From: Chloroflexota bacterium | Lineage (GTDB): Bacteria; Chloroflexota; Anaerolineae; Anaerolineales; UBA11858 | Direction: 5' to 3' | Assembly (NCBI GenBank): GCA_018648225.1 | Contig: JABGRQ010000064.1 | Coordinates: 1 to 49,911 of the forward strand | Length of the DNA stretch: 49,911 bases | In this document: positions 1-49,911 of the stretch, one piece after another | How the letters are laid out: every line of letters begins with the position of its first letter | Numbering within the stretch: the first letter of the stretch is position 1 | Notes under the pieces: model-generated | Seen by the model: the letters and a program-made list of their open reading frames with translations, nothing else | Databases searched by the model: none | Told to the model about the DNA's origin: nothing | Position numbers and translations under genes: made by a program

Positions 1-177
1 GCTCATCAGGGCTACCAGAAACTCCAGTACCTTTGTCTGTGGTTTATGACGATACACCTTTTGTTTCAGCGGAACTGCCTCGAGGGCTTTCACCAGCCCG
101 GTTTCCTGTGCAAACTGGCCCCAGGCCACCAAAAATGCGTGCTGGGTCTCGAAAACTTGCTCGTTATTTTTGCTCAT
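1..177 (-). CDS. Transposase, N-terminal fragment (cut by window edge)
   Basis: An open frame runs from an ATG at 177 to the left edge of the window, giving 59 residues starting MSKNNEQVFETQ and including VLEFLVALMS. A strong ribosome site (GGAGGGG) lies just upstream on the minus strand. The pattern, a short N-terminus followed by VPLKQK and KTxVLEFLVALMS, resembles the start of DDE transposases of the IS4/IS5-like groups that are frequent in Chloroflexota; this is recognition from memory, not a search. The catalytic part is outside the window, so the family cannot be fixed. Its position at the very edge fits an assembly break at a multicopy insertion sequence. Confidence 0.55.
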   Translation of the reverse strand, partial: MSKNNEQVFETQHAFLVAWGQFAQETGLVKALEAVPLKQKVYRHKPQTKVLEFLVALMS

Positions 178-318
178 GGCCCCTCCAATTTTCCGGATTG
201 AATAGGCCACAAGCATAACGGGTCTGTATTCAGTTGGTAATGTTCAAATAATCTTGTGTTCTATGACCGTTTTTTGCGATCCGGTCTCTGATTGCGCAAC
301 ACTTACGTTAGGAAAGAA

Positions 319-1785
319 ATGAAGTATATTATTTATGATTCTTCAATGCTGAAATATCAGCTAGCCAATCATGAGTCAGGTCAGTGTGATTGCGATTGCG
401 ACTGCGCCTGCGCTGTTACCCCCTGCGCCGACTTCACCACGGCTGATTTTACAGGTACCTGGCGCGCGGTTGATGCCCAAATCATCCCCTTTTCAGATGG
501 CTGGCAAGGCATGTTCACACCCGGCGGTTTTGTTCCGTTGGCGGTTCTCAATCCTTCTGCCTACGATCTCTGGACGCGCTTTCAACAAACCCAAAATATT
601 GACTTACTCAATTTGTCAGAAGAAGAAACCCAGGCCGCCCTCGAAATGGCCTCCGCCGGATTGCTGGTGCCGCAAACTGAACAATCTTCAACCTTCAACC
701 TTCAACCTTCTGCATTTCTCTCCGCCTGGCTGCACCTCACCGACCGCTGCAACCTGCGCTGCGCATACTGCTACCTGCCGCATGTGCGCGAAGATATGAC
801 CGCCGAAACCGGTCGTGCTGCCGTGGATGCTACCTTCCGCTCGGCGCTGGCGCATGGCTATGAAACCGTCAAGCTCAAATACGCCGGTGGTGAGCCGTTG
901 CTGCGCTTCCCGTTGATTTTGGAATTGCACCAATACGCCCAACAACTTGCCGAAGAATATAATCTTGAACTTGACGGTGTTGTGCTTTCTAACGGAACCC
1001 TGCTCACCGAGGCAATCATCACTAATCTCCAATCCCACAACCTGCGCTTGATGATTTCCCTCGATGGTATGGGCGACTGGCACGATACGCAACGTCCGTA
1101 TGCCGGAGGGCGTGGCACGTTCCAGGATGTCGCCGAAGCGGTGGAATTGGCGCTTGACCATGCGCTTGTGCCGCATATTTCGATTACCGTCAGTGGGCGT
1201 AATGCTGAGGGTTTGCCAGCGATCATCGCCTGGGTGCTGGAGCGGGATTTGCCGTTCAGCGTTAACTTTTACCGCCAGAATGATTTATCCGTCACACACA
1301 CGGATTTGAAACTCGAAGAAGAAAAAATCATCGCTGGGATGCTGGCGGCTTTTGATGTGATCGAAGATACTTTGCCGGAACACAGTTTGCTGGCATCATT
1401 GACCGACCGGGCTAACCTGGCTGTGCCGCATGAGCGCACTTGTTCAGTCGGACACGATTATCTGGTCTTCGACCAAAATGGACGCGTGGCGAAGTGCCAG
1501 ATGATGATGAATGAGGCAGTCGCCGATGTCCATACCGAAGACCCATTGCAACGGATCCGCACTGACCAACTTGGCGTACAGAATATCTCTGTGGAAGAAA
1601 AAGCAGGCTGCCGCGACTGCGACTGGAAATTCTGGTGTGCGGGTGGATGCCCCCTCGAAACGTTCCGCGCTACGGGGCGCTACGATGTTCAATCTCCCAA
1701 TTGCAATATTTATAAAGCCATATTCCCCGAAGTTTTACGTCTCGAAGGCTTGCGCCTGCTGAAGCAAGCTGGCGAACTCGCCTGA
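319..1785 (+). CDS. Radical SAM/SPASM peptide-maturase-like protein with Cys-Asp rich N-terminus
   Basis: A 488-residue protein. The radical SAM motif C144xxxC148xxC151 (CNLRCAYCY) binds the 4Fe-4S cluster that cleaves S-adenosylmethionine. The C-terminal SPASM region has C375, C393 and a C431xxC434x5C440x3C444 cluster for auxiliary Fe-S centres. Residues about 60-135 (LNPSAYDLWTRF and following) look like a PqqD/RRE-type peptide-recognition fold. Residues 23-36 are a run of alternating Cys and Asp or Ala (C23, C25, C27, C29, C31, C36), which is not standard for the family. Proteins of this type usually modify ribosomal peptides, but no precursor gene is visible nearby. The ATG at 319 has AGGAAAG just upstream and is preferred to a TTG at 292. 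A heptamer repeat encodes part of the linker before the SAM domain. The substrate is unknown. Confidence 0.8.
   Translation: MKYIIYDSSMLKYQLANHESGQCDCDCDCACAVTPCADFTTADFTGTWRAVDAQIIPFSDGWQGMFTPGGFVPLAVLNPSAYDLWTRFQQTQNIDLLNLSEEETQAALEMASAGLLVPQTEQSSTFNLQPSAFLSAWLHLTDRCNLRCAYCYLPHVREDMTAETGRAAVDATFRSALAHGYETVKLKYAGGEPLLRFPLILELHQYAQQLAEEYNLELDGVVLSNGTLLTEAIITNLQSHNLRLMISLDGMGDWHDTQRPYAGGRGTFQDVAEAVELALDHALVPHISITVSGRNAEGLPAIIAWVLERDLPFSVNFYRQNDLSVTHTDLKLEEEKIIAGMLAAFDVIEDTLPEHSLLASLTDRANLAVPHERTCSVGHDYLVFDQNGRVAKCQMMMNEAVADVHTEDPLQRIRTDQLGVQNISVEEKAGCRDCDWKFWCAGGCPLETFRATGRYDVQSPNCNIYKAIFPEVLRLEGLRLLKQAGELA
686..710 (+). repeat. Heptanucleotide tandem repeat (CTTCAAC) inside the radical SAM gene
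   Basis: Three exact copies of CTTCAAC (686-692, 693-699, 700-706) plus CTTC. Three heptamers make 21 bp, so the reading frame is kept; the array codes for STFNLQPS in the linker between the PqqD-like and radical SAM domains. Confidence 0.85.
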
Positions 1786-1810
1786 TCCGCCTCACTCCAT
1801 TCAATAAAAA

Positions 1811-1845
1811 AAGCCCCTTCTTTTCAACTTGATAAGAAGGGGCTT
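1811..1845 (-). terminator. Rho-independent terminator after rny
   Basis: A perfect 12-bp stem, AAGCCCCTTCTT (1811-1822) with AAGAAGGGGCTT (1834-1845), lies between two convergent genes. The A-tract at 1803-1812 becomes a T-tract on the minus strand, so it best serves rny; it may also stop readthrough from the radical SAM gene. Confidence 0.8.
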
Positions 1846-1875
1846 CCTGTTTCCTAATACCCGGTCGCCCAATCC

Positions 1876-3405
1876 CTACTTCGCATAATCGGTAGCGCGT
1901 GTCTCGCGGATCACCGTTACCTTGATCTGGCCGGGGTACTGCATCGTCTCTTCGATTTGTTTGGAGATGTCGCGGGCCAACTGGATTGATGCCAAATCAT
2001 CCACGTTTTCGGGATGTACGAAGACGCGGATTTCGCGACCCGCTTGCAGGGCGTAGGTTTCGCGCACGCCCTCATGGGTGTTGGCAATCTCTTCGAGTGC
2101 GCGTACCCGCTTGATATATTGTTCCACGCTCTCTCGCCGCGCCCCGGGTCGCGCTCCGGAGATGGCATCCGCGGCTTCAACGATCACAGCTTCCACAGTT
2201 TCCTGTTCGACTTCATGATGATGCGCGGCGATGGTATTCACCACCAACGGGGGAACCCCGTAGCGCAGGGCAAATTCCGCCCCAATTCCGGCGTGCGTGC
2301 CTTCAACGTTGTGATCCATGGCTTTGCCAAGGTCGTGCAGCAAGCCGCCCGCTTTGGCGAGTTCTACATTGGCGCCCAATTCTGCTGCAATCACAGATGC
2401 CAACTTGGCCGATTCGACCGCGTGCGCCAACTGATTTTGTCCGTAAGACGTGCGGAATTTGAGCCGCCCCAATTTCTTGATAATCTCTTTATGCAGCCCG
2501 GGAACGCCAGCTTCAAAAGCGGCCTCCTCACCGGCTTCAACAATCACCCGCTCAACTTCTTTGCCTTCTTTTTTGACGATCTTTTCAATATGCGCCGGAT
2601 GAATGCGCCCATCCAGCACCAGTTTTTCCATCGAGCGTCGGGCCACCTCGCGGCGTACCGGATCAAAACTCGAGATCGTAATCGCCTCAGGCGTGTCATC
2701 AACGATCACATCCACCCCGGCAGCGCGTTCAAAGGCATGAATATTGCGCCCGTTGCGGCCAATAATGCGGCCTTTCATATCATCAGAGGGGAGCACAACA
2801 TTGGATGAAGTCACTTCGACCACATGCTCAGAAGCCACTCGCTGAATGGCATCGGCCACCAGTTTGCGAGCGCGGCGGTCGCCTTCTTCTTGGGCTTCGG
2901 CTTCAACCTGCCGGATAATGCGTGCCATATCGTCACGGGCACCTTTTTCGACCTCAGCCAGCAAAATACTACGGGCTTCTTCCGCATTCATGCGGGCAAT
3001 TTTCTCCAGCTTTTCACGGGCCTCGCCTTCGATTTTTTCAATGGCGTTCGTCTGACGATCAAGCGTGCTTTGACGATTATTCAGCGATTGCTCGCGCTGT
3101 TCGAGGCGTTCGGAACGTTTGTCGAGCTGGTCGTGGCGCCGTTGCAGGCGATCTTCCGAGCGCGAAACTTCCTGCCGCCGTCGGGCAATTTCTTCTTCAG
3201 TTTCCTGGCGCTCTTTTAGAATTTCGTCGCGCGCTTCCAATACAATTTCATGGGCTTTTTGTTCAGCTTTTGTAAGAATATTTTCGCTCTGCTCAACCAG
3301 CCTTTGATTGGCCTGATGAGCCAGATAGGCTTTTATAGAATAGCCTATTGCTGCACCAATCAGCAGTGCGAACAGTGGAAAGATAAAGGGGATGATTTCT
3401 TTCAT
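1876..3405 (-). CDS. rny: Ribonuclease Y
   Basis: A 509-residue membrane-anchored endoribonuclease that starts mRNA decay. The order is typical: an N-terminal transmembrane helix (residues about 5-25), a long charged coiled coil (about 30-190), a KH RNA-binding domain with the GRNGRNIHAFE loop (about 210-270), and an HD metal-dependent phosphohydrolase domain with HDLGKAMD (about 330-430). Length matches the family (about 510-520). It is the last gene of a minus-strand group recA, recX, rny, a neighbourhood seen in several Gram-positive and Deinococcus-type genomes. A GAGGCA stretch precedes the ATG. Nothing appears broken. Confidence 0.95.
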   Translation of the reverse strand: MKEIIPFIFPLFALLIGAAIGYSIKAYLAHQANQRLVEQSENILTKAEQKAHEIVLEARDEILKERQETEEEIARRRQEVSRSEDRLQRRHDQLDKRSERLEQREQSLNNRQSTLDRQTNAIEKIEGEAREKLEKIARMNAEEARSILLAEVEKGARDDMARIIRQVEAEAQEEGDRRARKLVADAIQRVASEHVVEVTSSNVVLPSDDMKGRIIGRNGRNIHAFERAAGVDVIVDDTPEAITISSFDPVRREVARRSMEKLVLDGRIHPAHIEKIVKKEGKEVERVIVEAGEEAAFEAGVPGLHKEIIKKLGRLKFRTSYGQNQLAHAVESAKLASVIAAELGANVELAKAGGLLHDLGKAMDHNVEGTHAGIGAEFALRYGVPPLVVNTIAAHHHEVEQETVEAVIVEAADAISGARPGARRESVEQYIKRVRALEEIANTHEGVRETYALQAGREIRVFVHPENVDDLASIQLARDISKQIEETMQYPGQIKVTVIRETRATDYAK

Positions 3406-3516
3406 AGTTGCCTCGTATGTCTATTTGCGAATAAGGTATGGCTGGCTTGCCCTTTTTAGGGGATGCCCGGCCCGGAGCGGGAATTTCAAACCTGTAACCG
3501 GTGTGGATTCGGCTCC

Positions 3517-4146
3517 CTAAGCTTCGTCTTGCATTCGGGCCCAAGCTTGTTCTACCGCGGGCGCGGATACATCGTAGTTGAAGCCGCGGCGAGCCAGAAA
3601 TCCCAATAACTTCTTGCGAAATTCCGGCCATTCCAGTCGACGATATTTGCGGGCGTTCTTCTCGGCGGCCCGGAGCGCAAGCGCTTGCTCATCCAGGTCC
3701 AGCAATGTTTCCTGGATGATCTCGTCCGCGATGCCTTTTTGACGAAGTTCACTGTGCAAAGCCCTGCGCCCGCGCGGGCGAAAATCGCTCCGATTTTCAA
3801 CCCAGGTTTGTGCAAAATACGCATCATCTACAAACCGGTTGCGGCGCAGGCGCTCCAACACATCTTCAACAACATCTTCGGGTGTGTCATGTTTCGCCAG
3901 ATTGCGCCGAATTTCTATCTCGGTGCGCACGCGATAACTGAGAAAATTTAACGCTCGTTGGTAAGCTTTTTCACCGGCCTCAGCTTGTCGTAACTGCTGA
4001 ATTTCTTCGGTCTCAAGCTGCTGCCCAATGCGCAACTGCGCCGCCACAATGTGGTAAAGTCCAAAGGCAAATTCGTCATCTAAAAAGACGCTGATGCGAT
4101 CGGGATTCTTCTTTTGGGCTTGTAGCGCAGTAATTGTCTTTTTCAT
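3517..4146 (-). CDS. recX: Regulatory protein RecX
   Basis: A 209-residue RecX-like protein, all-helical, which in known systems binds the RecA filament groove and limits its extension. The central part shows the family pattern: AYQRALNFLSYRVRTEIEIRRNL, then RLRRNRFVDDAYFAQTWVENR and GRRALHSELRQKGI, corresponding to the three tandem three-helix repeats. It is slightly longer than many RecX proteins because of about 50 residues at the N-terminus. It lies downstream of recA on the same strand but is separated by about 500 bp and a terminator, so the two may be transcribed separately. Rny follows after 111 bp. Confidence 0.88.
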   Translation of the reverse strand: MKKTITALQAQKKNPDRISVFLDDEFAFGLYHIVAAQLRIGQQLETEEIQQLRQAEAGEKAYQRALNFLSYRVRTEIEIRRNLAKHDTPEDVVEDVLERLRRNRFVDDAYFAQTWVENRSDFRPRGRRALHSELRQKGIADEIIQETLLDLDEQALALRAAEKNARKYRRLEWPEFRKKLLGFLARRGFNYDVSAPAVEQAWARMQDEA

Positions 4147-4169
4147 AAGTCAAGGTGCAACAACAAAAA

Positions 4170-4200
4170 AAGCCCTGGCATAGTAAATTGCCACGGCTTT
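4170..4200 (-). terminator. Terminator between recA and recX (minus strand)
   Basis: On the minus strand AAGCCGTGGCA pairs with TGCCAGGGCTT (one mismatch, 8-nt loop) and is followed by a run of seven T. It lies 23 bp upstream of the recX start, so it would end transcripts coming from recA and leave recX dependent on readthrough or a promoter inside the gap's 3' edge. Confidence 0.7.
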
Positions 4201-4312
4201 GTGCAGCGCGAATTTGTATCTCAGTTATGGAAAATGAGCCTTACGCTCAATAGATCTCGAAGCGATTTAGACTGATTATTGTCGAAAATTGCCCTTTGGT
4301 TTTGGAATACTC

Positions 4313-4448
4313 GAAAATCTCGTAGCTGCTAAAAAATTAACGGAATAAAATCGTAGAATATAGGTACGCAGGTTCGTGAATGGCACTATTTCTTGATTTG
4401 AGCATAGTTTTTAGTTTTAGCAAACGAACACTAGCAGCTAAGATTTTC
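4313..4448. repeat. Fold-back element with 17-bp terminal inverted repeats
   Basis: The left arm is GAAAATCT-CG-TAGCTGCTA (4313-4331) and the right arm is TAGCAGCTAAGATTTTC (4432-4448). They are complementary over 17 bp with a 2-nt bulge, enclosing about 100 bp of AT-rich sequence. This looks like a MITE-type remnant or a structured RNA. No clear target-site duplication was seen. Confidence 0.55.
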
Positions 4449-4578
4449 TCTCCTTCAGAACAAACGCTATAAGTTGGGGCCAATTTCCAGAACAGTATTA
4501 CTTTTACTGAGATATTTTCAAAGCCATGGCCGCGCCTAAAAAAATGAAAGAGAATAAATCGGGCGCGGTATCAATTTG

Positions 4579-4616
4579 CCAAACGAATGCACTATATAAT
4601 GCTGACGTTCGTTTGG
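4579..4616. repeat. Inverted repeat CCAAACGAA ... TTCGTTTGG
   Basis: A perfect 9-bp inverted repeat with a 20-nt spacer, 30 bp beyond the recA stop codon. No T-tract follows on either strand, so it is a poor terminator. The CAAACGAA half-site recurs at 4421-4428 and at 5739-5746 in the recA upstream region. Confidence 0.5.
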
Positions 4617-4645
4617 GGGCTATCCTGATGGATAGCAGAGATGTG

Positions 4646-5626
4646 TCAATGTACAAGTGGCATCCGTGGATGCGGTAATAAGGCCAGCCGTATGGCGGTT
4701 TCGATTTCTTCGGCGATTGCTCTGTTTTGCCGCAAGAACACTTCAATTTCATGGCGTTCTTGCCCCAGAGCTAGATTGTCGAATTGATAAAAAGCACCCT
4801 GCTGGCTGATGATCTCCAATTCACAAGCTAACTCAACGATCTCGCTGGTTTTGGAGATACCTTTGTTATGCAAAATGTTAAGTTCCGCATTGCGGAATGG
4901 CGGGGCAAGTTTGTTTTTGACCACGCGTGCGCGCGCTCGATTGCCTATAATTTCTCCATCCAATTCGATATTCTCCAGATGGCGCATATCAATTCGGACA
5001 GATGCATAAAATTTTAGGGCGTTGCCCCCGGGTGTTGTTTCGGGGTTGCCATAGAATTTGCCAATTCTGTAGCGGATTTGATTGGTAAAGATAATAGTGG
5101 CGCTGGTTTGTTTGAGTACGCCTGAAAGTTTTCGTAAAGCCTGTGTCATCAGGCGGGCCATCAAACCTTGATGCTCGTCGCCAAAATTGCCCTCCAACTC
5201 GGTTCGGGGCACCAACGCCGCAACAGAGTCGATCACAATCAGGTCAACAGCGCCAGAGCGTACCAGTGTTTCGGTGATTTCAAGTGCTTGTTCACCGGTT
5301 TCGGGTTGAGCAACAAGCAAGCTGTTCGCATCGACGCCGCAGATTGTTGCATAGGCTGGGTTGAAGGCGTGCTCCATATCGATGAAAGCGGCGGTATTAC
5401 CCAGCTTCTGCGTCTCGGCGACGATGTGTTGTGCCAGTGTCGTTTTTCCTGAAGATTCGGGGCCAAATATTTCTATAATGCGGCCCCGGGGGATGCCACC
5501 TACACCCAGCGCAATATCCAGCGCAAGCGAACCGGTGGAGATAACATCAACGATCTGGTACATATTGCCCCGATGGAGTGTGGATTCACCCAATATTTCG
5601 GAACGCTTATTTTGAGCGTTGCTCAT
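4646..5626 (-). CDS. recA: Recombinase RecA, divergent
   Basis: A 326-residue RecA. The ATPase core is intact: Walker A GPESSGKTT, the catalytic Glu in FIDMEHAFNPAYA (usual form DAEHALDP), Walker B LIVIDSVAALVP, and the L2 DNA-binding loop NQIRYRIGKFYGNPETTPGG (usual form [20 protein letters not shown]). The N-terminus is odd: only 28 residues precede ISTGSL, about 12 fewer than in E. coli, and the usual IEKxFGKGSIMRLG block is not recognisable. The acidic C-terminal tail is also absent. The start ATG has GAAGGA upstream and no better start is visible. The recA-recX-rny context suggests it is the main recombinase rather than an acquired copy. Confidence 0.93.
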   Translation of the reverse strand: MSNAQNKRSEILGESTLHRGNMYQIVDVISTGSLALDIALGVGGIPRGRIIEIFGPESSGKTTLAQHIVAETQKLGNTAAFIDMEHAFNPAYATICGVDANSLLVAQPETGEQALEITETLVRSGAVDLIVIDSVAALVPRTELEGNFGDEHQGLMARLMTQALRKLSGVLKQTSATIIFTNQIRYRIGKFYGNPETTPGGNALKFYASVRIDMRHLENIELDGEIIGNRARARVVKNKLAPPFRNAELNILHNKGISKTSEIVELACELEIISQQGAFYQFDNLALGQERHEIEVFLRQNRAIAEEIETAIRLALLPHPRMPLVH

Positions 5627-5738
5627 AAGATTGGGGTTCCTTCGGTGAGCGCTTTGGCATCTGCTAACAGTTTAACATGATTGCGTTGATAATGGAAGGC
5701 AGTGTAAATTTTTAGTCAGGTTTCTGCTGAAAAGGTGA

Positions 5739-5767
5739 CAAACGAAACTTTGCACGGTTCCTGTTTG
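5739..5767. promoter_or_regulatory. Candidate operator upstream of recA and maeB
   Basis: An imperfect palindrome, CAAACGAA (5739-5746) and TTCCTGTTTG (5758-5767), lies between the divergent recA and maeB genes. CAAACGAA also flanks the other side of recA. It might be a lineage-specific SOS or other operator; it does not match the CGAACRNRYGTTYG Gram-positive LexA consensus well. Confidence 0.35.
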
Positions 5768-5906
5768 GGGGCAAAATAAACCTACTTTCGCGGATGCGTT
5801 TTATCAGGCAATGCTTTGGGAATAGGAAAGAGCCTGGAAGCAGGAATCAACTCTCCACAAGTCCTGTGATGCATCCCCTTTTCTTCTATTCCTTACGAAG
5901 GAGTGT

Positions 5907-8168
5907 ATGATGAGTAAGATCACTCGTGAAGATGCTCTGGAATATCATCGTTTAGATGGTAAACCAGGGAAAATTTCGATTTTGCCAACCAAACCGCTGG
6001 ATACGCAAAGGGATTTATCTTTGGCATATTCTCCTGGGGTGGCGATTCCGGTATTGGAAATTGCCGATAATCCGGATTTGGCGTATGAATATACCTCGCG
6101 GGGAAACCTGGTCGCGGTGGTATCCAACGGCACGGCTATTCTGGGACTTGGCGATCGGGGCGCGCTGGCCTCCAAACCGGTTATGGAAGGCAAAGGGGTG
6201 CTTTTTAAAGTCTTCTCAGATATTGATGTTTTCGATATTGAACTCGACACGCATGATTCTGACGTAATCATCCAAGTTGTGGCAGCTATGGCGCCGACTT
6301 TTGGCGGCATTAACCTTGAAGATATTAAAGCCCCTGAGTGTTTCTATATTGAAGAGACGCTCAAGGAAATGCTGGATATTCCTGTTTTCCACGATGACCA
6401 GCACGGCACGGCGATTATTTCCAGCGCCGGGTTAATGAACGCCCTGGAAGTTGTTGGCAAGAAGATTGACGAAGTGAAAATCGTGGTCAATGGGGCGGGA
6501 GCTTCTGCAGTCTCTTGTGCAAATTTGGCGATTAAATTGGGGGTGCGCAAAGAAAACCTTATGATGCTGGATTCGCGTGGCGTATTGACTACAGAGCGCC
6601 TTCCCAGTTTAAATAAGTATAAAGCCCAATTTGTCCGCGAGACGGATGCGCGCACGCTGGCCGATGCGATGGTTGGCGCCGATGTGTTTTACGGTCTCTC
6701 TGTGGCCGATGTGCTAACACAGGAAATGGTTAAAACCATGGCCCACCGCCCAATTATTTTTGCGATGGCGAATCCAGACCCTGAAATCAAATACGAACTT
6801 GCTAAGGAAGCGCGCCCAGATTGCATTATGGCAACTGGACGTTCGGATTACCCCAATCAGGTCAATAATGTTTTGGGCTTCCCCTTTATTTTCCGTGGCG
6901 CCCTGGATGTCCGCTCAAGCGCCATCAATGACGAGATGAAATTGGCCGCGGCTTATGCGCTTGCAAACCTCACCAAAGAAGATGTGCCCGACAGCGTTCT
7001 GCAAGCCTATGGGGTAGAGAGCATGCGCTTGGGTGACGACTATATTATCCCCAAGCCATTTGATCCCAGGGTATTGCTTTGGGTAGCCCCAGCTGTTGCT
7101 AAAGCTGCTATGGAAACTGGCGTTGCACGTCGTGAGATTGATTTGGACGAATACCGTGAGCAGTTGGCCTATCGTCAGGGAAGTGGTCAGCGGGTGCGAC
7201 ACTTTATTATGCACAAAGCCCAGGCTGCCTCACCGAAGAAACGGGTTGTTTTTGCCGAAGGCGAAGAAGATAAAATTATCCGCGCTGCAGCACAAGTGGA
7301 GGAAGAGGGCATTGGCCAACCGATTTTGGTGGGCCGCCCTGAATATATCCATAACCGCGTGGAAGAGTTGGGACTGCGTTGTTGCCCTCATGTCGAAGAC
7401 CCCAAGAATTTCGCCCGGATTGATGCATATACCCAGGCATTTTATGAACTGCGCCAGCGCAAGGGCGTGACAGTACAAGATGCGATTGAGCTAGTCAAAG
7501 ACCCCAATGTATTCGGGTCGATGATGGTGAAAATGGGCGATGCGGATGCGTTCGTTTCTGGGCTAACCTGTCACTATCCGGAAGTGTTGCGGCCATCATT
7601 GCAAATTCATAAAACCATGCCCGGTACAAAAAAGGCCGCTGCAGCTTATATCATGGTGATTGATAAACAAGTTTATATCTTTGCAGACGCGACCGTGAAT
7701 ATTGACCCTACAGCGGAAGATTTGGCAGAGATTGCTTGCCTGGCATCGGATTTTGCTTGCCAACTCGAGATTGAACCGCGGGTAGCCCTGCTTTCGTTCT
7801 CGAATTTTGGCAGCACGCCGCATCCGCTAACGGCGAAAGTACAAAAGGCATTGGAATTGATCCGTGCGAAACGCCCTGACTTGGTTGTGGATGGTGAAAT
7901 GCAAGCCGATACAGCCGTAATATCTGAAATCATCGAGACGCGCTTCCCCTTCAGCCAGGTAAAAGATGCCAATGTTCTGATCTTCCCCTCGCTGGAATCC
8001 GCAAATATTGCCTATAAGCTCCTGGCTCGGCTCGGTGGCGCTCGGGCCATTGGCCCGATCTTGCTGGGGATGGGCGCTCCGGTGCATGCCTTGCAAACTG
8101 GCGCTGATGTGCGCGATATTGTCAATATTGCCGCCGTAGCTGTGATGGATGCGGCCAACCGCGACTGA
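5907..8168 (+). CDS. maeB: NADP-type malic enzyme fused to phosphotransacetylase-like domain
   Basis: A 753-residue protein of the MaeB type, which oxidatively decarboxylates malate to pyruvate. Residues 1 to about 430 are the malic enzyme: YSPGVAIPV near residue 43, the catalytic region [28 protein letters not shown], and the nucleotide fold VVNGAGASA. Residues about 440-753 match phosphate acetyltransferase ([18 protein letters not shown], and [15 protein letters not shown]-like C-terminus); in known MaeB proteins this half is thought to be regulatory, responding to acetyl-CoA. The length is usual for the fusion. GAAGGAG precedes a double ATG; the first is used here, the second (5910) has equally good spacing. 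A long hairpin terminator follows. Confidence 0.93.
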
Positions 8169-8213
8169 TACCGAATTCAATCGGCGAGCGATTTTACGTA
8201 ACGATTAACGACG

Positions 8214-8281
8214 GACGGCAGATTACACACCGCAATGATGAGCAATTTATTTGCTCTGCGGTCTGTAATCTGCCGTCTTTT
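8214..8281 (+). terminator. Long hairpin terminator after maeB
   Basis: GACGGCAGATTACA (8214-8227) pairs perfectly with TGTAATCTGCCGTC (8264-8277). The stem continues through ACCGCA/TGCGGT and GAGCAA/TTGCTC with a 5-nt bulge and a 6-nt loop, and TTTT follows. It is much longer than a minimal terminator and may also be an intergenic repeat. Confidence 0.8.
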
Positions 8282-8326
8282 ATGGTACGATTCGGAGGTT
8301 ATTTTTAGCGCATTTGGAGGCCTCGA

Positions 8327-8824
8327 TTGAGTGATTCAACCCGCATCTGTTTTGTATGTTTGGGGAATATTGTCCGCAGCCCCCTGGCGGAGAGCATGTT
8401 CCGGCATCTGGCTGAGCAGGCTGGCCTGGGGCATAAATACGAAGTCGATTCCGCTGGAACTTCAGGTTGGCATGTTGGCGAAGAGCCTGATCGCCGGATG
8501 CGGCGTGTGGCCGCCGAACACGGTTTTCGCTATACTGGCCGCTCGCGCCAGGTGATAAAGCGCGATTTTATCGAATTTGACTGGATTATTGCCATGGATG
8601 CCAGCAACCATGCCGATTTAGCACAACTGGCCGATAGCGAAACTGCGCGCCAGAAAATTCGTCTGATGCGCGAGTTTGACCCCCAGGGCGGGCCAAATGC
8701 CCCTGTGCCAGACCCTTACTATGGCGGGATTGATGGCTTCGAAGAAGTTTTCCAGATTGTGCAGCGTGCCTGCCAGGGCCTATTAGATGCTTTGGAACAA
8801 GGAGTGATGAATAGCGAAGGATGA
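8327..8824 (+). CDS. Low-molecular-weight protein-tyrosine phosphatase
   Basis: A 165-residue cytoplasmic phosphatase of the arsenate-reductase/LMW-PTP fold. The CX5R phosphate loop with following Ser is seen as CLGNIVRS near residue 10 (most relatives have GNICRS, so the second loop Cys is Val here). The general acid lies in DPYYGG near residue 127. The start is TTG at 8327, chosen because GGAGG lies 6 nt upstream and the next in-frame starts would remove the active-site loop. A fructosamine-kinase-like gene follows 45 bp downstream. The substrate in the cell is unknown. Confidence 0.88.
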   Translation: MSDSTRICFVCLGNIVRSPLAESMFRHLAEQAGLGHKYEVDSAGTSGWHVGEEPDRRMRRVAAEHGFRYTGRSRQVIKRDFIEFDWIIAMDASNHADLAQLADSETARQKIRLMREFDPQGGPNAPVPDPYYGGIDGFEEVFQIVQRACQGLLDALEQGVMNSEG

Positions 8825-8843
8825 ATACCGAATTCACCTACTC

Positions 8844-8864
8844 GCCATTTACTATTCACTATTT
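8844..8864 (+). repeat. Short heptamer array upstream of the fructosamine kinase gene
   Basis: GCCATTT, ACTATTC and ACTATTT form three degenerate 7-nt units just before the ATG at 8870. They are of the same style as the other heptamer arrays in this window. Confidence 0.4.
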
Positions 8865-8869
8865 TTAAT

Positions 8870-9721
8870 ATGCTCCCACCTCCGGTCATCCACTACTTGA
8901 AATCTCATAATTATGGTGCTATTCAATCCACGCGCCCCGTCGATGGTGGCTGTATTAGCAATGGCGTAATTCTTTGGGTTGCTTCGGGGGAAACCTTTTT
9001 CCTTAAAACCAATCGCCGTGCCCCGGCGGATATGTTTGCCCGTGAAGCCGATGGCCTTGAAGCCCTGAACACAGCCGATGGGCCAGTTGTGCCGCGCCCC
9101 TTGCTCTGGGGCGATGACTTCCTCTTGATGGATGATTTAACCCCCGCGCCGCGCCAGAAGGATTATTGGCCTGAGTTTGGGCGTCGACTGGCGGCTTTGC
9201 ACCAACACACCAATCCCCAATTTGGTTTCGCACACAACAACCATATTGGCAGCACCCCCCAGCCCAACCCCTGGATGCAAGATGGTTTCGCCTTTTTTGC
9301 CGAGCAGCGGTTAGGGTTTCAGGCACAATTGGCCTACGATAGCGGTCTGCTCAGTGCGACTGACAAAAAAAGCCTCGATAAACTCATCGCTCGTCTGCCT
9401 AATCTCATCCCAGCGCAACCGGCATCTTTATTACACGGCGATTTATGGAGCGGCAACGCCATCAGCGACAGGCATGGCGCACCCGCCATCATTGACCCGG
9501 CGGCGCATTACGGCTGGGCCGAATCCGAACTCGCCATGACCACTCTCTTTGGCGCTTTCCCCGAAGTTTTCTATCGAGCTTATGAAGAAACGCGTTCCCT
9601 CGAAGGGGGCTATCGGAGTCGTTTTCCGCTGTATAATCTCTATCATCTGCTCAATCATGTCAATCTTTTTGGTCGTAGCTATCTTGAACAGATACAGGCT
9701 ATTCTGAGACACTATGTGTAA
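8870..9721 (+). CDS. Fructosamine/ketosamine-3-kinase family protein
   Basis: A 283-residue kinase of the aminoglycoside-phosphotransferase fold. The Brenner-type catalytic motif is LLHGDLWSGN near residue 188, followed by the metal-binding IIDPAAHYGWAESELAMTTLFG. N-terminal GGCISN and the Lys in TFFLKTN correspond to the ATP-binding lobe. Family members phosphorylate glycated lysines (fructosamines or ribulosamines) so that the sugar adduct falls off, a protein-repair role. No clear ribosome site precedes the ATG; the 45-bp gap holds a heptamer array. It is probably co-transcribed with the phosphatase upstream. Whether its substrate is a protein adduct or a free sugar amine cannot be told. 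Confidence 0.88.
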   Translation: MLPPPVIHYLKSHNYGAIQSTRPVDGGCISNGVILWVASGETFFLKTNRRAPADMFAREADGLEALNTADGPVVPRPLLWGDDFLLMDDLTPAPRQKDYWPEFGRRLAALHQHTNPQFGFAHNNHIGSTPQPNPWMQDGFAFFAEQRLGFQAQLAYDSGLLSATDKKSLDKLIARLPNLIPAQPASLLHGDLWSGNAISDRHGAPAIIDPAAHYGWAESELAMTTLFGAFPEVFYRAYEETRSLEGGYRSRFPLYNLYHLLNHVNLFGRSYLEQIQAILRHYV

Positions 9722-9847
9722 TTGTCTGCTCTGCTTTTGAGCGCTTATGCCGCTATTGTAGCGAATTACGCGAATATTCTCTTTGTTTTTCATTCGTGCT
9801 GTTCGTTTATTCGCGTTGAAATTCAGTGCCATTTTCCAAATGTGCTG

Positions 9848-9855
9848 TATAGAAT
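9848..9855 (+). promoter_or_regulatory. Probable -10 element giving a leaderless transcript
   Basis: TGTATAGAAT (extended -10, hexamer TAGAAT at 9850-9855) ends 8 bp before the ATG at 9864, so the transcript would start at or next to the start codon. GTGCCA at 9826-9831 is a possible weak -35. This explains the lack of a ribosome site. Confidence 0.45.
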
Positions 9856-9863
9856 CAAAAACT

Positions 9864-11048
9864 ATGAGCAATATTCGTTTCGACCACATCAAAGTGAAAA
9901 ACCTGCACGAATATGCTGAGCGCGTGCTGGGGAGCGCCCAACCCGGGCAGTTTATCCCAATTACCATGCAGCGCGCCCTGGCGCACGCCAACAATCCCTA
10001 CGCCGCCAAAGACGATATCGCCTTGCTCGTCGCTATCGACGCAGATGAAGAAGTTGTTGGCTTCTTCGGGATTTTGCCGCTCTTGCTACGCCGCGGCGAA
10101 GAGCTTTTCAAAGTTCACTGGTTTACCACCTGGTCGGTTTCGGGCAAGGTGCGCGGTCAGGGCGTTGGGGCGCAGCTCATGGCTGAAGCGCTCAGCCTCA
10201 AGCTGGATTACCTCATCGTGGGCAGCATCCATGCCCGGCGGGTGTGCCAAAAATATGGTTTTTGGGAGCGAGCTCCGCTGCATTATTACTGGCTGGATGC
10301 TACCGGCATGGGGCATCTCAATCCGCTGGTTTGGCTGCGCCGCGGGATGCGAAAAATGGTACATCTGCTGCGGATCAAGCGCGAAGTCCCCCTGAAGACG
10401 AATTTTATAAAACGCGTGGATAACTGGTTTGCCCCCTGGACGAAGAAGATTATCTACCAAATATTGAGCGGCGCGGCGGACTCACTTCTGGCGGGTGCCC
10501 GCCTTGAAGAGGTGACTCGTCTTCGGGAGGCGTCTACCACCCCCGAGCCGCGTCCGAACGTCGAACTCCACCGCGGCGCGGACGCGGTCAACTGGATGCT
10601 GCACCACCCCTGGATCGTAGATGAAGGCCAATCCGTCACAGAGCAAATGAAATATTATTTTACCGATACACGCCCTATGTACCGCATCTTTGGGGTGGAA
10701 ATCACCTCTCCGGAAGGTGAGTATCTGGGATTTGTAACTTTTTCAATTTCTCGCAAATCAGTGGACAGTGTTTTTCTAAAAATGCTCGATTATCAATTTG
10801 CCCGCCGCGAAGACAGGCGTTATGCGTTTGCATTGGCGTTGCGTTACGGACGGCAGCATCAGGCCGATACGATTGAAATTCCGCAAGAAATGGCGCAATA
10901 TCTGCGCCCGCGTTGGCTGCGAAAATTATTATTGCATTCCAAAGCGCGCATCTACCAGTGTATGCCCAAAGCTGACGACAGCCCCCTAGCGCAGGCCTGG
11001 GAAGATTTGGTCTTCAAGCTGGTGGATGGCGATATGGCGTTTTCGTGA
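9864..11048 (+). CDS. GNAT-fold acetyltransferase-like protein
   Basis: A 394-residue protein. The first half carries an acetyl-CoA binding pattern VRGQGVGAQLM (near residue 98) within a GNAT fold (LLVAIDADEEVVGFFGILP before it, then HARRVCQKYGFWERAP). The second half (from about 230, NVELHRGADAVNWMLHHPWI) looks like a second, degenerate acyltransferase-type domain, an arrangement reminiscent of FemAB/CelD-like proteins of envelope polysaccharide pathways. The frame stays open upstream to 9783, but that part resembles noncoding sequence and the -10 element sits just before 9864. A polysaccharide deacetylase follows, which supports a role in surface-glycan modification, an inference only. Confidence 0.72.
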   Translation: MSNIRFDHIKVKNLHEYAERVLGSAQPGQFIPITMQRALAHANNPYAAKDDIALLVAIDADEEVVGFFGILPLLLRRGEELFKVHWFTTWSVSGKVRGQGVGAQLMAEALSLKLDYLIVGSIHARRVCQKYGFWERAPLHYYWLDATGMGHLNPLVWLRRGMRKMVHLLRIKREVPLKTNFIKRVDNWFAPWTKKIIYQILSGAADSLLAGARLEEVTRLREASTTPEPRPNVELHRGADAVNWMLHHPWIVDEGQSVTEQMKYYFTDTRPMYRIFGVEITSPEGEYLGFVTFSISRKSVDSVFLKMLDYQFARREDRRYAFALALRYGRQHQADTIEIPQEMAQYLRPRWLRKLLLHSKARIYQCMPKADDSPLAQAWEDLVFKLVDGDMAFS

Positions 11049-11063
11049 ACCCCGTTTGAAAGT

Positions 11064-11129
11064 GACAGGTTGAAGATTACAGATTCAATCTGCCAACTTT
11101 CAACTTGTAACCTTTAACCTTCAACTGTC
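11064..11129 (+). repeat. Heptamer array and imperfect inverted repeat
   Basis: Five degenerate 7-nt units (CCAACTT, TCAACTT, GTAACCT, TTAACCT, TCAACTG) run from 11093 to 11127. GACAGGTTGAAG (11064-11075) is complementary to CTTCAACTGTC (11119-11129) apart from one base, so the region could fold. It fills the gap between the acetyltransferase and deacetylase genes. Confidence 0.65.
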
Positions 11130-11132
11130 AAA

Positions 11133-12164
11133 ATGAAGAAAATATTCTCAAAAATTCTTGAATTTATCGCCCGCATAATCCCGTTGCGATTGTATCCGTT
11201 GTTGTTGCGCCGGACGCATGTGGATTTTTTCTATCATGCCGTTTCTGATGAGCCGATGGAACATGCCCGCTGGCTGTATCCGGTGGTGCCGGTGGTGCAG
11301 TTTGCAGAAGCGATTGAGTTCATTCATGCTCAATATACACCGGTGGACTATCATCAACTGCACGCCCATTACACGCAGGGTAAATCGTTGCCCTCGAATG
11401 CCGCGCATCTCTCATTTGACGATGGTTTCAGTGAATGTTATTCGGTTGTACGCCCTTTGCTTCTGAAAAAGAAAATTCCCTGCACATTTTTCGTCGCAAC
11501 CGATTGGGTCGATAACCAGGCCATGTTTTACCGCAACAAAATCTCGCTGTGCATTGAACATACTAACTTTCCAACTTTCAACCTTCAACAGCTAAAAAAT
11601 TTTGCAGCAGAAATTGAAACCGTTGAAGATGGGGTTCTTTGGCTCAAAGAACTTCGCATCTCCGACGATGTCCTGATTGATGAAATTTGCCGTGTTCTGG
11701 GTGTGGATTGGGAAGTCTTTTTGCGTGAAGTCCAACCCTATCTGACACGTGAGCAAATTCGGCAGATGCACGCCGATGGCTTTACCATCGGAGCGCATAC
11801 CAGATCACATCCCAAATTGCGCGGGCTGGATGCCGCCGAAATCGAAGCCCAAATCGTAGATTCGTGCCGCATTGTGCAAGAGATCACCGGGCAGGCGATT
11901 GTTCCCTTTTCATTCCCACATTCAGCTTTTGGCATCCCGCGCCAACTGCTTGCCGATATTCGCACCCACCATCCCTTTATCGGCCTTCTCTTTGATACGA
12001 AAGGCGTGCATCAGGATGTGAATTTTATTGTCAACCGTGTCTGGGCAGAGCGCCCGCTAACCCCGGCGCGGGTCCTACATCCGCTGTCCGAGATTTTGCA
12101 CAACGCCTATCAGGAAGCCTGGGTAGATGAAATCATAGACATGGGGCGAAAATTGCGCCGATAA
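11133..12164 (+). CDS. Polysaccharide deacetylase (NodB-like)
   Basis: A 343-residue carbohydrate esterase family 4-like protein. Motif 1 is LSFDDGFSE near residue 93 (metal-binding Asp and the catalytic Asp), and motif 2 is GAHTRSHPKL near residue 223 (metal-binding His pair). The basic, hydrophobic N-terminus (residues 1-30) may hold it at the membrane. Such enzymes remove N- or O-acetyl groups from glycans such as capsule or peptidoglycan. It is probably co-transcribed with the acetyltransferase-like gene 84 bp upstream. A heptamer repeat encodes FPTFNLQQ within the region between the motifs. No ribosome site is evident. The exact glycan is unknown. Confidence 0.85.
   Translation: MKKIFSKILEFIARIIPLRLYPLLLRRTHVDFFYHAVSDEPMEHARWLYPVVPVVQFAEAIEFIHAQYTPVDYHQLHAHYTQGKSLPSNAAHLSFDDGFSECYSVVRPLLLKKKIPCTFFVATDWVDNQAMFYRNKISLCIEHTNFPTFNLQQLKNFAAEIETVEDGVLWLKELRISDDVLIDEICRVLGVDWEVFLREVQPYLTREQIRQMHADGFTIGAHTRSHPKLRGLDAAEIEAQIVDSCRIVQEITGQAIVPFSFPHSAFGIPRQLLADIRTHHPFIGLLFDTKGVHQDVNFIVNRVWAERPLTPARVLHPLSEILHNAYQEAWVDEIIDMGRKLRR
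11571..11591 (+). repeat. Heptamer repeat inside the deacetylase gene
   Basis: CCAACTT, TCAACCT and TCAACAG are three degenerate 7-nt units totalling 21 bp, so the frame is preserved. They encode part of PTFNLQQL, echoing the STFNLQPS coded by the array in the radical SAM gene. Confidence 0.7.
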
Positions 12165-12167
12165 CAA

Positions 12168-12204
12168 ACAGACTTCTGAAGTCTTCAAAACTTCGGAAGT
12201 CTGT
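12168..12204. terminator. Hairpin between convergent genes
   Basis: ACAGACTTC-T-GAAGT pairs with ACTTC-G-GAAGTCTGT around a short loop. It lies between the stops of the deacetylase (plus) and the aminotransferase (minus). No T-tract follows, so it may be a repeat as much as a terminator; a similar CTTCGGA motif occurs at 31459. Confidence 0.5.
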
Positions 12205-12234
12205 GTTAAGGTCTAGCTGTCAACTCTGGGGGAA

Positions 12235-13740
12235 TTATGCACTATCACGCAGCAAACCATATTTTGGATAGTCCACTTCAACGACCTGAATGTCTGCATC
12301 CAGTTTATCTTTAAAAGTATGGAGAAATTGTATAAACCGATAGACATCCGCAAAATTCGAGACTACCCCAACCGAGATTCGAATTGTGCTGGGGTTGCGG
12401 TTATGTTCGTTGCGCGCCCAATCAAAGAAATCATCAAATGATAATGCAGTGGGTTGATTGAATACCTGCGCCATTTCTTCTTGTTTTAGCTGATGCACGA
12501 TTTCGCCAGTTCCCGGGTTGCAGAAGCAACCCGTCCGTAGCGAGATATTCGCTTGGTTCGCCAGCGCTTCGATGCGCCGGTAGTCGATGCGCGTCCCCTC
12601 GGGGTCGTCCACGCTGAAGGAAATTGTCCCCCCCCGCGCTTTCAGGTTCGTAGGCCCAAAAATCTGCACCAGGGGACGTCCATTGCTGTGGCGCAGCTTT
12701 ATCATTTGGTCCAGCAGCCAGCCAGTCAGACAGGCAACCCGTTCGTGAATAATATCAATGCCGATGCTGGCAATATGGCGCAGGCCAATCTCTATGGCGG
12801 GCAAATTGAGATAATTGACGGTGCCATCTTCAAACCCGGCTTCATTCTCTAACAGATAATGCCATCCTTCGCCCTGTACGGAGGTAATCGAAATGGTACC
12901 ACCCGCAAACCAGGGGCGTTGTAATTTTCGCAGGGTTGCTTTACGGGCCAGCAAGCAGCCCACTCCGGTGGGGTAGCCGAATATTTTATAAAACGACAGC
13001 GGCACAAAATCGGGTTTCCAGATACTCAGATCAAGGCGGTTTGTGGGGGCGAAAGCTGCGCTATCAAGTAAAACATCCCAACCCCTGGCTTGCGCCATCG
13101 CAATCCACTCCAGCGAATGTTGCACGCCGGTGAAATTGGATTGCGCCGGATAGGCGAATAGATTGTTGCTCTCCGGTTCGACTTGATTCAATTCTGCTTC
13201 GAGCTCGGCTGCGCCCAGGCGTAATTCAGGCATCACGGTGGGCATGTATGTTACTCGCGCGCCTTTACTGCGGGCAAATTCGCGGATGCCGTTGACGGAA
13301 TTATGATTATCAAAAACGGGTAAGTAACGGCTGTGTGCATCAAATGGATACGCTTCGCCAACGAGTTTCAGCGCGCCGCTGGCATTGGGCGTGAAGATGA
13401 CCACATATTCATCGGGGGAGGCGTTAAAGAATTCCAGCACATAACAACGCGCCTGTTCAACCAGGTGCGTCATGGCAAGGGATGTTGGATTCTTTGAATG
13501 GGGGTTGCCAAAAATGCCTTCTTCTAGCAGGGCCATGTGCTGGCGAAGCTGCGATGCGGCATACAAACCACCACCAGTGTAATCCAAATAGATTTGATTG
13601 TGTTTTTCCAGGCGGGCGTACTCGCGGGCGCGCAAATTATCTAATAGATGAGTGCTTTCATAGGCTGGATATTCATTTTTGAAAGCGGCTAAAGCCTGGT
13701 ACAAATTATTATCGTTGTATTCATGCAATGATATTTCCAT
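12235..13740 (-). CDS. Class V aminotransferase-fold enzyme, MoCo-sulfurase-like
   Basis: A 501-residue PLP enzyme. The PLP lysine lies in LSFYKIFGYPTGVG, and downstream are GGGTI-like and GFEDGTVNYLNLPAIEIGL motifs and RTGCFCNPGTGE, whose Cys is where molybdenum cofactor sulfurases and related cysteine desulfurases carry the persulfide. These patterns resemble the N-terminal half of eukaryotic-type MoCo sulfurase, but the C-terminal MOSC domain is absent. It could be a cysteine desulfurase or lyase of that subgroup. Start: the ATG at 13740 has AAAGGA upstream; a longer frame back to 13881 reads like noncoding sequence. A possible -10 (TACAAT) lies at 13795-13800 on the minus strand. No molybdenum genes are nearby. 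Confidence 0.82.
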   Translation of the reverse strand: MEISLHEYNDNNLYQALAAFKNEYPAYESTHLLDNLRAREYARLEKHNQIYLDYTGGGLYAASQLRQHMALLEEGIFGNPHSKNPTSLAMTHLVEQARCYVLEFFNASPDEYVVIFTPNASGALKLVGEAYPFDAHSRYLPVFDNHNSVNGIREFARSKGARVTYMPTVMPELRLGAAELEAELNQVEPESNNLFAYPAQSNFTGVQHSLEWIAMAQARGWDVLLDSAAFAPTNRLDLSIWKPDFVPLSFYKIFGYPTGVGCLLARKATLRKLQRPWFAGGTISITSVQGEGWHYLLENEAGFEDGTVNYLNLPAIEIGLRHIASIGIDIIHERVACLTGWLLDQMIKLRHSNGRPLVQIFGPTNLKARGGTISFSVDDPEGTRIDYRRIEALANQANISLRTGCFCNPGTGEIVHQLKQEEMAQVFNQPTALSFDDFFDWARNEHNRNPSTIRISVGVVSNFADVYRFIQFLHTFKDKLDADIQVVEVDYPKYGLLRDSA

Positions 13741-13949
13741 TCCATCGTTCCTTTCGGTGATCTGCGTTGGTTTGGAGTTGTGTTTTCTCGCCATATTGTA
13801 TCGCATGTAGGCTATAGAGTTTTCACCGCGCAGTAAGAAAAAACCGAAAAACCAGACTACGCGGGTGACTTTGCCAGTCAAACAACCTGATTTTTCGTGT
13901 TCTTTCGCTCGGAAAGCTTTCGCCCGCCTTTCAAATTGGACAAAACCAC

Positions 13950-13978
13950 TTGCATTTTAGAAGTGTTTCGTATATACT
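13950..13978 (+). promoter_or_regulatory. Promoter of the dcw cluster
   Basis: TTGCAT (13950-13955), a 17-bp spacer and TATACT (13973-13978) form a good sigma-70 type promoter. Transcription would start near 13985, just before the MraZ boxes and about 75 nt upstream of mraZ. Confidence 0.8.
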
Positions 13979-13988
13979 GTGTGTGCTT

Positions 13989-14013
13989 GTGGGATAAAGT
14001 GGGAAGAAGTGGC
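13989..14013 (+). promoter_or_regulatory. MraZ operator: three direct repeats with 10-bp period
   Basis: GTGGG at 13989, GTGGG at 13999 and GTGGC at 14009 are separated by 5 bp each. MraZ proteins are known to bind direct TGGGN repeats with this spacing upstream of their own gene. The boxes begin just after the predicted transcription start, so binding should repress the whole cluster. Confidence 0.82.
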
Positions 14014-14059
14014 GCGCCGGGCGACCGGCGTGTGGTTGTTTAATGGAGAAATAGAACAA

Positions 14060-14488
14060 ATGTTTTTGGGTCAGTACCGCCACTCGCTTGATGATAAGGG
14101 ACGATTGACGATTCCGGCAAAGTTTCGCGACGAATTGTCTAATGGCGCGCATCTGACACAAGGTTTTGATCGCAACCTGCGCCTGGTGACGAAGGCAGCG
14201 TTTGATGAAATGGCTGCTAAAGTCAGTCAGATGCAGACAACCGATCCGTTAACCCGTATTTTGCGCCGTTTGATCTTTGCAAGCGCCAGCGAGGCTGACC
14301 TGGATAGCGTTGGCCGCATCTTGATTCCGCAGTTTTTGCGCGATGTGGCTGGATTGCAAACGGATGCTGTTATTGTAGGCGTTGGCGAGGCTATCGAAAT
14401 CTGGTCACCTGCATCTTGGGATGAACAAGTTAGTTTGCTCAGCGATGTTGAAGCCAATTCACAGCGTTTTGCGGCCCTGGAATTATAG
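14060..14488 (+). CDS. mraZ: Transcriptional regulator MraZ
   Basis: A 142-residue protein with two SpoVT/AbrB-like half domains. [26 protein letters not shown] is the first DXXXR-type motif, and [16 protein letters not shown] the second. It forms a ring-like oligomer that binds direct repeats upstream of its own operon; those repeats are present at 13989-14013. Start: ATG at 14060 with GGAGA 10 nt upstream; the frame is open further upstream to 13979 but would run through the operator and the expected N-terminus fits 14060. It is the first gene of the division cluster. Confidence 0.95.
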
Positions 14489-14501
14489 TCTTATGGCTGG
14501 A

Positions 14502-14557
14502 TTTGTCTTACGGGTCAAACGGGGCGCTTTCAACCAACGAACTGCCCCACCGACAAA
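14502..14557 (+). other. Possible leader hairpin before rsmH
   Basis: TTTGTC (14502-14507) and GACAAA (14552-14557) enclose GGGGC (14521-14525) and GCCCC (14544-14548). The nested pairing lies in the mraZ-rsmH gap, where no ribosome site is obvious. It is short and may be chance. Confidence 0.3.
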
Positions 14558-14583
14558 TAAGACCAACCTTCCCATCCAACCCG

Positions 14584-15504
14584 ATGACGCATCAACCTGT
14601 ACTTTACCACGAAATTCTAGAAGCTCTGCATCCTCACGATGGCGGCTGTTATATTGACGGCACTGTAGGCGCCGGCGGCCATGCAAGGGGGATATTAGAG
14701 GCCAGTTCTCCGAATGGAAAATTACTAGGATTGGACCTCGACCCCCGGGCATTAGACTTAGCCAAAAATAACTTAGCATCTTTTGGGGAGCGCGTGACCC
14801 TGGTGCAAGCTTCTTACACATCGCTGGATGAGCAGATGCAAGCCCTGGGTTGGTCCTCTGTCCAGGGGATTGTACTCGACCTGGGCGTTTCTTCGATGCA
14901 GTTAGATACGCCGGAACGCGGCTTTTCCTTCAAAGTAGATGCCCCCCTGGATATGCGTTTCAGCCCCGAGGAAGTACGCACCGCTGCCGATTTGGTGAAT
15001 TCGCTTCCTGAATCCGAGTTGGCCGATTTGATTTATCGCTACGGCGAAGAGCGCAAATCGCGGCAGGTGGCCCGGGCGATCGTTTATGCCCGGCCGGTTC
15101 GCACCACCCTCGAGCTGGCTCAGATCGTCAGCCGCGTAGTGGGCAAGGGCAAAGGATACACACGTTTGCATCCGGCTACGCGCACTTTTCAGGCATTGCG
15201 GATTGCCACCAACCGAGAATTGGAGGCTGTCGAGACTGTGCTCCCGTTGGCGATATCGGCATTGACCCCCGGGGGGCGGTTAGCTGTGATTGCCTTTCAT
15301 TCGCTGGAAGATCGCATTGTAAAACGCTATTTTCAGCGTGAGAGTCGGGATTGTATATGCCCGGTCGAAATTCCGATATGTAGTTGCGGGCACCAGGCTT
15401 CTATTAATATGGTTACTCGGAAGCCCTTACAGGCTTCCTCAGCCGAAGTTGATAAAAATCCGCGGGCGCGCAGCGCTCGCTTGCGAGTTGCTGAAAAGCG
15501 CTAA
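14584..15504 (+). CDS. rsmH: 16S rRNA (cytosine1402-N4)-methyltransferase
   Basis: A 306-residue SAM-dependent methyltransferase (MraW) that N4-methylates C1402 in the ribosomal P site. [15 protein letters not shown] is the typical start, and [14 protein letters not shown] is the SAM-binding loop; [20 protein letters not shown] and [19 protein letters not shown] are family signatures. Length fits (about 300-315). Start: ATG 14584; an in-frame TTG at 14503 would add an unlikely extension. No clear ribosome site is seen. It follows mraZ by 95 bp. Confidence 0.94.
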
Positions 15505-15567
15505 GATTGGCATAAGACTTGCAGGGTACATAGGTAATATTGGATGCGATTCATTCTTGGTGATGAT

Positions 15568-16047
15568 ATGGACAACGTATCACAAATTACACAAGCATAT
15601 TCTCAGGCCCCCTGGCGAAAGCAGCTTCAGGTGATCGGCATTTTTCTATCCGTGCTGATTATCTTGTTGATGGCTGCTAGTGTATTCGTTAGCATTACGG
15701 CACGCGCCGCGACGCTGGGCCGTGAAATTCAGCGCTATCGCCTGGAGAACGAAGACCTGGAATATGAAATTGCCAATCTGCGTTCTGATTTGGCGGCGCT
15801 AAATTCCGTTTCGGTACTCAAGGCGCGCGCGCTGGAACTGGGATTTCGTCCGGCTACTACCGACGAAATTTCCTATATCCGAGTGACCGGATATACAGGC
15901 AAGCCGAAGGCCAGTATTGCCACTCCTGCACAAACTGTGGTTTCAACTGCGCCTGTGCTTTTGCCCGCTTTTACCCAATCTTGGGTGGAGTGGCTTACAG
16001 AGCAACTTCAGAATCCCCCAATGTCGGTAGCGGACTCGCAGCCATGA
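15568..16047 (+). CDS. ftsL: FtsL-like division protein
   Basis: A 159-residue small bitopic membrane protein. One transmembrane helix (about residues 22-45, VIGIFLSVLIILLMAASVFV) is followed by a coiled coil (RYRLENEDLEYEIANLRSDLAALN), then a proline- and threonine-rich tail. Size, topology and position between rsmH and ftsI point to FtsL, which pairs with FtsQ/DivIB to activate the septal synthase; sequence conservation in this family is low. Start: ATG 15568 (GGTGAT upstream) is preferred to ATG 15544. Its stop overlaps the ftsI start (ATGA). Confidence 0.75.
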   Translation: MDNVSQITQAYSQAPWRKQLQVIGIFLSVLIILLMAASVFVSITARAATLGREIQRYRLENEDLEYEIANLRSDLAALNSVSVLKARALELGFRPATTDEISYIRVTGYTGKPKASIATPAQTVVSTAPVLLPAFTQSWVEWLTEQLQNPPMSVADSQP

Positions 16048-17801
16048 ATACAAGCAATCGTTTCCGTTATGCCAGTATGGGCGTAGTCTTTATTTTTGCC
16101 AGTCTGGCAATTGTCTCCCGGTTGATTTATATTCAAATTGGACCAACGCATGAAAGTATCCAGACCTTCGAGGCAGTGGATGGTTTGACACTCGTCAACC
16201 TGTACCCGGCACGCGGCAATATTTATGATCGTCATGGCCGTATGCTAGCGGGTAATCAGCTGATTTATGAAGTAGCGATTGAACTCAGCTATGTGCGCAA
16301 CGCGGAAACAATTGCCTGGGCAACAAGTGCATATCTAGGCTTGGATTATAACGAAGTATTTGCTTTGGCCAGTTTGAAACTCGATGAGACAGACCTGAGG
16401 CATATTACACTGAGCAATTTTGTTCCACATGACACCGCGGAGATTTTATCGACGCTAAAATTCGATTTTTTGGATGATCCTGAAAATGCGGGTGTGGGTT
16501 CTAACAATAAAGTGCATAGTTTGGTTGGATTGACGATAACCCCGCGGCTAGATCGCAGTTACCCGGAGGGGCCGTTGGCATCCAATGTGTTGGGTTTTGT
16601 GATGAAAGACGGCACCAGCATTCATGGCGTTGAAGAAGAACTGCACTGGCTACTTTCTGGCGTGGAGAAACAAGAAGCGGTTTCCACGGACCCGCATCTG
16701 GCAATGGAATTGCCAGAAACAATACACGGTGCAGATATTGTATTGACTCTTGATCGAGAAATCCAGTCCGCAATGGAAGAAATACTCGATGCCCACATGG
16801 CATCCAGCGGTTCAACATCTGGCAGTATTATTGTGATGGACCCTAGGTCGGGTGAACTTCTCAGTATCGCATCGTACCCGCGTATGGATTTGTCGGCAGA
16901 GTGGGACTTTGAAGCCCTGTTTGAGGGGAATCTGGCGTTTAATATGGCGATTGATGGTTATGAGCCGGGTTCAGTTTTCAAAGTGCTTACTATGGCCTCC
17001 GCATTAGATGCAGGGGTTGTTGTGCCAAATACTGAATTTATTGATACCGGCGCACTGCCCGTGGATGGCTGGACAATCCATAACTGGGATGGCGGTGCCT
17101 GGGGGCCGCAAACGATGACGACATGTTTGCAGCACTCGTTGAATGTTTGCTTGGCCTGGATTGCTACGGAAAAGCTAGGCCCAACATTGTTTTACCAGTA
17201 TTTGCACGATTTTCAGTTCAAACAACCTACCAATGTCGAATTAGCGCGTGAATATGCTGGTAATGTCCGATTTCATAATGATCCCGATTGGCATCTGATT
17301 GACCTGGCGACAAATTCGTATGGGCAAGGCATTGAAGTCACGCCGCTACAAATGCTGCGAGCAATTTCAGCGGTAGCCAACGATGGAAAAATGATGACGC
17401 CGTATATCCTGCAGGCTGTAGTCGATGACGAGCATCAGTATTCATTTGGCCCAGAAGTTGCCGGGCAGCCGATTTCAGCGGCTACAGCTCACACGCTTTC
17501 GGAAATGCTGGCTACATCGTTAGAGAAGGAAGCATCTACATCTTTGGTGCCTGGTTATCGTGTGGCCGGAAAAACAGGCACGGCCACAATTTATAACAGC
17601 AGTCTGACCAATGCATCGTTTGTTGGCTGGGGCCCGGTGGATGACCCTCAGTTTATGGTGTATATCTGGTTGAACAAGCCCACGAGTACGCCCTGGGCTT
17701 CGTTAGTCGCTGCCCCAGTCTTTCGTGATGTGGTGTCCCGGTTGGTGGTTCTGATGGATATTCCACCCGATGAGGTGAGACTTAGCATGAATGCCGAATA
17801 A
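16044..17801 (+). CDS. ftsI: Penicillin-binding protein, FtsI/Pbp2 type transpeptidase
   Basis: A 585-residue class B penicillin-binding protein that crosslinks septal peptidoglycan. There is one N-terminal membrane helix (about residues 8-30), a dimerisation/pedestal domain starting near ARGNIYDRHGRMLA, and a transpeptidase domain with SVFK (active-site Ser in PGSVFK), SLN (in LQHSLNVCLA) and KTG (in VAGKTGTATIY). No C-terminal PASTA repeats. Start ATG 16044 overlaps the ftsL stop by 4 bp, implying translational coupling; the open frame upstream belongs to ftsL's shadow. It should partner FtsW encoded further down. murF follows directly, so murE is absent here. Confidence 0.93.
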   Translation: MNTSNRFRYASMGVVFIFASLAIVSRLIYIQIGPTHESIQTFEAVDGLTLVNLYPARGNIYDRHGRMLAGNQLIYEVAIELSYVRNAETIAWATSAYLGLDYNEVFALASLKLDETDLRHITLSNFVPHDTAEILSTLKFDFLDDPENAGVGSNNKVHSLVGLTITPRLDRSYPEGPLASNVLGFVMKDGTSIHGVEEELHWLLSGVEKQEAVSTDPHLAMELPETIHGADIVLTLDREIQSAMEEILDAHMASSGSTSGSIIVMDPRSGELLSIASYPRMDLSAEWDFEALFEGNLAFNMAIDGYEPGSVFKVLTMASALDAGVVVPNTEFIDTGALPVDGWTIHNWDGGAWGPQTMTTCLQHSLNVCLAWIATEKLGPTLFYQYLHDFQFKQPTNVELAREYAGNVRFHNDPDWHLIDLATNSYGQGIEVTPLQMLRAISAVANDGKMMTPYILQAVVDDEHQYSFGPEVAGQPISAATAHTLSEMLATSLEKEASTSLVPGYRVAGKTGTATIYNSSLTNASFVGWGPVDDPQFMVYIWLNKPTSTPWASLVAAPVFRDVVSRLVVLMDIPPDEVRLSMNAE

Positions 17802-17813
17802 TTTGAAGAAGTT

Positions 17814-19229
17814 ATGCTAACTTTAGGCGATATTCTGAACGCATTGGTTGACCAGCATCCTGCCTGGGCCACACAGGTTATCACGGATGCGGTTGTTGAT
17901 TCCCGGCATACTATCCCTGGAGCGTTGTTTATAGCTATGCCCGGCGAGCAGGTTGATGGGCATCGTTTTGTTGTCAGTGCTTTCGAGCGCGGCGCAGTGT
18001 GTGCGCTTGTGCAGCAAGATATGCCAGAACCATTTCCTGTTTTAGATTTACGCCCCGGGGCAGCGCTCAACTTGAACTCCAGGATTGAATATCCCTGTGT
18101 TTTGCGTGTGGAAGATACTCTCTTGGCTTTGCAGCGGGCGGCATCCTACTGGCGTCGTCAATTGGATATAAAAGTTATTGGCATCACGGGCAGCGTTGGA
18201 AAATCGACCACGAAAGAATTGATTGCCGCGGTTTTGGGCCAGCGCTATAGTACTTTGAAAAATTCCGGCAATCTGAATAATGAGATTGGTTTGCCACTCA
18301 CGGTGTTAGGCTTGAGTGATGGACATCGACGGGCGGTTCTGGAGATGGGTCTATACGTGCCGGGCGAAATCGCTTTTTTGTGTGATCTGGCGCAGCCACA
18401 TATTGGTGTGATAACCAATGTTGGCACAGTTCATGCCGAACGCGCCGGATCGCAAGAAGCGATTGCGCGTGGCAAAGCAGAACTGGTTCAGGCGTTGCCC
18501 CCGGAGGGTGTGGCGATTTTAAATTACGATGACCCCTGGGTGCGCGAGATGGCCGGGAAAACAGAAGCACGGGTTTTCTTTTACGGGCTAGATGAGCAGG
18601 CCGATTTGTGGGCCGATCAGGTTGAGGGCCTGGGGCTGGAAGGAATTCGTTTCCGGCTGCATTACCAAAATGAAACATTATATTTGCGTGTGCCCATGAT
18701 TGGCCGCCACTCGGTACATACGGCGCTTCGGGCGGCGGCTGTGGGTCTTGTGGATGGTTTAACCTGGCAGGAAATTGTCACCGGGTTGCGGGCAGGGCAT
18801 ACCCAATTGCGCCTGGTGGCGGTGCGAACTGAAAGCGGCGCTTTGCTGCTAGATGATACCTATAACGCTTCACCGCAATCTACGTTGGCGGCGCTGAATC
18901 TTTTGGATGAGATGGATGGCCGAAAAGTGGCCGTACTGGGTGATATGCTGGAACTGGGCCCCTATGAACATGAAGGTCATTGGAAGATGGGCTTGCGCGC
19001 TGCAGAAGTGGCTGATGAACTGATTACGATTGGTGAACGTGCCCGCATCATTGCCGCAGCAGTGCGCAGGACGCGTTTCCCGGAAGAGCGGATTGCAGAA
19101 TTAGAAGATAGCCAGCAGGCGATTGAATATTTGCGCGAAAAGTTGGGCGCCGATGATGTTGTTTTGGTGAAAGGTTCGCGCGGCATGCACATGGATCGGA
19201 TTGTAGCCAGCCTGGAGGCGCGGTCATGA
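17814..19229 (+). CDS. murF: UDP-MurNAc-tripeptide--D-Ala-D-Ala ligase
   Basis: A 471-residue ATP-dependent ligase that adds D-Ala-D-Ala to the UDP-MurNAc tripeptide in the cytoplasm. N-terminal DAVVDSRHTIPGALFIAMPGEQVDGHRFV binds the UDP-sugar; the ATP loop is GITGSVGKSTTKE near residue 125; NSGNLNNEIGLPLT and EMGLYVPGEI are MurF signatures that separate it from MurE. LLDDTYNASPQST begins the C-terminal domain. The length is normal. Its last bases overlap mraY (ATGA). No murE was found between ftsI and this gene. Confidence 0.95.
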   Translation: MLTLGDILNALVDQHPAWATQVITDAVVDSRHTIPGALFIAMPGEQVDGHRFVVSAFERGAVCALVQQDMPEPFPVLDLRPGAALNLNSRIEYPCVLRVEDTLLALQRAASYWRRQLDIKVIGITGSVGKSTTKELIAAVLGQRYSTLKNSGNLNNEIGLPLTVLGLSDGHRRAVLEMGLYVPGEIAFLCDLAQPHIGVITNVGTVHAERAGSQEAIARGKAELVQALPPEGVAILNYDDPWVREMAGKTEARVFFYGLDEQADLWADQVEGLGLEGIRFRLHYQNETLYLRVPMIGRHSVHTALRAAAVGLVDGLTWQEIVTGLRAGHTQLRLVAVRTESGALLLDDTYNASPQSTLAALNLLDEMDGRKVAVLGDMLELGPYEHEGHWKMGLRAAEVADELITIGERARIIAAAVRRTRFPEERIAELEDSQQAIEYLREKLGADDVVLVKGSRGMHMDRIVASLEARS

Positions 19230-20233
19230 CTCAAACATCTGTCTCCCTGGCGCTGGCGGCCTTTAGTTTTTTGTTAACGGTCATTTGGGGCAGTCCGTTT
19301 CTGCGCATTTTACGCTATTTCAAAATGGGCGAACAAATCCGCATGGATGGCCCGGAGCGGCACTTTGCCAAGCTGGGTACGCCTACGATGGGCGGCCTGA
19401 TGATTGTATTGCCGGTGATGTTAATTACGCTGTTATTGAATGGCGCTTCACTGATTGGTCCCACAGAGATGTTGGGTAATTCAGTGTTGCTGCCCACCGG
19501 CGTGTTGGTATTATTCGCGCTGATTGGCATTGTGGACGATTGGGCTGGCCTGCGTGGCAAACGCAGCGATGGCCTTAGCGCCCGGGTGAAGTTCTTTTTG
19601 CAATTGGTGATTGCGTTTTGGGCATCGTATGGCCTGTATCACTATCTTGATGCGCCGCATCTCTATTTGCCCGGCTTTCATATCGAGTTTCGGGTTGGAT
19701 TGTGGTATATCCCGGTTGCTATGTTTCTGATTGTAGGTTTCTCTAACGCCATCAATATTACCGATGGCCTGGATGGTCTGGCTGGTTTGATCTCGGTGAC
19801 GGCATTTGTGGCCTATGGCGGCATCGCCGTGATGCAAGGGCAAATATTTGTGGCGCGTTTCTGTTTCACGCTGGTAGGCGCATTATTTGGCTTTTTATGG
19901 TTCAACGTCCATCCGGCGCAATTATTTATGGGCGATACGGGTTCGCTCAGTCTGGGGGCAGCGCTGGCGGTTGTAGCCCTGATGACCGGTCAGTGGGCAG
20001 TGCTGCCGATTATTGCCATTATTCCGGTGAGCACCACCTTGAGCGTGATGCTTCAGGTGCCTTATTTTAAACTCACCCGGCGTTTGTATGGCGAAGGCCG
20101 CCGCTTGTTCAAAATGGCACCCTTACACCATCATTTTGAGCTTTCGGGTTGGAGTGAAACACAGGTAGTGCAGCGTTTCTGGCTGATCAGTTTGATGACT
20201 GCGATGATTGGAGTCGCTTTGGCGGTGGCGTAA
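19226..20233 (+). CDS. mraY: Phospho-MurNAc-pentapeptide transferase
   Basis: A 335-residue polytopic membrane enzyme that moves phospho-MurNAc-pentapeptide from UDP to undecaprenyl phosphate, making lipid I. About ten hydrophobic helices are seen. Catalytic motifs are present: GIVDDWAGLRGK (Asp pair), NAINITDGLDGLAG, and MAPLHHHFELSGWSE near the C-terminus; also KLGTPTMGGLMI. It starts inside the murF stop and ends 2 bp before murD, so all three should be co-translated. Confidence 0.96.
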   Translation: MTQTSVSLALAAFSFLLTVIWGSPFLRILRYFKMGEQIRMDGPERHFAKLGTPTMGGLMIVLPVMLITLLLNGASLIGPTEMLGNSVLLPTGVLVLFALIGIVDDWAGLRGKRSDGLSARVKFFLQLVIAFWASYGLYHYLDAPHLYLPGFHIEFRVGLWYIPVAMFLIVGFSNAINITDGLDGLAGLISVTAFVAYGGIAVMQGQIFVARFCFTLVGALFGFLWFNVHPAQLFMGDTGSLSLGAALAVVALMTGQWAVLPIIAIIPVSTTLSVMLQVPYFKLTRRLYGEGRRLFKMAPLHHHFELSGWSETQVVQRFWLISLMTAMIGVALAVA

Positions 20234-20235
20234 CG

Positions 20236-21630
20236 ATGATTGAATGGAGAGGACAGCGCGTTTTGATTGTGGGGGCTGCCCGCCAGGGTATAGCTCTGGC
20301 GCGTTTTCTCGCCACCCGCGGCGCGCATGTTGTGCTCAACGACCGCCGTGCTGCGGAAGAACTTCGTGAAGCGCAGGCCGCGCTGGTCGATGTGCCGCTA
20401 AAATGGGTGCTGGGCGGCCACCCTTTGGGCATTCTCGATCAAGTGGATTGGGTGTGCCCATCCGGCGGGGTGCCGCTGGAATTGCCGCTAATAGTCGAAG
20501 CGCTGGCGCGTCGAATCCCGCTGGCAAATGATTCGCAAATATTCCTGGAGCACGCCCCCTGCAAAGTGATTGGGATTACCGGCTCGGCAGGCAAAACCAC
20601 CACTACAACCCTGGTTGGGCGCATGGCAGAAGCGGCCTGCAACCTGCAACCTGCAACCTTTAACCGGGCCTGGATTGGCGGCAATATTGGCAACCCGTTG
20701 ATCGCCGATATAGATAATATGAGCGCTGATGATATTGCTGTGATGGAACTTTCCAGTTTTCAGTTGGATGTGATGACTCGTTCTCCCCAGGTGGCTGCCG
20801 TACTGAATATTACGCCCAATCATCTCGACCGGCACGGCAGTATGCAGGCCTACACTGCGGCTAAAGCCCGGATTCTAACGCATCAAACGCTGGGAGATGT
20901 GGCCGTATTAGGGAGCGATGACCCCGGAGCCTGGGGCTTGGCGGACTCTCTCCGGGGGGATTGCATCAGCTTTGGGCTGGCGCGCCCACCCGAGGGCCAG
21001 GCCGGTGTTTTCCTGCACGAGGCGTGGATTCGCTTCTGGGATGGGGAATTTGCTCACGATCTAATTCCGCGCGAGGCGATCCATCTGCGCGGTGAACATA
21101 ACCTGGCAAATGTATTGGCAGCCTGTGCGATTGCCGCGGCTGTGGGGATCCCCTCCGAGGCCATGCGCGTGGCGGTAGATGGTTTTGCTGGCGTGCCGCA
21201 CCGCCTGGAGTTTGTGCGCACTTGGCGCGGCGCCGATTGGTATAACGATTCGATTGCCACCGCCCCGGAGCGCGCGCTTGCAGCGCTGAATGCTTTTGAT
21301 GAGCCGTTGGTGTTACTGGCTGGCGGGCGCGATAAAAATTTGCCCTGGGATGTTTTTGCCGAAATTGTGCGGCAGCGCGTGGATCATTTGATCCTTTTTG
21401 GCGAGGCCGCCGCCTTGATCCGGCAGGCTGTGGAAGCCGCTGATCCTGCCGAATGCCCGTTTTCAATGCACGAATGTACCGGGCTGCAAGCTGCGCTGGA
21501 AGCCGCCGCCGAAGTTGCCGTGCCGGGCGCTGTGGTTTTACTCTCGCCGGGCGGAACAAGTTTTGATGAATTTAAGGATTTTGCTGAACGAGGAGCGTTT
21601 TTTCGGACATGGTTGAACCAACAGGTGTAA
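20236..21630 (+). CDS. murD: UDP-MurNAc-L-Ala--D-Glu ligase
   Basis: A 464-residue ATP-dependent ligase adding D-glutamate to UDP-MurNAc-L-Ala. It has the N-terminal Rossmann-like domain (RVLIVGAARQGIALARF), the ATP loop GSAGKTTTTTLVG (near residue 115), NHLDRHGS, HNLANVLAAC and a C-terminal domain with LLAGGRDKNLPW and LLSPGGTSFDEFKDFAERG. Between the ATP loop and GGNIGNPL there is an extra segment (CNLQPATFNR) coded by a heptamer array. The gene's end overlaps ftsW by 22 bp. Confidence 0.94.
   Translation: MIEWRGQRVLIVGAARQGIALARFLATRGAHVVLNDRRAAEELREAQAALVDVPLKWVLGGHPLGILDQVDWVCPSGGVPLELPLIVEALARRIPLANDSQIFLEHAPCKVIGITGSAGKTTTTTLVGRMAEAACNLQPATFNRAWIGGNIGNPLIADIDNMSADDIAVMELSSFQLDVMTRSPQVAAVLNITPNHLDRHGSMQAYTAAKARILTHQTLGDVAVLGSDDPGAWGLADSLRGDCISFGLARPPEGQAGVFLHEAWIRFWDGEFAHDLIPREAIHLRGEHNLANVLAACAIAAAVGIPSEAMRVAVDGFAGVPHRLEFVRTWRGADWYNDSIATAPERALAALNAFDEPLVLLAGGRDKNLPWDVFAEIVRQRVDHLILFGEAAALIRQAVEAADPAECPFSMHECTGLQAALEAAAEVAVPGAVVLLSPGGTSFDEFKDFAERGAFFRTWLNQQV
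20636..20663 (+). repeat. Heptamer array inside murD
   Basis: Three copies of CCTGCAA (20636-20642, 20643-20649, 20650-20656) and one CCTTTAA. The array codes for CNLQPATFN, an insertion relative to typical MurD where the helix after the ATP loop leads into the conserved GGNIG motif. Confidence 0.85.
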
Positions 21631-22880
21631 TAGCCTCCCCGCGTGGGACGAAAAAAGAAAATGAACTGCCCTCATCGCGGTTGAATTTTGACGTGCTGCT
21701 GGTGTTGGTATTTCTGACGCTGGTTGGCTTCGGCCTCTTGATGACGCATTCGGCCAGTTGGAATGCCTCATTGCAGCTTTCCCCGGAAGAGATTGGCCAT
21801 AGCTCACCAACATTTCTCTTTTTCCGCCAACTGCGCTGGCTGGGTGTTGGGTTTATTGTCATGTTGTTGTTCACCTGGCTGGACTATCACTATTGGCATT
21901 ATCTTTCAATTGGCGCGATGGGCGTCACCCTGTTGATGCTGGTGGCTGTGCTGCTGGTTGGCGAGAGCAACGATGGCGTGACACGCAGTTTTGCAGACGG
22001 GTCTGTGCAGCCTTCGGAGTTAGCCAAATTTGTGATCGTGATTTATTTAGCGGTTTGGTTGTATGCCAAGCGCGATCAGCTCAATGATATTGGTTTTGGT
22101 TTGCTCCCGCTGGGAGCGATTGTCGGTATTACTGGTGGTTTGATCTTGCGTCAGCCCGATTTGAGCGCCGCTGGCATGGTCTTAATTCTGGGCGGCCTGA
22201 TGTATTATCTGGCAGGCAGCGACGCTTTTCAGACCACGGTGCTCTTTTTGATAGCGGGCGTGGCTGGTTTTTTGGTGCTGCGTTTTAACCCCACTGATAA
22301 CGACCGTGTGGCAACTTTCATCAACGGTTGGAACGATATCCTCGAATCATCCGACCATGTCATGCACTCGCTGGTGGCTTTTGTGCGCGGTAAATGGATT
22401 GGCGTTGGCATTGGCCTCGGGACGACTAAACTGACCACATTGCCGTTCCCGCATACCGATAGTGTTTTTGCGGTGGTTGGTGAAGAAACGGGTGTGTTGG
22501 GTGCGGTATTCCTGGTTTTTCTCTTTGGCGCTTTATTGTGGCGCGGTCTGGTGATTGCCCGGCAAGCCCCCGATGGGTTGGGGTCGCTGCTGGCCGCGGG
22601 CCTGACCATGTGGATTACGCTGGAAGCGTTTATGAATATGGCATCATTATTAGGGTTGATGCCCTTTGCAGGGAACACATTGCCCTTCTTCAGTATTGGT
22701 GGTTCCAGTTTGGTAACTTCCATGGCTGCGTTGGGAATTGTATTCAATATTTCGCGTTTATCTGAACGCAAACAGGTTGAAGAATCACGGAGGACATTGG
22801 GTGCGATTGTTGATTTGCGCCGGTGGAACGGGCGGTGGCGTGTACCCCGCGCTCGCCGTTCTCGAACGGCTAAACGCTAA
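21609..22880 (+). CDS. ftsW: SEDS glycosyltransferase FtsW
   Basis: A 423-residue multi-pass membrane protein of the SEDS family that polymerises lipid II into glycan during septation together with FtsI. Ten or so hydrophobic helices are seen, with family patterns QPSELAKFVIVIYLA, RQPDLSAAGMVLILGG, SDHVMHSLVAFVRGKWIGVGIG and GNTLPFFSIGGSSLVTSM. Start ATG 21609 lies inside the end of murD. The basic C-terminal tail (RRTLGAIVDLRRWNGRWRVP...) overlaps the first 80 bp of murG in another frame, which is unusually long for this cluster. Confidence 0.92.
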   Translation: MVEPTGVIASPRGTKKENELPSSRLNFDVLLVLVFLTLVGFGLLMTHSASWNASLQLSPEEIGHSSPTFLFFRQLRWLGVGFIVMLLFTWLDYHYWHYLSIGAMGVTLLMLVAVLLVGESNDGVTRSFADGSVQPSELAKFVIVIYLAVWLYAKRDQLNDIGFGLLPLGAIVGITGGLILRQPDLSAAGMVLILGGLMYYLAGSDAFQTTVLFLIAGVAGFLVLRFNPTDNDRVATFINGWNDILESSDHVMHSLVAFVRGKWIGVGIGLGTTKLTTLPFPHTDSVFAVVGEETGVLGAVFLVFLFGALLWRGLVIARQAPDGLGSLLAAGLTMWITLEAFMNMASLLGLMPFAGNTLPFFSIGGSSLVTSMAALGIVFNISRLSERKQVEESRRTLGAIVDLRRWNGRWRVPRARRSRTAKR

Positions 22881-23937
22881 GTTCAAAGATGTGCAAACTC
22901 TGTGGGTTGGCGGTGAAGGCGGCATGGAAGCCGGGCTTGTTGCAAGCGTAGCGAGCACAGCGAGCACAACGAGTGCAGGCATTGCCTTTGAAGCAATTCC
23001 CGCGGCCGGACTGCACGGCGTTGGCTTGCGCGCCTTGCCGGGCAATTTTTGGCGTTTAGTGCATGGATTTTTCGCCGCGCGTCGCCTGTTGCGCCAGTTT
23101 CGCCCCGAGGTATTATTCTTCACCGGCGGCTATGTGGCTGCTCCCGTGGCATTGGCGGGCTGGCGCGTACCGACGGCGCTCTTTATCCCCGATATTGAGC
23201 CGGGCCTGGCGCTAAAGGCGCTTACGCGTTTCGCCGACCGTATTGCCATCACGGCGGCAGATTCGCAGCAATTCTTCCCGCGCCGCGCCGAACGGTTAGT
23301 TGAAACCGGCTATCCCGTGCGCCATGATTTGATTAATTGGGATCGTTCAAAAGCGCAGGCTGCCCTCGGCCTGCAAGCAGATTTGCCAACCTTGTTGGTT
23401 TTTGGCGGTAGCAAAGGTGCGCGTTCGATCAACCGGGCTTTATTTGCTGCCCTCCCCGATTTGCTTGCTAAAATGCAGATTGTGCATATCAGCGGCACAG
23501 CTAACTGGGAAGAAGCCGAGGCTGCCCGCGACAAGTTGGCGCCCCATCTGGCATCCCGTTATCATGCACACCCCTATTTGCATGACGAAATGGGTGCTGC
23601 TCTTGCCGCTGCCGATCTGGTTGTTGCCCGCGGCGGCGCATCAACACTGGGCGAGTTTCCCGTTTTTGGACTTCCGGCCATTTTGGTGCCTTATCCGTAT
23701 GCCTGGCGCTATCAGAAAGTGAATGCCGATTATTTGGCACAGCGCGAGGCCGCGGTGATCCTGTCGGATGATGAATTGCCGCAGAAACTAGCTCATCTGG
23801 TGCGCGAACTCATGCAGGATGCAAATCGCCGCCAAAAAATGAGTACGGCGATGCGGGCGCTGGCGCGGCCAGATGCTGCCGCCGCAATTGCAGAGATATT
23901 GCATCAGCTTGCTCAGCAAAGCAATCATTTGGAGTAA
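22801..23937 (+). CDS. murG: UDP-GlcNAc:lipid I N-acetylglucosaminyltransferase
   Basis: A 378-residue GT28 glycosyltransferase that converts lipid I to lipid II at the inner membrane face. RLLICAGGTGGGVYPALAV is the N-terminal glycine-rich loop, FFTGGYVAAPVALAGW, LVFGGSKGARSIN and VVARGGASTLGEFPVFGLPAILVPYP bind acceptor and UDP-GlcNAc. Start: GTG 22801 with GGAGG 6 nt upstream; a longer frame from 22738 is only shadow of ftsW. Residues after GGMEAGLV carry an insertion ASVASTASTTSA that is coded by 9-bp tandem repeats. Confidence 0.93.
   Translation: MRLLICAGGTGGGVYPALAVLERLNAKFKDVQTLWVGGEGGMEAGLVASVASTASTTSAGIAFEAIPAAGLHGVGLRALPGNFWRLVHGFFAARRLLRQFRPEVLFFTGGYVAAPVALAGWRVPTALFIPDIEPGLALKALTRFADRIAITAADSQQFFPRRAERLVETGYPVRHDLINWDRSKAQAALGLQADLPTLLVFGGSKGARSINRALFAALPDLLAKMQIVHISGTANWEEAEAARDKLAPHLASRYHAHPYLHDEMGAALAAADLVVARGGASTLGEFPVFGLPAILVPYPYAWRYQKVNADYLAQREAAVILSDDELPQKLAHLVRELMQDANRRQKMSTAMRALARPDAAAAIAEILHQLAQQSNHLE
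22942..22977 (+). repeat. 9-bp tandem repeat inside murG
   Basis: Four units, GCAAGCGTA, GCGAGCACA, GCGAGCACA and ACGAGTGCA, code for ASV, AST, AST and TSA. Typical MurG has only a few residues between the MEADLV-like and GI motifs, so this array looks like an expansion. Confidence 0.8.
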
Positions 23938-23942
23938 TCGCT

Positions 23943-24479
23943 ATGGTAAGTTTGCTGTTTATGTTCTATTTATTTGTCATCCTTTTTGCCATCATCGGCT
24001 TTATGCGCGGCTGGGCAACGGAAGCGCTGGTCAGTTTTAGTGTGGTTCTGGCCTTGTTTTTGATCACGATTCTTGAAACATTAATACTGAAAGACACTGG
24101 AATAATGCCAGATGGAACACTTCGGCAATTCTGGATTCGCGTATTTATCGTGGGTATGCTGGTATTCTTCGGTTATCAAACGCCCAAAATTTCGCGCCTG
24201 TCTGGCGCCGCGCGTAGAGAGCGCATTTCCGATTCTCTTCTGGGTATATTCCTAGGCGCAATCAACGGCTATCTAATCTTTGGCACTTTGTGGTTCTATC
24301 TCGCACATGCCGGGTATCCATTTGAGAAAATCATTGCTCCGGATGCCACTACAGAAGTTGGGCAGGCAGCTATCGCAATGGTGGGACGCATGTTCCCGGC
24401 CCTGATTGGCTCCACACCGTATGGCATTTACATTGCCGTGGGTCTGGCTTTTCTATTTGTATTGGTGGTGTTTATCTAA
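23943..24479 (+). CDS. CvpA-like integral membrane protein in the dcw cluster
   Basis: A 178-residue protein with about four hydrophobic helices (residues about 3-20, 28-48, 66-84, 96-120, and a C-terminal one near 158-178). The RGWATEALVSFSVVLALFL and RISDSLLGIFLGAINGYLIFG segments recall CvpA/colicin V production family proteins, whose true role is unclear. It sits between murG and murC, and its stop overlaps the murC start (TAATG), so it should be made with the cell-wall enzymes. A role in envelope synthesis or division is only implied by position. Confidence 0.65.
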   Translation: MVSLLFMFYLFVILFAIIGFMRGWATEALVSFSVVLALFLITILETLILKDTGIMPDGTLRQFWIRVFIVGMLVFFGYQTPKISRLSGAARRERISDSLLGIFLGAINGYLIFGTLWFYLAHAGYPFEKIIAPDATTEVGQAAIAMVGRMFPALIGSTPYGIYIAVGLAFLFVLVVFI

Positions 24480-25864
24480 TGACACAGCACGTTCACTTTA
24501 TCGGGATTGGCGGCACAGGCCTTTCGGCAATTGCCCGGGTTCTGCTGGAGAGCGGCTACACGGTTAGCGGCTCCGACCTGCAATATTCCCCGCTGGCGCA
24601 AGCTATTGAAAAGGCTGGGGCGCGTGTCTATCAGGGACACAGCGCCGAGAATATTACCGCGCCCGATCTGGTGATTCGTTCATCGGCCATACCGGATGAC
24701 AACCCCGAGGTGTTGGCCGCGCGCCGGGTCAATATCCCCGTTCTGAAGCGCGTCGATTTTCTGGGCCGCCTCATGGAAGATCGTTTAGGCGTGGCAGTCG
24801 CCGGATCGCACGGCAAAACCACCACCACCGCCATGTTGGCTTGGGTACTCACTTATTTAGGGCAACAACCCTCCTTTATTTGCGGCGGTGATATTGCTAA
24901 TTTGGGAGTCAACGCCCGCGCCGGAGATGGCCCGGCCTTTGTGATTGAAGCTGACGAATATGATTATATGTTCCTGGGATTGAAGCCCCGCATCGCGGTG
25001 ATCACCAATGTGGAACACGACCACCCCGATATATTCCCCACCCCGGAGAGTTTCCGGCAAGCCTTCCTGGATTTTGTGAGGCTTCTGCCATCCGATGGCG
25101 TTTTACTAGCCTTTGAAGATGATCCCGGCGCTGCAGAAATTTACACCGCCGTCAACGCTATCCAAAAACGAACCTATTCACTGGCTTCCCGCGCAGCGGA
25201 TTATGCTGTTGAAAATATGCACTCCAACACACGCGGTGGTTTTGACTTCACGGCGCTGCACAATGGCGAAAAACTGGCGCAAATCTCGCTGCAAGTGCCG
25301 GGGCAGCATAATGTTGCCAATGCCCTGGCAGTTCTGGCGGTTGTTGATCAGATGCAACTCTCTGTGGCAGAAGCCGCCCAGGGACTCGGCGAGTTCATCG
25401 GGGCTGGCCGCCGTTTCCAGGTGGTTGGCGAAATTGACGGCATTACGCTGATCGATGATTATGCCCATCATCCCACCGAGATCCGCGCCACGCTCGCTGC
25501 TGCCCGCGCCCGCTATCCAGCCCATCGAATTTGGGCAATCTGGCAACCGCATACCTATTCACGCAGCAAATTGCTTTTCGATGAATTTGTTGCCGCTTTT
25601 GACGAAGCCGATCAGATATTGATCACCGAAATTTATCGTTCCCGCGAAGCCGTTGATCCGAATTTCTCGTCGGCGCAATTTGTGACGGCGTTGCAGCGCG
25701 AAAGCGCCCACTATGTGCCCGATTTAGATGCCGCGGTTGCGTATTTGAGTGACCACTTGCGAACAGGTGATGTCGTTCTGGTGCTCTCGGCAGGCGATGC
25801 TACCCAAATTAATGCAGATTTACTGGCGGGTTTGCCCGCGATCGAAACCTTGAGAATGAGCTAA
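24479..25864 (+). CDS. murC: UDP-N-acetylmuramate--L-alanine ligase
   Basis: A 461-residue ATP-dependent ligase adding the first amino acid, L-Ala, to UDP-MurNAc. It has FIGIGGTGLSAIARVL and SGSDL at the N-terminus, the ATP loop AGSHGKTTTTAML near residue 108, EADEYDYMFLGL, NVEHDHPDIFPT, and LIDDYAHHPTEIRATL plus WQPHTYSR in the C-terminal domain. Length is normal. It starts within the CvpA-like stop (TAATG) and murB starts within its own stop in the same way, indicating coupling. Confidence 0.96.
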   Translation: MTQHVHFIGIGGTGLSAIARVLLESGYTVSGSDLQYSPLAQAIEKAGARVYQGHSAENITAPDLVIRSSAIPDDNPEVLAARRVNIPVLKRVDFLGRLMEDRLGVAVAGSHGKTTTTAMLAWVLTYLGQQPSFICGGDIANLGVNARAGDGPAFVIEADEYDYMFLGLKPRIAVITNVEHDHPDIFPTPESFRQAFLDFVRLLPSDGVLLAFEDDPGAAEIYTAVNAIQKRTYSLASRAADYAVENMHSNTRGGFDFTALHNGEKLAQISLQVPGQHNVANALAVLAVVDQMQLSVAEAAQGLGEFIGAGRRFQVVGEIDGITLIDDYAHHPTEIRATLAAARARYPAHRIWAIWQPHTYSRSKLLFDEFVAAFDEADQILITEIYRSREAVDPNFSSAQFVTALQRESAHYVPDLDAAVAYLSDHLRTGDVVLVLSAGDATQINADLLAGLPAIETLRMS

Positions 25865-26805
25865 TGCTGGTGACTGAGAAGAAGCACATCTATGAAAATT
25901 TGCAGTCCCTGTTTGGCGCTGCCTGCCAAACCGATGCTTCTTTGGCTCGCTATACGGCGGCGCGGGTGGGGGGGCAGGCCGATGCGCTCTTGGTGGTCAA
26001 TTCCGTTGAGGCGCTGGCCCAGGCCGCACAGCAATTGTGGGAATTGGAGCTACCCTTCCGGGTGTTGGGTGGCGGTTCAAACGTGCTGGTGAGCGATAAC
26101 GGTGTGCGCGGCGTTGTGCTGCTCAACCGGGCGCGTGAAATAGAATTTGATATAACTTCGGATCCGCCTACCGTTTGGGCTGGTTCTGGCGCAAATTTTG
26201 GCAGCCTGGCCCGGCGTGCGGTCACACATAGCCTCTCGGGTCTCGAGTGGGCGGCGGGTATCCCGGGCACCGTTGGCGGGGCTGTCTTTGGCAATGCTGG
26301 TGCCCACGGCGGTGATGTGGCTGGAAATTTTTTGATGGCAGAAATCTTGCATCAGAATGGTACGCGTAAAACCTACTCTGTTGGCGAAATGGGCTTCGAG
26401 TATCGTTCCAGCCGATTGAAGCGCGAAAAAATTGACGTGGTCGTATTAGCGGCACGCTTTACCCTTGTTCACGGCGACCCGGCGGTGATCCAGCAAAAAA
26501 TGGATGACTATGCCGAATTCCGCCGCCGTACGCAGCCCCCAGGTGCGAGCATGGGTTCGATGTTCAAGAACCCGCCCAACGATTTCGCGGGCCGCCTGAT
26601 AGAGGCCGCAGGGCTTAAAGGCACCCGCGTGGGCAATGCAGAAATTAGCTCCTTGCACGCCAATTTTTTTGTCAATCATGGTGAGGCAAGCGCCAGCGAT
26701 ATTTATGCCCTGATCTCGCGAGCACACAAGATCGTGATGCAGAAATTTGGCATCGCACTTGAGTTGGAAATTGAGTTATTGGGAGATTTTCTTCCGTTGG
26801 ACTAA
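25864..26805 (+). CDS. murB: UDP-N-acetylenolpyruvoylglucosamine reductase
   Basis: A 313-residue FAD enzyme that reduces UDP-GlcNAc-enolpyruvate to UDP-MurNAc. YTAARVGGQADALLV and FRVLGGGSNVLVSDNGVRGVVL form the FAD domain; GLEWAAGIPGTVGGAVFGNAGAHGG follows; the catalytic serine is in GASMGSMFKNP, and the C-terminal ISSLHANFFVNHG is also typical. The layout fits the shorter type II (Bacillus-like) class. It overlaps murC by one base, and ddl starts 5 bp after the stop. Confidence 0.95.
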   Translation: MLVTEKKHIYENLQSLFGAACQTDASLARYTAARVGGQADALLVVNSVEALAQAAQQLWELELPFRVLGGGSNVLVSDNGVRGVVLLNRAREIEFDITSDPPTVWAGSGANFGSLARRAVTHSLSGLEWAAGIPGTVGGAVFGNAGAHGGDVAGNFLMAEILHQNGTRKTYSVGEMGFEYRSSRLKREKIDVVVLAARFTLVHGDPAVIQQKMDDYAEFRRRTQPPGASMGSMFKNPPNDFAGRLIEAAGLKGTRVGNAEISSLHANFFVNHGEASASDIYALISRAHKIVMQKFGIALELEIELLGDFLPLD

Positions 26806-26809
26806 GCTT

Positions 26810-27928
26810 ATGACAGATAAATTGAAAGTAGCGGTTTTGTTTGGCGGTCGTTCTGGGGAACATGCGGTTTCGCGCATGTCTGCACGATCGGTTTTGGCAG
26901 CCCTGGATGCCAATAAGTATGATGTGATTGAGATTGGCATCACGCATGAAGGTATCTGGCTGGCTGGCGAACGCGTATTGGATGCTTTTGTTGCCGAGAA
27001 GTTGGATCATTTGACCCCGGTAACATTAGTACCCGACCCCAACCGCAACGGTTTGTATCAGATAAAAAGCACACCTCACGGAGAGCAGTTTGAACACTTC
27101 ACCGATGTCGATGTGTATTTTCCGATTCTACACGGCACCTTTGGTGAAGATGGCACATTGCAGGGCCTGTTCGAGATGGCAAATGTTGCCTACGTTGGCG
27201 CGGGTGTGCTGGGTTCATCTGTCGGGATGGATAAGGCCGTTTTCAAAGCTGTGATGCGCGCCCATCATATCCCTGTGGTGGATGAGGTACTCAGTTTGCG
27301 CAGCGATCTGCACAAAAATATGGATGCAATTCTAGATCGGGTTGAAGCCTCGTTGGCATATCCCGTGTTTGTCAAACCGGTCAATATGGGGTCTTCGGTG
27401 GGTGTGAGCAAATGTTACAGCCGCGCAGATTTACTGGAAGGTTTGATGGATGCGGCTCAATTTGATCGCCGGATTTTGATTGAGCGCGGCATCAACGCCC
27501 GCGAGATTGAAATCAGCGTTTTGGGCAACGACCAACCCCGGGCCTCGCTTCCCGGCGAGATCCGCCCCGAAGCCGATTTTTATTCCTATGATGCCAAATA
27601 CCACGATGACCGTTCGCAAGCCTTTATCCCTGCGGATATCCCCGCCGGAACGGCTGAAATGATGCGTAGTACAGCCGTGCGTGCTTATCAGGTGATTGAT
27701 TGCGCGGGCATGGCGCGGGTAGACTTCTTGCTGGATAAGGATAGCGGCGAATTTTATCTCAATGAAGTCAATACGCTGCCGGGGTTTACCCAAATTAGCA
27801 TGTACCCGAAGCTATGGGAAGCCAGCGGCATGTCGTATGCGGATATATGTGATCGCTTGATTGAACTGGCTGTGGAGCGTCGCGCTGAGCGCGATCAAAC
27901 TCAGTGGCGCTACGAAGGTGAAAGATAA
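26810..27928 (+). CDS. ddl: D-alanine--D-alanine ligase
   Basis: A 372-residue ATP-grasp ligase making D-Ala-D-Ala, the substrate of MurF. N-terminal GGRSGEHAVSRMSARSVLAAL, ILHGTFGEDGTLQGLFEMANVAYVG, the ATP-grasp lid region KPVNMGSSVGVSKC and the metal-binding YLNEVNTLPGFTQISMYP are all present. The VGxGVLGSSVGMDK stretch is standard. Start ATG 26810 is chosen because the frame upstream overlaps murB. The active-site region should allow normal D-Ala use; no vancomycin-type D-Lac signature can be claimed from sequence reading alone. Confidence 0.94.
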   Translation: MTDKLKVAVLFGGRSGEHAVSRMSARSVLAALDANKYDVIEIGITHEGIWLAGERVLDAFVAEKLDHLTPVTLVPDPNRNGLYQIKSTPHGEQFEHFTDVDVYFPILHGTFGEDGTLQGLFEMANVAYVGAGVLGSSVGMDKAVFKAVMRAHHIPVVDEVLSLRSDLHKNMDAILDRVEASLAYPVFVKPVNMGSSVGVSKCYSRADLLEGLMDAAQFDRRILIERGINAREIEISVLGNDQPRASLPGEIRPEADFYSYDAKYHDDRSQAFIPADIPAGTAEMMRSTAVRAYQVIDCAGMARVDFLLDKDSGEFYLNEVNTLPGFTQISMYPKLWEASGMSYADICDRLIELAVERRAERDQTQWRYEGER

Positions 27929-27936
27929 CTCCTACT

Positions 27937-28911
27937 ATGAAGCGTGAAGCAACTCTGCCGCGAGCCAAACAGGTTCGAGAAAAACGGAATACACAGGGCA
28001 ATCAGGTTGCGCGCCGTAAAAAAACGTCGGGCGTTCGTGCCACGCTGCCTCCGGTGATGGTGCGAGGCGGCGCTCCACCTCCGGCACAGAATTCACGCGC
28101 CAAGGCTAAAAGAGTCAAGCGCCGCTATGATATTGCCCTGCCTGCGCCGGGCGTCGAGATGCGCCTGCCAGCGGTGCCGGCGATCAGGGTTGGTTGGCGT
28201 TTGGTATCTTTCATGTTTGTCTTGTTGCTTTCGGGTGCTTTATATTATTTATTTACTTCGCCTGTGTATCGAGTGCAAGATGTTGAAATTGCGGGCGGTG
28301 TGTATCTATCTTCTGATAGTATCAGCCGCATGATGTTGATTTACAACCAGCCAATTTTCCTTGTTGAACCTCAGGTGATTGCCAGCCAGTTGGTTGACAC
28401 CCTCGATGGATTGACATCTGCCGCCGTTACGGTAAGTTTTCCTGCCCAGGTTACGGTGACGGTTGAAGAACGTGCTCCGGTGCTGGTTTGGGAGTTGGAT
28501 GGTCAAACGCAGTGGGTCGATGCTCAGGGATTTGCGTTTCCCCCGCGCGGGGACGCAAGTACTTTGGTTCGGGTGGTCGCATCAACTCCCCCCCCTGCGC
28601 CGATCATCCTGGATGAGGTCGAAGAAACTGGCGAGTCACATCCCTATATGACACCGGAAATGGTCACGGCTATTTTGTCGATCAGAAATTATGCGCCGGA
28701 TAGTGTTGATCTGCTCTATGATGGTGAACACGGATTTGGCTGGCACGATCCGCATGGTTGGATTGTATATTTTGGTATGGATGATGATAATGTGAAGATG
28801 AAAATCGCCATTTACGATACTTTGTTGCGGCATTTGAATCGAGAAGGTATTCAGCCTGCCATAATTAGTGTGGAGTATTTGCATGCTCCGTTTTATCGTT
28901 TGGAGCCTTAG
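27937..28911 (+). CDS. ftsQ: Cell division protein FtsQ/DivIB
   Basis: A 324-residue bitopic membrane protein. A long, very basic cytoplasmic N-terminus (about 85 residues, rich in Arg and Lys) precedes one transmembrane helix (WRLVSFMFVLLLSGALYYLF), then a POTRA-type domain (SPVYRVQDVEIAGGVYLSSDSI) and a beta domain with VTVSFPAQVTVTVEERAPVLVWE. This architecture and the place just before ftsA identify FtsQ/DivIB, the scaffold for FtsL and FtsB-type partners. The cytoplasmic tail is longer than in E. coli, as in many Gram-positive forms. ftsA begins 2 bp downstream. Confidence 0.85.
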   Translation: MKREATLPRAKQVREKRNTQGNQVARRKKTSGVRATLPPVMVRGGAPPPAQNSRAKAKRVKRRYDIALPAPGVEMRLPAVPAIRVGWRLVSFMFVLLLSGALYYLFTSPVYRVQDVEIAGGVYLSSDSISRMMLIYNQPIFLVEPQVIASQLVDTLDGLTSAAVTVSFPAQVTVTVEERAPVLVWELDGQTQWVDAQGFAFPPRGDASTLVRVVASTPPPAPIILDEVEETGESHPYMTPEMVTAILSIRNYAPDSVDLLYDGEHGFGWHDPHGWIVYFGMDDDNVKMKIAIYDTLLRHLNREGIQPAIISVEYLHAPFYRLEP

Positions 28912-28913
28912 CT

Positions 28914-30149
28914 ATGGAATCGCCAATTATTGTTGGTATTGATGTCGGAACGACCAAGACTTGTACGCTGGTTGCCCGTTTAGAGAATGACAACCAGTTG
29001 CGAATTTTGGGTGTGGGCATTGAACCCTCGAAAGGAATGCGCAAAGGCGGCGTGGTAGATTTGAACGCGGCTGGCGCGGTCATTGCGCGTGCGGTTGAAA
29101 AAGCTGAACACACATCTGGCCTTGAAATTGAATCGGCGCTGGTGAGTTTGGCGGGATCATTTATCACATCGGAGAATAGCCGTGGTGTGGTAGGAGTATC
29201 AGGGCGCACGATTAGTAATGACGATGTTGCGCGAGCCGTAGAAGCCGCCCGTGCAGTTTCAATTCCGCATAACCGCGAAGTGATTCATGTGATTCAACGC
29301 GATTTTGTTGTGGATGGGCAGGGGGGCATTCGTGTTCCGACGGGGATGCACGGCTACCGGCTGGAAGTGGAAACGCATGTGATTACTGCCGCGGCGGCCA
29401 CGGTGGAAAACTTGCGTCAGGCCGTTGCGGCGGCCGGAGTACACGCCAGCCAGTTTGTGCTCAATCCCCTGGCTTCCGCCGAGGTAGTTCTCTCAGACTC
29501 AGAGCGCGAGATGGGGGTGGTTGTGTGTGATATTGGCGGTGGCACAACCGATATGGCAATTTTCATTGATGGCGATGTGTGGCACACGATGGTGCTGGGC
29601 GTTGGCGGCAATCATGTCACCTCCGATATTGCCCACGGACTGCACTTATCGCTTGAGCAAGCCGAAGAGATAAAACTAAAGCACGGGCATGCGCTGCAAA
29701 GCGAGATTGATCCCGAAGAAGCTTTCTATATCAATCCCTTTGGCGAAAAAGATCCCGTAAAAATTTTACGCGGCGATCTGACCCATATTATTGAAGCGCG
29801 TGTTGAAGAAATATTTAGCCTGGTTTTGCAGGAAATCAAACGCTCGGGTTACGATGGCTTGCTGCCTGCAGGCATGATCTTGACGGGCGGTGTGAGCAAT
29901 TTGCCAGGGATTCGCCAATTGGCAAAAGACGTGCTGGGGATGCCGGTGCAAATTTCCCAGCCCAAGAATATTATCGGTATGGTCGATCAACTGGATTCTC
30001 CGGCGTATGCGACCAGTGTTGGTTTGTTACGTTGGGCTGTGCTGATGAGTGAATTTGTCGGTGCTTACAGTTCACGTCGCCCGATCATCTCGGGTGAAAA
30101 CGTAGATTGGATGAAAATGAAGGACTGGCTGCGGCGATTGTTGCCTTAG
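28914..30149 (+). CDS. ftsA: Cell division protein FtsA
   Basis: A 411-residue actin-like ATPase that tethers FtsZ filaments to the membrane. IVGIDVGTTKTCTLVA is the phosphate-1 loop, VVCDIGGGTTDMAIF the phosphate-2 loop, ILTGGVSNLPGI the adenosine motif; the 1C domain lies near residues 85-165. The C-terminus ends with KMKDWLRRLLP, a short amphipathic helix that fits a membrane-targeting sequence. It is the penultimate gene of the cluster; ftsZ follows after 136 bp, which is the longest gap in the cluster. Confidence 0.95.
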   Translation: MESPIIVGIDVGTTKTCTLVARLENDNQLRILGVGIEPSKGMRKGGVVDLNAAGAVIARAVEKAEHTSGLEIESALVSLAGSFITSENSRGVVGVSGRTISNDDVARAVEAARAVSIPHNREVIHVIQRDFVVDGQGGIRVPTGMHGYRLEVETHVITAAAATVENLRQAVAAAGVHASQFVLNPLASAEVVLSDSEREMGVVVCDIGGGTTDMAIFIDGDVWHTMVLGVGGNHVTSDIAHGLHLSLEQAEEIKLKHGHALQSEIDPEEAFYINPFGEKDPVKILRGDLTHIIEARVEEIFSLVLQEIKRSGYDGLLPAGMILTGGVSNLPGIRQLAKDVLGMPVQISQPKNIIGMVDQLDSPAYATSVGLLRWAVLMSEFVGAYSSRRPIISGENVDWMKMKDWLRRLLP

Positions 30150-30208
30150 CAAATTTTAAGAAAGACCAGCAGTATTATGAAGGAGCTTTTGGTAGAATAG
30201 AGGAATTC

Positions 30209-30270
30209 TTTTGAGCCTTCACGAAGCAGGTGCTCCAGATTTCCTCAGGCGCTAACATAAAAGCTCAAAA
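30209..30270 (+). other. Leader stem before ftsZ
   Basis: TTTTGAGC (30209-30216) is fully complementary to GCTCAAAA (30263-30270), which ends one base before the ftsZ ribosome site (GAGGAG, 30272-30277). A TAGAAT hexamer at 30193-30198 could be a -10 for a separate ftsZ promoter, but no good -35 was seen. Confidence 0.4.
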
Positions 30271-30285
30271 CGAGGAGAAAACAAA

Positions 30286-31383
30286 ATGCAAACAATGAAT
30301 CAACCTGAATCATTTGCCCGCATAAAAGTGGTTGGTGTTGGCGGTGGCGGTTGCAACGCGGTTGACCGCATGATCGATGAAGGCCTGCAAGGTGTGGAAT
30401 TCATCGCGGTCAATACCGATGCTCAGGCGCTGGCTCTGTCCCGCGCTTCCATCCGGGTGCGCATTGGCGATAAGCTAACGCGCGGCCTGGGTTCTGGCGG
30501 CGACCCCGAAGTTGGGCAAAAAGCTGCCGAAGAATCGGCCGAGGAGCTATATAATGTTCTCAAAGGCTCCGATATGACCTTTATTACCGCCGGAATTGGC
30601 GGTGGCACCGGAACGGGTGCCTCCTCGGTGATCGCCCAAATCTCGCGCGAGATTGGCGCGCTGACGATTGGCGTTGTCACCCGCCCCTTTACATTTGAGG
30701 GCGCCCGGCGCATTAAATCTGCCGAACTGGGAATTGATGGTCTCAAAGAGCACGCCGATACACTTATCGTTATCCCCAATGATCGCCTGCTCCAGATTGT
30801 CGATAAACGCTCCAGCCTGCAAGACGCCTTCAAAGTTGCCGATGACGTTCTGCGCCAGGGCATTCAGGGCATCTCAGAGCTGATTACTATCCCTGGCCTG
30901 ATTAACCTCGACTTCGCCGATGTGCGCACCATCATGTCCGAGGGTGGCGCCGCGCTCATGGCCGTAGGTAAAGCCTCGGGCGAAGAACGTGCCCGCGATG
31001 CAGCCGAGCAAGCTATCTCCAGCCAATTGTTGGATATTACGATTGATGGCGCGCGCGGCATTCTCTTCAACGTCACCGGTGGCCCCGGGCTGACGCTCTT
31101 TGAAGTCAACCAGGCTGCCGCAATCATCAAAGAGACCGCGCACCCCGATGTGAACCTGATCTTTGGCGCTGTGATCGATCCCGATATGGGCGATGATCTG
31201 CGTGTGACCGTGATTGCCACCGGCTTCGAGAGTTCGGGCATTCCGCGCAACATCATGGAGCGCGCCGTCCGCCAGCGTGAGGTTGTACCCGAAAAAGCGC
31301 AACGCGAAGAATTTAAACCGCGCACGCTCAATACAGAAGACCTGGACATTCCCACCTTCTTACGTAACCGCGTGCGTTCGTAG
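30286..31383 (+). CDS. ftsZ: Cell division protein FtsZ
   Basis: A 365-residue tubulin-like GTPase that forms the Z ring. The N-terminal [14 protein letters not shown], the GTP-binding [13 protein letters not shown] (near residue 105), the T7 loop [11 protein letters not shown] and the C-terminal peptide [10 protein letters not shown] (which binds FtsA) are all present. The linker before the C-terminal peptide is short. Start: ATG 30286 with GAGGAG 8 nt upstream. The gap before it holds a stem and a possible promoter, so it may be expressed above the level of the rest of the cluster. Confidence 0.97.
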
Positions 31384-31511
31384 CCTTTTTTTAACTACAT
31401 ATACAATGGGTTTCCGAAGCCTATAGAAAACTGGCAAAACCCCTTCGATTATTCGAGACTTCGGAGGTTTACCATCTGGTAACAAATTAATATTTCGTTG
31501 ATCTAAAAAAT

Positions 31512-31544
31512 TAGAGGCTTTGCCTCCTCCTCACAAAGCCTCTA
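31512..31544 (+). terminator. Hairpin after ftsZ
   Basis: TAGAGGCTTTG (31512-31522) pairs perfectly with CAAAGCCTCTA (31534-31544). It is the first strong stem after ftsZ. No T-run follows on the plus strand, while an A-run precedes it, so the efficiency on this strand is uncertain. Confidence 0.55.
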
Positions 31545-31562
31545 TCCATCTGTTTGCCCCTT

Positions 31563-31592
31563 GTTCCCCGCCACAAGTTTATGGTGGGGAAC
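31563..31592. other. Second hairpin in the ftsZ-nrdR gap
   Basis: GTTCCCC (31563-31569) pairs with GGGGAAC (31586-31592), and the stem goes on for CCA/TGG after one mismatch. Function unknown. Confidence 0.45.
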
Positions 31593-31743
31593 TGGGTTTT
31601 AAGGCGAAACTCGGACACGCTTTCAGAAAGCCTCTCACATCTGTCGCAAGTGTTTTCAATATTTCATGCTACTCGGCGGCCCCCCAATCTTAAAGGCTTT
31701 AACTCTCCAGAATATATTAAGGTAAATTAGTACCCCGGAAAGG

Positions 31744-31772
31744 TTGCTGTAATAGCTCAGGCGTGCTAGAAT
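31744..31772 (+). promoter_or_regulatory. Promoter of nrdR-nrdJ
   Basis: TTGCTG (31744-31749), a 17-bp spacer and TAGAAT (31767-31772). Start of transcription would be near 31779, leaving a leader of about 70 nt that holds the two NrdR-type boxes. Confidence 0.7.
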
Positions 31773-31785
31773 GTAAATCGCTCAA

Positions 31786-31833
31786 CCACTATATATTTGG
31801 ATTGATTAAGAGTGCACCCCCATATATGGGGGT
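31786..31833 (+). promoter_or_regulatory. Two NrdR boxes
   Basis: Box 1 (31786-31801, CCACTATATATTTGGA) matches the NrdR consensus acaCwAtATaTwGtgt at 12 of 16 positions. Box 2 (31817-31832) is centred on ATATAT within a perfect 18-bp palindrome, ACCCCCATATATGGGGGT (31816-31833). The centres are 31 bp apart, three helical turns, as expected of tandem NrdR sites. They lie just downstream of the promoter and before nrdR itself. Confidence 0.72.
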
Positions 31834-31851
31834 TGGTTTTGGGTGTGACTT

Positions 31852-32304
31852 ATGCTATGTCCCTATTGTCAGACAGAACGTTCGCGAGTAATTGATACCA
31901 CAAAAGACAAGCGTTGGGGCGTTCGCCGCCGCCGCGAGTGTTTGGCCTGCGCTCAACGATTTAGCACCATTGAGCGCCCTATTTTGGCTACGCCATTGCT
32001 GATTAAAGAAGATGGCACGCGTGAGGAATTTGATCGTGAAAAACTGATGCGCGGCATTCGTATTTCGTGTGTCAAACGCCCTGTTTCTGCGGCAGATATT
32101 CAACGTTTAGCGGGCGAAGTCGAAGCCACCTTGCAGGCGATGGGCAAGGCTGAAGTTTCATCAAGAGTTGTGGGGGATATTGTCATCGCGGGACTCAAAG
32201 AATTAGACCATATCGCCTATATTCGTTATGCGATTGTCTATTTGGGCCTCGATGACCTAATTTCCGTTCGTACAGAAATTGACCGCCTACTCGATAGCAA
32301 CTAA
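31852..32304 (+). CDS. nrdR: Transcriptional repressor NrdR
   Basis: A 150-residue repressor of ribonucleotide reductase genes. The N-terminal zinc ribbon has CPYC and CLAC; RRRRECLACAQRFSTIER is the family signature, and the ATP-cone (about residues 46-136, LIKEDGTREEFDREKLMRGI) senses ATP/dATP. Start: ATG 31852, without an obvious ribosome site. Its own leader carries two NrdR-type boxes, which implies autoregulation and control of nrdJ, 48 bp downstream. Confidence 0.95.
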   Translation: MLCPYCQTERSRVIDTTKDKRWGVRRRRECLACAQRFSTIERPILATPLLIKEDGTREEFDREKLMRGIRISCVKRPVSAADIQRLAGEVEATLQAMGKAEVSSRVVGDIVIAGLKELDHIAYIRYAIVYLGLDDLISVRTEIDRLLDSN

Positions 32305-32352
32305 ACGTGGGGGCAGCGGTAAGTCGATTTATTGAGCAAAGAGGAGCGTTTA

Positions 32353-34929
32353 ATGGTTTTAACGACTAATACACACCAAATTGAAAAAGTGCAATTGCCT
32401 GATGATATGCGCCAAATAAAACTGTCGGAAAATTCATATCAGGTTTTCAAGCGCCGTTATATGCGCCGGGATCAATATGGACAGCCGGTTGAAACTGTGG
32501 AAGAGACCTTCTGGCGCGTGGCCTGGAATATTGCCGCGGTGGAAGAAGCATGGGGCGGGACTCCCTCGGAGTTGGCGCACCAATATTATGATCTGCTTGC
32601 CGAAAAGCGTTTTCTCCCAAATTCACCCACCTTCACAGGGGCAGGCACTCCCCTGGGACAGTTGGCCGCTTGCTTTGTGCTGCCACTCAGTGATGATATG
32701 GGGCGCTGGAACGATGGCATCTTCCAGACACTGCGCAACGCAGCGCTGATCCAGCAAACGGGTGGCGGCAATGGATTTTCATTTTCGCGCCTGCGTCCAA
32801 AAGGAGCGTTAATTAAAACATCCTCCGGTGAGGCCACCGGGCCGGTTGGTTTTTTGCGAGTGTACGATAAAGCATTTGGGGAAATTGCTCAGGGTGGCAC
32901 GCGCCGCGGGGCCAATATGGCCGTGTTACGCGTCGATCATCCCGATATTGAAGAATTTATCATCTGCAAGACCGATGAAAATGCAATTACCAATTTCAAT
33001 ATCTCAGTGGGCATTACCGATGCTTTTATGAAAGCAGTTGAACATGATGCCTTATGGTCGCTACGCTTTCCCGATGTTGACCATCCTTCCTATCGCGGTT
33101 TTAGCGGCACGCTCGATCAGGCTGAGGCAGCCGGCATTCCTGTGATTACCCATAAGCGTGTACGGGCGCGCCAACTTTTCGACAAGATCGTTGCCCACGC
33201 GCATCATAACGGTGAGCCGGGCGTGCTTTTTTTGGATGCCGCAAATCGTAGCAACCCGGTACCGCATCTCTATATGCTTGAAGCGACAAATCCGTGTGGT
33301 GAGCAATTTCTGGGGCCTTATGAGAATTGCTGTCTTGGTTCAATCAATTTGGCCCAGCACTTTGGCCCGGACGGCAATGTGGATTGGAAAAAACTGCAAA
33401 ACTCCGTAGAACTCGCTACGCGCTTTTTGGATAATGTCGTCGACGCGAATGCCTATGTCCCCGCAGTGCCAGAATTGCGTAAAGCCGCGCTCAACGCCCG
33501 ACGGATTGGTTTGGGCATCATGGGTTTGGGCGATATGATGTACCATGCCGGTATTCGCTACGGCTCTGCAATTGGGCAAGAATTTGCCGCTCAGGTGATG
33601 GAATTTGTGCGCTTTCATGTTATGAAGACCAGCATCGAGCTTGCCCGGGACCGCGGCCCATTCCCTGGAATATCGGGCAGTATCTATGACCCGCAGAACC
33701 TCACCTGGGAATCGCCCAGTCCGCTAAGCCCTTATCATCAGGATTGGGAGCGCCCAACGCTGGATTGGGATGAGATTCTGGATGGCATTCGTCAATATGG
33801 CATTCGCAATGCCGCCCAAACGACCATTGCTCCCACAGGCACAATTGCAACCGTGGCAGATTGTGAGGGTTATGGCTGCGAACCTGTGTTTGCCCTGGCC
33901 TATACCCGTCATGTGGATGACAACGGCAAGGATATGAAACTCACTTATACCAGCCCCTTATTTGAGAAAGCGCTCTTTGAAGCGGGTATCGAAGAAGATA
34001 CTCATCAGGAGATCGTCGCCGGGGTGGTGGAGAGTGGGAGTTGCCAGAATGTTGAGATGCTTCCCGAGCACTTGCGTGAAACATTTGTCGTCTCACAAGA
34101 TATTAGCGCGGATGAACATGTGCGTATGCAGGCTGCTTTGCAGGCATTTGTCGACAACAGCCTTTCCAAGACGATTAATTTTCCCCCAGACGCGCTCGAA
34201 GAAGATGTTGCCACAGCCTATAAATTGGCCTGGGAATTGGGTTGTAAAGGGACTACGGTTTATATAACCGGTTCGCGCCAGAAAGTAGTTCTGGAGACAC
34301 AATCAACTGTAAACGAGAAGGGAAATGGCCGGATGGTTGCGCCTGCCGCCGAGAAAGAGCCATTGGTCCTGTGGCATGAGACCAAGAAACCGCGCCCGCG
34401 TCGTCTCAAGGGGTATACCTACAATGTTAACACACCGTTGGGGAAAGCCTTTGTGACCGTCAATGAAAACGGGGGCGACCAACCTTTTGAAGTTTTCATC
34501 AACACCGCTAAAGCAGGCTCGGACACAGCCGCGGTTTCTGAAGCTATTGGGCGCTTGCTTTCGTATTTATTACGCATCGCCTCACCGATTGAACCCCGTG
34601 AACGTCTTAACGAGATCGTTCATCAACTTTCTGGAATTGGCGGTGGCCGATCCCTGGGTTTTGGTGTGAACCGGGTACGCTCTTTGCCCGATGGTGTATC
34701 GCAGGCTCTGCGCGAATATCTCGAAAACTCGCTCGATGAATATGCCTGGAAAGAAGCGGAGCACGGTAATGGGCATCATGCGAATGAGAAACAACCCACA
34801 CCAGCCGTGGATGAAACCCGTCCGCCGAACTTTAAAATTGGTGATCTCTGCCCTGATTGCGGGCAAGCCGCGGTGGTAAATGAGGAGGGCTGCCGCAAAT
34901 GTTATGCCTGCGGCTATAGCGAATGTTGA
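32353..34929 (+). CDS. nrdJ: Adenosylcobalamin-dependent (class II) ribonucleoside-diphosphate reductase
   Basis: An 858-residue single-subunit reductase that makes deoxyribonucleotides using a radical from adenosylcobalamin. The active-site loop NPCGEQ (N313, C315, E317) carries the thiyl radical Cys; C107 (LAACFVLP) is a likely redox partner. Other motifs include [39 protein letters not shown] and [11 protein letters not shown]. The tail has a zinc-ribbon-like CPDCG with [12 protein letters not shown], whose cysteines probably re-reduce the active site. Start: ATG 32353 with GAGGAG 7 nt upstream, not the TTG at 32332. No riboswitch for B12 is visible; the NrdR boxes upstream give control by nucleotides. 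Confidence 0.95.
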
Positions 34930-34968
34930 AACCCAAAAACGCCGGAGTGTGTCCGGCGTTTTTGGGTT
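34930..34968 (+). terminator. Terminator after nrdJ
   Basis: A perfect 17-bp stem (34930-34946 with 34952-34968) and 5-nt loop starts directly after the nrdJ stop. The T-run is within the stem (GGCGTTTTTGGGTT). Confidence 0.85.
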
Positions 34969-34978
34969 AAAGTTCATG

Positions 34979-35028
34979 CAAATCATGCGACACTTTGCAA
35001 GCCCAAGTGCAAAGTGTCGCATGATTTG
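34979..35028. repeat. Perfect 21-bp hairpin upstream of the histidine kinase
   Basis: Positions 34979-34999 (beginning CAAATCATGCGACAC) are the exact reverse complement of 35008-35028, with an 8-nt loop AGCCCAAG. It follows the nrdJ terminator by 10 bp and precedes the histidine kinase ATG by 74 bp. It may be a REP-like palindrome, a small RNA or a regulatory stem. Confidence 0.7.
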
Positions 35029-35102
35029 GTATGATATTGTAACAAAGTAACCGGGAAAGTATTTTCGTCAGTTAAGGCGATTACGATTTACTGGAGTGCA
35101 GG

Positions 35103-36914
35103 ATGGGAAACGCAATGTGGGTTTCAAGGCTTCTATATTTTGTGGGGATTACTATATCTCTTCTGGTCTTGTGGTTGACTTGGAAATACCGTGGCACAAG
35201 GGGTAGGTTGGCGTGGTGGGGGTTGGTCTTGGTAGATAATTTATTTGTAATTGCTTATATGCTGGAAATAATCAGTCCGGATATGAGCAAAAAACTATTC
35301 TGGGGTAATTTGCGTTTTATTGTGACTGCTTTTGGCCCGTTGGCATGGCTATATTCCAGTTTTTTGTTTTCACAGCGCCAGACACGATATCCTAGAGTCT
35401 TGTGGCCGATTTTATTACTTTGGCCAACCATTTTTATCCTGTTGGTTTATACCGATCCTTTTCACCGTCTCATCTACCCCCCAGGTTCGCTAAAATTCAT
35501 TTCATCCAATTTGCTATTGGACTACTCTTTGCCGCTAATTACCCAATTGTTGATTGCATATAGTTTTATTATTGCTGCAATTGCAATCTTCATTTTCGTT
35601 GCGCGTTTTTTTTCAGTGCGCAAGATATTTCGCTGGCAAATTGCAACCCTTCTGTTTGGTATTTTATTTCCCTATGTTGGGATACTCCTTTCATTGTTAC
35701 CCAATATGATACCAAATGATTTAGATCTGACTTTTTATACCATTGTTATTGGCAACCTAATCCTTGCCTGGGGCTTATATCGTTATCAGTTATTTGATAT
35801 TATCCCCATCGCACGCGAAGTCCTAATTGAAAATATTCATGATGGTGTTTTGGTATTGGATGAACAGCAACGCGTAGTAGATATCAACCCCATTGCGTTA
35901 GCTTATATAAACCTGGACGACATGGATGTAATTGGAAGTGATGTGTCCATGATATTGCCAGTAGAAAAAAGAGAGCTTCAAAATCTTGATAATAATGGTT
36001 CTCTGATAGAAATTCAACTTGCCAATGGAGATGAAAAACGCGCTCTTGAGATCAAAGGCGTGCAACTTGAAGATAAATCGGGGAATATCACCGGTAGATT
36101 GCTGGTTCTTTACGATATTACCGAGAAGAAACACGCCCAACAAAAGCTTGAAGCCGCAAATAAGCAATTGATAGGTTTAAATGCCCGCTTGCAGAAAGCG
36201 AACACGGAGTTAGAGAAACTCAGTAAAATCAAAGATGAATTTATCGCCAACATTTCCCACGAACTGCGCTCACCACTGAATAATATTCGCCTCAATCATG
36301 ATCTATTATCTATGCGCCCCGAATCATCTGAAAAATATCTGGATGTACTCAAGCGTGAAACCGAGCGCCTGACAGTGTTGATTGAAGATTTGCTAATGGT
36401 CTCGCGGGTAGAACAGCAACAAGTCCAACCGAAGAAAAGCCCTTTTGACCTCAACCAATTGCTAACCGAATACTTTACAGACCGCCAGGCGCTTGCTCGT
36501 GATCGTGGATTATCCATGTCGCTGGTGTTGGATGAAACGATCCCGTTTGCGACAGCCGATCGAGCGATGGTTAGCTATATGATCAGCGCGCTGTTGACAA
36601 ATGCGATCAATTTCACCCCGGCTGGCGGAACGATTACCGTTGCCTCGCACCAACGCTCAAAAACGGAAAACACTTGCGTCGGAATCAGTATTACAGATAC
36701 AGGCATTGGTATTTTGCCCGAAGAGCAGACCAAAATCTTCATGCGGTTTGTTCGCGGTGCCGCGATTCCCTATAACATTCCTGGCACAGGGCTGGGATTG
36801 GCCGTCGTGAAAGAATTGGTTGAACTCCATCGGGGCGAAATTCAACTGACCAGTACAGGCATTCCGGGGGAAGGGAGCAAATTCCAGATTTGGTTGCCGG
36901 TATGTGACAAATGA
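35103..36914 (+). CDS. Membrane sensor histidine kinase (7TM-PAS-HisKA-HATPase)
   Basis: A 603-residue two-component sensor. Residues 1 to about 230 hold seven hydrophobic helices like the histidine-kinase N-terminal 7TM sensory domain; about 240-345 is a PAS domain (NIHDGVLVLDEQQRVVDINP); a coiled coil follows; HisKA has the phospho-accepting H386 in NISHELRSPLNN; the ATPase domain has the N box near N500 (NAINFTPAGG), DTGIGILPEEQ and GTGLGLAVVKELVELHRG. No response regulator lies next to it, so it is an orphan sensor in this window. Its ligand is unknown. A perfect hairpin lies in its upstream region. Confidence 0.9.
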   Translation: MGNAMWVSRLLYFVGITISLLVLWLTWKYRGTRGRLAWWGLVLVDNLFVIAYMLEIISPDMSKKLFWGNLRFIVTAFGPLAWLYSSFLFSQRQTRYPRVLWPILLLWPTIFILLVYTDPFHRLIYPPGSLKFISSNLLLDYSLPLITQLLIAYSFIIAAIAIFIFVARFFSVRKIFRWQIATLLFGILFPYVGILLSLLPNMIPNDLDLTFYTIVIGNLILAWGLYRYQLFDIIPIAREVLIENIHDGVLVLDEQQRVVDINPIALAYINLDDMDVIGSDVSMILPVEKRELQNLDNNGSLIEIQLANGDEKRALEIKGVQLEDKSGNITGRLLVLYDITEKKHAQQKLEAANKQLIGLNARLQKANTELEKLSKIKDEFIANISHELRSPLNNIRLNHDLLSMRPESSEKYLDVLKRETERLTVLIEDLLMVSRVEQQQVQPKKSPFDLNQLLTEYFTDRQALARDRGLSMSLVLDETIPFATADRAMVSYMISALLTNAINFTPAGGTITVASHQRSKTENTCVGISITDTGIGILPEEQTKIFMRFVRGAAIPYNIPGTGLGLAVVKELVELHRGEIQLTSTGIPGEGSKFQIWLPVCDK

Positions 36915-37070
36915 ACCGCGCTCCTCATGCGTAACAAGCTCGCTCACAGCATCACGAAAACCCCCTTCTCGTAACACTTTTAAAAAATACGCTGGTTCAA
37001 ATTGTGGTTCTCCGGTACACTATAAATATCAGTTGGCTCAATAATCGAATAAGGTGTTTGGGGAAGCACG

Positions 37071-37076
37071 TATAAT
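37071..37076 (+). promoter_or_regulatory. Possible -10 box before the helix-hairpin-helix gene
   Basis: A TATAAT consensus hexamer sits about 50 bp upstream of the start codon, but no good -35 is found at the usual distance. Confidence 0.35.
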
Positions 37077-37126
37077 TCAACCCGCGAGCCGGTCAGAATT
37101 TTTATTATACCGATGGAGGTGTTCTT

Positions 37127-37579
37127 ATGTTTGCTAATCTATTTTTGAGTGGAGCATTGCTTCAACGCGCGGGCCTGCCGCTATGGGTGTGGTTGTTGAT
37201 TTTCGTGATCGTTGTGTTGATTGTGATATTCGCAGCCATGATGAATGCCCGACGAAGCGGTGCGGATGTGGAAGTTCACGCTCACGCTGACCACGCCGAG
37301 GCTGCTCCTGCACCCGAAGCGCCAGCTACTCCCGATGATCTTACCAAGGTCGAAGGCATTGGCCCCAAGATTTCCAGTGTCTTCCAGGCTGCGGGAATCA
37401 CAACTTTTGCCAAGATGGCCGCAACCGAAGCCAGCGCCTTGCAGAAAATCCTTGACGAGGCCAATATTCGCCTGGGGAATCCTGAAACCTGGCCTGAACA
37501 AGCTGCTTTGGCCGCCAAAGGCGATTGGACTGCGCTTGAAAAATTGCAAGATGATCTTCAGGGTGGGCGTCGCGCCTGA
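37127..37579 (+). CDS. Membrane-anchored helix-hairpin-helix protein
   Basis: A 150-residue protein with one N-terminal transmembrane helix (about residues 17-37, LWVWLLIFVIVVLIVIF), a short Ala/Glu/Pro-rich linker, then a helix-hairpin-helix domain with DDLTKVEGIGPKISSVFQAAGITTFAKMA followed by LGNPETWPEQAALAAKGDW. This domain resembles the DUF4332/flap-endonuclease-like HhH found beside ribosomal L17 or in SH3-like proteins; it has no nuclease residues that can be seen. GGAGG lies upstream of the ATG. It may bind DNA or protein at the membrane, but the role is unknown. Confidence 0.75.
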   Translation: MFANLFLSGALLQRAGLPLWVWLLIFVIVVLIVIFAAMMNARRSGADVEVHAHADHAEAAPAPEAPATPDDLTKVEGIGPKISSVFQAAGITTFAKMAATEASALQKILDEANIRLGNPETWPEQAALAAKGDWTALEKLQDDLQGGRRA

Positions 37580-37599
37580 TCAGGAATATCTAGAAAATT

Positions 37600-37639
37600 G
37601 AGTGTGCGAGGCGCTGTTAGCCTGGCACACTCTTTTTTT
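37600..37639 (+). terminator. Terminator after the helix-hairpin-helix gene
   Basis: GAGTGTGC (37600-37607) pairs with GCACACTC (37625-37632), GGC/GCC extends the stem after a mismatch, and seven T follow. Confidence 0.88.
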
Positions 37640-37661
37640 CAGTCTGTGAATCGAAAATCCT

Positions 37662-38423
37662 ATGCCGAATTCTGTAATTGAGTTAATCCACCAGCATGGC
37701 TCGGTGCGTCATTACAAGCCCGATCCAGTGTCTACTGACCTGATCGAAACCATCGTTGCCGCGGGGCAGCGCGCTTCAACCTCATCGAATTTGCAGGTGT
37801 ATAGCGTGGTTGTGACCACCACTGCCGAGAAACGCACCCAACTCATGGCCTTGAGCGGCAATCAGGCACATATTGGACAGGCGCCGGTATTCCTGACCTG
37901 GTGCGCCGATCTCAGCCGTTTGGAGCGGGTCTGTGAGATGCAAGGCTCTCCTCATGAGAGCGGCCATATTGAAAGTTTTCTGCTTGCCGCGGTGGATGTC
38001 AGTTTGGTGATGCAAAACGCCGCCCTGGCCGCCGAATCGCTGGGGCTGGGTATCTGCTATATTGGCGGCATTCGTAATCAATCGCAAGCGGTGATTGAAT
38101 TGTTGAATCTGCCGCGGTTGGTATTCCCCCTTTGTGGCATGACCCTCGGATGGCCCGAACGCCCCCCGCGTATTCGTCCGCGGTTGCCGTTGGAGGCAGT
38201 ACTCCATTGGGAGCAGTATCACCCCGACGATCGTGCGCAGCTCCTGGCTTATGATCAGGCGATGCTTGAGACGGGTATCTACCGCGGGCGGCAGGTATCC
38301 GGCGGCGCGGCAACAATTCCCCAGGAATACGGCTGGCTGGAACATTCTGCCCGGCGTGCTTCGAAAATTCATCGCCCTGAACTACGCCAGATTTTGCTGG
38401 ATGCTGGTTTTGAACTGAAGTAG
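37662..38423 (+). CDS. NADPH-dependent nitroreductase/flavin reductase (NfsA-like)
   Basis: A 253-residue FMN enzyme of the nitroreductase fold. The N-terminal SVRHYKPDPVSTDLIETIVAAGQRASTSSNLQ is the FMN phosphate- and isoalloxazine-binding part; AAESLGLGICYIGGIRN is typical of the NfsA/FRP class rather than NfsB, and the C-terminal segment with basic residues fits NADPH use. Such enzymes reduce nitro groups, quinones or flavins with two electrons. There is no clear ribosome site. The deoxynucleoside kinase starts 8 bp downstream, so they may share a transcript; no functional link is obvious. Confidence 0.87.
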   Translation: MPNSVIELIHQHGSVRHYKPDPVSTDLIETIVAAGQRASTSSNLQVYSVVVTTTAEKRTQLMALSGNQAHIGQAPVFLTWCADLSRLERVCEMQGSPHESGHIESFLLAAVDVSLVMQNAALAAESLGLGICYIGGIRNQSQAVIELLNLPRLVFPLCGMTLGWPERPPRIRPRLPLEAVLHWEQYHPDDRAQLLAYDQAMLETGIYRGRQVSGGAATIPQEYGWLEHSARRASKIHRPELRQILLDAGFELK

Positions 38424-38431
38424 GAGACGAT

Positions 38432-39073
38432 ATGGCAAAACATCTTGTTCTGGTCGCTGGAAATATTGGCGCTGGAAAAACATCACTCACCGAACGGCTG
38501 GGGCAACGTCTGGGCTGGCGCACGGCTTTCGAATCGGTTTCGGACAACCCCTATCTTTCTGATTTTTACGCCGATATGCGCCAGTGGTCGTTCCATTTGC
38601 AGGTTTTCTTTCTTGGGCATCGCGCCGAGCAGCATCTCGAATTGGCGCACGATCCCCAATCTACAATTGCCGATCGCAGCATTTATGAAGATGCCTACAT
38701 TTTCGCTCGCGCCCTGCACCATCTTGAGAACCTCAGCGAACGAGATTACAAGGCCTACCGCCGCTTGTTTGAATTGGTCACGGCGAGCTTGCCCTCGCCC
38801 GACCTGCTAATTTATCTCAAAGCCCCGGTGCCGGTGTTGATTGAGCGCATTCGGCAGCGCGGCCGCGCGATGGAGACTGGCATTACCGCCGATTATCTCT
38901 CGTTGCTGGAATCTTTTTATGTGGATTGGTTGGACAGCTTTGATATTTGCCCGGTACTGACGATCCAATCGGATGATCTGGATTTTGTAAATAAAAAAAA
39001 TCATCTTGATATTGTCGAGCAGCGCATTCTGGATAAATTATCTGGCAAAGAGGAGCTGATTTTTTCCTCATAA
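38432..39073 (+). CDS. Deoxynucleoside kinase
   Basis: A 213-residue kinase of the dGK/dAK/dCK group that phosphorylates deoxynucleosides at the 5' position for dNTP salvage. The P-loop is GNIGAGKTS near residue 10; FESVSDNPYL and QVFFLGHRAEQHLE contact the nucleoside; ADRSIYEDAYIFA has the DRS motif; the lid is RIRQRGRAME. GGAG lies 6 nt upstream of the ATG. The specificity, purine or pyrimidine, cannot be told. It complements the class II reductase encoded 3.5 kb upstream as a second route to dNTPs. Confidence 0.9.
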   Translation: MAKHLVLVAGNIGAGKTSLTERLGQRLGWRTAFESVSDNPYLSDFYADMRQWSFHLQVFFLGHRAEQHLELAHDPQSTIADRSIYEDAYIFARALHHLENLSERDYKAYRRLFELVTASLPSPDLLIYLKAPVPVLIERIRQRGRAMETGITADYLSLLESFYVDWLDSFDICPVLTIQSDDLDFVNKKNHLDIVEQRILDKLSGKEELIFSS

Positions 39074-39180
39074 ATTCGCAGCCGCAGGCGGAGGATGCCG
39101 AGGCGATATCAGGTGATGGGGTATACGATATTATTTTCAATGGGACTGTCGCCTGCGCGTATTGGTGATAAAATCGCCCC

Positions 39181-39810
39181 ATGATTTTCCCCCCTGGAAT
39201 TCCACCTTCCAAGCGCATATTCGATCTGCTGCTAACCATTCCCGGTCTCATTGTACTCTCGCCGCTGCTATTGTTGGTGGCCTTGTTGGTACGTATTTAT
39301 CATGGCCGCCCGGTTCTATTTTCCCAAACCCGGCCTGGATATCGCGGTGAATTATTCAAGCTCTATAAATTCCGCACAATGACGAATGAACGCGACGCCG
39401 CGGGGAAACTGCTCCCCGATGAGCAGCGCCTGACGCGTCTGGGCCGTATATTACGGGCAACCAGTCTCGATGAACTCCCCGAATTCTTGCTCATACTCAC
39501 CGGAAAAATGAGCCTGGTCGGGCCACGTCCCTTGCTGGTGCAATACCTGGAACGTTATAGCCCCAATCAGGCGCGTCGCCACGCTGTGCTGCCGGGCATT
39601 ACTGGCTGGGCGCAGATCAATGGACGTAACGCCCTTACCTGGGCAGATAAATTCCGTTTGGATGTGTGGTACGTGGATCACTGGTCGCTATGGCTGGATA
39701 TTAAGATTCTAACCCTTACCCTTTGGAAAGTTATTCGACGTGAAGGCATCAGCCAGCCCGGCCACGCCACCGCCGAAGAATTTATGGGCAACGAAACCGA
39801 CGACCGATGA
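39181..39810 (+). CDS. Undecaprenyl-phosphate sugar phosphotransferase
   Basis: A 209-residue monotopic phosphoglycosyl transferase. It has one N-terminal membrane helix (FDLLLTIPGLIVLSPLLLLVALLV) and the catalytic domain with RPVLFSQTRPGYRGELFKLYKFRTM, TSLDELPEFLLILTGKMSLVGPRP (Asp-Glu catalytic pair) and PGITGWAQINGRN. The short form (no 5-helix N-domain) resembles PglC-type enzymes that start O-glycan or exopolysaccharide lipid-linked sugars. GGTGATAAAATC directly upstream ends 5 bp before the ATG, suggesting a leaderless transcript. No glycosyltransferase cluster follows. Confidence 0.9.
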   Translation: MIFPPGIPPSKRIFDLLLTIPGLIVLSPLLLLVALLVRIYHGRPVLFSQTRPGYRGELFKLYKFRTMTNERDAAGKLLPDEQRLTRLGRILRATSLDELPEFLLILTGKMSLVGPRPLLVQYLERYSPNQARRHAVLPGITGWAQINGRNALTWADKFRLDVWYVDHWSLWLDIKILTLTLWKVIRREGISQPGHATAEEFMGNETDDR

Positions 39811-39819
39811 CCTACGGAT

Positions 39820-39854
39820 TCTAACCGCCTACTTTTAACCCCTGACCTGGAACC
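39820..39854 (+). repeat. Degenerate heptamer array between sugar transferase and EamA genes
   Basis: Five 7-nt units, TCTAACC, GCCTACT, TTTAACC, CCTGACC and TGGAACC, fill most of the 48-bp gap. Confidence 0.5.
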
Positions 39855-39858
39855 CCAT

Positions 39859-40749
39859 ATGATTGGTGAACTTGCAGCTTTGGCCACATCGTTGGCCTTT
39901 TCTTTTGGATCAACTTTTCTCACCCTTGGCGGACGCCGCGTTGGCTCGATGATTCTCAATCGCACGCGGTTGTTGATCGCGATTATTTTTCTCAGCATCA
40001 CGCATTGGATTACGCTGGGTACTCCGTTGCCGCTTCAGGCCGGATCGCACCGCTGGCTATGGCTGGGGCTTTCCGGTGTGGTTGGCCTGGTACTGGGCGA
40101 TATTTTTCTCTTTCAGGCCTTTGTGTGGATCGGGCCGCGTCTCTCTATGCTGATGATGAGCCTTGCGCCTATCATTGCCACATTTCTGGCCTGGCTGTTC
40201 CTTGGCGAACAAATGGGCTGGGTGCAGTTTTTGGGCATTGGGTTAACTTTGGCCGGTGTGGCCTGGGTGGTGCTGGAGCGTAACGGTGCCAATAAAACCG
40301 CCAACCCCGATTATGCCCGCGGCATTCTCTATGGCCTGGGCGGTGCGGTTGGGCAGGCTGCCGGGTTGGTGTTAGCAAAACCTGGCGTGAGTGGCGAATT
40401 CTCGCCCATCTCAGCTAATCTCATTCGCATGATCAGCGCCGCAGTAGTGCTCTGGACGATCACTATCATACAGCGCCAGGCCAAAGAGACTGTACAAACC
40501 ATCTACCGCAATCGCCGCGGTTTGCTTTTCATTTTACTGGGTTCCTTTGCGGGGCCATTTCTGGGAGTTTCGTTTTCGATGTTGGCGATTCAGAATTCCG
40601 AAGTCGGCGTTGCCAGCACCCTGATGGCCCTGCCCCCGGTCTTTCTACTGCCGATCAGCTATTTCGTATTCAAAGAGCGCTATGGTTGGGGGGCCATTGT
40701 TGGTACACTTATCGCTATTTCGGGGGTGGCGGTGTTGTTTTTGGTCTGA
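39859..40749 (+). CDS. EamA/DMT-family transporter
   Basis: A 296-residue integral membrane protein with ten hydrophobic helices in two EamA halves (residues about 3-135 and 153-293). LGDIFLFQAFVWIGPRLSMLMMSLAPIIATFLAWLFLGEQM is the end of the first repeat, and STLMALPPVFLLPISYFVFKERYGWGAIVGTLIAISGVAVLF of the second. Members export metabolites or amino acids; the substrate is unknown. It starts after a heptamer array and ends 25 bp before the glycosidase gene. Confidence 0.88.
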   Translation: MIGELAALATSLAFSFGSTFLTLGGRRVGSMILNRTRLLIAIIFLSITHWITLGTPLPLQAGSHRWLWLGLSGVVGLVLGDIFLFQAFVWIGPRLSMLMMSLAPIIATFLAWLFLGEQMGWVQFLGIGLTLAGVAWVVLERNGANKTANPDYARGILYGLGGAVGQAAGLVLAKPGVSGEFSPISANLIRMISAAVVLWTITIIQRQAKETVQTIYRNRRGLLFILLGSFAGPFLGVSFSMLAIQNSEVGVASTLMALPPVFLLPISYFVFKERYGWGAIVGTLIAISGVAVLFLV

Positions 40750-40774
40750 ACGAACTGCTGAACAGGAGGCTGTT

Positions 40775-42037
40775 ATGCGCCGCAAGAATCGCTTGTTTGT
40801 GCTTTCTCTACTATTTGTCTTTCTCATCAGTGGGGAGATCGCCGCGCAAGCCGGGGATAGTGATGAAAATTTTGATAAATGGTCATTGTGGACAAATGGA
40901 ACGCAGTTGCGCGGCGCCAATATTCATCAATGGCGCGTGTACCCAGAGTTGGTCGGCACGGAAGAAATTGGCCCCGGCCCGGTGGGACCGCCGCTAACCC
41001 AGGCCGATTTTGACCGTCTGGCGGCGCTAGGGGCGAACTATGTCAACTTTTCAGTGCCCGGCGTTTTTACAGTTGAACCGCCGTATGTGTTAGATGATGG
41101 CGTGCTGGAAAATATGGACAACCTGCTCGAGATGGCTGCCAATGCTCATCTTTATGCCGTAATCAGCTTTCGCACCGGGCCGGGGCGTACCGAATTTACC
41201 TTTTTCTGGGACGAAGTTGGCGACTGGTTCGGTGAGGAATATTTGAACGACTCTATGTGGGGCGACCAGGCCGCGCAAGATGCCTGGGTGGAGATGTGGC
41301 GCGCCACCGCCGAGCATTATCGGGAAAACCCGATTGTGGTTGGCTACGATCTGATGGTGGAACCCAATGCCAATGAGGTCGGCACGCATGTTTTATACGA
41401 TAATCTGGATATTTGGGACCCGGAAGAATTTCTCGATCAATATGGCGGCTCGCTCTACGATTGGGGGCAGTTATACCCTCGGATTTCTGCTGCCATCCGC
41501 GAGGTCGATTCCGAAACTCCCATCATCATTGGCGGGATGGGTTACAGCGCCGTGAATTGGCTGCCTTATCTGAAGCCGACCGGCGATGCGCGCACGGTCT
41601 ACGCGGCGCATCAATATATGCCTTATGTGTACACGCATCAATCCCCCGATGAACCTTACACCTACCCCGGAGTTTATGATCTCGATTGGGACAATGTAAA
41701 TGATACATTTGATCGTGCCTGGCTGGATGAGTGGCTTGCCACAGTGGATGAATATCAGGCTGAGTACGGTGTTCCGGTGGTGATTAATGAATTTGGCGGC
41801 ACGCGCTGGAATCCGGATTTGGCGCAATTCATGGATGACCAGATGAGCTTATTCGAAAAACGCGGCTTGAACTACGCCTTCTGGGAATGGCCTTCTTCGT
41901 GGGAGCCATTTGTCTCCGATGTAGACGCTTTCAATATCCGCCACGGCCCCGACCCGGAAAATCATGTGGAAGTGGAGGCGAGTGAATTGCTCGAAGTGAT
42001 ACAGAAATATTGGGCACTGAACACCCTTCGCCCATAG
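40775..42037 (+). CDS. Secreted glycoside hydrolase, GH5-like (cellulase family fold)
   Basis: A 420-residue secreted protein. Signal peptide residues about 1-25 (LFVLSLLFVFLISGEIAAQA). The TIM-barrel GH-A pattern is seen: LRGANIHQWR, FDRLAALGANYVNFSVPG, an acid/base Glu in GYDLMVEPNAN and a nucleophile Glu in VVINEFGGTRW. In most GH5 enzymes the first motif reads NEP; here the Asn before the catalytic Glu is Val. It likely cuts a beta-linked polysaccharide outside the cell. GGAGG precedes ATG 40775 by 5 nt; the frame open to 40682 is a shadow. It follows the EamA gene closely. Confidence 0.82.
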   Translation: MRRKNRLFVLSLLFVFLISGEIAAQAGDSDENFDKWSLWTNGTQLRGANIHQWRVYPELVGTEEIGPGPVGPPLTQADFDRLAALGANYVNFSVPGVFTVEPPYVLDDGVLENMDNLLEMAANAHLYAVISFRTGPGRTEFTFFWDEVGDWFGEEYLNDSMWGDQAAQDAWVEMWRATAEHYRENPIVVGYDLMVEPNANEVGTHVLYDNLDIWDPEEFLDQYGGSLYDWGQLYPRISAAIREVDSETPIIIGGMGYSAVNWLPYLKPTGDARTVYAAHQYMPYVYTHQSPDEPYTYPGVYDLDWDNVNDTFDRAWLDEWLATVDEYQAEYGVPVVINEFGGTRWNPDLAQFMDDQMSLFEKRGLNYAFWEWPSSWEPFVSDVDAFNIRHGPDPENHVEVEASELLEVIQKYWALNTLRP

Positions 42038-42055
42038 GAATTCTGAAACTTATCC

Positions 42056-42080
42056 CCCCTCTCCCAATTTGGGAGAGGGG
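42056..42080. terminator. Palindrome between convergent genes
   Basis: CCCCTCTCCCAA (42056-42067) and TTGGGAGAGGGG (42069-42080) form a perfect 12-bp palindrome between the glycosidase and slyD stops. No T-tract, but placed as a bidirectional terminator. This palindrome type also occurs as an interspersed repeat in other genomes of this group (recollection). Confidence 0.6.
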
Positions 42081-42086
42081 TTAGGG

Positions 42087-42581
42087 TTAATGCTCGTGCC
42101 CCTCGAAATGTACGTGCTGGTGTTCTAGCTCTTCTTCGGTAGCGTCTCGCAGCGCAATCACTTTGATGGCAAAGTGCAGCTCTTGCCCTGCCAGGGGATG
42201 ATTAAAATCGAGTACCACATAGTCATCTGCGATTTCATCAATCACGGCTTCCAGATAATTACCCTCTTCGTCTTCCATTTCGATGGCGGTGCCAATTTCA
42301 AGGGGGACATTATCGGGGATTTCGTCGCGGGGAACTTCGGCAAAAGCTTCATCATCATACTCGCCATAGCCATCTTCGGGGGTCAGTGTAATATTTTTGC
42401 TTTCACCGATCGTCATACCATTTATTTCACGTTCCAGGCCAGGGATGATATTGCCCATGCCCTGGATGAATTGGATGGGGTCATTGCTATCGGCTGATGC
42501 AACGATTTCGCCATCAACGCTCAGGGTGTATTCCATTGAAACGACCAGGTTATCCTGGACCATTTGTTGTTGATTCATCAT
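42087..42581 (-). CDS. slyD: FKBP-type peptidyl-prolyl isomerase SlyD-like
   Basis: A 164-residue prolyl isomerase/chaperone. The FKBP part is split by an insert-in-flap domain: VSMEYTLSVDGEIV, then GMGNIIPGLEREINGMTIGESKNITLTPEDGYGEYD, then the flap insert (about residues 75-125) and DFNHPLAGQELHFAIKVIALRDAT. A C-terminal histidine tail (HQHVHFEGHEH) can bind metals, as in SlyD. AAGGAG is close to two start codons: ATG 42581 is used, though ATG 42578 has better spacing. It lies 16 bp after typA and is probably its operon partner. Confidence 0.92.
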   Translation of the reverse strand: MMNQQQMVQDNLVVSMEYTLSVDGEIVASADSNDPIQFIQGMGNIIPGLEREINGMTIGESKNITLTPEDGYGEYDDEAFAEVPRDEIPDNVPLEIGTAIEMEDEEGNYLEAVIDEIADDYVVLDFNHPLAGQELHFAIKVIALRDATEEELEHQHVHFEGHEH

Positions 42582-42597
42582 TTACTCCTTACAGAGG

Positions 42598-44457
42598 CTA
42601 TACGCCAACGGTTGCTTTTTTGGTGTTTTTCGCAAGTCGGCCGCGTTCTTTGGCATCAAGAATCTGTTTGCGGATGCGATAATTTTGGGGGGTGACTTCG
42701 AGAAGTTCGTCATCTGACAGATACTCAATGGCTTCGTCCAGGCTCATGCGACGCGGCGGTGTCAGGCGCACTTCAATATCAGAACCAGCGGCACGCATAT
42801 TGGTGAGATGTTTTTTCTTGCAGACGTTCACATCCAGATCACCCGTGCGTTGATGTTCGCCAACCACCATCCCGGTATATACTTCCATGCCCGGTTCACA
42901 AAATAATATACCGCGCTCTTCAGCACTCTTCAGTCCGAAGGTTGTTGTGACACCATCTTCCCAGGACACCAGCGAACCGGAAGAGCGCCCGTTCATTTCT
43001 CCGACTATCGGCAAATAATTGTGAAAGAGTGTGTGCATCACCCCCGAGCCGCGCGTGGCAGTCAGAAAGTGCGAGCGGAAACCCAATAGACCGCGCGTTG
43101 GCACCAGGAATTTAATCTGCACGTTATTATCCTGGGTATTGCGCATATCTTGCATCTGTCCTCGGCGGGAACCCAGCATCTCAACCACTACACCAACTGT
43201 CTCGGGGCTGGTTTCGATGAAAACGTCTTCAAAGGGTTCCAGGGTTTTTCCATTTTCATCTTGTTTCAGAATGACATTGGGGCGTGAAACCTGGAATTCG
43301 TAGCCCTCGCGGCGCATAGTTTCGATCAGAATGGCCAGATGCAGCTCGCCGCGTCCTGAAACCATGAAGGTATCGGCGCTGGCGGTTTCATTAACACGCA
43401 GAGCGACATTGGCACGCAGTTCATTAAAAAGGCGCTCACGTAGTTTGCGGGATGTGCTCCAGCGTCCTTCGCGTCCTGCAAAGGGCGATGTGTTGATGCT
43501 AAAAGCCATGTGTACGGTTGGCTCTTCAACGTGGATGGTAGGCAGCGCTACCGGGTTTTCTGGATCGGCAAGTGTCTCACCAATAACGATATTTTCAAGC
43601 CCAGCCAGGGCTACGATCTCCCCAGCCTGAGCCTGATCGACTTCGATGCGCTCCAAACCCTGATGGATATACAGGTAGCGCGCTTTTTCAGGGATCATTG
43701 TGCCATCGGATTGAATCCGAACCAATTCTTGCCCGGCATGGATTTGCCCTGCAAAAATCCGCCCAACAGCGGTCACGCCGCGATATTGATCGTACCCAAG
43801 TGTGGTGACCAACATTTGCAGATGCGCGTCCGGATTAACGCTTGGCCCAGGGATATGGCGCAAAATCACTTCAAACAATGGCTGTAAATCACCGCCGAGT
43901 TCGGGCGTCAGACTTGCCTGAGCGGTAACAGCATTGGCATAAACGACCGGAAAGTCGGTTTGCACATCATTGGCGCCCAGTTCAACGAACAGGTCAAAGG
44001 TTTGGTTGAGTACCTGTTCGGGGTCTGCGCCGGTACGGTCGACTTTGTTGATGACGACAATGGCACGATGCCCCATTTCGAGGGCTTTTTTGAGCACAAA
44101 ACGGGTTTGGGGCATGGGGCCTTCGGCGGCATCCACCAGTAGCAGCACGCCATCCACCATATTCATCACGCGCTCGACTTCGCCGCCAAAATCGGCGTGG
44201 CCGGGCGTATCGACGATGTTGATTTTAACCATCTGCTCGTTCTCAGAATCCCAAACTTCAATGGCAGTATTCTTTGCTAGGATGGTAATCCCACGCTCGC
44301 GCTCCAGATCATTGGAATCCATCACGCGCTCAACAACTTGTTGGTTTTCACGGAAAACGAGTGCCTGCCGGAGTAGGCCGTCAACCAGTGTAGTTTTGCC
44401 GTGGTCAACATGAGCGATGATGGCAATATTACGAAGATCGGTTCGTTCTATTTGCAT
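42598..44457 (-). CDS. typA: Ribosome-associated GTPase TypA/BipA
   Basis: A 619-residue translational GTPase used in stress and ribosome assembly. G1 [12 protein letters not shown], the switch 1 segment [15 protein letters not shown]3 [15 protein letters not shown] and G4 NKVD are present, followed by domains II, III and V and the BipA-specific C-terminal domain ([41 protein letters not shown]). Length matches the family. Start: ATG 44457 ([20 protein letters not shown]), the frame open further upstream is ignored. slyD follows after 16 bp, suggesting an operon. Confidence 0.95.
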
Positions 44458-44533
44458 ACTTTTACGAACTTCCTTATCGGCAAGCTCCAGACGAGACAAG
44501 CCGTAACTATTATCAATTGTTTATTACACAGAC

Positions 44534-44581
44534 ACAAAGACACGAAGAAACCGAAAAAAACTTGTGTCCTCGTGTCTTTGT
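44534..44581. other. Hairpin upstream of typA
   Basis: ACAAAGACACGA (44534-44545) and TCGTGTCTTTGT (44570-44581) are perfect 12-bp complements around a 24-nt loop, upstream of typA on the minus strand and downstream of the vWA gene. Confidence 0.5.
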
Positions 44582-44608
44582 AGTGAGTTTCTCTGGTCTT
44601 TGACACAT

Positions 44609-44644
44609 GCAACGACCCCGGCTTTCAGACCGAGGTCGTGTTGC
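44609..44644 (-). terminator. Hairpin after the vWA lipoprotein gene
   Basis: GCAACGACC (44609-44617) pairs with GGTCGTGTTGC (44634-44644) with a bulge, extended by CGG/CCG. It lies 55 bp past the stop of the minus-strand vWA gene. No long T-run follows. Confidence 0.45.
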
Positions 44645-44698
44645 AAGCCCACCATCATATCAGGGACTTGCTGTTTTGAGAAGGTGTATTTTTTTTAC

Positions 44699-46354
44699 TT
44701 ACTCTCTGGCCAGCGCTTCAGCCTGCTGCACTATTTCGATCAATGCGCGTGTTTCGGCGCTATCGTCCAGATACCAGCTTATTCGTTGGGCTTCTTCCAG
44801 AATCTCGCTAAAAGAACTGCCTTGCGCCCAATAGCTTTCTCTCAGAATTTCGGCGAATTCGGCAACCACCACATCCCATTGGAAATAGGGTGAGGTTTTA
44901 TCAAATGCCGTATCCAGATCGGCGACGGTGAAATTCTGATTGAGTTCTGTCACTCGATGCGTGTCGGGGTCTTCCCAGCGCAGGAAGACGCTGGCGATGC
45001 GTCCTTGTGCGTCTTCGTGAAGTTTGATTTCATATAACGCCGTAACGCTGTGCCCGGCGCCGATTTCACCGGCATCCACACTGTCGTCGCGGAAAGCTTC
45101 ATCGGCAATATCCCGGTTCTCGAAGCCGACCAGCCGGTAGCGGGCTACCACCTCGGGGTTAAACTCCACCTGAATTTTTGCGTCCAGCGCAATCGCCTGC
45201 AGGGTGCTGGTCAGATTCTCTACGAATAGTTTCTCCGCTTCTTTCAGGGTATCCACATAGGCGTAGAATCCGTCGCCATTATCGGCCAATTGTTCCATCA
45301 GCACATCGTTATAATTCCCCATCCCAAAGCCGACCGTGGTCAGGGTGATGCCTTCGCTGGCGTAGGCCGAAATTTGCTCCCAGATCGATTCGGCGCCAGT
45401 GTTGCCCACATTAGCAACGCCATCTGAACACAGAATTACCCGGTTGATGCCGCGCGGATTGAAAGCCCGTAGAGCCTGCTCGTAGCCTAGCCGCAGACCG
45501 GCCTCGGCATTGGTGGAGCCTTCGGGTTGCAGGGCGTTGATGGCTTCTATAATCGTGCCGTACGCATTCCCGCGGATGGGTTCCAGCACCACATGGGCAG
45601 TCGTTCCGTAGACCACAATGCTGACCCGGTCGCTGGGGCGCAATTGCTCCACCAGTAATGCCAAGGCCTGCTTGACCAGTTCCAGGCGGTTCTCCATATT
45701 CATTGAGCCAGAGACATCAATGACAAAGGTCAGTGAAACATCTTTGCGTTCTTCAGGAGATACCGCATAGCCTTGCACGCCCACGCGCAGCATTTGGTAG
45801 CGATCGTTCTCGGTGAAGGGTGCCGCGCCGCCATCCAGATGAATGGCGAAGGCCTGCCCATCGGGGGGATACGCATAGCCCTGCTCGAAGTAGTTGATAA
45901 ATTCTTCTACCCGGATGCCATCTTTATCCGGCATGACGCCGCGCTCCAGGTAGCTGCGGGCCAGAGTGTATGAGCCGGTATCCACATCCAGCGCAAAGGT
46001 AGAGTAGTGATCGTCTTCGGTATCCACAAAAGGATTCACGCCGTAATTCTCGAAAAACATATCGGCGTAGCTCTGGTCGTTGGGCGGATTGAGCGGCATG
46101 GCGGTTGCCACTGGAGAGGGCTGCGGGATGGATGCGGCAGATGAATCGGATAGCGCTTCTCCCGCGGGAGCGCGGCTCTCGGACTCGCTCGCGGAGTATT
46201 CTTGCTCCTCAACGGGATACTCTTCCAGCAGCGGCGGCTCGGATTTTTGGGTGGGCGCCTGATTCTCGACGCGGGCACCTAGCCCGCAGGCCAGCGTTGC
46301 CAGTATCAGGGCTGTGAAAACCGCGAAATAAGTGTAAGTGTTTTTGCGAGACAT
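44699..46354 (-). CDS. Lipoprotein with von Willebrand factor A domain
   Basis: A 551-residue protein. The N-terminus is a lipoprotein signal (FAVFTALILATLAC, Cys near residue 23). A low-complexity Ser/Glu/Pro linker (about 30-90) is followed by the vWA-associated N-terminal region (DMFFENYGVNPFVDTEDDHYSTFALDVDTGSYTLARSYL), then the vWA domain with the MIDAS DVSGSMN (near residue 215) and SDGVANVG, and a C-terminal DUF3520-like segment (PDTHRVTELNQNFTVADLDTAF). This is the YfbK-type arrangement, found in many envelope proteins. It probably mediates metal-dependent protein binding outside the membrane; partners are unknown. Upstream on the same strand is no operon mate. Confidence 0.88.
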   Translation of the reverse strand: MSRKNTYTYFAVFTALILATLACGLGARVENQAPTQKSEPPLLEEYPVEEQEYSASESESRAPAGEALSDSSAASIPQPSPVATAMPLNPPNDQSYADMFFENYGVNPFVDTEDDHYSTFALDVDTGSYTLARSYLERGVMPDKDGIRVEEFINYFEQGYAYPPDGQAFAIHLDGGAAPFTENDRYQMLRVGVQGYAVSPEERKDVSLTFVIDVSGSMNMENRLELVKQALALLVEQLRPSDRVSIVVYGTTAHVVLEPIRGNAYGTIIEAINALQPEGSTNAEAGLRLGYEQALRAFNPRGINRVILCSDGVANVGNTGAESIWEQISAYASEGITLTTVGFGMGNYNDVLMEQLADNGDGFYAYVDTLKEAEKLFVENLTSTLQAIALDAKIQVEFNPEVVARYRLVGFENRDIADEAFRDDSVDAGEIGAGHSVTALYEIKLHEDAQGRIASVFLRWEDPDTHRVTELNQNFTVADLDTAFDKTSPYFQWDVVVAEFAEILRESYWAQGSSFSEILEEAQRISWYLDDSAETRALIEIVQQAEALARE

Positions 46355-46413
46355 GCTAATCTCCTCAGGAAGTCTACAGGTGAGTAATAGCCTATAAACG
46401 TTTGAAATGATGA

Positions 46414-46668
46414 AAAAGTTCCCAGCTGGTTTTTGGCCTGACCGGCAGCGCCTTGGCCAATTGCGTATCCGATGGCACTTCCGAAGACGCTGGCCTGGAA
46501 TTCGGTGATCAAATCTATTCTATTGGCGGGCATTCTATTGACACCGCCGATCAGGTAAATAAGATACTCATTGAGTATCGACCGGGTGACCTGCTTATAG
46601 TTCAAGGGTACCGATCAGCAACTGGCGAAGGGTTTGAAATGAAGATTACCTTAAGCCAACGGCCTTAA
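46414..46668 (+). pseudogene. PDZ-domain remnant
   Basis: An open stretch codes for SALANCVSDGTSEDAGLEFGDQIYSIGGHSIDTADQVNKILIEYRPGDLLIVQGYR..., a near-complete PDZ domain like that at the C-terminus of HtrA-type serine proteases. There is no protease domain upstream: an in-frame stop lies at 46411 and the preceding region has no coding similarity. No ribosome site suits the inner TTG at 46453. It is best read as the tail of a decayed trypsin-like protease gene, though a small stand-alone PDZ protein is possible. Confidence 0.5.
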
Positions 46669-46779
46669 CAGTATTTGGTTTTCGGCTTTTTCTCAGTGTG
46701 TGAATGAGGGCGCTATTTCGTACCTCTTTTTATTTGTGGTATCCAGGTACTATAGGGAGATGCTAAATATGTGGTATTA

Positions 46780-46796
46780 TGGACATAATGTGTCCA
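46780..46796. promoter_or_regulatory. Inverted repeat TGGACA-N5-TGTCCA
   Basis: A perfect 6-bp inverted repeat with a 5-bp spacer in the upstream region of the repeat-protein gene; size and symmetry suit a dimeric regulator's site. Confidence 0.3.
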
Positions 46797-46907
46797 AATT
46801 AATAAACAGAGATAATTGGTCGTTTGCTTACTTGCAGACGGCTGCTTATCCTTTGCGCTTGTCACAAGAATATTTGGCGAATAGATAGCTTTCGATCAAT
46901 TAGGTTT

Positions 46908-46921
46908 TTTGTCTAGACAAA
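46908..46921. promoter_or_regulatory. Palindrome TTTGTCTAGACAAA upstream of the repeat protein
   Basis: A perfect 14-bp palindrome 16 bp before the start codon. It could be a repressor site or, as RNA, a small stem masking translation. Confidence 0.35.
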
Positions 46922-46937
46922 CCACCGAGAATATAAA

Positions 46938-49868
46938 TTGAAATTTGCAAAGCAGAATTATCAGATTGGCAAGAACGAGCACCCCATTGATTATCAACGG
47001 CCACGGCTTCAGATAAAAAACCTTTTGGTTGTCCTTGCCACGTTTCTCTTTATAGTGACACCGCTGCAAGTTGTTCACGCTGGGGATGATGCTCCGATTG
47101 CACCCGGCAGCGATACCCAGGTTGTCGCCGAATCTGAAGTTGTTGATTCTTCGCTAGACGAAACGCCCCTCCCTGATCCCACTGTTGAGACGGAGCTTTC
47201 AACGGATACAACTCCCAGTGATTCCCCTGTTACAACTGATCCTTTAGTAGATACCCCTTCGACGGATTCTGGTGATTCAACTGAGTCCGTTGTTGTTGAA
47301 TCTGAAACACCTCTCGCTGTGATGGATGTCTGCGAACCATCTGACTCATCTTCCACTGCGGATCAAACAGATGCCGCGGATGGCGAGTGTGATAGCGGCG
47401 AAGATGAGTTGGTTGAATCTCCTGGGGAACAGGCAGATGTTGAAGAACAGGAACCCGCTCTAACGGAGTCCGCTGAACCTGTCTCTGTTAAAGTCGAACC
47501 CATTTTTGAAGTCACCATCCCCGATCCCTATTTTTATATTTCCGGTGTCCAGCATTCTTATTTGCCTAGCGGCGGGGATTGCAGCGGCAAGACCAATTGT
47601 GTGGTTTCGGCGACCCCGATTCAGGATGCGCTGAATTACGCCAAGACGCAAATCTTGGATGACGACACGATCTACTTTGAAGCCGGGGCCTTGTATACTG
47701 AAGCGTTCTCGATCAGCGGCTGGACGAACCCGCTGACCTTGCGCCCCGACGGTGATGGCGATACCGGACTGGGCGGCGACATCACGATCAGCGGCAACAG
47801 CGCCCCGATCATCATCCGCGACTTTGTGTTTATGTCTACGGCCACGATCACGCTGGACGATAGCCCCAGCGTAACCCTGGCCGGGTCGGATAAATTGGAC
47901 GATACCTTCGATGTCTATCTCGCGGGGAGCGGGGCCGTAGACCTGAGCGTACAGGGCGGCGAGCCAGATATCGCGGAAACAGCTGAGCGCGTTCTCGCCG
48001 GTATGAACCCGGCCGACGATGATACTTTGGTTGTGCATGGCACCTCGGGGAATGACACGATCCAATTTGACGCCAGCTTTACGCGCAACGGCAACCAGCG
48101 TGTTACTTATGATGTTGTTGAAACGCTGGGTCTGGATGGCGGCGGCGGTACGGATACGCTGGTTGGCCCGGATGCGGCCACAACCTTTGACATCACTGGA
48201 ACCAATAGTGGTATCCTGACGACCACCGATAGCACGCTGCCTTTTGTTTCATTTGAAAACCTGAGCGGCGCGACCAAAGTTGATACCTTCGTATTGCGCG
48301 ACGCTGGCAGTATCAGCGGGACTTTGGCTGGCGGTTCTGGCTCGGATATTCTGGATTACTCCAACCGCACCAGCGCGGTGACGGTTAATCTGACAACCGG
48401 CAGCGCTCCCTCTATTGGCGGCCTGGTCAGCGGTGTTGAAGAAGTCATCGGCACGAGCTTGGCCGACACCCTGACCGGCGACGCCAACGATAATGTGCTG
48501 ACCGGCAACGGCGGCGCGGATGTGCTCACTGGCAACGATGGCGACGACACCCTCAAGGTGACGCTGAGCGGCGCAAGCGCATTGACTGTTACGGTCAACG
48601 GCGGCAGCGGCGACGATCACCTGACGGTCTTCGGCACCAGCGGTGTGGACAGCTTCGTGGTTGATATCGCCAATCGGCAGGTGACGCGTTCCGGAAATCA
48701 GGTAGTCACATACAGCGGCTTCGATACCGCTGGCGATTCGGTTACTGTGGATGGCGAAGGCGGGAGCGATACCCTGGCAGCAGTTACCGCCAGCACCTAT
48801 TTCCGAATCACCGATGATAATGGCGGGCAGGTAATTTATGAAGTGCCGGTCGTTGGCACCTTCGATATTTCCACGGCGATTGATGCCGACGCCAATACCA
48901 TCAATTTTGGCGCGGCGCACGGCCTGGCTCTGGGCGATAAAGTTTTCTACCACGCTTCAGCGGGCAGTACTTCAAGTATCGGTCTGGTAAATGAGACCTT
49001 CTATTATATAGTCCCGACGGCTGACCCGAATGTCATCCAATTAGCTGATAGCGCTGAGAACGCCAAATTGGGCACTGGCATTGTGATCTTGAGCCTGGGC
49101 ACGGTCAGCGAAGCACATTGGCTGACTCAGTGGGAACGCGTTGAATTTGCCAAGATCGAAAATCTGACCGGTGGCACGGGAGACGATACCTTCTGGTTTG
49201 CTAATGACGGCAAGCTGGATGGCACCTTTAGCGGCGGGGCTGGAACGGACTCGATCAAGGGGGCTAACGATGATACGAGCTTTACCATCTCTGGCACGGA
49301 TGCAGGACTGATCGAGACGACAGTCTTTACCTCGATTGAGAATATCACCGGCGGTGAGGCGGATGATACGTTTGATATTGGTTATTTGGGATTGTTGAGC
49401 GGGGTGTTGAATGCCGGCGGCGGGGAGGATACCCTCAACGGGCGCGACCTGAATTTGATTTGGAACCTGACCGACACAGGCGCAGGCTCGACCACCGGCC
49501 TGAATTTCAGCCAATTTGAAAATTTGATCGCCGGTGATTTGGACGATATTTTCAATATCATCAAAACTTCATTTTTGGGCAACGATGGGGAAACCTATTA
49601 TTACTTTGGGGAAATGCCAGGATTATTAGATGGTGCTGGCGGTACCGATTCTTTATACGGCCCCGATTGGAAATATGATTGGCAGATCGACTCAGCGAAC
49701 GGCGGCACCCTGCAGGACATCACGCCCTTTGAGCATATTGAGAATTTGTACGGAGGCACCGAACAAGATAACTTCATCTTCAAACCGGGCGGCAGCATAT
49801 CTGGCATTGTAGACGGCGGCCTGACCGGCGACAACGCCCTGGATTTCGAAGATCAAACTAGTGCATGA
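46938..49868 (+). CDS. Large secreted RTX/beta-helix-like repeat protein
   Basis: A 976-residue protein. Signal peptide near residues 27-50 (LLVVLATFLFIVTPLQVVHAGDD). Residues about 50-175 are an acidic Ser/Thr/Asp/Glu-rich linker. Next is a possible IPDPYFYISGVQHSYLPSGGDCSG segment and a beta-helix-like repeat region. At least five units of roughly 55-65 residues share the pattern ENLTGGTxDDTF ... GxLSGxxxGGxGxDTLxG; between them are RTX-type GGxGxDxLx stretches (DVLTGNDGDDTL), which bind calcium in known proteins. TTG 46938 is the only suitable start; no strong ribosome site is seen. It ends abruptly after LDFEDQTSA, where a further repeat would be expected. Confidence 0.75.
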   Translation: MKFAKQNYQIGKNEHPIDYQRPRLQIKNLLVVLATFLFIVTPLQVVHAGDDAPIAPGSDTQVVAESEVVDSSLDETPLPDPTVETELSTDTTPSDSPVTTDPLVDTPSTDSGDSTESVVVESETPLAVMDVCEPSDSSSTADQTDAADGECDSGEDELVESPGEQADVEEQEPALTESAEPVSVKVEPIFEVTIPDPYFYISGVQHSYLPSGGDCSGKTNCVVSATPIQDALNYAKTQILDDDTIYFEAGALYTEAFSISGWTNPLTLRPDGDGDTGLGGDITISGNSAPIIIRDFVFMSTATITLDDSPSVTLAGSDKLDDTFDVYLAGSGAVDLSVQGGEPDIAETAERVLAGMNPADDDTLVVHGTSGNDTIQFDASFTRNGNQRVTYDVVETLGLDGGGGTDTLVGPDAATTFDITGTNSGILTTTDSTLPFVSFENLSGATKVDTFVLRDAGSISGTLAGGSGSDILDYSNRTSAVTVNLTTGSAPSIGGLVSGVEEVIGTSLADTLTGDANDNVLTGNGGADVLTGNDGDDTLKVTLSGASALTVTVNGGSGDDHLTVFGTSGVDSFVVDIANRQVTRSGNQVVTYSGFDTAGDSVTVDGEGGSDTLAAVTASTYFRITDDNGGQVIYEVPVVGTFDISTAIDADANTINFGAAHGLALGDKVFYHASAGSTSSIGLVNETFYYIVPTADPNVIQLADSAENAKLGTGIVILSLGTVSEAHWLTQWERVEFAKIENLTGGTGDDTFWFANDGKLDGTFSGGAGTDSIKGANDDTSFTISGTDAGLIETTVFTSIENITGGEADDTFDIGYLGLLSGVLNAGGGEDTLNGRDLNLIWNLTDTGAGSTTGLNFSQFENLIAGDLDDIFNIIKTSFLGNDGETYYYFGEMPGLLDGAGGTDSLYGPDWKYDWQIDSANGGTLQDITPFEHIENLYGGTEQDNFIFKPGGSISGIVDGGLTGDNALDFEDQTSA

Positions 49869-49911
49869 TCGGGACAGAATGTTTGGATGGTGATAAAATC
49901 AAAAGCATGAG
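49869..49911. other. Tail of the window
   Basis: A short unassigned stretch. The open frame starting ATG 49864 (MIGTECLDGDKIK...) overlaps the end of the repeat protein and runs off the window; it is too short to judge. Confidence 0.3.

Follow-up and report, generated by a model that had tools for sequence, protein, structure and literature searches.

An Asp-Cys tail fused to a radical SAM/SPASM enzyme of Chloroflexota as a candidate substrate tethered in cis

Introduction

Close to one end of contig JABGRQ010000064.1 (C64 in our numbering) of a Chloroflexota bacterium of the class Anaerolineae lies a gene for a radical SAM enzyme whose N-terminus is unusually rich in alternating aspartate and cysteine residues. 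The window analysed here is the whole stretch of 49,911 nucleotides from base 1 of this contig. An earlier note, made from the letters of the DNA alone, had taken the N-terminal stretch to be either a peptide substrate or a metal-binding tail fused to its own modifying enzyme. The question raised by the locus is what such a repeat does in front of a radical SAM/SPASM enzyme. In the present work the protein was compared with its relatives at the level of sequence, predicted structure and gene neighbourhood.

Results

The first part of the window contains the following features (positions in the window, strand in brackets):

1-177 (-): putative transposase, N-terminal part, at the contig edge; translation MSKNNEQVFETQ...; no Pfam match
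310-316 (+): Shine-Dalgarno-like AGGAAAG before the ATG, from the sequence
319-1785 (+): radical SAM/SPASM gene, 488 amino acids, stop included; mean pLDDT of the AlphaFold2 model 90.6
319-342 (+): leader-like N-terminal beta strand MKYIIYDS, residues 1-8; strand 4-6 in both models, hydrophobic positions 4 and 5
385-426 (+): Asp-Cys repeat CDCDCDCACAVTPC, residues 23-36, the proposed tethered core
400-405 (+): nearly invariant Asp28-Cys29; columns at least 90% conserved in both alignments (A3 and A4)
448-681 (+): RRE (PqqD-like) domain, residues 44-121; solved-structure matches mostly RiPP RRE domains
715-1248 (+): radical SAM core with CX3CX2C at residues 144, 148 and 151 (748-771); PF04055, E 1.6e-13
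1441-1728 (+): SPASM domain, Cys 375, 393, 431, 434, 440, 444 and 462; conservation, fold as in CteB and anSME

From the N-terminus, the protein thus consists of a short hydrophobic strand, the Asp-Cys repeat, the RRE, the radical SAM core and the SPASM domain. The repeat holds six cysteines in 14 residues. The start codon is the ATG at 319; the listed alternative, a TTG at 292, lies upstream, and the Cys block is inside the protein with either start. As the first Met past the block is residue 67, within the RRE fold, the start codon is to be placed 5' of the Asp-Cys stretch.

Pfam detects the radical SAM core and, besides it, only a weak Fer4 match in the window protein. Among 61 homologues, C144, C148 and C151 are invariant, and the seven SPASM cysteines are invariant or at least 90% conserved. 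Both the catalytic cysteines and the repeat are intact in the window copy. The Cys-rich stretch that the earlier note had placed within 319-430 is therefore real. The full radical SAM plus SPASM enzyme that it had described was confirmed by the PF04055 match, the conserved cysteine sets and the fold match to CteB and anSME, and its PqqD-like domain was borne out by the fold, although this RRE has no Pfam HMM match in the window protein. The protein has the radical SAM core, the seven-Cys SPASM domain and the RRE by which RRE-dependent radical SAM/SPASM maturases of RiPPs are recognized.

The AlphaFold2 model, which was built on the 61 homologues, is confident overall (pTM 0.91), with a disordered Asp-Cys block: the tail has a pLDDT of about 50 and is not predicted to be ordered within the active site. 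The best match of the full model among solved structures is CteB (PDB 5wgg/5why; Z 29-30, residues 51-478), followed by anSME, ChlB and TigE. Residue 2 of CteB pairs with residue 51 of the window protein, so that the Asp-Cys tail is an additional segment relative to CteB. When the N-terminal 127 residues were folded alone, RRE domains of unrelated RiPP enzymes were matched with Z values between 4 and 8 (ThcOx 7.9, TigE 7.7, MccB 6.5, TbiB1 5.9, the PbtF RRE 5.5, PqqD 4.6; the list also includes NisB, TbtB, TruD/LynD and CteB). Each single Z value is modest, and it is the uniformity of this list that identifies residues 44-121 of the modelled protein as an RRE domain.

A strand at residues 4-6 is predicted in the full and in the N-terminal-only model. 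In 71 aligned sequences position 4 is hydrophobic in 87% and position 5 in 97% of the cases, typical forms being PLLLT, PVILW and KILF. Since the isolated N-terminal model contains no other sheet, pairing of this strand with the RRE is implied by the prediction. Leader peptides bind RREs by such strand pairing.

The nearest NCBIfam models are PapB, Nif11-type, QhpD, DynA and other peptide-modifying radical SAM/SPASM families. All of them score far below their cut-offs, for example 140.7 bits versus 340 for PapB (NF047865), 113.1 versus 453 for QhpD, 87 versus 425 for SCIFF and 60.4 versus 370 for FxsB (TIGR04269), and the window protein therefore falls outside every named NCBIfam family. No Cys in residues 23-36 is followed by an Asp four residues downstream, as a CX3D substrate motif would require. 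A viperin-like antiviral radical SAM enzyme was considered and rejected: the weak pVip match is limited to the radical SAM core, and an RRE and a SPASM domain are present.

At a threshold of E <= 1e-40, homologues were found in 71 of 396 genomes of the class and in 44 of 400 genomes drawn phylum-wide, other classes included. In all, 107 homologues were gathered together with their flanking DNA. DC is present in 86 of the 96 sufficiently complete N-termini and DCAC in 64; when each N-terminus was shuffled in 1000 rounds, DC appeared in a mean of 28 and a maximum of 40 of the 96. The N-terminal alignment covers residues 1-127 in 71 sequences taken from all over the Chloroflexota. Column identity averages 16%, and no columns but M1, D28, C29 and A81 are conserved to at least 90%. 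At position 29, 70 of the 71 sequences have Cys; at position 28, 64 have Asp and 5 have Glu. In the N-termini, a Cys follows an Asp 170 times and an Ala 100 times, the latter mostly at the second Cys of DCAC. Because D28 and C29 are nearly invariant in an otherwise variable region, what is kept is, as far as aligned sequences tell, specifically the Asp-Cys pair and not Cys-richness in general. The stretch is thus neither missing from the relatives nor freely varying in them, and the repeat seems to be a conserved working part of the protein and not the quirk of a single sequence.

The number and the place of the copies vary. An N-terminus contains between zero and four DC copies, most relatives having one to four, typically as DCAC. 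Common forms are EDDCACPD, occurring twice about 25-30 residues apart, QDCACAD, GDCAC after DCDC, and NDCAP; some groups of relatives have NDCR or NEC/DEC instead. Members with just one N-terminal Cys exist as well (L146, L148-L150). Scored as 0, 1 or 2+ copies of DCAC, copy number changes 21 times on the tree, a count that truncated N-termini inflate somewhat. In L043, extra DCAC copies stand 3' of the RRE, beside the radical SAM core. The distance from the repeat to CX3CX2C is usually 105-150 residues and shrinks to about 40, 23, 20 and 52 in L052, L068, L161 and L073, respectively; to judge from length and sequence, the space left in these four is too small for an RRE, which they appear to have lost while keeping the DC motif. 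The nearest relative of the window protein on the tree (L007:3062-3370) keeps DCDC, and an unrelated-looking segment takes the place of its RRE.

None of the 1,150 other gene models around the 107 homologues, all 60 amino acids or longer, contained the Asp-Cys motif. Furthermore, a search of ORFs of at least 20 amino acids in the first 64 loci gave no detached Asp-Cys peptide except for one ORF in L083, which was rejected as it is antisense to a MurJ-like gene.

The neighbourhood of the relatives was analyzed at those 85 loci that extend 3.5 kb or more upstream of the gene. At 77 of these, a same-strand gene from one large STAND-NTPase similarity cluster ends at most 1.5 kb upstream, the median gap between the STAND gene and the radical SAM gene being 66 nt. 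Among the remaining eight loci, L124, L125, L126, L128 and L129 have a convergent STAND gene just downstream. The adjacent gene encodes a STAND ATPase with TPRs (TPR_12 in 34 of 40, AAA_16 in 32 of 40, a periplasmic-binding domain in 5 of 40), and the next gene out a second STAND-type ATPase with EAD7 in 7 of 67 and, in some cases, TIR, CHAT/C25 caspase-like, trypsin, bDLD1 or VWA domains. Domain calls in these operons include AAA, NACHT and NB-ARC. NLR-like conflict systems are composed of such parts (PMC7159879, PMC8195603). Judged by gene order and domain content, the relatives are encoded in STAND-NTPase conflict operons, and we regard this link as firm at the level of the family.

Several individual loci of this type deserve mention. 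At ten loci, e.g. L064, L071, L072, L093 and L095, a GNAT acetyltransferase gene separates the STAND-TPR gene from that of the radical SAM enzyme. In L089, an SPFH/Band_7 gene (9968-10747, +) directly follows the radical SAM gene, and L009 has a similar-looking ORF that lacks a Pfam match. The STAND-TPR protein of L009 (4094-7744) and four others carry a periplasmic sugar-binding-type domain that is inserted after the beginning of the STAND ATPase, ahead of the TPRs. The (DC)n-rich member without an RRE in L161 (963-8472) adjoins a type ISP restriction-modification enzyme, a setting that is likely a defence island. In a scan of contigs, matches were obtained in Chloroflexota and in one MAG labelled as an archaeon (L006, JAJRWK010000132.1), in which a close relative with 66% identity stands in the same type of operon; this MAG is probably a misbinned or mislabelled member of the Anaerolineae. 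No close viral or plasmid homologues were found.

In the window itself, the radical SAM gene starts 140 bp after an ORF that, following the earlier note, we take to be a putative transposase and that runs off the contig edge. This is the place where the relatives carry the STAND-TPR gene. A search of the window's genome with the STAND-TPR proteins of two close relatives gave generic TPR matches and no close partner, which is weak evidence for absence since STAND-TPR proteins diverge fast. The STAND partner is either encoded past the contig end or has been split off from the radical SAM gene by an insertion. The contig edge and the putative transposase also explain why the earlier note had missed the operon. 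For the window copy, whose contig starts at the putative transposase, a coupling to STAND proteins would follow by analogy with the operons of the relatives.

Discussion

We propose, with a probability of roughly 60%, that the Asp-Cys tail is a RiPP-like substrate tethered in cis, such that leader, core and enzyme reside in one polypeptide. The N-terminal hydrophobic strand would dock on the RRE sheet of the protein itself, as a leader does, so that the Asp-Cys repeat would be offered to the active site of the radical SAM/SPASM enzyme. There the invariant cysteine would be modified, most likely to a Cys-based crosslink, our leading guess being a thioether between Cys and Asp or Glu. The modified tail, still attached or after cleavage, may then be sensed by the product of the neighbouring STAND-TPR gene, a switch protein, either as a ligand or as a signal of state, in the setting of an NLR-like conflict operon.

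Several observations favour this proposal. The order of strand, Asp-Cys repeat, RRE, radical SAM core and SPASM domain follows the logic of leader, core and maturase in one chain. The motif was not found detached in neighbouring gene models, and its copy number shifts on the tree as is expected of repeat cores. It also persists where the RRE has apparently been lost, and a tethered substrate could do without an RRE. The similarity to CteB, the nearest solved structure, supports by analogy a peptide-crosslinking reaction. Other points count against the proposal: PapB, which among thioether enzymes is the closest HMM match, requires an Asp or Glu downstream of the Cys, the low-confidence tail is not placed in the active site of the model, and the genome of the window shows no close STAND partner. 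Of the two readings offered by the earlier note, the peptide substrate has thus become the better supported, the motif being conserved, fused, repeated, mobile, preceded by a leader-like strand and not found detached nearby, with the modification itself a prediction; the metal-binding tail fits less well with single-Cys members and with the drift of copy number and position. The remark of the note that no separate precursor is visible holds across the relatives as far as the Asp-Cys motif goes.

Comparison with known systems helps to delimit what may be new. CteB is the thioether-forming maturase of SCIFF, a six-Cys peptide, and QhpD makes thioethers between Cys and Asp or Glu. As in CteB, RRE, radical SAM and SPASM share a single chain in the window protein. 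In contrast to CteB, which starts at the RRE and acts on the separate SCIFF peptide, about 45 extra residues precede the RRE here, and these contain the leader-like strand and the Asp-Cys repeat. PapB forms thioethers between Cys and Asp or Glu on a separate substrate, with the acidic residue downstream of the Cys at spacings of 0-6, and a transposed D...C peptide is not processed (PMC9413430). The residues enriched in the tail, Cys and Asp/Glu, are those joined in the products of PapB and QhpD, whereas the proposed substrate is fused and not separate. However, the Asp stands ahead of the Cys here, and no CX3D occurs in the window repeat; with Asp then Cys as the invariant order, the reaction of PapB is not simply transferable.

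The closest organizational parallel is, by analogy, the FxSxx-COOH/FxsB branch of the VMAP ternary systems, in which a radical SAM/SPASM enzyme and a separate peptide accompany an AP-ATPase-TPR protein (PMC7159879). Both are conflict operons that pair a radical SAM/SPASM maturase with AP-ATPase/TPR switch proteins. Of the 40 STAND-TPR partners, 10 are hit by NF040586, the TPR model of the FxSxx systems, and 23 by the HaaT TPR model, largely via their TPRs. Unlike the FxSxx systems, with a separate gene for a peptide ending in a C-terminal FxSxx and with a metallopeptidase, the peptide proposed here is fused to the enzyme. Fusion of a precursor to its own autocatalytic modifying enzyme is found in the borosins (OphMA; PMC7878506), which resemble the self-modification proposed here, whereas their enzyme is an unrelated methyltransferase with a C-terminal core and ours a radical SAM enzyme with a proposed N-terminal core. 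In the literature open to us outside subscription, we found no description of a radical SAM enzyme that carries its substrate in the same chain and no account of an Asp-Cys-fused radical SAM family in STAND operons.

Four other explanations of the tail have to be weighed. It may be a metal or Fe-S ligand and not a substrate, capping an open auxiliary SPASM cluster site or regulating redox state or assembly. Acid-Cys repeats do resemble metal-binding tails, and seven conserved SPASM cysteines may, by established SPASM chemistry, leave room for a thiolate at one of the auxiliary clusters, which a single Cys of the tail might cap. We nevertheless consider such a role unlikely: variable copy number, placement on either side of the RRE and single-Cys members are unlike a fixed chelating site, a site that moves as in L043 being hard to reconcile with a fixed ligand, and the leader-like strand ahead of the repeat is left unexplained.

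The enzyme may instead act in trans, on the STAND partner, an effector or a foreign protein, with the tail as a pseudosubstrate that shuts the active site until it is displaced. The tail does occupy the place of leader and core, and the operon supplies obvious partners in trans; these partner proteins lack the Asp-Cys motif, however, so that there is nothing visible to mimic, and the repeated copies resemble cores more than inhibitors. We therefore give this alternative a small chance. That the tail stays unmodified and is a docking epitope for the TPRs of the adjacent STAND protein, with catalysis serving something else, appears very improbable. TPRs bind short peptides, and the STAND-TPR gene is the most constant neighbour, yet docking would leave both the RRE and the leader-like strand unexplained, and the motif is kept in the window although the partner was not found in its genome. 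Finally, a low-complexity accident or a mis-called start can be set aside, even if CD repeats can arise by slippage and a second start is listed, as the conservation of the motif in 70 of 71 sequences, far above the shuffled controls, already refutes it, the alternative start is upstream and there is no Met between motif and RRE.

Returning to the tethered substrate, we would go one step further only as a speculation in which we place little confidence: the enzyme may modify its own tail continuously, the STAND-TPR switch may read how far the tail is modified, which would depend on SAM, reductant and intact Fe-S clusters, and an infection that disturbs these may release the NLR-like response. 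Any purpose of the modification, a part in immunity among them, is an inference.

Overall, if the proposal is correct, the family would comprise radical SAM maturases of the RiPP type that carry their own core, a natural single-chain arrangement of leader, core and enzyme in which substrate recognition would be freed from a separate precursor. It would also tie radical-based modification to the NLR-like STAND switches of Chloroflexota, few of whose triggering ligands are known. The chemistry at the Asp-Cys pair and the question of what triggers these switches may thus both be addressed with one protein.
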